Source: Candidatus Omnitrophota bacterium
Lineage (GTDB): Bacteria > Omnitrophota > Gorgyraeia > JABMRN01 > RBG-13-46-9
NCBI GenBank assembly: GCA_030605095.1
Contig: JAUWBJ010000006.1
Location: forward strand, 1-37,393
DNA length: 37,393 nucleotides
Direction of reading: 5' to 3'
Part shown: positions 1 to 37,393 of the stretch, one piece after another
How the letters are laid out: every line of letters starts with the position of its first letter
How positions within the stretch are numbered: position 1 is the first letter of the stretch
Notes under the pieces: model-generated
What the model saw: the letters and a program-made list of their open reading frames with translations, nothing else
Told to the model about the DNA's origin: nothing
Database searches by the model: none
Translations under genes and position numbers: made by a program

Positions 1-1377
1 GATTTATGCAAGGGGCCCCATGTTGCGAGGACAGGCGAGATTAAAGTTTTCAAGCTTCTTTCGGTAGCGGGGGCTTACTGGCGGGGGATTGAGACCAATC
101 CCATGCTACAGAGGATTTACGGAACCGCCTTTGAAAAGAAAGAAGGCCTTGACAGGTTTCTTAAGCTGAGGGAAGAGGCGAGAAAAAGAGACCACCGCGT
201 TCTGGGAAAGAAATTGGACATGTTCAGCTTTAATGCCGAAATGGGTGCGGGACTTGTTTTGTATCATCCAAAAGGAGCACTTTTTAGAACCATTATCGAA
301 GATTATATAAGAGGGGAGCATTTAAAGCGGGGTTACGAATTAGTTATAAGCCCGCATATTTTAAAGAGTGACATATGGATTCAATCAGGGCACTACGATT
401 ACTACAAAGAGAATATGTATATCTTCCAAATAGAAGGCAAGGAGTTTGCGGTAAGGCCGATGAATTGCCCCGGCCATATCCTGGTTTATAAATCACAGAA
501 GAGAAGTTATAGAGATTTGCCCTTGAGATTTTTTGAACTCGGCAGCGTATATAGACACGAAAAGTCCGGGGTTTTACACGGCCTTTTGAGGGTAAGGGGA
601 TTTACGCAGGACGACGCGCATATATTTTGTTTAAAAGAGCAGGTAGAGGACGAAATCGCAAATGTCATAGATTTTGCCGGTGATACATTGAAGATTTTTG
701 GGTTCGCCGAATACAGCGTAGAATTAAGCACAAAGCCGAAGAAGCACATAGGCACTGACGAGGAATGGAAGGAGGCAACCGAGGCCCTGGAGAATACCCT
801 GAAGAAAAAGAAGATTCCTTACGAAATAAACGAAGGGGAAGGCGCTTTTTACGGCCCCAAGATAGACATAAAACTTAAAGACGCGCTGGGCCGCGAGTGG
901 CAATGCGCAACCATCCAGTGCGACTTTGCGCTTCCGGAAAGGTTTGCTCTTTCCTATGCCGACAAAGACGGGAAAAAGAAGCGACCCATAATGCTGCACA
1001 GGGTTATCCTCGGCAGTATCGAGAGATTCATAGGCGCGTTAATAGAGCATTATGGGGGAAACTTTCCGCTCTGGTTGGCCCCGGTTCAGATAGCCATTAT
1101 TCCAATTACAAAGAAGCAAAACGATTATGGCGAGAAACTTAAATCCCTTATGTCCCAAAGGAATTTAAGGGCTCTGATAGATACCCGCGACGAAAAGATG
1201 CAGAAGAAAATCCGGGAATACGAATTGGAAAAAATCCCGTATCTTGTCATCGTGGGAGAAAAAGAGGTAAAACAAAATAGCGTATCAATTCGCTCGAAAT
1301 CCAGAGGCAATATCGGCGAGATGCCGGTAGATGAATTTCTGGATATGATTGCCGAAGAAATAAGAAATAAAAAATAG
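1..1377 (+). CDS. thrS: Threonyl-tRNA synthetase, 5'-truncated by window edge
   Basis: ThrRS charges tRNA-Thr in the cytoplasm. The ORF track starts at an internal Met (103), but the frame is open to base 1 and reads DLCKGPHVARTG, part of the N2 editing region, so the gene runs in from the left and its TGS/editing N-terminus lies outside. The class II core is complete: motif 2 region, the zinc-site Cys in RPMNCPGH, the HGLLRVRGFTQDDAH segment, motif 3 LHRVILGSIERF, then the anticodon-binding domain to the C-terminal KNKK. It is first in the thrS-infC-rpmI-rplT cluster; infC follows in the same frame after 18 bases. Identity is very secure; only the missing 5' part is uncertain. Confidence 0.97.
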   Translation, partial: DLCKGPHVARTGEIKVFKLLSVAGAYWRGIETNPMLQRIYGTAFEKKEGLDRFLKLREEARKRDHRVLGKKLDMFSFNAEMGAGLVLYHPKGALFRTIIEDYIRGEHLKRGYELVISPHILKSDIWIQSGHYDYYKENMYIFQIEGKEFAVRPMNCPGHILVYKSQKRSYRDLPLRFFELGSVYRHEKSGVLHGLLRVRGFTQDDAHIFCLKEQVEDEIANVIDFAGDTLKIFGFAEYSVELSTKPKKHIGTDEEWKEATEALENTLKKKKIPYEINEGEGAFYGPKIDIKLKDALGREWQCATIQCDFALPERFALSYADKDGKKKRPIMLHRVILGSIERFIGALIEHYGGNFPLWLAPVQIAIIPITKKQNDYGEKLKSLMSQRNLRALIDTRDEKMQKKIREYELEKIPYLVIVGEKEVKQNSVSIRSKSRGNIGEMPVDEFLDMIAEEIRNKK

Positions 1378-1395
1378 AAACAAAGGGGGTTATTT

Positions 1396-1905
1396 ACGAA
1401 AAAATTTATAAGAGTAAATAGAAGAATCAGAGCCGAAAACGTCCGCCTTATCGGCGAGGATGGAAAACAATTTGGTGTAGTGCATATCGGGGAGGCCTTG
1501 AGGGTAGCGGAAGAAGCAAGACTCGATTTGGTCGAAGTAGCGCCTAATGTAACTCCGCCTGTTTGCAAGATTATGGATTATCCGAAATTTAAGTACGAGC
1601 AGGAAAAAAAAGAAAGGCAGGCCAAGAAGAAACAGCACGTAACCCATCTTAAAGAATTAAAAATCGGGCCCAAGATTGCGGAACACGATTACCAGGTGAA
1701 GCTTCACCATCTCCAGCGGTTCTTGAAAAGAGGCGATAAAGTAAAAATTACTATGAGGTTTCGAGGAAGACAAATGCAGCATATAGACCTCGGCAGAAAT
1801 GTCTTGCAGAGATTAGTAAAGGATGCCACTGACATCGGCGAGGAAGAGCGTTCGCCTCAATTAGATGGCCGCGTGATGACGATGGTGTTTACGCCGAGAA
1901 AATAG
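1396..1905 (+). CDS. infC: Translation initiation factor IF-3 with a non-canonical ACG start
   Basis: IF3 binds the 30S subunit, prevents 50S joining and rejects non-standard start codons. The ORF track begins at ATG 1480, but family similarity starts earlier: [18 protein letters not shown] lies upstream in frame. Between the thrS stop and this segment the in-frame codons are AAA CAA AGG GGG TTA TTT ACG, so there is no ATG, GTG or TTG. A strong Shine-Dalgarno AAAGGGGG ends 6 bases before ACG at 1396, giving an N-terminus [12 protein letters not shown] of normal length (169 aa in total). E. coli and Bacillus infC use AUU, which lets IF3 repress its own translation; ACG would serve the same logic. 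The in-frame ATA at 1408 is too far from the SD. rpmI follows after 11 bases. Confidence 0.93.
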
Positions 1906-1916
1906 GAGCCACAAAA

Positions 1917-2114
1917 ATGCCTAAATTAAAGACCAGAAAAGCGCTCGCGAAGCGTGTTAAATTTACCAAGAAAGGTAAAATTAAAAGGTCCAGGTCTTTC
2001 AGAAGACATATATTGACGAAAAAGACAGGAAAGAGAAAAAGAGCTTTAAGAAAAGCCTCTCTTGTATCAAAATCACAAGTAAAGATGATTAAAAGACTCA
2101 TGCCTTATGGTTAG
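1917..2114 (+). CDS. rpmI: 50S ribosomal protein L35
   Basis: A 65-residue, very basic protein beginning [17 protein letters not shown] and ending MIKRLMPYG, the usual L35 length and ends. L35 is a late-assembling protein of the large subunit. AGGAG lies 7-8 bases ahead of the ATG. It sits in the standard infC-rpmI-rplT order and is surely co-transcribed with both. No L20-binding leader can be placed in the 11-base gap before it, so any L20 autoregulation would have to act through sequence inside infC. Confidence 0.97.
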
Positions 2115-2127
2115 GGGGGAAGGATAA

Positions 2128-2481
2128 ATGACGAGGGTAAAATTCTCGGTTGCATCAAAAAGAAGAAGAAAGAAGGTCTTAAAAAAAGCCAAGGGCCAGT
2201 ATGGCGCAAGGTCTAAACTTTATCGGACGGCAAAGGAATCTGTCCAGAAAGGTATGTATTACAGCTACAGGGATAGAAAGCAGAAAAAGCGGCTTTTCAG
2301 GAATCTCTGGATTGCCAGAATCAATGCGGCATGCAGGGGGGAAGGCCTTTCTTACAGTAAATTCTTGAAAGGTTTAAAAAAGGCCAAAGTCGCGTTGAAT
2401 AGAAAAATCCTTGCGGACATGGCTGTAAACGATAATAAGGCATTTGGTAAGCTCGTGGAACTCGCTAAGGCGAATATATAA
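2128..2481 (+). CDS. rplT: 50S ribosomal protein L20
   Basis: 117 residues with the L20 signature: basic N-terminal extension ([15 protein letters not shown]), then [17 protein letters not shown] and a globular RNA-binding C-terminal half ([21 protein letters not shown]). L20 binds 23S rRNA domain I early in 50S assembly and in some bacteria represses the infC-rpmI-rplT operon. A long purine-rich SD (GGGGGGAAGGA) precedes the ATG. It closes the translation-factor cluster; ktrB follows after 20 bases. Confidence 0.97.
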
Positions 2482-2501
2482 TTGACACGGTGTAAAAAAT
2501 T

Positions 2502-3851
2502 ATGTTAAGAAGGCTAAATCCACCGCAGATTGTTGTAGTCAGCTTTCTCGTTGCTATATTTATAGGTACGGTACTCTTAAGTATGCCGTTCGCCACCCAG
2601 AGCGGAAAAAGGGCGCCTCTGGTTGACAGCCTTTTTACCGCTACAAGCGCAACCTGCGTGACAGGGCTTATAGTCAGGGACACGGGAACATATTTTTCAG
2701 GATTCGGGAAAGCCGTGATACTTATTTTGCTACAGATGGGTGGGCTCGGCATAATGACATTTTCAACGCTTTTTGCCATTCTTCTGGGGAGGAAACTGAC
2801 AATAAAGCACGACCTTGTCATACAGAGGACGATGGCGGCGAATAAAGTACAAAATTTAGCGACGCTCATAAAATACATTCTTTTTATCACGCTCGGGATA
2901 GAGTTTTTAGGCGCGACCTGCCTTGCCCTGCGCTGGGCGAGGGTTATGGATTGGTCGTTTGGGAAGATTCTTGCGAATTCCGTATTTCACGCCATCAGCG
3001 CCTTTTGTAATGCGGGATTTTCTCTGTTTTCTACGAGCTTCCGCTCATTTTTAGGAGACCCATATATAAATTTGATAATGATTTTTCTCATAATAATCGG
3101 CGGTATCGGTTTTGTCGTTATTTTAGAACTACCCCGTTTTTTAAGGAGAAAACCCCGTTATCATATCAGCATTCAAGCCAAAGTCGCCTTGACGATATCA
3201 GTAACTCTAATTTTTATAGGGGCCATACTCTTTTTCCTCGTTGAGAAAAATAATGTGATGACAGGCCTTTCCGTAAAAGAGAAGGTATTGGGCTCATTTT
3301 TTCAATCGGTTACCACAAGGACGGCAGGGTTTAGCACATTTAATATAGGCACTCTTGCGACGCCTACGCTATGCTTTTTTGCGGTTCTTATGTTTATCGG
3401 CGCTTCACCCGGCTCGACAGGAGGCGGCATTAAAACGTGTACATTCGGCGTGCTTTTGGCAACGCTTTTTTCAATGTCGAAGAATAAAGACAGGGTATCT
3501 CTCTTTAAACGCACAATCCCGAAAGAGGTTATACGCAAGTCCCTCGTCGTCGTGTTCCTGGCATTGGCGTGGATTTTTGTTGCGGTATTTTTGCTGGCGC
3601 TCGTTGAGTACAGAAAAGCTGCGATTCTGGACAATTTCTTTTTACGGGTGCTATTTGAGGTAATATCAGCCTTCGGAACAGTCGGCCTCTCGACGGGGAT
3701 TACGCCTACATTGAGCGCGGCGGGAAAGCTTATTATAATATTTACGATGTTTGCAGGGAGGATAGGCCCTTTGACTCTGGCGCTGGCTGTGGCGCTTCAG
3801 GGCGGTAAAGTCATCTACACCTATCCCGAAGAGAAGATTATGATTGGTTGA
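2502..3851 (+). CDS. ktrB: Potassium uptake channel subunit KtrB/TrkH family
   Basis: A 449-residue polytopic inner-membrane protein of the SKT superfamily, with four membrane-pore-membrane repeats around a K+ pathway. The four filter-like segments are visible: SATCVTGL, FCNAGFS, TTRTAGFS and FGTVGLS, each with the conserved Gly. Length and the N-terminus (LNPPQIVVVSFLVAIFIGTVLLSMPFAT) fit KtrB rather than the longer TrkH. The next gene encodes the matching cytosolic RCK subunit. The pair sits between rplT and pheS, where the E. coli cluster has only pheM. No clear Shine-Dalgarno precedes the ATG. Partner specificity (KtrA or TrkA type) is inferred. Confidence 0.93.
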   Translation: MLRRLNPPQIVVVSFLVAIFIGTVLLSMPFATQSGKRAPLVDSLFTATSATCVTGLIVRDTGTYFSGFGKAVILILLQMGGLGIMTFSTLFAILLGRKLTIKHDLVIQRTMAANKVQNLATLIKYILFITLGIEFLGATCLALRWARVMDWSFGKILANSVFHAISAFCNAGFSLFSTSFRSFLGDPYINLIMIFLIIIGGIGFVVILELPRFLRRKPRYHISIQAKVALTISVTLIFIGAILFFLVEKNNVMTGLSVKEKVLGSFFQSVTTRTAGFSTFNIGTLATPTLCFFAVLMFIGASPGSTGGGIKTCTFGVLLATLFSMSKNKDRVSLFKRTIPKEVIRKSLVVVFLALAWIFVAVFLLALVEYRKAAILDNFFLRVLFEVISAFGTVGLSTGITPTLSAAGKLIIIFTMFAGRIGPLTLALAVALQGGKVIYTYPEEKIMIG

Positions 3852-3876
3852 TTGTCTGGTAAAAAGGGAGGAAAAA

Positions 3877-4557
3877 ATGAGGCAATTCGCTGTTATAGGT
3901 TTAGGCAGGTTTGGTTTAAGTGTCGCAAGGACGCTTGCCGAAAAAGGATACCAGGTTCTGGCTATAGACATAAAGGAGCCTATAACCCAGGATATTTCAG
4001 ATGAGGTAACGCAGGCCGTATGTCTCGATGCCACTGACGAGAAGGCACTGAGGGGTGTCGGTATAGAAAATGTGGATGTCGCTATCATCGGCGTAGGAAC
4101 AAATCTGGAAGCGAGTATTTTGATTACGCTTAACCTGAAGGAGATCGGCGTTAAAGAGGTTGTGTGCAAAGCCGTCAACAAGGACCATAAAAAAGCGCTG
4201 GAGAAAATCGGTGCGACAAAAGTTATTCAACCCGAAAAGGAAATGGGTGTAAGGGTAGCAAACAGCCTCGTTTCCAGTAGCGTTATCGAGCACATAGAGC
4301 TTTCCGATGAGTCGAGCATAGTGGAACTGATTGCCCCGAAAGAATTTATCGGCAAATCCCTAAGAGAAGTGGACGTTCGCGCCAAATTCGGGGTAACCGT
4401 AATCGCGGTAAAAAGAAAGATTCCCTCTGCGTCCAAGGGGAAAGAAGAGGAAATTGTGAATGTTTCTCCCCAGGCGGAAGATATTATAAAAAAAGGGGAT
4501 ATTCTCGTCGTATTGGGCCCGAATGAAAATATAGATAAGCTCAAAAAAAAGCACTAA
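3877..4557 (+). CDS. ktrA: Potassium channel regulatory subunit KtrA/TrkA (RCK)
   Basis: 226-residue cytosolic regulator that binds nucleotide and gates KtrB. RCK_N is a Rossmann domain (MRQFAVIGLGRFGLSVA, the GxGxxG site, at residues 1-17; LAIDIKE with the acidic residue ending strand 2), and RCK_C spans about residues 140-226. The track starts at TTG 3844, inside the ktrB stop region; the ATG at 3877 is preferred because GGGAGG lies 5 bases ahead and the protein then starts directly at the first beta strand. Single-Rossmann length excludes the double-domain TrkA of E. coli. Confidence 0.93.
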   Translation: MRQFAVIGLGRFGLSVARTLAEKGYQVLAIDIKEPITQDISDEVTQAVCLDATDEKALRGVGIENVDVAIIGVGTNLEASILITLNLKEIGVKEVVCKAVNKDHKKALEKIGATKVIQPEKEMGVRVANSLVSSSVIEHIELSDESSIVELIAPKEFIGKSLREVDVRAKFGVTVIAVKRKIPSASKGKEEEIVNVSPQAEDIIKKGDILVVLGPNENIDKLKKKH

Positions 4558-4564
4558 TAAACAA

Positions 4565-5575
4565 GTGGAAGAGAGCGTCAGAAATATAAGACAATCGTTT
4601 GAAGAAGATATTAAGAACGCAACTGATGCAGGGTTACTGGAAAGCATACGCGTCAAATATCTAGGCAGAAAAGGGCTTATCTCCGAATTAATGGGGCATC
4701 TTCCCTCACTCGATAAGGAAAAAAGGCCCCGGCTCGGCAGAGAGCTCAATCTTCTGAAGAGGCATATTCAAAGAGAACTTCAGAGGAAACAACAACTCCT
4801 TCCGTCCGGCCGCGAATTAGAAGGAGAAAAAATTGATATTACCATGCCGGGTATTCTGCCGGAGGAAGGGCACCTTCATGTTATTACGAAAACCCTAAAT
4901 GAAATAAATGACATATTCGTCTCTTTAGGGTTTCAGATAGCGGAAGGGCCGGAAATAGAAAAAGAGTTTTACAATTTTGAAGCGCTCAACATCCCGCTGG
5001 AACATCCATCAAGAGACGCTTTCGATACATTCTATATCACCGACGATATTCTTCTAAGAAGCCACACCTCGACCGTCCAGATAAGAATTATGGAAAAGAT
5101 AAAACCCCCCATTCAGGCAATTATGCCGGGTAGGGTCTACAGGCCTGACGCGGTTGACGCCTCACACTCATTTATGTTCCACCAGGTTGAAGGGCTAATG
5201 GTGGATAGGGGCATTAAATTTTCCGATTTGAAAGGTATTTTAAATCTTTTTACCAAGCGCATGTTCGGCGAAAAGACAAAGACGAGATTCAGGCCGAGTT
5301 TTTTCCCTTTTACGGAACCCTCCGCAGAAGTAGATATTTCCTGTATTATATGCAAGGGCAAAGGCTGCCGGGTATGTTCCCACACAGGGTGGCTGGAGAT
5401 TTTAGGCGCAGGCATGGTAAATCCGGTTATCTTCGAAGCGGTAGGATATTCTCCCCGGAAATACACAGGGCTCGCTTTTGGAATGGGCGTTGAACGAATC
5501 GCCATGCTTAAATACGGCATAGATGATATACGGCTCTTTTTCGAGAACGACATAAGGTTTTTAAAACAGTTCTGA
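4565..5575 (+). CDS. pheS: Phenylalanyl-tRNA synthetase alpha subunit
   Basis: 336 residues with GTG start. An N-terminal antiparallel coiled coil (about 1-85) precedes the class II catalytic domain: motif 1 near GPEIEKEFYNFEALN, motif 2 in PGRVYRPDAVDASHSFMFHQVEGL, and motif 3 GMGVERIAMLKYGIDDIR. A Cys cluster (CIICKGKGCRVC) sits where many PheS have a metal or knuckle loop. Together with PheT it forms the alpha2-beta2 enzyme that charges tRNA-Phe. It overlaps pheT by one base (TGATG), a sign of translational coupling. The ribosome-binding site is weak. Confidence 0.96.
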   Translation: MEESVRNIRQSFEEDIKNATDAGLLESIRVKYLGRKGLISELMGHLPSLDKEKRPRLGRELNLLKRHIQRELQRKQQLLPSGRELEGEKIDITMPGILPEEGHLHVITKTLNEINDIFVSLGFQIAEGPEIEKEFYNFEALNIPLEHPSRDAFDTFYITDDILLRSHTSTVQIRIMEKIKPPIQAIMPGRVYRPDAVDASHSFMFHQVEGLMVDRGIKFSDLKGILNLFTKRMFGEKTKTRFRPSFFPFTEPSAEVDISCIICKGKGCRVCSHTGWLEILGAGMVNPVIFEAVGYSPRKYTGLAFGMGVERIAMLKYGIDDIRLFFENDIRFLKQF

Positions 5576-7647
5576 TGAAGGTATCATATAACTGGCTAAA
5601 AGAGTATGTTGACGTAAGGATAGATCCGAAGAAGCTCGCTTATTTTCTTACAATGGCCGGTATTAATGTCACATCTTGCAGAAATGTAGGCGGCGACTAT
5701 ATATTCGAATTCGAAATAACGGCAAACCGGCCGGACTGCTTAGGTATTATCGGCATAGCGAGAGAAGTAGCTTGTATTCTGGGAAAAAAGCTTAAGCCCC
5801 CGAAAGAACTCCAGAAAAATCCACAGCCCCCGCCTACGCCAAGGCTTCGGCGGGCAGGCGCCGCCCGGAGCCGCGAACCATCTTTAGATATCGAGCTGGA
5901 AGATCCTGAACTCTGTTTCCGTTATACGGCGAGAATCATAAGAAATGTCGAAGTAAGGCCTTCCCCGGATTGGCTAAAAGAGAAAATTATATCCGTTGGC
6001 TTGAGGCCTGTTAATAATATCGTTGATATAACGAATTTTGTCCTTTTCGAAACAGGCCAGCCGATGCATGCTTTTGACCTCGATAAGATAAAGGGAAGCA
6101 TCTCTGTAAGGCGTGGGATAAAAGGCGAAAAGATTATAACTATCGATAATGTGCCGAGGACATGCAACCCGGATATGCTTGTTATAGCGGACGCGAGCGG
6201 CCCCATTGCGATAGGAGGCGTTATGGGCGGGCTAAAGGCAGAGGTCAATAATATGACGAAAAACATCCTTTTGGAAAGCGCTTTTTTCAATCCCATTTCA
6301 ATAAGAAGGACATCGCGCGCTTTAGGCCTGTCTTCGGAGTCCAGCTACAGATTTGAAAGAAGAATTAACAATGACATGGTTGCCAAAGCTTCAAATAGAG
6401 GAGCTTGTTTGATAGAGACAATTGCCGAAGGGGAAATAGGGCCGCTTATAGATATTGGAAAGAAGGCCATCTATTCAAAAACCATAAATTTCGATTTAGG
6501 AAAGGCAAATAAAATCCTTGGCGTATGTATAGCGAAAGGCGAAGCTGCTAAAATTCTAAAAACCCTGGGCTTCTCCGTGAAGGCTCAAAGAACCTCTATG
6601 AAAGTTACGGTTCCGGGTTTCCGGGGAGACGTTAAAAACGATATAGACTTAACCGAAGAGCTGGCTCGTATATATGGGTATGAAAAAATACCGCTTACCA
6701 TTCCGCGTATTACGGGTAATATCAGAATAAAGGATTTTACGAGCCTCCTGGAAGAGAAAATGAGCCAGGCGCTTACGAGACTCGGTTTGAATGAAATAAT
6801 AACATACGGCCTTATAAGTAAAAATAGCATAAAGGGGCTTGGTATTCGGGAAGACGAAATCGTTGTTATTAAAAACCCGTTAAGCATAGGCCAGGAGATA
6901 ATGAGGCCGACACTGTTACCGGGATGCTTAAACGTTATTTCTTATAACTTTAATAGAAAAGCAAGACATCTTTCGCTTTTTGAGATGGGAAAAGTCTATA
7001 AAGAAAAAAAGAATTCATACATTGAAGAACCTGTTTTATCTATCGGTCTCGCCGGGATAAGGCGGGAAAACTGGAAAAACCAGATGCAGGAATTCACCTT
7101 TTTCGACATAAAAGGCGTATTCGAAAAATTGCTGGAAGAAATCGGCATTACCCATATTGTATTTAAGAAAAGCGAAATAGGGGGATTCAATAAAGATATC
7201 GTTTCAACCGTAGAGAATCGCGGAAGGGTTATTGCCTGTTTTGGCGAGGTCGACAAAAAAATTTGTGAAAGGTTTGATATAGAAAAAAAAGTATTTTACG
7301 GGGAACTTTATATCGGAAACCTCCTCGAGAGAGTAAAATTAGACAAGAGATATACCCCAATCAGCCGTTATCCGTCTATAAGGCGGGATATTTCTGTTAT
7401 ATTAGATAAAAACGTAGCCTCATCCGAGGTTACGAATATCATAAAAGAAATCGGCAAAACACTTGTAAAGGAAGTTTCTCTTGTAGATTACTATAAAGGA
7501 AAGCAGATACCCGAAGGGAAGCGCGGCCTTCTTTATAGAATCGAATTCCGAAGCGACGAAAAAACCTTAAAAGACGCCGAAGTCAACTGCCTCCATTCCG
7601 AAATCAAAAAAGCCCTTTCCGAAAAACTCAATATCTCTTTCCGTTAA
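5575..7647 (+). CDS. pheT: Phenylalanyl-tRNA synthetase beta subunit lacking the B2 tRNA-binding domain
   Basis: 690 residues against roughly 790-800 in E. coli. The start MKVSYNWLKEYVDV is canonical, but residue 38 runs straight into DYIFEFEITANRPDCLG, so the OB-fold (EMAPII-like) B2 insertion normally found at about 39-150 is absent. B3/B4 (GLRPVNNIVDITNFV; GGVMGG), the B5 helix region, the catalytic-like domain and a C-terminal ferredoxin-fold anticodon-binding domain (RYPSIRRDISVILD to the end) are present. The linker after B1 (about residues 86-105, PPPTPRLRRAGAARSRE) is encoded by a GC-rich palindromic repeat. Short PheT forms are known in other bacteria, so loss of B2 need not impair function. 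Confidence 0.95.
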   Translation: MKVSYNWLKEYVDVRIDPKKLAYFLTMAGINVTSCRNVGGDYIFEFEITANRPDCLGIIGIAREVACILGKKLKPPKELQKNPQPPPTPRLRRAGAARSREPSLDIELEDPELCFRYTARIIRNVEVRPSPDWLKEKIISVGLRPVNNIVDITNFVLFETGQPMHAFDLDKIKGSISVRRGIKGEKIITIDNVPRTCNPDMLVIADASGPIAIGGVMGGLKAEVNNMTKNILLESAFFNPISIRRTSRALGLSSESSYRFERRINNDMVAKASNRGACLIETIAEGEIGPLIDIGKKAIYSKTINFDLGKANKILGVCIAKGEAAKILKTLGFSVKAQRTSMKVTVPGFRGDVKNDIDLTEELARIYGYEKIPLTIPRITGNIRIKDFTSLLEEKMSQALTRLGLNEIITYGLISKNSIKGLGIREDEIVVIKNPLSIGQEIMRPTLLPGCLNVISYNFNRKARHLSLFEMGKVYKEKKNSYIEEPVLSIGLAGIRRENWKNQMQEFTFFDIKGVFEKLLEEIGITHIVFKKSEIGGFNKDIVSTVENRGRVIACFGEVDKKICERFDIEKKVFYGELYIGNLLERVKLDKRYTPISRYPSIRRDISVILDKNVASSEVTNIIKEIGKTLVKEVSLVDYYKGKQIPEGKRGLLYRIEFRSDEKTLKDAEVNCLHSEIKKALSEKLNISFR
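5829..5854. repeat. Palindromic repeat element translated within pheT
   Basis: CCCGCC...GGCGGG arms enclose an inner GCC-AA-GGC hairpin, with GC content well above the surrounding gene. The wider insertion runs to about 5875 and encodes a Pro/Arg/Ala-rich stretch with no counterpart in other PheT proteins. Motifs of the form CCCGCC-(N)-GCTTCGGCGGG are, from memory, widespread dispersed repeats in groundwater bacteria. Insertion in frame into a linker resembles the protein-coding palindromic elements of Rickettsia. Confidence 0.7.
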
Positions 7648-7666
7648 ACCCCACACTGTTATTTTG

Positions 7667-7694
7667 TTGATTTAATACCGCAGAGGAGTACAAT
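7667..7694 (+). promoter_or_regulatory. Sigma-70-type promoter ahead of the structured RNA
   Basis: TTGATT, 16-base spacer, TACAAT, lying in the gap after pheT. A start near 7701 would launch the structured RNA directly. A competing reading is that ATTTTGTTGA (7661-7670) pairs perfectly with TCAACAAAAT (7791-7800), which would put this stretch inside a larger RNA read through from pheT. Confidence 0.5.
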
Positions 7695-7700
7695 ATACCT

Positions 7701-7865
7701 ATATATAGGTAAGGGAAAATACCCTGCCGTTCTCGTGAACCCCTGCCCATGCACGCATGGACAGGGTGAAACGGGGTGGTAAAGCTTGATTCAACAAAAT
7801 AAACATTGGGAGCCGAACTCTCTTATATCTGTGGATATAGGAGGATGGCACCCACCTTTACAAAA
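7701..7865 (+). ncRNA. ssrS: Structured RNA, candidate 6S RNA
   Basis: The pheT-rarA gap has no plausible CDS but is rich in pairing. An apical hairpin CCCTG-C-CCATG / CATGG-A-CAGGG (loop CACG) sits on CCGTT/AACGG and TACC/GGTA helices. A second arm is CTCTTATATC-TGTG-GATATAGGAG, flanked by GGGAGCC/GGCACCC. The ends can close through GTAAGGG (7709-7715) and CCTTTAC (7855-7861). 6S RNA mimics an open promoter and sequesters sigma-70 RNA polymerase; in Firmicutes its gene lies near rarA, and CCCTG...CGTGAA plus a 3' GGCACCCACC recall 6S sequences. The identification rests on context and a hand fold, and the ends are approximate. Confidence 0.5.
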
Positions 7866-7913
7866 AAGGACCTAAGTTTTTCCACTCTAACACGGCTCAG
7901 GCAGGGTTTTTTA

Positions 7914-9257
7914 ATGAGCGAAACGAGGGATCCCATTATGCCGAAGGACCTTTTTGAGAAAAAAGCTATAAGGACAAAAAAGGCAGAACCGCTCGCCGTA
8001 AGAATGAGGCCGAGAAATTTGGGCGAATTCGCAGGCCAGGGGCACATTTTGGGTGAAGGTAAACTCTTAAAGCGCGCCATAGAGGCCGACAGAATTACCT
8101 CTCTTATCTTTTATGGCCCGCCGGGCTCAGGCAAAACCGCATTAGGATACGTTATATCAATCGTAACGAAGTCCTTCTTTGAAAGTATAAATGCTACTTC
8201 AAGCAACGTAAACGAAATGCGAAACATCATTATGAGGGCCAAAAAGCGGCTTGAACTCGAGGAAAGAAAGAGCATACTTTTTATCGACGAAATTCATAGA
8301 TTCAATAAAGCGCAGCAGGATGTCCTTATGCCGGATGTCGAGAAGGGAAACCCTGTGCTTATAGGCACAACTACGCATAACCCTTTTTTCTCGATAAATT
8401 CAGCGCTTCTTTCCCGCTCGCAGATTTTTGAGTTTAAGCCGCTAAGAAATGAGGAAATCATTACGATTCTCGAGAACGCATTAAAGGATAAGATGAGGGG
8501 ATTCGGGAAGGTAAAAATAAATATGGATAAAAAAGCGCTTCTTTTCCTTGCCAAGGCCTCTGACGGCGATGCCAGGCGCGCATTGTCGGCATTGGAAGTA
8601 GGTGTTTTGACGACAAAAGCCGACAGACAGAAAACAATCAATTTTACATTAGAAACGGCATCCGAATCAATTCAACGAAAAGCCATTGTTTACGATAAAG
8701 ACGAGGACGCTCATTACGATACAGTAAGCGCCTTTATTAAGAGTATGCGCGGTTCTGACCCCGACGCGGCGCTTTATTGGCTTGCGAAAATGCTTGTAGC
8801 AGGAGAAGACCCGCGTTTTATTGTGCGGAGAATCGTTATTTGCGCGGCGGAGGACGTCGGCAATGCCGACCCTCAGGCCATTGTTGTTGCCAATGCCGCC
8901 TTACAAATATCAGAATTTGTCGGGCTGCCGGAAGCACGTATCCCGCTTGCGCAGGCAGCCGTCTACATAGCGTGTGCCCCTAAATCAAACGCCGCATATA
9001 TGGGCATTTCACGCGCGATGGATGATGCGGAAAAAGAAAGGACTCAAGGTATCCCGGCTCACTTGAAAGATGCCTCTTATTCCGGTGCAGAAAAACTCGG
9101 CCGCGGCGTAGGATATAAATACGCCCATGATTTCGAAGGCCACTATGTTAAGCAGGATTACATACATGAGAAAAAGAAATATTACATACCTCAAGCGATT
9201 GGCTATGAGAAGAAGATAAAAGAGTGGCTCGAACAACTTGACAAGATGCCCCAGTAA
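7914..9257 (+). CDS. rarA: Replication-associated recombination AAA+ ATPase RarA (MgsA)
   Basis: 447 residues from ATG 7914. Walker A GPPGSGKT at 68-75, Walker B ILFIDEIHRF at about 121-130, then the clamp-loader-like tetramerisation domain with the diagnostic PAHLKDASYSGAEKLGRGVGYKYAHDF. RarA acts at stalled replication forks with SSB. The track's start at 7806 would add 36 residues translated from the structured RNA (MGAELSYICGYRRM...), so it is rejected. ATG 7938, behind GAGGGA, is an alternative giving MPKDLFEKKAIR. The T-run TTTTTT just before 7914 could also attenuate transcription. Confidence 0.93.
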   Translation: MSETRDPIMPKDLFEKKAIRTKKAEPLAVRMRPRNLGEFAGQGHILGEGKLLKRAIEADRITSLIFYGPPGSGKTALGYVISIVTKSFFESINATSSNVNEMRNIIMRAKKRLELEERKSILFIDEIHRFNKAQQDVLMPDVEKGNPVLIGTTTHNPFFSINSALLSRSQIFEFKPLRNEEIITILENALKDKMRGFGKVKINMDKKALLFLAKASDGDARRALSALEVGVLTTKADRQKTINFTLETASESIQRKAIVYDKDEDAHYDTVSAFIKSMRGSDPDAALYWLAKMLVAGEDPRFIVRRIVICAAEDVGNADPQAIVVANAALQISEFVGLPEARIPLAQAAVYIACAPKSNAAYMGISRAMDDAEKERTQGIPAHLKDASYSGAEKLGRGVGYKYAHDFEGHYVKQDYIHEKKKYYIPQAIGYEKKIKEWLEQLDKMPQ

Positions 9258-9286
9258 ATAATATAATAAGGCGAAGGATAATAAAG

Positions 9287-10498
9287 ATGGCGAAGACGAT
9301 AAAAGAGATAAACGAGAGAATAAAGAAGGGTAAAGCTGTAGTTGTTACGGCTGAAGAAATAAGCGATATCGTTGATAGAAACGGCCCGAAAAAGGCGGCC
9401 GAGAAGGTCGATGTCGTTACAACAGGGACATTCGGCCCGATGTGCTCCAGCGGCGCCTATTTTAACACAGGCCATGTAAGACCTAAAATAAAATTGGGCG
9501 GGGGCGAGGTAACATTGAACGAAGTTGTCGCCTATCCAGGGTTTGCAGCGGTAGATATTTACATCGGAGCTTCGGCTTTACCTAAGGATGACCCGCGAAA
9601 CAAGGTTTTTCCCGGTAAGTTCGAATACGGCGGAGCCCACGTTATAGAAGATTTGGCGGCAGGAAAGGATATAAAACTCATCGCAACGGCATACGGAACC
9701 GACTGCTATCCGCGAAAGAAATTAGAGACCCTCATCAACATAAGAGATTTAAATGAAGCAGTTTTATTTAACCCGAGAAACAGTTATCAAAACTATAATG
9801 TTGCGGTAAACCTTAACAGGAAAAAGGCCATATATACATATATGGGAATCTTGAAGCCGGATTTAGGCAATGCCAATTACTGTTCTGCCGGGCAACTTTC
9901 CCCGCTTTTAAACGACCCTTTTTATAAAACCATCGGTATTGGCACAAGGATATTTTTAGGAGGGGGAACAGGTTATGTAACGTGGCAGGGAACGCAGCAT
10001 AACCCCGGCGTGAAACGAGGGCCTAACGGTATTCCCAGAGTGCCGGCAGGTACCATAGCAGTTATAGGCGATTTGAAAGGCATGAAAGCCCAGTGGTTGC
10101 GAGGGTCTTCCTTTGAAGGATACGGTGCAACGTTGACAGTAGGATTGGGTATACCTATACCGGTGCTTAACGAGGAAATAGCAAAATATACGGCGGTGAG
10201 GGACGAAGAAATCTATGCCCAGATAGTAGATTATTCTCATGACTACCCCCAGGGGGAATCCCGGTCTCTCGGCGAGGTAAATTATAAAACCCTGCGTTCG
10301 GGTTCGATAAAAGTGCGAGGTAAAAATGTACCCACAGCCTCGCTTTCCAGTTATGCGAAGGCAAGAGAAATAGCAGAAATCCTTAAAAACTGGATAGTAA
10401 AGGGAAAATTCCTTTTAACCGAACCCGTAGCCCCCTTGCCATCCGCGGAGTCGGGTATAATCTTCAAGCCCCTCAAAGAGCGCCCCATAAAAGAATAG
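9287..10498 (+). CDS. Homocysteine biosynthesis protein (DUF39/HcyBio)
   Basis: 403 residues with the hallmarks of the DUF39 family, whose methanogen members make homocysteine from aspartate semialdehyde and sulfide. Conserved Cys sites are TFGPMCSSGAYF (Cys53) and ATAYGTDCYPRKK (Cys140), with a Gly-rich IFLGGGTGYVTWQGTQHNPG. The methanogen enzyme works with a ferredoxin-type partner (NIL plus 4Fe-4S) and often carries CBS domains; neither is present here, so the partner would lie elsewhere. An AAGGA ribosome site is 11-12 bases upstream. The ccdA start follows 21 bases after the stop, through a heptanucleotide repeat. The family call is strong; the reaction is taken from characterised archaeal homologues. 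Confidence 0.88.
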   Translation: MAKTIKEINERIKKGKAVVVTAEEISDIVDRNGPKKAAEKVDVVTTGTFGPMCSSGAYFNTGHVRPKIKLGGGEVTLNEVVAYPGFAAVDIYIGASALPKDDPRNKVFPGKFEYGGAHVIEDLAAGKDIKLIATAYGTDCYPRKKLETLINIRDLNEAVLFNPRNSYQNYNVAVNLNRKKAIYTYMGILKPDLGNANYCSAGQLSPLLNDPFYKTIGIGTRIFLGGGTGYVTWQGTQHNPGVKRGPNGIPRVPAGTIAVIGDLKGMKAQWLRGSSFEGYGATLTVGLGIPIPVLNEEIAKYTAVRDEEIYAQIVDYSHDYPQGESRSLGEVNYKTLRSGSIKVRGKNVPTASLSSYAKAREIAEILKNWIVKGKFLLTEPVAPLPSAESGIIFKPLKERPIKE

Positions 10499-10516
10499 AC
10501 AGTAGACAGTAGGGAG
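10496..10516 (+). repeat. Heptanucleotide tandem repeat at the DUF39-ccdA junction
   Basis: TAGACAG TAGACAG TAGGGAG, three 7-base units. The first unit supplies the TAG stop of the upstream gene and the third supplies the GGGAG ribosome site of ccdA (ATG at 10520). Confidence 0.75.
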
Positions 10517-10519
10517 AAC

Positions 10520-11206
10520 ATGGAAAACGTATCGTTTATAATGGCTTTTATAGCGGGGGTCGTTACGTTTTTGTCGCCGTGCGTGCTCCCGCTCATCCCG
10601 GCGTATATCTCTTATTTGACAGGGGTATCCTTCCATGAACTCTCCGGAGAGATTACAAAAACCGAGAGAAGGAAGATTAAGTTACTGACAATCACCCACT
10701 CCCTCGGTTTTATACTGGGATTTTCCGTTGTATTCGTTCTTTTAGGCGCAAGCGTTACATTCCTGGGAGGCCTTTTCCTTCAGCATCAATTACTGCTTAA
10801 GAAAATAGGCGGGGCGCTGATTATACTTTTTGCCCTTGTTATTATGGGCGTTATAAAATTGCCCATTCTGGCAAAAGAAAAGAAATTGGCCTATAAAAAA
10901 GAAGGGGTTTCTATTTTAGGTTCAATATTGGTTGGCGCAACGTTTGCTGCAGCGTGGACTCCCTGCATAGGGCCTATTCTCGGCTCAATCCTTATCTATG
11001 CCTCAAGCACCGCGAGCCTTAAAACAGGCATCAAATTACTTATTGCCTTCTCTCTGGGGCTTGGCTTTACGTTCTTTTTAGCGGCCCTTATAATAAATTC
11101 ATTTCTGGCTTATATCAAAAAGATAGAGAAGTATCTCAAGTGGATTACGATAGCCGCAGGCGTTATTCTTATAATCTTCGGGATTCTGCTATTGACAGGA
11201 GGATAA
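10520..11206 (+). CDS. ccdA: Cytochrome c biogenesis protein CcdA (thiol electron carrier)
   Basis: 228 residues, six predicted membrane helices in two repeats, each with a redox Cys: TFLSPCVLPLIPAYISYLTG near the N-terminus and AAAWTPCIGPILGSI in the second half. CcdA passes electrons from cytosolic thioredoxin across the inner membrane to periplasmic thiol proteins. The thioredoxin-like lipoprotein three bases downstream is the obvious recipient. No cytochrome c maturation genes are visible, so the pair may serve general periplasmic disulfide reduction. Confidence 0.95.
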   Translation: MENVSFIMAFIAGVVTFLSPCVLPLIPAYISYLTGVSFHELSGEITKTERRKIKLLTITHSLGFILGFSVVFVLLGASVTFLGGLFLQHQLLLKKIGGALIILFALVIMGVIKLPILAKEKKLAYKKEGVSILGSILVGATFAAAWTPCIGPILGSILIYASSTASLKTGIKLLIAFSLGLGFTFFLAALIINSFLAYIKKIEKYLKWITIAAGVILIIFGILLLTGG

Positions 11207-11209
11207 TAT

Positions 11210-11710
11210 ATGAGAGGAAAAACTTATTTTTTATTGTTAGTCTTTTTAGCGGCATTTTCAATCGGCTGCGGTAATATGCGAGCAGAGGTGCCCCAGTACG
11301 GCAAGGCCCTTGATTTTACGTTAGAAGACATAAATGGCGATGAGGTACGGCTCTCGGACTATTCGGGCAAGGTAATAATACTTAATTTCTTTGCTACATG
11401 GTGCCCTCCGTGCAGGGCGGAGATGCCCGATTTTAATCGGATACAGGAGGAATACAAAAACAACGTAAAGATAATCGCCGTAAATGTCGGCAGAGAGACC
11501 TTATCAAAGGTGCGGGGGTTTGTCGCTGATAACAATTTAACATTTACCATAGCAATGGATGACGGCACGGTAGGTGATTTATACGGACCGATACGCGGCA
11601 TTCCGGTTACGGTCATTATAGATAAGGATTTTAACATAGCCAGAAGATACGTGGGAATGAGGACAAAAGAGGTATTTGTCAAGGATATCGAAGAGAGCTT
11701 GAAAAAGTAG
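11210..11710 (+). CDS. tlpA: TlpA/ResA-like thiol-disulfide oxidoreductase lipoprotein
   Basis: 166 residues. The signal peptide ends in a lipobox (FSIGC, Cys20), so the mature protein should be lipid-anchored and face the periplasm. The thioredoxin fold carries the active site FFATWCPPCRAEMP (Cys65/Cys68) and a cis-Pro loop in IRGIPVTVIID, as in TlpA, ResA and CcmG. It follows ccdA by 3 bases and should receive electrons from it. The symbol is by family; the exact client is unknown. Confidence 0.92.
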   Translation: MRGKTYFLLLVFLAAFSIGCGNMRAEVPQYGKALDFTLEDINGDEVRLSDYSGKVIILNFFATWCPPCRAEMPDFNRIQEEYKNNVKIIAVNVGRETLSKVRGFVADNNLTFTIAMDDGTVGDLYGPIRGIPVTVIIDKDFNIARRYVGMRTKEVFVKDIEESLKK

Positions 11711-11739
11711 TGGAAAAATCGAATAGTTTGGTGTATAAT
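11711..11739 (+). promoter_or_regulatory. Promoter for a leaderless fau transcript
   Basis: TGGAAA (4 of 6 match to TTGACA), a 17-base spacer and a perfect TATAAT at 11734-11739. A start 6-7 bases downstream falls on or next to the GTG start codon at 11745, and there is no Shine-Dalgarno. Confidence 0.65.
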
Positions 11740-11744
11740 CTAAC

Positions 11745-12299
11745 GTGCATAAGACAAAAAAACAAATTAGAAAGGAGCTATTAAAGAAACTAAATAGCCA
11801 GGCAAGAGAAAAAGCATTAAAAAAGAGCAATATAATAAAAGAAAAGCTCTTTTCTCTGCCTGAATTTAAAAAATCGAAGTTTGTGATGCTTTACGCCTCG
11901 AAAAGTAACGAGGTAAACACCAAGAGCATAATCGATGAGGCGTTAAAGATGGGAAAGCGCGTGGTATTGCCACGCTGTACGAGTCAAAAAGGAATTGTTC
12001 CGAAGGAAATAAGGAATACACATACAGATCTGGAAAAAGGCATCTATGGAATACGCCAACCGCGAAAACGTCAGAAGAGCGTAGAATCCGGGAAGATAAA
12101 TCTGATTGTTGTTCCGGGGGTAGCATTTGACAAGAAAAATAGACGTCTTGGCAGGGGTAAAGGTTATTACGATAGGTTTCTAAAGAAGTTACCCCGGAAC
12201 AAAATTAGCGTTGGATTGGCGTTTAATTTCCAGATAGTAGAAAGCCTACCGGAAGACTCGCACGACATTCCCGTCTCAAAAGTCATCACTGACCGATAA
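11745..12299 (+). CDS. fau: 5-formyltetrahydrofolate cyclo-ligase
   Basis: 184 residues, GTG start. The enzyme converts 5-formyl-THF with ATP to 5,10-methenyl-THF, clearing an inhibitory folate. Family motifs: KKQIRKELLKKLNSQ at the start, the 5-FTHF/phosphate-site loop VLPRCTS, and the signature VVPGVAFDKKNRRLGRGKGYYDRFL (P-loop-like GRGKGYYD). There is no ribosome-binding site and a strong TATAAT only 5 bases upstream of the GTG, so leaderless translation is likely. In proteobacteria fau neighbours 6S RNA; here the candidate 6S gene lies 3.9 kb upstream. Confidence 0.92.
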   Translation: MHKTKKQIRKELLKKLNSQAREKALKKSNIIKEKLFSLPEFKKSKFVMLYASKSNEVNTKSIIDEALKMGKRVVLPRCTSQKGIVPKEIRNTHTDLEKGIYGIRQPRKRQKSVESGKINLIVVPGVAFDKKNRRLGRGKGYYDRFLKKLPRNKISVGLAFNFQIVESLPEDSHDIPVSKVITDR

Positions 12300-12329
12300 A
12301 AATCACAAGAATATAAGGGGGTAATTCAA

Positions 12330-13898
12330 ATGGATAAGATTACTATTATCTATCTCGGATTCGGCGTCTTAGGCGCCCTTTTCTTTTTCTTCGTGGGGTA
12401 CGTGTTAAGAAAATACACTGCACGTATGAAGGTAAAACTCGCGGAGGAAAAGTCAAAGGCCATCATCGAGCAAGCCAAAAACGAAGCAGAATCCAGAAGG
12501 AGAGAAGCGCAGCTTGAGGCAAAAGACCTGCTCCTCAAGATGAGGTCTGAGTTCGAGAAGGACTCAAAAGAAAGGCGCAGAGAACTTGGGAAACTCGAAC
12601 AAAGGCTCACCGTGCGGGAAGAGAACTTAGATAGAAGAATAGACATGCTGGAGAGAAAAGAAAGAGATGTTGAATCAAGGCTACGGCATTTGCAGACGAA
12701 AGAAAAAGAAATGGAAGAAAAAGATAAAGCATTGTCCCGCCTTTATCAAGAAGAGAAAGAAAGGCTGCAGAGGATTTCCGGCATGACAGTGGATGAGGCC
12801 AAACGCATACTCTTGAAAAGGCTCGAGAACGACGTTAAGCAAGAATCGGCCTATATGGTAAAAAAGCTGCAAGAGGAGACCAGGGAAAAGGCCGATAAAG
12901 AAGCGCGTAAAATAGTAGGCCTTGCAATTCAGAAGTGCGCTGCGGACCACACTGTTGAGACGACCATAAGCGTTGTTAACCTTCCTAACGACGAGATGAA
13001 AGGCAGAATCATCGGAAGGGAAGGCAGAAACATTCGCGCCTTAGAGATGGCAACCGGCATAGATGTTATCATTGACGATACGCCCGAAGCGGTGATTCTA
13101 TCAGGATTTGATAAGGTAAGAAGGGAAGTCGCAAGAATTGCCCTGGGAAAATTGGTAGAAGACGGGAGGATTCATCCGGCACGAATTGAAGAGGTTGTAG
13201 CAAAAGTAAAAAAAGAAATGGAATCTACCATAAGAGAAGAAGGCGAGAAGGCGGTATTTGACGTGGGCCTGCACGGTATTCATCCGGAACTTGTTAAACT
13301 TCTCGGCCGGCTTAAATACAGGACGAGTTACGGCCAGAATGTCTTGCAGCACTCAAAAGAAGTTGCGTATATTATGGGGGTTATGGCAGGCGAACTTAAG
13401 CTGGATTTTAACCTTGCAAAACGTATAGGTTTGTTGCATGATATTGGAAAGGCAGTAACCCACGAGGTTGAGGGCTCGCACGCAAAAATCGGCGCTGACA
13501 TAGCAAGAAAATTCAATGAATCCGAGACCATCATTCACGCTATAGAGGCTCACCACGAGGATGTGGAAGCAAAAACCCTTTTGGCGGTGCTGGTTCAGGC
13601 GGCAGATGCAGTAAGCGCCACAAGGCCGGGAGCCAGAAGGGAGACGCTAGAGAGGTATATCAAACGTCTGGAGAAGTTGGAGTCGATAGCGGACTCTTTT
13701 GAAGGTGTTGAAAAGGCATATGCCATTCAAGCCGGAAGGGAAATACGCATTATGGTGAAGCCGGAGAGGCTGGATGACGCGCAAGCCGCGGTCCTGGCAA
13801 GGGATATTAAAAAGAAGATTGAAGAAGGCCTGGAATACCCCGGCCAGATTAAGGTAATGGCGATACGGGAAACTAGAGCAATCGAGTACGCGAAATGA
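12330..13898 (+). CDS. rny: Ribonuclease Y
   Basis: 522 residues. One N-terminal membrane helix (about 5-25), a long charged coiled coil (about 30-165), a KH RNA-binding domain with [15 protein letters not shown] (about 226-240), and an HD domain with HSKEVAY and GLLHDIGKA. RNase Y is a membrane-anchored endoribonuclease that starts mRNA decay in bacteria lacking RNase E. SD AAGGGGGT precedes the ATG. The stop overlaps the ymdB start by 4 bases, a pairing seen in Firmicutes. Confidence 0.97.
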
Positions 13899-14680
13899 AG
13901 TTACTATTCATCGGCGATATAGTAGGTGAGCCGGGCAGGGAAGCCATAAAGGCGCTTTTGCCGGGCCTTGTTAAGAAGAACGGAATAAATTGTGTTATAG
14001 CGAATGCTGAAAACTCTGCGGGCGGAAGCGGAATCACGCCCCCGATAGCCAAAGAACTTAAAGGCTATAACCTCGACGTTATTACAAGCGGCGACCATAT
14101 CTGGAAGAGAAGAGAAATAATAGAAATCCTTGATAGAGAGCAAACGATTTTGAGGCCGCTAAATTACCCTAAAGAGACACCGGGGTTTGGCTCTACTATT
14201 ATTGAACTCGCAGGACATGCCGTGAAAATCGGCGTGGTGAATCTCGTCGGCCGGGTTTTTATGCAGGCAGTGGAGTGCCCCTTCAGGACCTCTCGCGAAG
14301 AGATCGGCAGGATGAGGAAGATTACACCCAATATTTTTGTAGATATACACGCTGAAGCGACGAGTGAAAAAATAGCCTTAGGCTGGTACCTGGACGGGCT
14401 CGTTACGGCGGTTATGGGGACACATACACACGTTCAGACAGCCGATGAGAAAATCCTTCCGGAAGGCTCAGCCTATATAACTGACGTCGGGATGACAGGG
14501 CCTTTTGATTCGGTAATAGGCAGAAAAAAAGAGCAGATTCTTACCCGTTTTATTACGCAGATGCCGGCAAGATTTCAGATGGCAGATGCCGATATATGGC
14601 TCAATGCCGTTGTTATAGATTTTGACGAAAAGACCGGAAAGGCAAATTCTATCGAAAGGGTTCAGAAGAAATATAAATGA
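13895..14680 (+). CDS. ymdB: YmdB-family metallophosphoesterase (2',3'-cyclic nucleotide phosphodiesterase)
   Basis: 261 residues matching the TIGR00282/YmdB family: [15 protein letters not shown] (first metal Asp), [29 protein letters not shown] and [11 protein letters not shown] supply a dinuclear metal centre. The B. subtilis homologue hydrolyses 2',3'-cAMP and influences RNase Y targets and biofilm choice. ATGA overlap with rny implies coupled translation. xseA begins one base after the stop. Confidence 0.95.
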
Positions 14681-14681
14681 A

Positions 14682-15890
14682 ATGAAGACCATAGAGGAAA
14701 AGCGCATATACACCGTAAGCGAGATTACGCGCGATATTCGTGTTGTTCTTGAAGATACGTTTGGTACCGTATGGGTTGAAGGAGAGGTATCCAATTTCAT
14801 CCACCACACCTCCGGCCACATGTATTTTAGCATAAAAGACAAGGGAAGCGTTTTATCCTGCGCCCTGTTCAGAAGGGTAAGCGCCAATTTGAAATTTGAA
14901 ATAAAAAACGGCATGCAGGTTTTGTGCTTTGGCAAAATCACCGTCTATGACAAAAGGGGCCAGTACCAGCTCATTGTAGAGGAGGTTGAGCCGAAGGGCG
15001 CCGGCGCGCTTCAGGTTGCGTTCGAGCAATTAAAAGAGAAATTAAGAAAAGAAAAATTATTTGATGAGACCCACAAAATCCCCATTCCTTATTTGCCGCA
15101 GCGTGTAGGCGTTATTACCTCGCCGACAGGAGCGGCTGTAAGGGACATACTTAATGTCGCCAAAAGAAGGTTTTCCAACATCGAGATTATCTTAAATCCC
15201 GTAAGGGTGCAGGGTGACCTGGCAAAGGGCGAGATTGTTGAGGCCCTGGACTTATTTAACGCGCTTCTGAATGTTGACGTTATTATATTAGGCCGCGGGG
15301 GCGGAAGCTTGGAAGATCTATGGCCTTTTAACGAAGAAATAGTCGCAAGGGCCATTTACCGCTCGGAAATACCGGTTATCAGCGCCGTCGGCCATGAGAT
15401 AGACTGGACCATAAGCGATTTCGTATCTGATTTCAGGGCGCCCACGCCTTCGGCAGCAGCAGAACTTGTTATTCCCAAAAAAGAGGACCTTGTTGCGCTG
15501 TTAAAAGGATTTTCGGAACGCATGAAGGCGACACTTATTTCTAAGCTGGATTTTTTAAGCGAGAGATTAAAGGCGTTGGAGGCCAGGTACGTCTTTAGGA
15601 AGCCTTTTAACATTGTCCTTCAATATGAACAGGAAATAGACGACCTCGCGCAAGCGCTCGCCTTAAAAGGCGGATTTGTTGTAAAATTTAAGAAAGAAGC
15701 ATTAAATACATTAGCCGGCAAATTAGATGCTTTAAGCCCTTTAGCTATCCTTAATCGCGGTTACAGCATTACATTCAAAGCAAAAGACGGAAAGATTATG
15801 AAAGACACAAGCGGTTTGAAAAAGAAAGAGCTTATTAAAACGAGATTAGCCAAGGGAGAAATAATTAGTAGAATCGAGGAGGCAAAATAA
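14682..15890 (+). CDS. xseA: Exodeoxyribonuclease VII large subunit
   Basis: 402 residues from ATG 14682. The track start (14622) lies 59 bases inside ymdB and adds 20 unsupported residues. N-terminal OB fold ([33 protein letters not shown] onwards), the catalytic core with [14 protein letters not shown] and [15 protein letters not shown], then a coiled-coil C-terminal part. ExoVII degrades single-stranded DNA from both ends. It overlaps xseB by one base (TAATG). Confidence 0.96.
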
Positions 15891-16120
15891 TGGAGACAAA
15901 ATTCGAAGAAGCATTAAAAAAGCTGGAGGAGATAGTCGGTCAGCTCGAGAGCGGGGACGTTTCACTGGAGGCATCTCTGGCAAAATACGAAGAAGGGGTA
16001 AAGCTGGTAAAGCTCTGCCAGAAGAAACTGGAAGTCGCAAAGAAGAAAATAGAAATCCTTGTAAAGACAAAAGACGGAAAGATTAAAATAGAGCCGTTTG
16101 AGACAAAAAGTGAAAAATAG
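15890..16120 (+). CDS. xseB: Exodeoxyribonuclease VII small subunit
   Basis: 76 residues, the usual size. [32 protein letters not shown] is the family signature; it forms a helical hairpin wrapping the XseA coiled coils. The start overlaps the xseA stop, SD GAGGAGG is well placed, and the 3' end overlaps ispA. Lys-rich tail. Confidence 0.95.
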
Positions 16121-16928
16121 AATCGCCGTAGAACGGGATAGAATACTGATAAACAGTGCCTTGAGGAGATATTTAACTAGGCTTAAAGGCCCGCGTATTC
16201 TTCGGAAAGCCATGGAATACGCTATTTTTAGCGGAGGCAAAAGATTAAGGCCTGTATTGACACTCGAAAGCTCGAGGGCCTTAAACGGCGATATAAAAAA
16301 AGCACTGCCTTTTGCGTGCGCTATTGAATTTGTCCACAATTTTTCTTTAATTCACGATGACCTCCCGGCTATGGATAACGATGACACAAGAAGAGGCAAA
16401 CCTACCTGCCACAAGAAATTTGGCGAGGACCTGGCAATACTTGCCGGAGACGCGCTTCTTAATCTCGCTTTCGGGATATTATCAAACTTAAAAGAGAATA
16501 AAGTCCTGGAAGCCACTTCTCTTCTATCAGACGCTATCGGCGTTGAAAATATGATAGGCGGGCAAGTATTAGACGTGACCCATAGAAGAGGCTTTAAGGG
16601 GAACAAAAGATTTAGAAATAAAATTAACCGCATGAAAACGGCTGCTTTAATGGCTATTTCATGTAAGGCCGGCGCGCTGACAGCCGAAGCCAAGCCACGG
16701 CATATAAAAAGAATGTATGAATTCGGAATAAATTTGGGGCTTGGTTTTCAAATCGCCGACGATATTAAGGATTCCCGGCACAGCGCATCCACGTTGGGCA
16801 GGATGAAAAAAGAAGCGAAATCTTTTATTTCAAAAGCGGAAAGATACCTTGAGCCCTTCAAGAAAAGGGCCGATATTTTAAGGTATATAGCAGATAGTAT
16901 ACTGGAGAGAATAGCGAATAGCGAGTAG
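16110..16928 (+). CDS. ispA: Farnesyl/geranylgeranyl-type polyprenyl diphosphate synthase, shortened
   Basis: About 272 residues from GTG 16110 (overlapping xseB by 11 bases); TTG 16098 in the track is an alternative. Visible motifs: GGKRLRPVL, the first Asp-rich [14 protein letters not shown] with the CHKKFGE context, MIGGQVLDV, and the second Asp-rich FQIADDIKD. The enzyme condenses IPP with allylic diphosphates. The stretch after the second motif (usually a flexible K-P-V-G-x-D loop) is deleted, which makes the protein shorter than the 290-300 usual. Product length cannot be read reliably. It is paired with dxs, as in many bacteria. Confidence 0.9.
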
Positions 16929-16931
16929 CGA
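16911..16931 (+). repeat. Heptanucleotide tandem repeat at the ispA-dxs junction
   Basis: ATAGCGA ATAGCGA GTAGCGA, three degenerate 7-base units. The ispA stop (TAG, 16926-16928) lies within the last unit and the dxs ATG begins at 16933. Confidence 0.75.
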
Positions 16932-16932
16932 G

Positions 16933-18810
16933 ATGGAGAGATTCCTTGATAGAATAAAATCGCCCGATGACCTGAAAAAAATCCCTATCGGGGATTTACC
17001 TCTTTTAGCCAAGGAAATAAGAAAGCGCATTATCGATGTTGTCTCCAAGACAGGGGGGCACCTGGCCTCGAGCCTTGGCGCGGTGGAACTCGCGATTTCC
17101 CTGCATTACTGTTTCGACATGCCGCGCGATAAAATAATCTGGGATGTCGGGCATCAATCCTATCCCCACAAAATATTAACCGGAAGAGCCGACACTTTCG
17201 ATACATTGAGGCAACTTGGGGGTATAAGCGGCTTCCCATCCAGAGGGGAGAGCGAATACGACATATTTACATGCGGGCATAGCGCGACGTCTATTTCTAC
17301 GGCCCTCGGATTGTCTTGCGCAAGAGACCTGAAGAGTGAGGCATGGAAAGTAATTGCAGTTATAGGGGATGCCTCTTTGGCTAACGGCATGGCTTTGGAA
17401 GCGCTTAATCACGCCGGGCACCTGAGGAAAGACCTCGTCGTTGTTCTGAACGATAACGAGCTTTCCATTTCCAGGAGCGTCGGCGCATTAGCGAGGTATT
17501 TAAACAGAATTATGACAAACCCTCTGTATAACAGGGTAAGACGCCAGATGCAAATTCTGGTTAAACGAATCCCTGTATTCGGTTTTAAGACTTTCAGGAC
17601 AGCGAGGAAATTAGAAGAAGCTTTAAAGAATCTGTTGATACCGGGAATGTTCTTTGAGGGATTTGGCTTCAGGTATTTTGGGCCCATTGACGGACATGAT
17701 ATAAACGGGTTAATTACTACGTTTAGAAATCTCCGCGCTTTAAGAGAACCCATAATCGTGCATGTGATTACAAAAAAAGGCAAGGGTTACCGATTTGCGG
17801 AGGAAAGGCCGAGTTTCTTTCATAGCGTGCAGCCCTTTGAGATAGATACGGGAAAACTTTTAGATAGGAAAGTAACCAAAAGTTTTACCGAGATTTTCTC
17901 TGATAAGATTGTAGAACTTGCCAGAAAAGACGCGAAAATCGTGGCCATAACAGCCGCCATGCCGGACGGAACCGGGCTTTCAAGGTTTTCCCAGGAATTC
18001 CCGAATAGGTTCTATGATGTAGGTATAGCTGAAGGGCACGCTATTAGCTTCAGCGCAGGGCTGGCCCAGCAAGGCTTTAAACCAATCATAGCTATTTATT
18101 CTACATTTTTGCAAAGAGGATACGACCAGATTATGCACGATGTGAGTTTACAGAATTTGCCCGTTATTTTTTGCATTGACCGCGCAGGAATAGTCGGAGA
18201 AGACGGCCCGACCCACCATGGCGTATTCGATATCGCTTATTTAAGGCATATTCCAAACCTTGTGATAATGGCGCCGAGGGATGGTTTTGAGCTCGAGGCA
18301 ATGCTTGAAGTTGCGGTAACTTTAAAGAGGCCCGTAGCGATAAGGTACCCGAAAGGGGATTGCCAGTCGCATCTTTCAGGATCGAGCTTTCATAAAATTG
18401 AATTGGGCAAATCAGAGCTTTTAAGAGAAGGAAATGACATAGCTATTTTCGCTATAGGGAACATGGTTTCTATCGCCATAAAGGTAGCGGACCTTCTATC
18501 TCCCGACGGAATACAAGCAACGGTTGTTAACTCAAGATTTGTGAAACCGCTGGATAAAGATATAATCGAGGATGTAACAAGGCGCATCAAGAGGGTAGTA
18601 ACGTTGGAAGAAGGCATTGCAAGAGGCGGATTCGGAAGCGCAATCTTAGAGTTCTTTGAAAGAGAAAATATCAAAGGCGTAAAGGTAGAAAGAATAGGGC
18701 TGCCCGACCACTTCATCGCACATGGCAAAAGAGAGGAACTTCTAAAAGAATATCATCTCACCGCAGACGAGATTTGCGAGACGATAAAGAAAGAGTTTTT
18801 TGAAAAATAA
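16933..18810 (+). CDS. dxs: 1-deoxy-D-xylulose-5-phosphate synthase
   Basis: 625 residues, normal length. The first enzyme of the MEP isoprenoid pathway: pyruvate plus glyceraldehyde-3-phosphate to DXP, using thiamine diphosphate. TPP fold: SSLGAVELAISLHYCFD, DVGHQSYPHKILTGR, and GDASLANGMALEALNHAG...NDNELSIS, where the more usual text is GDGAxTxGMA. Then the transketolase pyrimidine domain (DVGIAEGHAISFSAGLA, IDRAGIVGEDGPTHHG) and the C-terminal domain (LEEGIARGGFGSAI). Upstream ispA uses the pathway's products. Confidence 0.96.
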   Translation: MERFLDRIKSPDDLKKIPIGDLPLLAKEIRKRIIDVVSKTGGHLASSLGAVELAISLHYCFDMPRDKIIWDVGHQSYPHKILTGRADTFDTLRQLGGISGFPSRGESEYDIFTCGHSATSISTALGLSCARDLKSEAWKVIAVIGDASLANGMALEALNHAGHLRKDLVVVLNDNELSISRSVGALARYLNRIMTNPLYNRVRRQMQILVKRIPVFGFKTFRTARKLEEALKNLLIPGMFFEGFGFRYFGPIDGHDINGLITTFRNLRALREPIIVHVITKKGKGYRFAEERPSFFHSVQPFEIDTGKLLDRKVTKSFTEIFSDKIVELARKDAKIVAITAAMPDGTGLSRFSQEFPNRFYDVGIAEGHAISFSAGLAQQGFKPIIAIYSTFLQRGYDQIMHDVSLQNLPVIFCIDRAGIVGEDGPTHHGVFDIAYLRHIPNLVIMAPRDGFELEAMLEVAVTLKRPVAIRYPKGDCQSHLSGSSFHKIELGKSELLREGNDIAIFAIGNMVSIAIKVADLLSPDGIQATVVNSRFVKPLDKDIIEDVTRRIKRVVTLEEGIARGGFGSAILEFFERENIKGVKVERIGLPDHFIAHGKREELLKEYHLTADEICETIKKEFFEK

Positions 18811-18817
18811 TTTAAAT

Positions 18818-19021
18818 ATGGCGAAAATCAACATCAACAAAGACAAGTGCAAAGGTTGTATGCTTTGCGTATCCGTGTGCCAACAGGACCTTATCGTTAA
18901 GTCTAAAAAGCTGAATACGCGGGGCGTCCATTGCGTGGAATTTAGGAACGAGCAAAAATGCACAGGTTGCGGTATGTGCGCCGTAATTTGCCCGGATGTA
19001 TGTATCGAGGTGTATAGGTGA
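18818..19021 (+). CDS. korD: 2-oxoacid:ferredoxin oxidoreductase, delta (ferredoxin) subunit
   Basis: 67 residues with two 4Fe-4S cluster motifs: CKGCMLCVSVC and CTGCGMCAVICPDVC. The track start (TTG 18800) overlaps dxs; ATG 18818 gives the standard MAKININKDKC start, although no Shine-Dalgarno is visible. It carries electrons for the KorABC enzyme encoded next. The stop overlaps the korA GTG start (GTGA). Confidence 0.92.
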   Translation: MAKININKDKCKGCMLCVSVCQQDLIVKSKKLNTRGVHCVEFRNEQKCTGCGMCAVICPDVCIEVYR

Positions 19022-20100
19022 AGAAATCCAAAATCCAAAATCCGAAATCCAAAACCAAGAGAATACTCATCACCGGCAATGAAGCGTGTGGCGAGGGGGC
19101 TATCCAGGCAGGGTGCCGTTTTTACGCGGGATACCCCATTACGCCGCAGAACGAATTGACGGCGTATATGTCTAAAAGAATGGATGAAGTTGACGGTATC
19201 TTTATACAGGCCGAAAGCGAACTCGCTGCCATAAATATGGTTTTCGGTGCATCCGTAACCGGAGCCAGGGCATTGACAACATCTTCGAGCCCCGGAATAA
19301 GTTTAAAACAGGAAGGTATATCTTATCTTGCGGGATGCGAACTGCCGGCTGTTATTGTTAATATTATGAGAGGGGGGCCCGGACTCGGCAACATTGCCCC
19401 GAGCCAGTCAGATTATTTTCAAGCTACAAAAGGCGGCGGCCACGGAGATTATCACTCAGTTGTTTTAGGGCCGGCATCCTGTCAGGAGATGTTCGATTTT
19501 ACCCGTATGGCCTTCGATATTGCGGATAGATACAGAAACACTGTCATCATATTGGGCGATGGCATACTTGGCCAGATGATGGAACCCGTGATAATAAATC
19601 CGAGATCCCAAATCCGAAATCCGAAGAAGTGGGCGCTTACAGGGTGTAAAAACAGAAAGCCGAATATCATAAGGTCTTTACTTTTGAAACAAGGCGCGCT
19701 GGAGGAGTTTAACAGGAAACTCCAGAAAAAATATGATTTGATAAAAAGGAACGAAATTAGATTTGAGAAATACAGGACAGAAGACGCCGAAATAATAATC
19801 GTTGCCTACGGCACCTCAAGCCGTATTTCGAGAGCCTGCGTAAATAGATTGAGAAAAGACAAAATAAAGGCAGGGCTGTTCCGCCCGATAAGCCTCTGGC
19901 CTTTTCCGTATAACGCCTTGAAATCGCAGGATAAAGGCAAGACAAAATTTTTAGTAGTGGAAATGAGCATGGGCCAGATGCTTGAGGATGTTAGACTTGC
20001 TATCCAGGACGATAAAAGAGTTCATTTTTACGGTAGAACAGGCGGCAGCGTTCCGAGCGAAGAAGAAATTATTGGGAAAGCTGTAAGCTGTAAGTTATAA
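19018..20100 (+). CDS. korA: 2-oxoacid:ferredoxin oxidoreductase, alpha subunit
   Basis: 360 residues, GTG start overlapping korD. The pyruvate:ferredoxin oxidoreductase N-terminal domain begins ILITGNEACGEGAIQAGCRFYAGYPITPQNE; ESELAAINMVFGASVTGARALTTSSSPG is the family core. With korB and korC it oxidises a 2-oxoacid (2-oxoglutarate or branched-chain) to the acyl-CoA and reduces ferredoxin; the substrate cannot be decided from sequence alone. The first dozen residues (KKSKIQNPKSKTK) and a short internal stretch (INPRSQIRNPKK) are translated heptanucleotide repeats. Confidence 0.92.
   Translation: MKKSKIQNPKSKTKRILITGNEACGEGAIQAGCRFYAGYPITPQNELTAYMSKRMDEVDGIFIQAESELAAINMVFGASVTGARALTTSSSPGISLKQEGISYLAGCELPAVIVNIMRGGPGLGNIAPSQSDYFQATKGGGHGDYHSVVLGPASCQEMFDFTRMAFDIADRYRNTVIILGDGILGQMMEPVIINPRSQIRNPKKWALTGCKNRKPNIIRSLLLKQGALEEFNRKLQKKYDLIKRNEIRFEKYRTEDAEIIIVAYGTSSRISRACVNRLRKDKIKAGLFRPISLWPFPYNALKSQDKGKTKFLVVEMSMGQMLEDVRLAIQDDKRVHFYGRTGGSVPSEEEIIGKAVSCKL
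19024..19058 (+). repeat. Heptanucleotide repeat encoding the KorA N-terminus
   Basis: Five units of AAATCC(A/G), the last degenerate (AAACCAA), directly after the korA start codon. The unit is not a multiple of three, so the encoded peptide cycles with a 7-residue period over 21 bases (SKIQNPKS). Confidence 0.75.
19596..19623 (+). repeat. Second AAATCCG heptanucleotide repeat, inside korA
   Basis: AAATCCG AGATCCC AAATCCG AAATCCG, four units of the same 7-mer family seen at the gene start. It encodes NPRSQIRNPK between the first and second domains of KorA, a place where an insertion would be tolerated. Confidence 0.75.
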
Positions 20101-20103
20101 GTT
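20083..20103 (+). repeat. Heptanucleotide repeat at the korA-korB junction
   Basis: GTAAGCT GTAAGTT ATAAGTT. It encodes the last residues of KorA, contains its TAA stop, and ends at the base before the korB ATG. Confidence 0.7.
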
Positions 20104-20838
20104 ATGGAGAAAATAGTTTTTAAAAAACCAGATTCGATGACTGATGCGACAATGCATTACTGCGCAGGGTGCGGCCACGGCATTATTCATAGATTAATAT
20201 GCGAGGTTATAGATGAGCTCGGCATAAGGGAGAAAGTTATTGCGGTCGCGCCTGTTGGTTGCGCAGTTATTGCGTATAACTATTGGGATTTTGATGTTTC
20301 AGAAGCCGCTCACGGAAGGACGCCTGCTGTCGCGACCGGTATAAAGAGGGTTCTGCCGGAAAGGGTTGTTTTTACTTACCAGGGTGACGGAGATTTAGCG
20401 GCTATCGGAACATCTGAGATAATCCACACCGCAAATAGGGGCGAAAATATTACGGTAATATTTGTAAATAACGGCGTCTATGGTATGACAGGAGGCCAGA
20501 TGGCGCCGACAACGATGATAGGGCAAAAGACCCAGACTACGAAAAAGGGGAGAAGCGTGAAAAGAGACGGTTTTCCCTTGAAGATATCGGAGATGATAGC
20601 TTTATTGGAAGGCGCAAGGTTTGTTGAAAGGACCTCTGTGCATGCGCCAAAAGAGATTTTGAAGACGAAAAAAGCGATAAAAAGGGCATTCGAGACCCAA
20701 ATCAAGAATGAGGGATTTTCAATGGTTGAGGTTTTGTCAATGTGCCCTATATATTGGGGCTTATCATCGGTTGAGGCGTGCAAAAGAATCGAGAAGGAAG
20801 TGATTAAGACGTATCCGCTGGGAGTGCTTAAAGGATAA
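20104..20838 (+). CDS. korB: 2-oxoacid:ferredoxin oxidoreductase, beta subunit (TPP-binding)
   Basis: 244 residues. It carries the thiamine diphosphate site: HYCAGCGHGIIHRL, GDGDLAAIGTSEIIHTANRGENITVIFVNN with GVYGMTGGQMAPTT. Partner of KorA for 2-oxoacid decarboxylation. The ATG follows the KorA stop by 3 bases across a heptanucleotide repeat; there is no canonical Shine-Dalgarno, so coupling to korA is likely. Confidence 0.94.
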   Translation: MEKIVFKKPDSMTDATMHYCAGCGHGIIHRLICEVIDELGIREKVIAVAPVGCAVIAYNYWDFDVSEAAHGRTPAVATGIKRVLPERVVFTYQGDGDLAAIGTSEIIHTANRGENITVIFVNNGVYGMTGGQMAPTTMIGQKTQTTKKGRSVKRDGFPLKISEMIALLEGARFVERTSVHAPKEILKTKKAIKRAFETQIKNEGFSMVEVLSMCPIYWGLSSVEACKRIEKEVIKTYPLGVLKG

Positions 20839-20846
20839 AAAAGTCA

Positions 20847-21377
20847 ATGAATGAACAAATAATATGCGCCGGTTTTGGCGGACAGGGAATAATGCTTATG
20901 GGAAAGTTCCTCGCCGAAACGGGTATGAAAAATGGTTATAACGTTACGTGGCTTCCCTCATACGGCGCCGAAGTAAGAGGCGGGACAGCGCATTCCATGG
21001 TGCACATAAGCCGAGAAAGAATAGCATCCCCTGTAGTTTCAAAACCGACTACCTGCATAGTCATGAATAAGCCCTCTCTCGTTAAGTTTATAGATAGGAT
21101 AAAAAAAGGAGGGCTTTTAATAGTAAATACCTCTATGGTAAATAAGGTACCTGAGAAAAAGGGTATAAAGATAGTAAAACTCCCCTTAACCAAGCTCGCC
21201 TCAGAATTGGGTAATGTTAAAGTTGCGAATATGATTGCCGTAGGCGCGTTTATCGGCCTTAGAAAGACGCTTTCTTTAAAAGATATACAAGAAGCGTTAA
21301 ACAGGATATTGCCTTCGAAGAAGGATTTAATTTCTATTAATAAAAAAGCTATAGAATTGGGATACAAGTTGGTATGA
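20847..21377 (+). CDS. korC: 2-oxoacid:ferredoxin oxidoreductase, gamma subunit
   Basis: 176 residues starting IICAGFGGQGIMLMGKFLAETG, the POR/KOR gamma nucleotide-like glycine motif, with PSYGAEVRGGTAHSMVHIS. It completes the four-subunit D-A-B-C arrangement. The stop overlaps the gltX start (ATGA). Confidence 0.94.
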   Translation: MNEQIICAGFGGQGIMLMGKFLAETGMKNGYNVTWLPSYGAEVRGGTAHSMVHISRERIASPVVSKPTTCIVMNKPSLVKFIDRIKKGGLLIVNTSMVNKVPEKKGIKIVKLPLTKLASELGNVKVANMIAVGAFIGLRKTLSLKDIQEALNRILPSKKDLISINKKAIELGYKLV

Positions 21378-22657
21378 CAGAGGGTACTGTAAGGGTTCGC
21401 TTTGCGCCAAGCCCGACCGGCTACCTCCACTTAGGTAGCGCGAGAACTGCTTTATTCAACTGGCTCTACGCGCGGCACACAAACGGAAAACTCCTGTTGC
21501 GCATAGAGGATACGGATAAAACCCGCTCTAAAGGGGAATTTCTGGATGAAATTTTAGATGACCTTAAATGGCTCGGCATAGATTGGGATGAGAAACCTAT
21601 CTTCCAATCGGAGAGAACTTCCACATATAAAAAATACGCCTCTCAATTGCTTGATAAGCGCCTCGCCTATAAAGAAGGCGAGGCCATTATATTTAAAGTC
21701 CCGAAATCCCGAAATATAAAGGTAAGAGATATAGTGCACGGCGAAATAGATTTTAACACGGACGAAATAAAAGACCAGGTTTTGATAAAATCGGACGGAT
21801 TTCCGGCGTATAACTTTGCCTGTGTCGTAGATGATTATGAAATGGGCATAACGCACGTAATAAGAGGGGCCGACCACATATCGAATACGCCCAAGCAGCT
21901 CCTCTTCTATGAAGCCCTGGAGCTAAATCCGCCGAAGTTTGCCCACATGCCTCTAATGATGGGAAAGGACGGAGCCAAGCTTTCCAAGAGGCACGGTGCG
22001 GTTGCAGTAGTAGAATATAAAAAAGAAGGTTTTTTGCCGGAAGCATTATCAAACTATCTACTTTTACTCGGCTGGTCACCAGGCAAAGATAGAGAAATTA
22101 TAAGTTTAGAAGAGGTGATAAAATTATTTAAAATAGAAGACATCAGCAACGTTCAGGCAAGGTTTGATATTGATAAGTTAAGATGGATTAACGGGGAATG
22201 CATAAAGAATAAAGATACGAAAGTTTTGGCAAATCTGCTTAAAGATAAAGTAGCAAAGGATATTAATCAGAATTATCTGGAAAAGGTGGTGGATTTATAC
22301 AAGACGCGATTTCACACCTTAAGTGAGCTTACCACGCTTACCAAGGCATTTTTTATAGAGGACTTTCCGATAGATGTGGAGGCTCAGAAAAAACTTGAAA
22401 AATACCTGAAAGATAGCAAGACAAAAAAAGCATTTGCGGAATTTAAAACAGATTTAGAAAAACTTAAAAACTTTAATAAAGAAAATATAGAAAAAATTTG
22501 TAGAGATATAGCCAAGAAGTATAACATAAAACCTGCCGCGATAATACACCCTACGAGGGTTGCTATAAGCGGTAAAATCGTAGGAGCGGGCCTCTTCGAA
22601 ATGATGGAGCTTCTCGGTAAGAAAAAAGTCCTCGAGAGGCTCGAAAAGTATCTTTAG
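21374..22657 (+). CDS. gltX: Glutamyl-tRNA synthetase, shortened and probably non-discriminating
   Basis: 427 residues against about 470-490. Class I signatures: APSPTGYLHLGSARTALFNWL (HIGH) and GAKLSKRHGAVAV (KMSKS). Between the Rossmann halves the text runs from KRLAYKEGEAIIFKVP directly on, so the 40-odd residues that usually carry the CYC...C zinc/pincer segment and the PRYDGRCR helix are missing. The C-terminal anticodon-binding part is compact. tRNA-Gln(CTG) begins 3 bases after the stop. Together with the absence of a GlnRS gene in view, this suggests GluRS charges both tRNA-Glu and tRNA-Gln, with GatCAB amidation elsewhere (inference). Confidence 0.93.
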   Translation: MTEGTVRVRFAPSPTGYLHLGSARTALFNWLYARHTNGKLLLRIEDTDKTRSKGEFLDEILDDLKWLGIDWDEKPIFQSERTSTYKKYASQLLDKRLAYKEGEAIIFKVPKSRNIKVRDIVHGEIDFNTDEIKDQVLIKSDGFPAYNFACVVDDYEMGITHVIRGADHISNTPKQLLFYEALELNPPKFAHMPLMMGKDGAKLSKRHGAVAVVEYKKEGFLPEALSNYLLLLGWSPGKDREIISLEEVIKLFKIEDISNVQARFDIDKLRWINGECIKNKDTKVLANLLKDKVAKDINQNYLEKVVDLYKTRFHTLSELTTLTKAFFIEDFPIDVEAQKKLEKYLKDSKTKKAFAEFKTDLEKLKNFNKENIEKICRDIAKKYNIKPAAIIHPTRVAISGKIVGAGLFEMMELLGKKKVLERLEKYL

Positions 22658-22660
22658 TAT

Positions 22661-22731
22661 TGCCCGGTGGTGTAACGGTAGCACTGATGCCTCTGGAGCA
22701 TCTAGTCTTGGTTCGAATCCAAGCTGGGCAG
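22661..22731 (+). tRNA. tRNA-Gln (anticodon CTG)
   Basis: Acceptor TGCCCGG/CTGGGCA, anticodon stem GATGC/GCATC with loop CTCTGGA (anticodon CTG), T arm CTTGG-TTCGAAT-CCAAG, discriminator G. CCA is not encoded (GCTAT follows). It lies 3 bases after gltX, so it is probably processed from the same transcript. Confidence 0.92.
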
Positions 22732-22750
22732 CTATACCAGGAGTTGTAAA

Positions 22751-23134
22751 ATGGAAAATCAAGAACTGACTCCGGCGAAAAAGGTATTAATAGTTGAAGA
22801 CAGCGAAGGGCAACGAGAATTGTTTCGCGATGTCGTTAAAAAATGCGATTTTACGGCGTTGGAAGCGCAGGACGGCTTGAAAGCCCTGGAGCTAATAAGG
22901 GACAACAAAGATATAGATTTGATTATTCTGGATATAAAATTACCTAAAGTTCATGGATTTGAGATACTCATGCTATTAAAAAAGAAGGAGAATAAAATCC
23001 CTGTTATAATTTGCACCGCTTATAGCGGGTTAAAGGACGATATGTCTGTGGCATTTTATCCGAGAGTTATAGCCATGGATAAACCCGTTTCCCTGAAAGA
23101 GCTCGAGGAAAATATAAAAAAGATGATAAGTTAA
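22751..23134 (+). CDS. Single-domain response regulator (CheY-like receiver)
   Basis: 127 residues, one receiver domain and no output domain. Acidic pocket VEDSEG (Glu16/Asp17), phospho-acceptor Asp61 in IILDIKLPKVHG, switch Thr89 in ICTAYSG, and Lys111 in MDKPVS. AGGAG lies 8 bases before the ATG. It is sandwiched between two tRNA genes: tRNA-Gln ends 19 bases before it and a class II tRNA begins one base after its stop. No kinase is nearby, so the signal and target are unknown. Confidence 0.92.
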   Translation: MENQELTPAKKVLIVEDSEGQRELFRDVVKKCDFTALEAQDGLKALELIRDNKDIDLIILDIKLPKVHGFEILMLLKKKENKIPVIICTAYSGLKDDMSVAFYPRVIAMDKPVSLKELEENIKKMIS

Positions 23135-23135
23135 A

Positions 23136-23223
23136 GCGAGGATGGCGGTAATGTCAGACTCACAAGGTTGATGTCCTTGCGGACGAATAGTCTATGGGGG
23201 ATCGACTCCCCCTCCTCGCACCA
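23136..23223 (+). tRNA. Class II (leucine-type) tRNA-like gene with anticodon GAT
   Basis: Acceptor GCGAGGA/TCCTCGC, anticodon stem CAAGG/CCTTG with loop TTGATGT, variable arm GGAC-GAATA-GTCT, T stem GGGGG/CCCCC, discriminator A and encoded CCA. The body is like tRNA-Leu(GAG), but the anticodon reads GAT (Ile codons). D arm and loops are odd: C11/T24 mismatch, T at position 14, GT in place of G18-G19, and T loop ATCGACT lacking T54. All helices except D are perfect, yet the tertiary contacts are eroded, so it may be a decaying tRNA-Leu, a chimeric tRNA or a tRNA with a non-ribosomal job. Neighbouring tRNAs do not encode CCA. Confidence 0.7.
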
Positions 23224-23242
23224 AGTTCACTTCACAAATTTT

Positions 23243-23317
23243 GGCCCCATCGTCTAGCCTGGCCCAGGACATCAGATTCTCATTCTGAAAACTGGGGTTC
23301 GAATCCCCATGGGGCTG
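23243..23317 (+). tRNA. tRNA-Glu (anticodon CTC), integration target
   Basis: Acceptor GGCCCCA/TGGGGCT (with a G1-T72 wobble), D stem GTC/GAC, anticodon stem TCAGA/TCTGA with loop TTCTCAT (CTC), T arm TGGGG-TTCGAAT-CCCCA, discriminator G, no CCA. Its 3' half from 23269 is duplicated at 29427, so the integrated element restores a complete tRNA at its left end. Confidence 0.93.
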
Positions 23318-23381
23318 CTATTAACGTAACTATGCGTAACTACTATAGTTATATAGAGGTTACGCCTTTTTTGTTTCTAAA
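23269..23381 (+). repeat. attL: 113-bp direct repeat, left copy
   Basis: Identical in length to 29427-29539 with 4 mismatches. It spans 49 bases of tRNA-Glu, then the tRNA's terminator hairpin and T-run to TTTCTAAA. Confidence 0.92.
23334..23371 (+). terminator. Rho-independent terminator of tRNA-Glu
   Basis: GCGTAAC/GTTACGC closes a hairpin continued by TACTATA/TATAGAG around loop GTTA, followed by CTTTTTT. The stem is duplicated at 29492-29523, where the tail is CTCTTTT. Confidence 0.85.
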
Positions 23382-23430
23382 GCCATCTCCTTCGAACTTC
23401 CCAAATCTCCTATATAGTCCGCATGGGGTA

Positions 23431-23452
23431 GGTAGCAAAATAGGTAGCAATA
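23431..23452 (+). repeat. Possible integrase arm-type sites near attL
   Basis: GGTAGCAAAA at 23431-23440 and GGTAGCAATA at 23443-23452, 12 bases apart. GGTAGCAAAA recurs at 29391-29400 just inside attR. Short repeats just inside both ends suit Int or Xis arm binding. Confidence 0.5.
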
Positions 23453-23465
23453 ATTCGAGGGGCTT

Positions 23466-23918
23466 ATGAAGGGATATCAGTTTTTAGAAAACGATTTTTT
23501 CGATCTCTGCAAAACCCGGGAAATCGGCCGGATTCCACAATTGCTTTATATTTATTTGCGCGGATTATATTGCCGCTTTCAAAAGCCCATTTTCACCTGG
23601 TATGACAAAAAGATTCTCAAACATCTATCCATCTCCCAAAGCACCCTCTCAAGATCGCGACAGTATCTACAAAAGCAGGGTATGCTTAAGTTTAAAAGCG
23701 GAAATGGTATAGTTCCTACAGAATACACAATGTTAGGTACAATCCTCCTACCTGTCGTCAAAAAGCCGATACAGTGTCGTCAAAGCTCTATATACAGGTA
23801 TCGTCAAAATGACGACACCTTATTATCTATTAAAGAAAGAGAAAAGAAAAGAATGGGGATTTTTAAAGGGACGACGGTTATGGAGAAGGTTCTGCTAAAA
23901 CAGAAAGGTATTTTGTGA
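23466..23918 (+). CDS. Winged-helix protein, phage replication-initiator-like
   Basis: 150 residues. The N-terminal half (FFDLCKTREIGRIPQLLYIYLRGLYC) and a helix-turn-helix (KILKHLSISQSTLSRSRQYLQKQGMLKF, about 50-77) resemble phage replication-O/DnaD-type helix-turn-helix proteins that test gene-region contexts by a wing after SGNGIVPTEY. The C-terminus is basic and low in structure. GAGGGG sits 3-8 bases ahead of the ATG. It is the first gene inside attL and may act in element replication or control. The fold is fairly clear; the role is a guess. Confidence 0.6.
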   Translation: MKGYQFLENDFFDLCKTREIGRIPQLLYIYLRGLYCRFQKPIFTWYDKKILKHLSISQSTLSRSRQYLQKQGMLKFKSGNGIVPTEYTMLGTILLPVVKKPIQCRQSSIYRYRQNDDTLLSIKEREKKRMGIFKGTTVMEKVLLKQKGIL

Positions 23919-23967
23919 TCCAATTGAAAATCTGTGGGATAAAACACTAAAAGAATCCAATAATATT

Positions 23968-23996
23968 TTTACAAATACTATTTTATAAGGTATACT
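23968..23996 (+). promoter_or_regulatory. Promoter of the sce7726-like gene
   Basis: TTTACA, 17-base spacer, TATACT (23991-23996). The expected start falls on the ATG at 24003, implying a leaderless mRNA; the earlier ATG at 23997 touches the -10 box and would not be transcribed. Confidence 0.65.
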
Positions 23997-24002
23997 ATGC
24001 CT

Positions 24003-24596
24003 ATGGGGGATAAAGAAATTAGAACAGCTCTGAAGCATTTGTTAAAAAAGCAATACCAGGATGTGCCCAACACTTTCATTCTTGACGAGCTTGGAATTGG
24101 TCATGGACAAGTTCGAGTAGATCTTGCTGTTGTTAACGGCGCACTTCATGGATATGAGCTAAAAAGCGATAAAGACACCCTGTATCGTTTGCCTGAGCAA
24201 GCAAAAGCATATAATTTAGTTTTTGATCGGATGACGCTTATAGCAGGGAAGAAACATGTTTATGAAGCGATTAAAATTATCCCAGATTGGTGGGGAATCA
24301 AAATTGTTGAGAGTTGTTCTGAGAATGAAATAAAGTTCCATAATATAAGAAGAGCTAGTAACAACCCCCACCTTGACGCCGTATCTATTCTTGAGTTGCT
24401 TTGGAAGGAAGAGGCGTTGGGTTTTTTGGAAGAGCTAGATAGCGCTAAAGGCTTTCGGTCTAAAAAACGAAGTGAAATATATAATCGAATAGCAAAAGTT
24501 GGGAGCTTAAAAAAGATAAGGAATGAGGTTAGAGACCAGCTTCGTTTACGCCCAAATTGGAGAGCTGAGTTGCAACCAATGTTAAATGATGGTTGA
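24003..24596 (+). CDS. sce7726-family PD-(D/E)XK nuclease-like protein
   Basis: 197 residues from ATG 24003 (track start 23997 is within the promoter). The core GQVRVDLAVVNGALHGYELKSD has the spacing Asp40...Glu52-x-Lys54 of a PD-(D/E)XK nuclease fold, followed by DTLYRLPEQAKAYNLVFDRMTLI and IPDWWGI, which I recognise from sce7726 proteins. These are usually linked to a sce7725/beta-type gene, and one lies convergent here with a 68-bp tail-to-tail coding overlap. The C-terminal helical part (RSEIYNRIAKVGSLKKIRNEVRDQLR) may contact DNA or the partner. The family has no established biochemistry that I know of; a defence role is inferred. Confidence 0.78.
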   Translation: MGDKEIRTALKHLLKKQYQDVPNTFILDELGIGHGQVRVDLAVVNGALHGYELKSDKDTLYRLPEQAKAYNLVFDRMTLIAGKKHVYEAIKIIPDWWGIKIVESCSENEIKFHNIRRASNNPHLDAVSILELLWKEEALGFLEELDSAKGFRSKKRSEIYNRIAKVGSLKKIRNEVRDQLRLRPNWRAELQPMLNDG

Positions 24597-25611
24597 TACC
24601 TGCTCTAAGCCAGCTTGCAGGGTTACCAGGATGTTTAACCTCTTCTTCTTGTTCTGCTTTTTGTGCCATATCATAAATATAAGCATCTCCTGCACTGAAA
24701 TTCTTGCCCATAAAGTCGGGTCTCTCAATCAAAAGCTGCGCATGAGCGGGATATTGTGCATGACCAGCACCACCCTTTTTATTAAGACCTTCCCCTCTAA
24801 AAAGCAACCAGTCAACTTCACTAGTATACCGAAGGCTTGCGCTTGGGCGTGCTCCTGGGACAGGTTCAGTAAAGAAAGGGTGTAGAATTGTGTAATCCCC
24901 GAATGCAGGTAGTCGAGGTAAAGTAGCACTTACCCGATTTTTCCACATTAACCAGTCTGATCTTGATATACGATGTATATCAACAGAAAAATCAGATAGA
25001 TATTTTGGAAATACACCGCTAAGAGTAGTAAAAGAACGCCACAGATGCAAATGCGGAAGCGATTTACAAAGCGAAGAGAATGTCGGATGTGGTTTTCTGT
25101 GGGGGATTAACTTATAATCAATAATTAAATCTATTTGCTTTGGAGCAAGGCTAAAAAAACCACATAGAGCCTCAAGAGACTTTTTCAACTTGCTTAATTC
25201 ACACGATGCGATATCTACTCGAATACAAAGACCCCTTCGATGTTTTTTTATAAGCTTTTTTAAAAGTAGATTATATCTATTATTGCAACTAAGTGAACTA
25301 ACGGGAATTAAAGCTAGATTAGCTTTGGATATTTTTGCAAAAATAGTTTCTAATACATGTTCTTTACGCTCAATATTAAAAATTAAATGTGGATCAAGGA
25401 AGAATGGATGTGATGGCCAGCTTTTTTTCAAATTAGTTATCATTAAATCAGCTGCAGTGTTTATTTCGTTGTTATGTTTCTTGTCGAAATGATGGGGCGT
25501 CGGTTCGAATAGAGGCGTTATTAACTTGCAATGCTTTCTTTCTAACTCTCTTATTGCTAGCCACTCTGCTTGCTTCCAACGTAGCACAGGGACGTAGTGT
25601 TTATGGGACAT
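24529..25611 (-). CDS. Beta family protein (sce7725-like)
   Basis: 360 residues beginning HYVPVLRWKQAEWLAIRELE and LITPLFEPTPH, the signature opening of the Pfam Beta_protein/sce7725 group; DLIIDYKLIPHRKPHPTF and HPFFTEPVPGARPSASLRYT are further blocks. Function unknown; a TIM-barrel-like alternation of strands and helices seems plausible. It is the third gene of a higB-higA-beta operon (6-base gap after higA) and its 3' end overlaps the convergent sce7726-like gene by 68 bases, so both C-termini are encoded on opposite strands of the same DNA. Confidence 0.75.
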   Translation of the reverse strand: MSHKHYVPVLRWKQAEWLAIRELERKHCKLITPLFEPTPHHFDKKHNNEINTAADLMITNLKKSWPSHPFFLDPHLIFNIERKEHVLETIFAKISKANLALIPVSSLSCNNRYNLLLKKLIKKHRRGLCIRVDIASCELSKLKKSLEALCGFFSLAPKQIDLIIDYKLIPHRKPHPTFSSLCKSLPHLHLWRSFTTLSGVFPKYLSDFSVDIHRISRSDWLMWKNRVSATLPRLPAFGDYTILHPFFTEPVPGARPSASLRYTSEVDWLLFRGEGLNKKGGAGHAQYPAHAQLLIERPDFMGKNFSAGDAYIYDMAQKAEQEEEVKHPGNPASWLRAGINHHLTLVATQLSNLGVNEAGL

Positions 25612-25617
25612 TATTTT

Positions 25618-26802
25618 TTACCTCCAGCTAACATTTTTAAAACATTCGCGCACTTCGTTAGTACCTATCAGGTTATTTAAAATCCTATATGATTTGAAAT
25701 GATGGCGCATTTTCCCTGCGACTATAGCAACATGAATATTTAATTTTTTTGCCAAACTCTTAGCTGCTGCTGGAGATTTTAATCGAGATGCTGGACTTTT
25801 TATCCATACATCCTTAGGCACCAATATTTCTCTGGCTAATTGGTCAGCTTCAGTTTCAATCGGATCGTCAGAGACATCAGAATCTAGGTCATCGAAAATC
25901 ATATCTTCTTTACCTTCTAAATGGAGCGATATGTGTGCTAATTCATGCATTAGGCAAAACCAGAAACTATCAAGACGGTCATAACGCAGAGTTAAGCCTA
26001 TAATAGGACCATTTGAGGACATGATAGCAACACCATCTAAATAAGTTTTAGGTAAATGAGGCTCAACAATCAACAAAATACCATTTTTTTTCAAAAATTC
26101 ATAAGCCAAATACGGAGAATTTTCATGCGTACTTAGCTGTACTAAAGTATGCATGAATTTTTTAGTAATTGTGCCAGCCTTATAGCGTGTTTTATTTGCT
26201 ATGGCATTAGCTTGTGTCAGTATACGGGCGTTCCATGCCATTAGGGAATATTTATCCATTGTGCGAGCTGACCTAACATTATTTGTCATTCGATATAAGG
26301 CAGATATTCCCCACGAAGTTTCCACTGGTTTTAAGTAATTACGTATAGTTAATTCCGACGTAGCTTTTTTAACCTCTATCCATCCTCGCCTTATCATTTC
26401 TTTGAGGGGAAATCTGTTCCAGTCAAATTCACCGTTCACAGGGCGTGGGGCTACCAAGGATTCTAAAGGAATGCCAAAGGCAGCATTTAGAGCTCTGATC
26501 ATTGAAAGAGTTAAAGGTCTCTTTCCCGAAAGAACCTCCGAAACTTTACTTCTACTCCCAATATAAGGAATTAAATCTCTATGGGTTAAGCCTTGTTGAT
26601 CCATCCTGAATTTGATTGCGTCTATTGGGTTAGGCGGGCCAAAAGAAAACGATTTTTTTTCATAATCAGCAATAAGAAGCATTAAAAGATCAAGCTTGTG
26701 AGCTAGGGTAGTACCTTTTCTTGGATTTCGATCAAGCAACTCCTCTACGCGCTTCAAAGCGTTTTCATAGTCACCGCGTGTCTTAATAATTTTTACGTCC
26801 AT
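25618..26802 (-). CDS. higA: HigA-like antitoxin with XRE and ImmA/IrrE metallopeptidase domains
   Basis: 394 residues. An N-terminal HigA-type segment (LDLLMLLIADYEKKSF, about 38-53) precedes an XRE helix-turn-helix (about 58-115, GLTHRDLIPYIGSRSKVSEVLSGKRPLTLSMIRAL), a middle helical region, and a C-terminal ImmA/IrrE zinc-peptidase domain: HELAH at 286-290 and the Glu-rich ETEADQLAREILVP that supplies the third ligand. The toxin gene lies immediately upstream and AGGAGGTA precedes the ATG. It likely represses the operon through GGGAACAA operators. A fused peptidase suggests that the antitoxin can sense or process something rather than being simply degraded. Confidence 0.88.
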   Translation of the reverse strand: MDVKIIKTRGDYENALKRVEELLDRNPRKGTTLAHKLDLLMLLIADYEKKSFSFGPPNPIDAIKFRMDQQGLTHRDLIPYIGSRSKVSEVLSGKRPLTLSMIRALNAAFGIPLESLVAPRPVNGEFDWNRFPLKEMIRRGWIEVKKATSELTIRNYLKPVETSWGISALYRMTNNVRSARTMDKYSLMAWNARILTQANAIANKTRYKAGTITKKFMHTLVQLSTHENSPYLAYEFLKKNGILLIVEPHLPKTYLDGVAIMSSNGPIIGLTLRYDRLDSFWFCLMHELAHISLHLEGKEDMIFDDLDSDVSDDPIETEADQLAREILVPKDVWIKSPASRLKSPAAAKSLAKKLNIHVAIVAGKMRHHFKSYRILNNLIGTNEVRECFKNVSWR

Positions 26803-26811
26803 TGCTACCTC

Positions 26812-27096
26812 CTAATACTGCCACTTTGAATATTCAGCGTGGGTACCAATCCTTGTAACTAATACGGCTTTTTTTTGGTAGTAGACTTTTGTCTCAAGTC
26901 TATATCTGTTCCCCTTGATATTAAAAACAACTATTGCACTACCCAGATTACTCGCAGAACCGTATTTATCCCGTATCTTGTGGAAATTAGTCCAATTCGC
27001 ATCTTCAACTTCTTTAATCCATGAATCTATTGCTCCGCAAGAATCAGCATGGATGGATTTAAAGCTATGTAAACGACCAATACCGAATATTTTCAT
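26812..27096 (-). CDS. higB: HigB-family mRNA interferase toxin
   Basis: 94 residues. Family blocks: SIHADSCGAIDSWIKEVEDANW, FHKIRDKYGSASNLGSAIVVFNIKGNRYRLETKVYY, and the C-terminal RIGTHAEYSKW with the catalytic-type His and Tyr. HigB-type toxins cut mRNA on the ribosome. It is first in the operon (toxin before antitoxin, typical of higBA), with GGGGA about 8 bases upstream and the operator/promoter region beyond. Confidence 0.92.
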   Translation of the reverse strand: MKIFGIGRLHSFKSIHADSCGAIDSWIKEVEDANWTNFHKIRDKYGSASNLGSAIVVFNIKGNRYRLETKVYYQKKAVLVTRIGTHAEYSKWQY

Positions 27097-27137
27097 CGAT
27101 AAGTCCCCATAAGGTAAATAGCAAAAAATGTGTCTTT

Positions 27138-27166
27138 ATCATTGTTCCCCCTTAGGGAACAATGAT
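27138..27166. promoter_or_regulatory. Palindromic operator of the higBA operon
   Basis: ATCATTGTTCCC and GGGAACAATGAT form perfect 12-base arms around CCTTA. A further half-site GGGAACAA lies at 27175-27182. The palindrome covers the minus-strand -10 and start site, as expected for autorepression by the XRE domain of HigA. Confidence 0.8.
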
Positions 27167-27190
27167 ACCATATTGGGAACAAATTGTCAA
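27162..27190 (-). promoter_or_regulatory. Promoter of higB-higA-beta
   Basis: On the minus strand: perfect TTGACA (27185-27190), 17-base spacer, TATCAT (27162-27167). The spacer contains a TTGTTCCC half-site. The -35 coincides with a TTGTCAAG half-site of the neighbouring repressor's operator, so the two regulators may cross-talk. Confidence 0.8.
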
Positions 27191-27215
27191 GGGGAAAAAT
27201 AAAATTTCCGAAAAA

Positions 27216-27247
27216 GACTTGACAATTGTCAAGTCATAGTGTATACT
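27216..27247 (+). promoter_or_regulatory. Promoter and 20-bp perfect palindrome of the HTH regulator gene
   Basis: GACTTGACAATTGTCAAGTC (27216-27235) is a perfect palindrome that contains the -35 TTGACA (27219-27224). After a 17-base spacer comes TATACT (27242-27247). Repressor binding here would block polymerase. The predicted start, near 27254, leaves a leader of about 3 bases before ATG 27257. Confidence 0.85.
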
Positions 27248-27256
27248 TACTATTGA

Positions 27257-27436
27257 ATGACGGAAAGGCAGATCCTGGCGAAGATCGAAGACTACATGAA
27301 AAAACATAACCTCCGTCAGTGGGAATTCGCGAAAAAGATCGGAGTTCCCGATGGCACGCTAAATAGGTGGCTCAGAGAAAGATCGAATATCTCAAAGGCC
27401 TACCTAAAGATTTTAAAGAAAGAAGGGGTTATATAA
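27257..27436 (+). CDS. 59-aa Cro/XRE-like HTH regulator (absent from the ORF track)
   Basis: Reads MTERQILAKIEDYMKKH..., then LRQWEFAKKIGVPDGTLNRW, a compact helix-turn-helix (about residues 19-50) like phage Cro or CI-type regulators, ending KKEGVI before TAA. Divergent from higBA, it lies between two CTTGACAATTGTCAAG palindromes, one over its own -35 and one 19 bases after its stop, ahead of the miniprotein-xis-int genes. That layout fits an autoregulated switch for integrase expression. No Shine-Dalgarno; probably leaderless. Confidence 0.82.
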   Translation: MTERQILAKIEDYMKKHNLRQWEFAKKIGVPDGTLNRWLRERSNISKAYLKILKKEGVI

Positions 27437-27454
27437 TATTTTTTTAAGCATAAT

Positions 27455-27470
27455 CTTGACAATTGTCAAG
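27455..27470. promoter_or_regulatory. Second operator palindrome, upstream of the xis-int genes
   Basis: CTTGACAATTGTCAAG, perfect 16-bp palindrome identical to the core of the 27216-27235 site. TTGACA at 27456 could also be a -35, but no good -10 follows at 17 bases (TTAGAG). Confidence 0.8.
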
Positions 27471-27490
27471 CCAACTGGTTAGAGGGAATC

Positions 27491-27637
27491 ATGGATTTAA
27501 GAAAAGTAATCATATTTTCAGTATTAATAAGCGCAAATGTGGTTGTTTGGTACGAGGTGTTTGGTATAGGGTTTTTGTGTGGGGTAGCAATAATAATTGC
27601 TTGTATAGTTTTGTTTCCAAAGAGGAGGGGAAAATGA
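27491..27637 (+). CDS. 48-aa hydrophobic membrane miniprotein (absent from the ORF track)
   Basis: MDLRKVIIFSVLISANVVVWYEV then GIGFLCGVAIIIACIVLF and a basic tail PKRRGK: two short hydrophobic segments with positive ends. AGAGGGA stands 3 bases before the ATG, and the stop overlaps the next start (ATGA), so translation is coupled to the excisionase-like gene. No family recognised. Confidence 0.6.
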   Translation: MDLRKVIIFSVLISANVVVWYEVFGIGFLCGVAIIIACIVLFPKRRGK

Positions 27638-27828
27638 GGTTATTAAATCTTGAGCAAGTGGCGGAGGTTTTAAATAAGGCAGAGAAGACAGTGTATGCCT
27701 ATCTCGAAACCGGCATGTTGGATTGTGGTTTTAAGATAGGGCATGAATGGAGAGTAGACGAAAGAGACCTGTGGGGCTGGATAGAAAGGCAAAAACAAGC
27801 TAATGGCGTGGTTAAAGCGGCGAGATAA
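27634..27828 (+). CDS. Excisionase-like helix-turn-helix protein
   Basis: 64 residues: MRLLNLEQVAEVLNKAEKTVYAYLETGML...FKIGHEWRVDERDLWGWIERQ, a MerR-like winged helix of the excisionase family (HTH_17 type). The track's longer start (27463) runs through the miniprotein in another frame; ATG 27634 behind AGGAGGGG is clearly right. It overlaps the integrase by 26 bases and likely directs Int toward excision. Confidence 0.85.
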   Translation: MRLLNLEQVAEVLNKAEKTVYAYLETGMLDCGFKIGHEWRVDERDLWGWIERQKQANGVVKAAR

Positions 27829-28843
27829 CGGATATTACTATATCTATTGGTACGAGGGGCAGACCGGAGGCGGTAAGCCTAAGAAATGCATGAAGTCCCT
27901 AAAGACCAAGAATAGGAAAAGGGCAGAGCTTGTCTATAAGACATATGATGAGAAGATCTATTTTAGAAAACAAGGCCTACTTACTATGAATAAGATCGAA
28001 ATAGAGGCTTTTAAGCCACGCCTGGAATCATATCTGAACGCCCACTTTGATAATCAACATACCAGGAGAAAATATCTGGGACACTATAAGCTATTCGCTG
28101 ATTTCATGAGTAAAAAATATAACTATGTAAAATATATACATGAGGTAAAAGACACATATTTTGTAGAATTTAAAATCTGTGAGCAAGAAAATAAGAAAAG
28201 TCCACACTCGATAAATGGGGAAGTGCGCTCTCTTCACAAAATCTTCAAGATAGCGAAAGAGCTTAATCACATAAATGAAAATCCAGCAGACAACATGTCT
28301 ATGATCAGAGTTAAAAAGCCGCGGGTAGAAGCGTATAGCCAGGACGAGATACGCCTAATGTTTAAATATTCTAAGAAAGATCCCATGCTCGATACAATGA
28401 TTCTTTTATTGCTTCAGACCGGCTCGAGAAAAGAAGAAGTAAGCAACTTCAAATGGAATGACTTCAATCGCGATAATAACACTCTAAAAGTATCCCGGAA
28501 GGATGATTGGCATCCTAAAAGAGATAAGGAGAGAATTCTGAGGTTATCAGATAAACTAACGCGCATGCTAAGCAAGCTAAAGCGAGAAAGTGACTACATC
28601 TTCACTCAAAAAGCTGGCAGAAATAAAGGCAAAAAGTTCTCTGGGAGCCAACTATATAGGTATGTCATTTATAATTTCTTAAAGAAGCTAGCCATAAAAG
28701 GACATCTGCATAAATTTAGAGACACCTACGCAAGCTATTCTATCGCCTGTGGAGTAGATATAGCAAAGGTTCAGCATAGGCTAGGGCACGAGAGTTTAAA
28801 AGAGACAGATAGATATACTCTATGGCTATTAATGAGCCAATAG
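27803..28843 (+). CDS. int: Tyrosine recombinase / integrase
   Basis: 346 residues. An N-terminal arm-binding-like segment (RRDNGYYYIYWYEGQTGGGKPKKCMKSL), a SAM-like core-binding domain (about 70-165), then the catalytic domain with Arg209 (GSRKEEV), His303-x-x-Arg306 (HKFRDTYASYS), His329 (LGHESLKETDRY) and nucleophile Tyr338. It cuts in the tRNA-Glu 3' region. The gene sits at the right end of the element, 583 bases from attR. Confidence 0.94.
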   Translation: MAWLKRRDNGYYYIYWYEGQTGGGKPKKCMKSLKTKNRKRAELVYKTYDEKIYFRKQGLLTMNKIEIEAFKPRLESYLNAHFDNQHTRRKYLGHYKLFADFMSKKYNYVKYIHEVKDTYFVEFKICEQENKKSPHSINGEVRSLHKIFKIAKELNHINENPADNMSMIRVKKPRVEAYSQDEIRLMFKYSKKDPMLDTMILLLLQTGSRKEEVSNFKWNDFNRDNNTLKVSRKDDWHPKRDKERILRLSDKLTRMLSKLKRESDYIFTQKAGRNKGKKFSGSQLYRYVIYNFLKKLAIKGHLHKFRDTYASYSIACGVDIAKVQHRLGHESLKETDRYTLWLLMSQ

Positions 28844-28880
28844 GGGAGGATATAAAGAAGGTATTTATAGGAGATAAGGA

Positions 28881-28899
28881 AGAGTTGCGGAATGGGTAG
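28881..28899 (+). repeat. Direct repeat pair near the right end (28881 and 29377)
   Basis: AGAGTTGCGGAATGGGTAG here matches AGAGTTGCAAAATGGGTAG at 29377-29395 in 17 of 19 bases. The second copy continues into GGTAGCAAAA, also found at attL. Likely Int/Xis binding sites. Confidence 0.5.
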
Positions 28900-29298
28900 T
28901 TATTTAAATTGTTCTTTGATTTTGGGGCGGGCAAAGAAATAAATTATAAACATTCTCCATAAAATTCTTGCAATAACTGTCATATGAGATGCCAATGTTT
29001 TTACTTCTATATCTGTGGTTGTTACTCTGCCTCCGAACAATTTAAGCAAACTATCGTAAAAAAGTATAGCTATCGCAATTGATGCAAGTGCATAAATAAT
29101 AATTATTTTTCTTGTCCATTCTAATAGCAATAATGCTCCGATACCTGTTATCGCACTTAATAGAATTTCAATGGAAAACATACTGGATATAAATGGAGTT
29201 TTATTTTGGTAAGAAATAAAGTATATCAATTCCCAAACAGCCCATATTAGAAATAGAATGGCAAATATCGTAACCCCTTTTGACCTTTTCTTCTCCAT
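28900..29298 (-). CDS. Four-helix integral membrane protein of unknown function
   Basis: 132 residues from the second of two adjacent ATGs: MEKKRSKGVTIFAILFLIWAVW and three further hydrophobic helices (MFSIEILLSAITGIGALLLL, IIIIYALASIAIAILFY, VIARILWRMFIIYFFA), ending PKIKEQFK. GGGAGGA lies right upstream; the track start at 29412 has no support. Conserved-looking but unnamed; its own promoter and position by attR suggest element cargo. Confidence 0.7.
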   Translation of the reverse strand: MEKKRSKGVTIFAILFLIWAVWELIYFISYQNKTPFISSMFSIEILLSAITGIGALLLLEWTRKIIIIYALASIAIAILFYDSLLKLFGGRVTTTDIEVKTLASHMTVIARILWRMFIIYFFARPKIKEQFK

Positions 29299-29332
29299 CA
29301 TTCCTCCCATGTATTTACATGTATTTAAGAGA

Positions 29333-29361
29333 AGTATACCTGAAGTGAGAAGAATAAACAA
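29333..29361 (-). promoter_or_regulatory. Promoter of the four-helix membrane protein
   Basis: Minus strand: TTGTTT (29356-29361), 17-base spacer, TATACT (29333-29338), about 35 bases ahead of the start codon. Confidence 0.6.
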
Positions 29362-29426
29362 GCGTATAGGGAAAAGAGAGTTGCAAAATGGGTAGCAAAA
29401 TGATAAAATCATGTGTAGAAGCGACT

Positions 29427-29539
29427 ACATCAGATTCTCATTCTGAAAACTGGGGTTCGAATCCCCATGGGGCTGCTTTTAACATAACTAGGCGTAACTA
29501 CTATAGTTATATAGAGGTTACGCCTCTTTTGTTTCTAAA
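29427..29539 (+). repeat. attR: 113-bp direct repeat, right copy
   Basis: Contains the displaced 3' half of tRNA-Glu (from ACATCAGATTC) and the original terminator hairpin GCGTAAC/GTTACGC (29492-29523) with tail CTCTTTT. Differs from attL at 4 positions, all after the tRNA end. Confidence 0.92.
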
Positions 29540-29727
29540 AAATCTAGGGACGCCCCTAATGCTGAACTTAGGCCTGTCCCCTCTTTAAGATTACACCTAT
29601 AAAAAACAGAAAATCTCAAGCTAAAAGTGTGTATGTGCTCGGGGAATTATATGTGTGGATTCGGGGACAGGCCTAAGTTCAGTCCAGGGACAGGCCTAAG
29701 TTCAGGCTCAGGCACGTCCCTAGATTT
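29540..29727. repeat. MITE/REP-like palindromic element next to attR
   Basis: Outer inverted repeats AAATCTAGGGACG (29540-29552) and CGTCCCTAGATTT (29715-29727). Inner CTGAACTTAGGCCTGTCCCC (29562-29581) is the inverse of GGGGACAGGCCTAAGTTCAG (29663-29682), with a second copy at 29687-29705. No ORF inside. GGGGACAGGC-type repeats are, from memory, associated with REP/RAYT transposases. This explains the roughly 230-base gene-free stretch after attR. Confidence 0.75.
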
Positions 29728-29760
29728 AACTAGATTTACTAGACTAGATTTACTAGATTT
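29721..29760 (+). repeat. TAGATTTACT-type short tandem repeats
   Basis: Four degenerate copies of TAGATTTA(A/C)T with a 4-base interruption, abutting the MITE-like element and 12 bases before the end of the next gene. Confidence 0.6.
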
Positions 29761-29772
29761 ATATCTTTTTGA

Positions 29773-31899
29773 TTAATCTTTAATCTTATATGCTGTGAAT
29801 ATAATCCTAGTATTATCATCAGAACCTTCGTTTGGAAAAAATGCTACAATACTATATACATATCCTTCTGGAAGAGGAATTTTTTTCCTCTCACTACCAT
29901 CTGGCTTGATTGTTTGTAAAGGTGTTTCCGGCCTCTGATTGTCAACATCAACATAAATATGCCAAAAAATCAGCAACTCACCATCACTAGACCATTCTGG
30001 CATTAAATCAGCACCTGCATAAAGATTTTCTGGAAAATATCCTTCTGAAAGATCTGTTTCTTCCCTTGTCTCTAAATCTAAGATTATATTATGCCAATGA
30101 ATCCCTTCTTTAACTTTTCTCATAAAAGCTATCTTAGTTCCGTCTGGAGAGATTTTTGGATCATTATCCTGATATTCAGGAAAAGTAAGTTGTTCTAGAC
30201 CGCTTCCATCTGGCTTAACCCACCATAAACCCATTTTACCAGTTTGCCTATTGCGGGCCGGAAAAACAATCCAGTCATTCCCAGAAGAGTCTTTTCCCCA
30301 CTGTGGGTCTACAACACCAAGATAATCTGGAGTAGGGATTTCAGTATCACTCTCAATCTCCATATTTTCATCAAAAATAAGGTGGCTAGCACGAGATTTC
30401 CTACCGTCACCATATATGTATACAAGTCCTTTTCCATCTGGAGTCCAATAGCTATTAGCAGAAGCCACGCCTTTTTTAGGAGGGATAAGAACCCTTAAAT
30501 CACTGCCATCTAATCTCATAAGCAGAATTTCAGTTTCTTCATAGCCCTGCCCTTCTGTTTGATAATTGCCAGGACTTGGAATTGCACAACCATCTTTTCC
30601 AATATTATTATAACGCGTAAAAGCAATCCACTCTTTGTCCGGAGAAACTCTTGCATGAGTCATCTGCCTGTAAGAATCTGAAATAAGCAGCTTCATATTA
30701 CTCCCATCTAAATTAGCAATATATAAACCAAATTCTTTATTGCATTTAGTTCCATTTTTGGCAGTCTCGCCGATAATGGCATTTCTTTCATAACCACCGC
30801 TAGCTGCCGCTTCTGGAGTTGGATACTTTTTGCCGAAAGCAGTCCTCTTCTTTGTTGAAAATATGATTCTTGCATTACTACTTGAGCCTTCTCCCGGAAA
30901 AAAAGAAGTATGAAAGTATACATAATTTCGTGGCAGAGGCACTCTTTTTCTCCCCGTACCATCAGGTTTTATTGTATGCATTTCAGCTAAAGCTATTTTC
31001 TCATCAATAAGAAAGTGGGGGAAGATTAAAAGTTCTCCATTTGAAGACCATTCAGGTGGACCATCAAGAGCAACCTTGACGTTCTCGGGAAGATACCCTA
31101 CTGAAAGATCCTTTTCTTTTTTTGTATTTGTATCAACAATCACAGCATGGAAAAATGCCCCTTCCTTCACTCGACGAATAAAAGCCACTTTAGAACCATC
31201 CGGTGAAAGTTTCGGGTCATTATCCTGCATCTCCGCTTTCTTGGGTGTCTCGGCAAGGAGTTCAAGACCGTTGCCGTCATACCTCATCCGCCAAATACCT
31301 CTTTTTCTGTTTTTAATATCTACTGCCGGGAATACCACCCACTCACCTACCCAGTGAGGGTCTGTAGGAATAATGTGGCTGGGAATGGGAAGTTTTGTAA
31401 TTTCTTTTACCTGCATATCATCATCAAAAATAATATGGTTAATTTGAGGAAACCCCTTTTCATTAGGCGCAGAAACATAGATAATGCCTTTACCATCTGG
31501 GGTCCAGTAGCTGTTTGCAGCTACTTTGTCTTTTTGATGCGGGATTAGCGTTCTTACATCAGTCCCGTCTAGTCGCATAATCAGGACCTCGGTTCCTGAG
31601 TACTGCTCGCCTTTCCTATCGTAATTATCCTGGTTCTCGGTTGCATAACCATCCTTACCTCTATTAGTATAGCGGGTAAAGGTAACCCACTTCTTATCCG
31701 GTGATACCCGAGCATGGGACATCTGCTGCCAGGAATTTGTAATCAGGGGCTTCATATTTTTGCCGTCTAAAGTAGCGGTATAAAGTCCAAAAACTTCCTC
31801 TGTTTTATCCGCTAACCCAGTAGAGGCTTCCTCAGAATAAGAAGTTGATATATAACTCATTATTAAGAAAGCAACGGTAATTATAAATATTTTTCTCAT
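29773..31899 (-). CDS. Secreted protein of two tandem TolB-like beta-propellers
   Basis: 708 residues. A signal peptide (KIFIITVAFLIMSYISTSYS) leads into two homologous halves, about 35-360 and 390-708. Both contain GLY-A-LDG-NMK-LI, THARVSPDK or SHARVSPDK, ANSYWTPDGKG, DNDPK-SPDG-K-AF, and a final FFPGEGSS or FFPNEGSD. These PD40/WD40-like blades (xSPDGxxIAF) are typical of TolB-type propellers. Partner and substrate are unknown; an extracytoplasmic binding role is likely. The gene has its own promoter and is divergent from the ROK operon. The halves are clearly alike but not identical, so the duplication is old. Confidence 0.85.
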   Translation of the reverse strand: MRKIFIITVAFLIMSYISTSYSEEASTGLADKTEEVFGLYTATLDGKNMKPLITNSWQQMSHARVSPDKKWVTFTRYTNRGKDGYATENQDNYDRKGEQYSGTEVLIMRLDGTDVRTLIPHQKDKVAANSYWTPDGKGIIYVSAPNEKGFPQINHIIFDDDMQVKEITKLPIPSHIIPTDPHWVGEWVVFPAVDIKNRKRGIWRMRYDGNGLELLAETPKKAEMQDNDPKLSPDGSKVAFIRRVKEGAFFHAVIVDTNTKKEKDLSVGYLPENVKVALDGPPEWSSNGELLIFPHFLIDEKIALAEMHTIKPDGTGRKRVPLPRNYVYFHTSFFPGEGSSSNARIIFSTKKRTAFGKKYPTPEAAASGGYERNAIIGETAKNGTKCNKEFGLYIANLDGSNMKLLISDSYRQMTHARVSPDKEWIAFTRYNNIGKDGCAIPSPGNYQTEGQGYEETEILLMRLDGSDLRVLIPPKKGVASANSYWTPDGKGLVYIYGDGRKSRASHLIFDENMEIESDTEIPTPDYLGVVDPQWGKDSSGNDWIVFPARNRQTGKMGLWWVKPDGSGLEQLTFPEYQDNDPKISPDGTKIAFMRKVKEGIHWHNIILDLETREETDLSEGYFPENLYAGADLMPEWSSDGELLIFWHIYVDVDNQRPETPLQTIKPDGSERKKIPLPEGYVYSIVAFFPNEGSDDNTRIIFTAYKIKD

Positions 31900-31950
31900 A
31901 TATTCTTTATCTTTCCCCCTACTTAACCTACTCCTTTACCTTATGTATCT

Positions 31951-31979
31951 AAAATATCACATTTTTTAGGGCTTTACAA
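31951..31979 (-). promoter_or_regulatory. Promoter of the propeller protein
   Basis: Minus strand: TTGTAA (31974-31979), 17-base spacer, TATTTT (31951-31956), about 50 bases ahead of the ATG; a GGGGG ribosome site follows in the leader. Confidence 0.5.
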
Positions 31980-32030
31980 GCATTTCTTGTTGTACACATT
32001 TCATATTATTTCCTATCAAAAAAACAAAAT

Positions 32031-32059
32031 TTGACTTTTTGTTCATTTTATGGTAAGCT
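32031..32059 (+). promoter_or_regulatory. Promoter of the ROK-TolC operon
   Basis: TTGACT (32031-32036), 17-base spacer, TAAGCT (32054-32059). A small inverted repeat CTAAC-AAAA-GTTAG follows between the start and ATG 32084 and could be an operator for the ROK regulator. Confidence 0.5.
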
Positions 32060-32083
32060 TTCTAACAAAAGTTAGTTTTTTAT

Positions 32084-33217
32084 ATGGTGTTAAAAGAAAA
32101 AATACTGTTTACAACCATTCCTTTAAGTGACCGCGAAAAGAAAAACCTACTTTTTTTAGGTTTAATCAAGAAACACAAAGCTATCTCCCGCACAGAGCTC
32201 TCAAAGCTAACAGGCGTCAATATAGTCACTGTCTCCAATTACATCAACGGATATTTAAAAAAAGGCCTTGTAATAGAGGGCGGATACGACATTTCAAGCG
32301 GAGGAAGAAGGCCGGAGCTTGTAGAGTTAAACAGAGAATGGGGGTATGTATTAGGAATAGATATAGGCGAGAAGGATATAAAGGGGATACTGGCAGATTT
32401 AGGCATGAACATATTAGCCAATGAATCTATTCGTGGTTATAAAAAGGAGAATCTAAAATTTTTTATAGATGAAATATTAAAAAAGCTTACCGAAAGTTCA
32501 TCAAAGCTCGATAAGACACGGATAAAAAAGATAGGTATAGGAATATCGGAAAATTCAGGCAACGTTATGAAAGAAATTATTAAGGTGAAGGACGTCATAG
32601 AAGAGGAGATAAAGATTCCCGCGCTAATCGCAGACGGCGTATTATGCGCAGCTTCCGGAGAAAAAAACTTAAATCCGGAGGCAATGGAAACATCAAATAT
32701 TTTATATATTTATACCGACCTCGGAGAAGTAATTTTTATTAAGGATGATGAATTTTACGAGCAAACGGATAAAGAAGGGAAATACGCTTATCTAAGGCCA
32801 TGGGATCAAAGCTTGAGCATTGTTAACGAGGCAAAAAGAATAATTGAAGGAGGGGTTGGCTCAAAGATAGTTAATCTCTCAAGAGGTGATGTTAAAAATG
32901 TTACCATAGAGACAGTGATAAAAGCCGCAGAGGACAAGGACGAAATAGCTATTGATTTACTGAAGGTATCAGGGATGAATCTAGGGGTTCGCGTAGCCTA
33001 TTTGATAAATTCGTTTGAGCCAAAAGCTGTTATTATAGGCGGTGGTATAGAAAAAGCGGGGAAGCTTTTTCTGGGACCGTTAACGTTAAGTATAAATAGA
33101 TTTATATTACAAAGGATTTTAAACAAGGTAAAGGTAACACCGGCTATTCTGGGAGGAGCGGCCTGTGTAAAGGGAGGGGCCTCCCTTGCGATAAGGGAAG
33201 TATTTATAGAAGCATAA
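32084..33217 (+). CDS. ROK-family transcriptional regulator with degenerate kinase domain
   Basis: 377 residues. A winged helix-turn-helix N-terminus (ISRTELSKLTGVNIVTVSNYINGYLKKGLVIEGG, about 32-66) plus SSGGRRPELVELN, as in NagC/XylR. The actin-like ROK domain begins GYVLGIDIGEKDIKGILADL and ends with PKAVIIGGGIEKAG, but the zinc motif (CxCGxxGC) and the catalytic GxxxxD region are missing, so it should sense a ligand without phosphorylating it. First gene of an operon with the zinc-finger, TolC-like and MFP genes (gaps 10, 3 and 15 bases), which it probably controls. No Shine-Dalgarno. Confidence 0.85.
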   Translation: MVLKEKILFTTIPLSDREKKNLLFLGLIKKHKAISRTELSKLTGVNIVTVSNYINGYLKKGLVIEGGYDISSGGRRPELVELNREWGYVLGIDIGEKDIKGILADLGMNILANESIRGYKKENLKFFIDEILKKLTESSSKLDKTRIKKIGIGISENSGNVMKEIIKVKDVIEEEIKIPALIADGVLCAASGEKNLNPEAMETSNILYIYTDLGEVIFIKDDEFYEQTDKEGKYAYLRPWDQSLSIVNEAKRIIEGGVGSKIVNLSRGDVKNVTIETVIKAAEDKDEIAIDLLKVSGMNLGVRVAYLINSFEPKAVIIGGGIEKAGKLFLGPLTLSINRFILQRILNKVKVTPAILGGAACVKGGASLAIREVFIEA

Positions 33218-33227
33218 GAGGTGGGTT

Positions 33228-33569
33228 ATGATTGAGGAAAAAAACTGTAAAATCTGCAATAAGCCGTTTATAGCGAACAAATACCGTCCAAACCAGGAAA
33301 TCTGCTCGAGCGTAGAGTGCCAGTATCGGCGCCAGCTCAAAAATATGACCCATTGGCGAACGAGAAATCCGAATTATTTCAAATATAAAGAAATGCACGA
33401 TGCATCGTGGAAAGAGACATGCAAGCAGCGTTCGCTTGAGTGGCGCAAAAGACACAAAGAATATCTGAAACTCTATAGAGAAGCGCACAAAGAGAGGCAT
33501 CGCAATTACATGAGAGATTACATGAGAGAGTACAGGAAAAAGAAAAAAGAAGAGATAGAGAAGAAGTAA
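33228..33569 (+). CDS. Small zinc-finger protein of unknown function
   Basis: 113 residues. CKICNKPF...CSSVEC places four cysteines at 7, 10, 26 and 31, a likely zinc site, followed by RRQLKNMTHWRTRNPNYF and a very basic helical tail with repeated (R/H)xxYMR(D/E)Y. GAGGTGGG precedes the ATG. It might bind nucleic acid. I recognise the pattern CxxC...PNQ..C....CQ..RQ as recurrent in related uncultured genomes, but know no function. It overlaps nothing; the TolC-like gene follows after 3 bases. Confidence 0.7.
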   Translation: MIEEKNCKICNKPFIANKYRPNQEICSSVECQYRRQLKNMTHWRTRNPNYFKYKEMHDASWKETCKQRSLEWRKRHKEYLKLYREAHKERHRNYMRDYMREYRKKKKEEIEKK

Positions 33570-33572
33570 AAA

Positions 33573-36056
33573 ATGTGCAAGGTATTAAATAAAATTAAAA
33601 TTATCATTTGTATCTTAATTTTCTCGACATCTCTTTTTGCCCCTTCCGATATTTCTTTATCCCAGGAGAAGGCGTCTCAAGAGAATGCAGCAAAAATACA
33701 GTCGGAGAGAGAAAAAAGGGCCATGGAGCGCACAAGAAAAAAAGCGCTCAAGAAATTGAAAAAGAAAAAAAAGGCCATGGAACGCGCAAGAAAGAAAGCG
33801 CAAACCCGACGGGAGAAAACAAAAAGGGCCATGGAACGCGCAAGAAAGAAAGCGCATGCCCGATGGGAGAAAGAAAAAGAAGCCAGGAGACGCGCGAAAA
33901 AGAAGAAACTTAAAGGATGGAAAAAACTACAACGAGCCGAGGAACTCGCCAGAACTAGCGAGCTTGCCCGACTGGAAGGGCAGAAGCTCAAACTGAAAAA
34001 GCAGAACCTTAAGCTGGAGGAAGAAAAGCTTAGATTGCAGGAAAGAAAGCTTAAAGAGGAAGAAAGGGCCGGACTTGAGAAGGCAAGGCAGGAGAGAGAA
34101 CAAAGGCAAATCGAAAAAAGAAAAATAGCCCTGGAAGAAGGACAACGACGGGCCGAAGAACTCGCTACAACAAGAGAACTCACGCGTCTCGAAAGAGAAG
34201 CGCAGGAAATCGAAAAAAGAAAAATAGCCCTGGCAGAAAAAGAAAAAGAAGCTGAAGAACGCGCTGAAGCCAGGGAGCTTGTGCGTCTCGAAAGGCAAAA
34301 ACTTGAATTGAAAAAGCAGAGCCTTAAGCTGGAGGAAGAAAAGCTTAGCATGGAGAAGCAGAAACTTAAAGAAGAAAAAGAAGCCGGACTTGAGAAAGCA
34401 AGGCAGGAGAGAGAACAAAGGCAAATCGAAAAAAGAAAAATAGCCCTAGAAGAAGGACAACGACGGGCTGAAGAACTCGCCGCGACCAGAGAGCTCGTCC
34501 GACTCGAAAGAGAAAAAATTAAAGAAAAAAGAGAAGGACGAGAATCTGAAAGAAGAAGAATAGCCGCTAAAGCCAGAGAACTCGCGCGGCTCAAGAAAAA
34601 GAAGCTTAAAGAAGAAGAAAGCGGCCGTAGGGAGTCCCGAGCGAAGTCGAGGGAAAGAAAGAAAATCCTGGGAGAGCTTGTCGAAAAGTTACTCGAAAAG
34701 CATACGTTGACGCTGGATGAATGCATCGATGTGGCCATGAAGACACACATCCGGTTAAAAGTAGCCAGAAAGCAGTTAAAACTTGCGCGATTTAGATTAT
34801 TCGAGGCTAAACGTAACCTCGGCCCGACAATTACGGCTAAGTGGGAGGACTCGAAAGGCAGGGTAAGTGACAGGCTCTATACGGGAAGGAAATTTATAGT
34901 CGAAGGAAGACAGCCTATTTTTTACGGAGGGGAACTTGTCTTTTCAGTCAGGCAGGCAAGGGTAAATTTAGAGATTGTAGAAAGCGATTATGATAGAATC
35001 AAAAATGACTTAGTCCTTCAGGTAAAGAAGGTATATTACACCGTGGATAAGGCGAAAAAGGCTTTAGTGATACAGAAGAAACTGCAAAGCAGGGCGAAAA
35101 CACTTTTCGATATGGTAAAAGCCGGATACGAGGCCGCCGTTATCCCGCAAATCGAATTTTTGAGAATCAGTTCCCAGTATAACCAGACCAGTTTCCAGGT
35201 AATTTCCGCCAGAGAAGACATTTCTGTGGCCAGGCTTCTTTTGCAGCAAGCTATAGGCATAGAAGAAGAAATTGAAATCGCAGGCGTTAAAGAACCCGAA
35301 ATAATCAAGTTAGATTTGGAGGACTGTTTTAACCTGGCTTCTTTGAACAGGCCTGAAATAAAAATCAGCCAGCTCTCCCTGGAATATTTTAGATACGAGA
35401 AGAAGATAAGGCAGGCGCGCGCAAATTGGCCGAGAGTAGACTTTTTAGGTTCTTACGGCAATACCCAGGAGGATTTTGTAGCAGCAGATAATATAGGAAC
35501 TGATGATGGCACCAATCCCGTCAGTCTAATTGACCCCCGCGGATTAGGCCCCGAATATTATTTCGGCACCAAAATAAGCCTGCCAATCTGGGGTAGCACA
35601 TTCGGATACTCTTATACAGAAGAGGAGTGGACGCCCGTTGTCCAGACTACCAAGGGGACAGAAGCCAAAACTCATACAATGACATTTTCTTTGCTTGATA
35701 AACTGGGTGATATCTCCGGCGTTAAAGAGGCAGATGTCGAATACATGAGGTCGCTGGACGAAATAAATAAGAAGAAACAGGATATTACCTTGGAAGTAAA
35801 AGAGACGTTTTTTAAATACAGAAAGGCAATTCTTTTAATGGATGTCGCTAAAAGCAAAGTTGAATTTCAGACAAAACAGATGGAGATTTTAGAGATTAGA
35901 AGGGAACTGGGTGAAGCCCTGTACTCAGACGTAGTCGAAGAGATGATAAAATTGGCCGAAGAAGAATTTTCTTATATACAGGCCATATCCGATTATTATA
36001 TATCCATCGCCTCGCTTAACAAGGCGATAGGGATAGATGGTTATTTCAAAATTTAA
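33573..36056 (+). CDS. TolC-family outer-membrane protein with long N-terminal coiled coil
   Basis: 827 residues. Signal peptide (KIKIIICILIFSTSLFAPSDIS), then about residues 28-375 of Lys/Arg/Glu-rich, Pro-free helix made of tandem repeats, then a full-length TolC/OEP domain (about 379-827, starting LTLDECIDVAMKTHIRLKVARKQL). The TolC part alone is of normal family size; the coiled coil is an extra periplasmic module that could span toward peptidoglycan or the inner membrane. The following MFP gene and possible pump gene complete a tripartite efflux or secretion system. It contains an 18-residue repeat (x3), a 105-residue repeat (x2) and a translated palindromic element. The long antisense ORF in this region is only a compositional shadow. 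Confidence 0.9.
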   Translation: MCKVLNKIKIIICILIFSTSLFAPSDISLSQEKASQENAAKIQSEREKRAMERTRKKALKKLKKKKKAMERARKKAQTRREKTKRAMERARKKAHARWEKEKEARRRAKKKKLKGWKKLQRAEELARTSELARLEGQKLKLKKQNLKLEEEKLRLQERKLKEEERAGLEKARQEREQRQIEKRKIALEEGQRRAEELATTRELTRLEREAQEIEKRKIALAEKEKEAEERAEARELVRLERQKLELKKQSLKLEEEKLSMEKQKLKEEKEAGLEKARQEREQRQIEKRKIALEEGQRRAEELAATRELVRLEREKIKEKREGRESERRRIAAKARELARLKKKKLKEEESGRRESRAKSRERKKILGELVEKLLEKHTLTLDECIDVAMKTHIRLKVARKQLKLARFRLFEAKRNLGPTITAKWEDSKGRVSDRLYTGRKFIVEGRQPIFYGGELVFSVRQARVNLEIVESDYDRIKNDLVLQVKKVYYTVDKAKKALVIQKKLQSRAKTLFDMVKAGYEAAVIPQIEFLRISSQYNQTSFQVISAREDISVARLLLQQAIGIEEEIEIAGVKEPEIIKLDLEDCFNLASLNRPEIKISQLSLEYFRYEKKIRQARANWPRVDFLGSYGNTQEDFVAADNIGTDDGTNPVSLIDPRGLGPEYYFGTKISLPIWGSTFGYSYTEEEWTPVVQTTKGTEAKTHTMTFSLLDKLGDISGVKEADVEYMRSLDEINKKKQDITLEVKETFFKYRKAILLMDVAKSKVEFQTKQMEILEIRRELGEALYSDVVEEMIKLAEEEFSYIQAISDYYISIASLNKAIGIDGYFKI
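33721..33882 (+). repeat. 54-bp tandem repeat (three units) in the coiled-coil region
   Basis: CCATGGA(A/G)CGC starts recur at 33721, 33775 and 33829, exactly 54 bases apart. Encoded units begin AMER(T/A)RKKA and are 18 residues long. Confidence 0.8.
33950..34579 (+). repeat. 315-bp tandem duplication in the coiled-coil region
   Basis: Two adjacent units offset by 315 bases; limits approximate. The best-preserved 98 bases are 34068-34165 and 34383-34480 (GCCGGACTTGAGA... to ...GAAGAACTCGC). 315 bases encode 105 residues, exactly 15 heptads, so coiled-coil register is kept. Confidence 0.8.
34627..34654. repeat. Dispersed palindromic repeat translated in the TolC-like gene
   Basis: GGGAGTCCCGAGCGAAGTCG then AGGGA, encoding RRESRAKSRE. 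The TCCCGAGCGAAGTCGAGGGA motif is, from memory, a common dispersed repeat of bacterial genomes. It lies at the end of the coiled coil, just before the TolC domain. Confidence 0.6.
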
Positions 36057-36071
36057 AAAAGGAGCCGGAGG

Positions 36072-37193
36072 ATGAAGAAAATTAATTTTAAGAAAAATTA
36101 CGTCATTATAACAATTGCAGTATTAATTATAGGGCTAATCCTGGCGCGCACATTCGGCAGCATTCAGAGGATTTTGTTTAAAAGAAGGATTCCGAAAGAA
36201 GTTGCCGAGTTTGAATTGCTAAGAGAAGCTACTCCTGTTAAAATTTATAAGGTAAAAAAAATGAGTTTTAAAGATACATTACCCGTCATGGGCAATATAA
36301 AAGGATTTAAAGAGGTCGAACTGAAATTCGAGACAAGCGGCGTCCTTGAAAGTTTCAATTTTGAAGAAGGAGAAAGAATTCAGGAAGGGGATATCATAGC
36401 GAACCTGAATCAGAGAGACGCTCTCCTTAAACTTAAATATGCGGAATTAGAGGTGGAAAAAGCAAAGAAACTCTTCGAAATCGGCGCAATGGATAAAATC
36501 AAGTTCGAGCAGACCAAGCTTGAATACGAATCCGCAAAAAGCGATTTTGAAAAGACAAATATATATGCTGTCAGCGACGGCATGCTCGGAAGCCGCGACA
36601 TAGATGTCGGAAGTTATGTAACGCCGAATGACAAGATCGGCGTCTTTGTGGATATAAGTAATGTATATGCAGAGTTCAATGTAATAGAAAAAGATTCTCC
36701 GAAGCTTAAATTGGGGCAAAAGGCAGAGGTCTTTGTCGACGCCTATCCTGCTAAAACTTTTAGAGGAACGCTGGATTCTATTTCGCCTATTGTCGAGGGC
36801 CGCACCAGAACACAAAAGATTAAAATAGAATTAAAGAATCCCGAGTTCAAACTTAAACCGGGCATGTTTGTGAGGGCCCTGGTTTCTACGTATGAGAAGG
36901 ACAACGCCCTTATTATACCGACCTCTGCCTTCAGAAAGAAAGATGCCGATTATTTTGTTTATGTCGTACACAAAGAGGAAAGACCGGAAGAACCAAAAGA
37001 GGAAGAAAAAGAGCCCGTTCTCGAAATAGGCATTGTAGAAGTCAGAAAGATAGAGATAGCGTATCTGACCCAGGATGTAGCTGAAATTGCGAAAGGCCTG
37101 AGAGAGAGGGAACTTATTATTGTAGAGGCATTCCAGGAGTTTAAAAATAAAGAGAGGGTAGAGATTAGCGAAGTACAGGAAACTATCTTCTAA
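36072..37193 (+). CDS. Membrane-fusion (periplasmic adaptor) protein, RND/HlyD type
   Basis: 373 residues. An N-terminal membrane anchor (YVIITIAVLIIGLILA), then the barrel-sandwich/lipoyl halves (GFKEVELKFETSGVLESFNFEEGERIQEGDIIANL and later YAVSDGMLGSRDIDVGSYVTPNDKIGVFVDI), a very short alpha hairpin (about 115-155), a beta-barrel domain and a membrane-proximal C-terminal part. A charged insert RPEEPKEEEKEP interrupts the C-terminal region. The short hairpin is notable because the partner TolC-like protein carries a long extra coiled coil; one may compensate for the other (inference). GGAGCCGGAGG precedes the ATG. Confidence 0.9.
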   Translation: MKKINFKKNYVIITIAVLIIGLILARTFGSIQRILFKRRIPKEVAEFELLREATPVKIYKVKKMSFKDTLPVMGNIKGFKEVELKFETSGVLESFNFEEGERIQEGDIIANLNQRDALLKLKYAELEVEKAKKLFEIGAMDKIKFEQTKLEYESAKSDFEKTNIYAVSDGMLGSRDIDVGSYVTPNDKIGVFVDISNVYAEFNVIEKDSPKLKLGQKAEVFVDAYPAKTFRGTLDSISPIVEGRTRTQKIKIELKNPEFKLKPGMFVRALVSTYEKDNALIIPTSAFRKKDADYFVYVVHKEERPEEPKEEEKEPVLEIGIVEVRKIEIAYLTQDVAEIAKGLRERELIIVEAFQEFKNKERVEISEVQETIF

Positions 37194-37198
37194 ACATG

Positions 37199-37326
37199 AA
37201 CCCCGCTCTTCCTAGTACAAATTATTGGCATTATGTGTATTCATTAATAAAGAGATCAAATAAAAATGGAAGTAAGCATAAGAATTAAGAAGAAAGGAAG
37301 GGCGGGGCGAACCCCGCCCTTCCTAA
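37199..37326. repeat. GC-rich perfect hairpin with a second partial copy, after the MFP gene
   Basis: AGGAAGGGCGGGG (37295-37307) and CCCCGCCCTTCCT (37312-37324) form a 13-bp perfect stem with loop CGAA; no T-run follows. GAACCCCGCTCTTCCTA at 37198-37214 repeats the 3' arm with one change. In between I see only a 30-codon unsupported ORF (ATG 37196). Confidence 0.75.
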
Positions 37327-37360
37327 TATAAGTAAGAATTCAAGAGTCAGGAAGAGAGGG

Positions 37361-37393
37361 ATGGAATTGCAGAATTTAGCCAGCAATAATAAT
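37361..37393 (+). CDS. Possible start of the next gene (efflux pump?), cut by window edge
   Basis: ATG 37361 behind AGGAAG, open to the window end: MELQNLASNNN. A TolC-MFP operon usually continues with an RND or ABC pump, but eleven residues cannot show this. Confidence 0.3.
   Translation, partial: MELQNLASNNN

Follow-up and report, generated by a model that had tools for sequence, protein, structure and literature searches.

A gene at positions 23136-23223 of the 37,393-nucleotide stretch of Candidatus Omnitrophota DNA analyzed here (the window) raises the question of which amino acid, if any, its product could carry, as the body of a tRNA-Leu is joined in it to the anticodon GAT. ARAGORN called this gene, GCGAGGATGGCGGTAATGTCAGACTCACAAGGTTGATGTCCTTGCGGACGAATAGTCTATGGGGGATCGACTCCCCCTCCTCGCACCA, as an 88 nt tRNA-Ile(gat), one of three tRNAs in the window along with Gln(CTG) and Glu(CTC). 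When the region was scanned alone, the Rfam tRNA model scored it at 33.6 bits against a cut-off of 29, and a whole-genome Rfam scan detected it with the same score (E = 1.7e-5), while a fast scan of the whole window missed it. We refer to it below as tRNA(GAT).

The fold of tRNA(GAT) is intact in its main helices, with 7/7 pairs in the acceptor stem, 5/5 in the anticodon stem, 4/4 in the variable stem (one of them G-U) and 5/5 in the T stem. Its D stem carries a C11-T24 mismatch, and the loops have T at positions 14 and 19 and A at position 54. These calls and pair counts agree with the initial annotation, which had described a class II tRNA with a GAT anticodon, perfect acceptor, anticodon, variable and T helices, and the loss of A14, G19, T54 and one D-stem pair. 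The class II fold, A73 and long variable arm are those of a functional tRNA-Leu, in which the anticodon would be NAG or NAA rather than GAT. A tRNA-Ile(GAT) would have A37, A38 and a class I body; here positions 37 and 38 are G and T, and the variable region is 16 nt long with a 4-pair stem. Folding energy was dropped as a discriminator, as single-sequence values were similar (-36.5 kcal/mol for tRNA(GAT) vs -36.2 to -41.4 kcal/mol for normal Leu tRNAs) and one normal Leu gene also failed to give a cloverleaf.

Table 1. Positions of tRNA(GAT), its parts and the neighbouring genes in the window.
Feature	Position	Strand	Evidence
Eroded positional orthologue of tRNA-Leu(GAG), anticodon GAT, CCA encoded	23136..23223	+	ARAGORN, Rfam, G001 synteny/identity
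Acceptor stem 5' strand GCGAGGA, 7/7 with 23213-23219 (TCCTCGC)	23136..23142	+	Sequence, alignment
D arm defects: C11 (23146) vs T24 (23160), T14 (23149), T19 (23154)	23146..23160	+	Alignment
Anticodon loop TTGATGT; anticodon GAT 23170-23172; G37, T38	23168..23174	+	ARAGORN, alignment
Long variable arm, stem GGAC/GTCT	23180..23195	+	Sequence, arm annotation
T arm GGGGG-ATCGACT-CCCCC; T54 -> A (23201)	23196..23212	+	Alignment
Discriminator A73 + CCA	23220-23223	+	Sequence, alignment
gltX, glutamyl-tRNA synthetase, upstream gene of conserved locus	21374..22657	+	Pfam PF00749, PF19269
tRNA-Gln(CTG), syntenic neighbour	22661..22732	+	ARAGORN
Single-domain response regulator, between tRNA-Gln and eroded tRNA	22751..23134	+	Pfam PF00072, E 1.4e-20
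tRNA-Glu(CTC), syntenic neighbour at which the downstream element is integrated	23243..23318	+	ARAGORN
IrrE-like HTH gene, in integrated element	25618-26802		
HigB-like toxin gene, in integrated element	26812-27096		
Phage-type integrase, in integrated element	27803-28843		

The origin of the gene can be read from its locus. The draft of the genome studied (G000) comprises 109 contigs with a total of 1.37 Mb and is 92% complete, and we compared it with one other genome of the same genus (G001), which corresponds to Candidatus Omnitrophota bacterium isolate bin17 (CP070780.1) and in which locus L155 bears a matching arrangement of gltX and tRNA genes. The gene order in G001 is gltX - Gln(CTG) - Leu(GAG) - Glu(CTC), with a normal tRNA-Leu(GAG) to which tRNA(GAT) is 84% identical over its full length; the two gltX genes are 87% identical. 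The Rfam score of the G001 tRNA is 47.7, compared with 33.6 for tRNA(GAT). Linkage of Gln, Leu(GAG) and Glu tRNAs recurs in another genus of the family (G005, L294) and in a more distant Omnitrophota genome (L161), and in G004 (L148) Leu(GAG) adjoins Glu(CTC). Because it occupies the same locus, shares 84% identity and sits in a linkage found in other genomes, tRNA(GAT) is the positional orthologue of tRNA-Leu(GAG), so that its proposed derivation from a Leu-type tRNA is borne out by both synteny and sequence. The response-regulator gene that sits within the tRNA cluster is missing at the corresponding place in G001, where the Gln and Leu tRNAs lie 11 bases apart, and no homologue of it was found in the other stretches examined. 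G001 has a short GIY-YIG-like ORF, named from sequence motifs only, after its Leu gene.

We aligned tRNA(GAT) with six Leu(GAG) relatives, among which 46 columns are invariant. It departs from these at five columns (14, 19, 36, 38 and 54), at each of which all six relatives are identical; the relatives' own private changes mainly affect stems and the variable arm. Thus tRNA(GAT) shares with bacterial tRNA-Leu(GAG), a class II tRNA, its locus, acceptor stem, A73, variable arm and CCA, and differs from it in its anticodon, in the loop TTGATGT and in the loss of A14, G19, T54 and the 11-24 pair. Two points of the initial annotation need correction here. The anticodon loop had been described as one change away from a Leu loop TTGAGGT, whereas the actual orthologues have TTGAGGG, so that two bases of TTGATGT are changed (36 and 38), and the encoded CCA, which had been singled out, is present in every aligned Leu(GAG) relative. 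As in a pseudogene, orthology by locus and sequence to a functional-looking tRNA gene is combined with uncompensated loss of universally conserved positions, and among the 33 tRNAs of G000 and 38 of G001 called by ARAGORN, tRNA(GAT) is the only one with several uncompensated losses. We consider it probable, though far from assured, that this gene is the original tRNA-Leu(GAG) of the genome and is losing its function in place.

The lost bases bear directly on charging. LeuRS does not read the anticodon (PMC9976931), as had been assumed in the initial annotation, and no identity switch is therefore expected from the new anticodon. Leucylation of E. coli tRNA-Leu involves A73, A15-U48, G18G19 and A20a, and G18:U55, G19-C56 and U54:A58 also matter, while U8:A14 is crucial for the Aquifex LeuRS (PMC9976931). 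tRNA(GAT) keeps A73, A15-U48, A20a and G18:U55 but lacks U8:A14, G19-C56 and U54:A58 as a result of T14, T19 and A54. Bacterial isoleucine identity involves A37 and A38 in addition to the anticodon (PMC9976931). Judging from these bases, we infer that the RNA is poorly leucylated or not leucylated at all, and that it is not isoleucylated. Insertion of leucine at isoleucine codons is disfavored because the lost bases are reported to matter for leucylation, and isoleucylation is disfavored because of G37, U38 and the class II shape. We found no extra synthetase of the Ile/Leu/Val type in the genome.

It had been proposed that tRNA(GAT) is a missense tRNA, charged by LeuRS and placing leucine at the isoleucine codons AUU and AUC, as suggested for the nematode nev-tRNAs. 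The retained class II Leu body with A73 and a long variable arm, the GAT anticodon and the indifference of LeuRS to the anticodon all suit this proposal, yet the three contacts that were lost are among those required for leucylation in E. coli and Aquifex (PMC9976931). Such decoding would also come at a high cost because AUU and AUC are common in G000 (49.6 per 1000 codons), and the RNA is unique to one genome. U36 beside G37, where A37 is absent, makes a poor context for reading AUN codons, which would further weaken missense decoding. Together these points leave the proposal very improbable, and the case is not evidence for an altered genetic code. The nev-tRNA-Ile(UAU) and nev-tRNA-Gly(CCC) do share with tRNA(GAT) a class II body, a long variable arm and a non-Leu anticodon, and they are conserved in nematodes, processed and leucylated in vitro, with no detectable mistranslation in vivo (PMC4300185). 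The comparison is weak, as tRNA(GAT) occurs in a single genome and lacks contacts used by LeuRS.

Other systems resemble tRNA(GAT) in part. In the hybrid-identity tRNA-ProX of Streptomyces, too, the amino acid implied by the body is not that of the anticodon, but tRNA-ProX is accompanied by a synthetase variant, ProRSx (PMC11415595), which has no counterpart among Ile/Leu/Val-type enzymes here. Anticodon shift, or alloacceptor remolding, is described in eukaryotic nuclear and mitochondrial tRNAs, where an anticodon change at a conserved locus alters the nominal amino acid (PMC3923123, PMC4783518). That feature is shared by tRNA(GAT), in which the shift is joined by the loss of core bases.

We then considered what the tRNA inventory says about isoleucine and leucine decoding. 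No normal tRNA-Ile(GAT) is present in the G000 or G001 assemblies, and this absence was rejected as a sign that tRNA(GAT) reads isoleucine codons. It is uninformative because no 16S rRNA was found in the G000 assembly, a run of N interrupts the 16S gene of G001, and a motif match typical of tRNA-Ile(GAT) occurs in many other genomes of the class. As to tRNA-Leu(GAG), which the inventory suggested in the initial annotation was also to cover, no other copy occurs in the contigs of the incomplete G000 assembly. Since several tRNAs of G001 are also absent from this 92% complete assembly, the absence of Leu(GAG) is weak evidence, and a second, functional tRNA-Leu(GAG) might lie outside the draft, with tRNA(GAT) a decaying copy left behind. 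We regard such redundancy, which concerns the cause of the decay and not a different nature of the RNA, as improbable, given that the assembly holds no second copy and that the related G001 chromosome has a single Leu(GAG). A working decoder would nonetheless suit the codon usage, which is unchanged: CUU and CUC make up 42% of Leu codons in G000 vs 39% in G001, and nothing points to their avoidance. CmoB, an enzyme for the U34 modification that widens U34 reading and helps with CUY-type codons, was not found in G000 or G001. CUY decoding would then rest either on tRNA-Leu(UAG), which would read the whole box, or on a Leu(GAG) absent from the draft; otherwise the loss is very recent.

If tRNA(GAT) is indeed a tRNA-Leu(GAG) that is losing function, the events may have run as follows. 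Replacement of G36 by T would have destroyed the reading of CUY codons, and the changes at A14, G19, T54 and the 11-24 pair would have removed contacts reportedly needed by LeuRS. Given G37, U38 and its class II shape, the RNA is also unlikely to be a substrate for IleRS. It is probably still transcribed together with its neighbors, and would be expected to remain poorly charged or uncharged, with little or no role in translation. The reading of CUU and CUC would fall to tRNA-Leu(UAG) or to a Leu(GAG) gene absent from the assembly. On this reading the locus offers a snapshot of a bacterium losing the tRNA for heavily used codons. It also calls for caution, as automatic annotation would list here a tRNA-Ile, which the gene very probably does not encode.

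The distribution of changes along tRNA(GAT) is uneven. None of its 14 differences from the G001 orthologue, some of which are ordinary changes at variable positions, touches the CCA or the stems of the acceptor, anticodon and T arms; 0/38 helix and CCA columns are changed vs 14/51 of the others (Fisher p = 0.0002), although helix avoidance is not significant when restricted to otherwise invariant sites (p = 0.09). Fourfold sites of three neighboring genes differ between G000 and G001 at 86/300 positions (about 29%), so that the rate of change in the columns outside the three main helices and CCA is close to neutral. Those helices account for about 42% of the changes in the other diverged tRNAs of the two genomes. 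The normal-looking tRNA-Asp, however, has 0/11 changes in helices, so the bias is not unique to tRNA(GAT), in which one D-stem pair is broken. Uniform neutral decay since the species split does not predict zero helix changes. Stem changes are expected of long-standing decay and not of recent decay, and both the intact helices and the unchanged use of CUY codons would be compatible with decay if the loss is recent or if a second copy is missing. The five changes at invariant columns are transversions without exception, compared with 64 transitions and 22 transversions at nearby fourfold sites; we made no use of this excess, as the other diverged G000/G001 tRNAs are likewise transversion-rich.

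The intact helices and CCA would also fit a structured element kept without decoding, either as a mark for RNase P or 3' processing or as an aminoacyl donor outside the ribosome. In a processing role, for example, the acceptor/T-stem stack and CCA could serve to trim the response-regulator message upstream and the tRNA-Glu downstream, and the position of the gene would fit: one base separates its start from the response-regulator stop codon, as noted in the initial annotation, and its end lies 19 bases before tRNA-Glu. We find a structural role of this kind doubtful, as the RNA occurs in one genome only, tRNA-Asp is likewise without helix changes, and the avoidance of helices loses significance at invariant sites. 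Equally unlikely is selection for a cloverleaf that lacks the usual elbow, in which leucine decoding and charging have been given up and the helices and CCA are kept for processing or another non-decoding use. D- and T-loop bases are also lost in the staphylococcal cell-wall tRNA-Gly, a likeness to tRNA(GAT), whose body differs in being of the Leu type. Though possible, a retained role outside decoding is unsupported; if the RNA proved to be expressed and retained, it would represent a bacterial tRNA gene turned to non-decoding use.

Conservation in relatives, which had been suggested as a check, was not observed. Among 384 genomes of the class, a motif for class II GAT tRNAs gave a tRNA-like match in this genome only, and the same-genus orthologue has GAG. 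Because the motif requires GGG ahead of the T loop as well as an anticodon loop with TTGATG, divergent cases could escape it. Five other matches of this motif do not resemble tRNA arms. A looser motif for class II GAT tRNAs was discarded as it matched nearly every genome. The restriction to a single draft assembly also raises the matter of an assembly or sequencing artefact, which we consider scarcely credible: the differences are spread over 88 bases, are mostly transversions and leave the main helices intact, and the adjacent genes and tRNAs are clean. A candidate pattern of repeated Leu(GAG) loss in the family was dropped when its motif (GG before TTC in the T arm) was found to miss a normal Leu(GAG) that ARAGORN detects in G005. 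Searches of IMG/VR with the 3' half of the tRNA and for gltX of this lineage returned no copy of the locus.

Downstream of the tRNA cluster, a 113-base direct repeat (23269-23381 and 29427-29539, about 96% identical) includes the 3' part of tRNA-Glu and flanks the integrated element listed in Table 1.

Several other tRNAs of these genomes have features of their own. tRNA-Phe (L023:1501-1576) and tRNA-Cys (L028:1501-1574) have TGC in the T loop (G at 55) and, by eye, A18 in the D loop, as if both partners of the 18-55 contact had changed together; the altered T loop of tRNA-Phe is found in both genomes (the sequence is identical in G001), and the altered tRNA-Cys in G000. tRNAs of G000 and G001 with the same anticodon form two groups, many being 97-100% identical and others 61-80%, the latter including Ser(GCT), Ser(TGA), Leu(CAG), Leu(TAG), Ala(GGC), Val(TAC) and Gln(CTG). 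Leu(CAG) of G000 has A37 instead of G37. Finally, the tRNA-Tyr of a Thr-Tyr-Gly-Thr cluster is missed by ARAGORN and apparently contains a group I intron, which Rfam RF00028 scores at 96.7 bits (L040:4652-4879, G000 contig C78). A similar sequence was read by eye in G001 (L141, about 780-1055), while in G005 and G006 of the same family ARAGORN called tRNA-Tyr directly.
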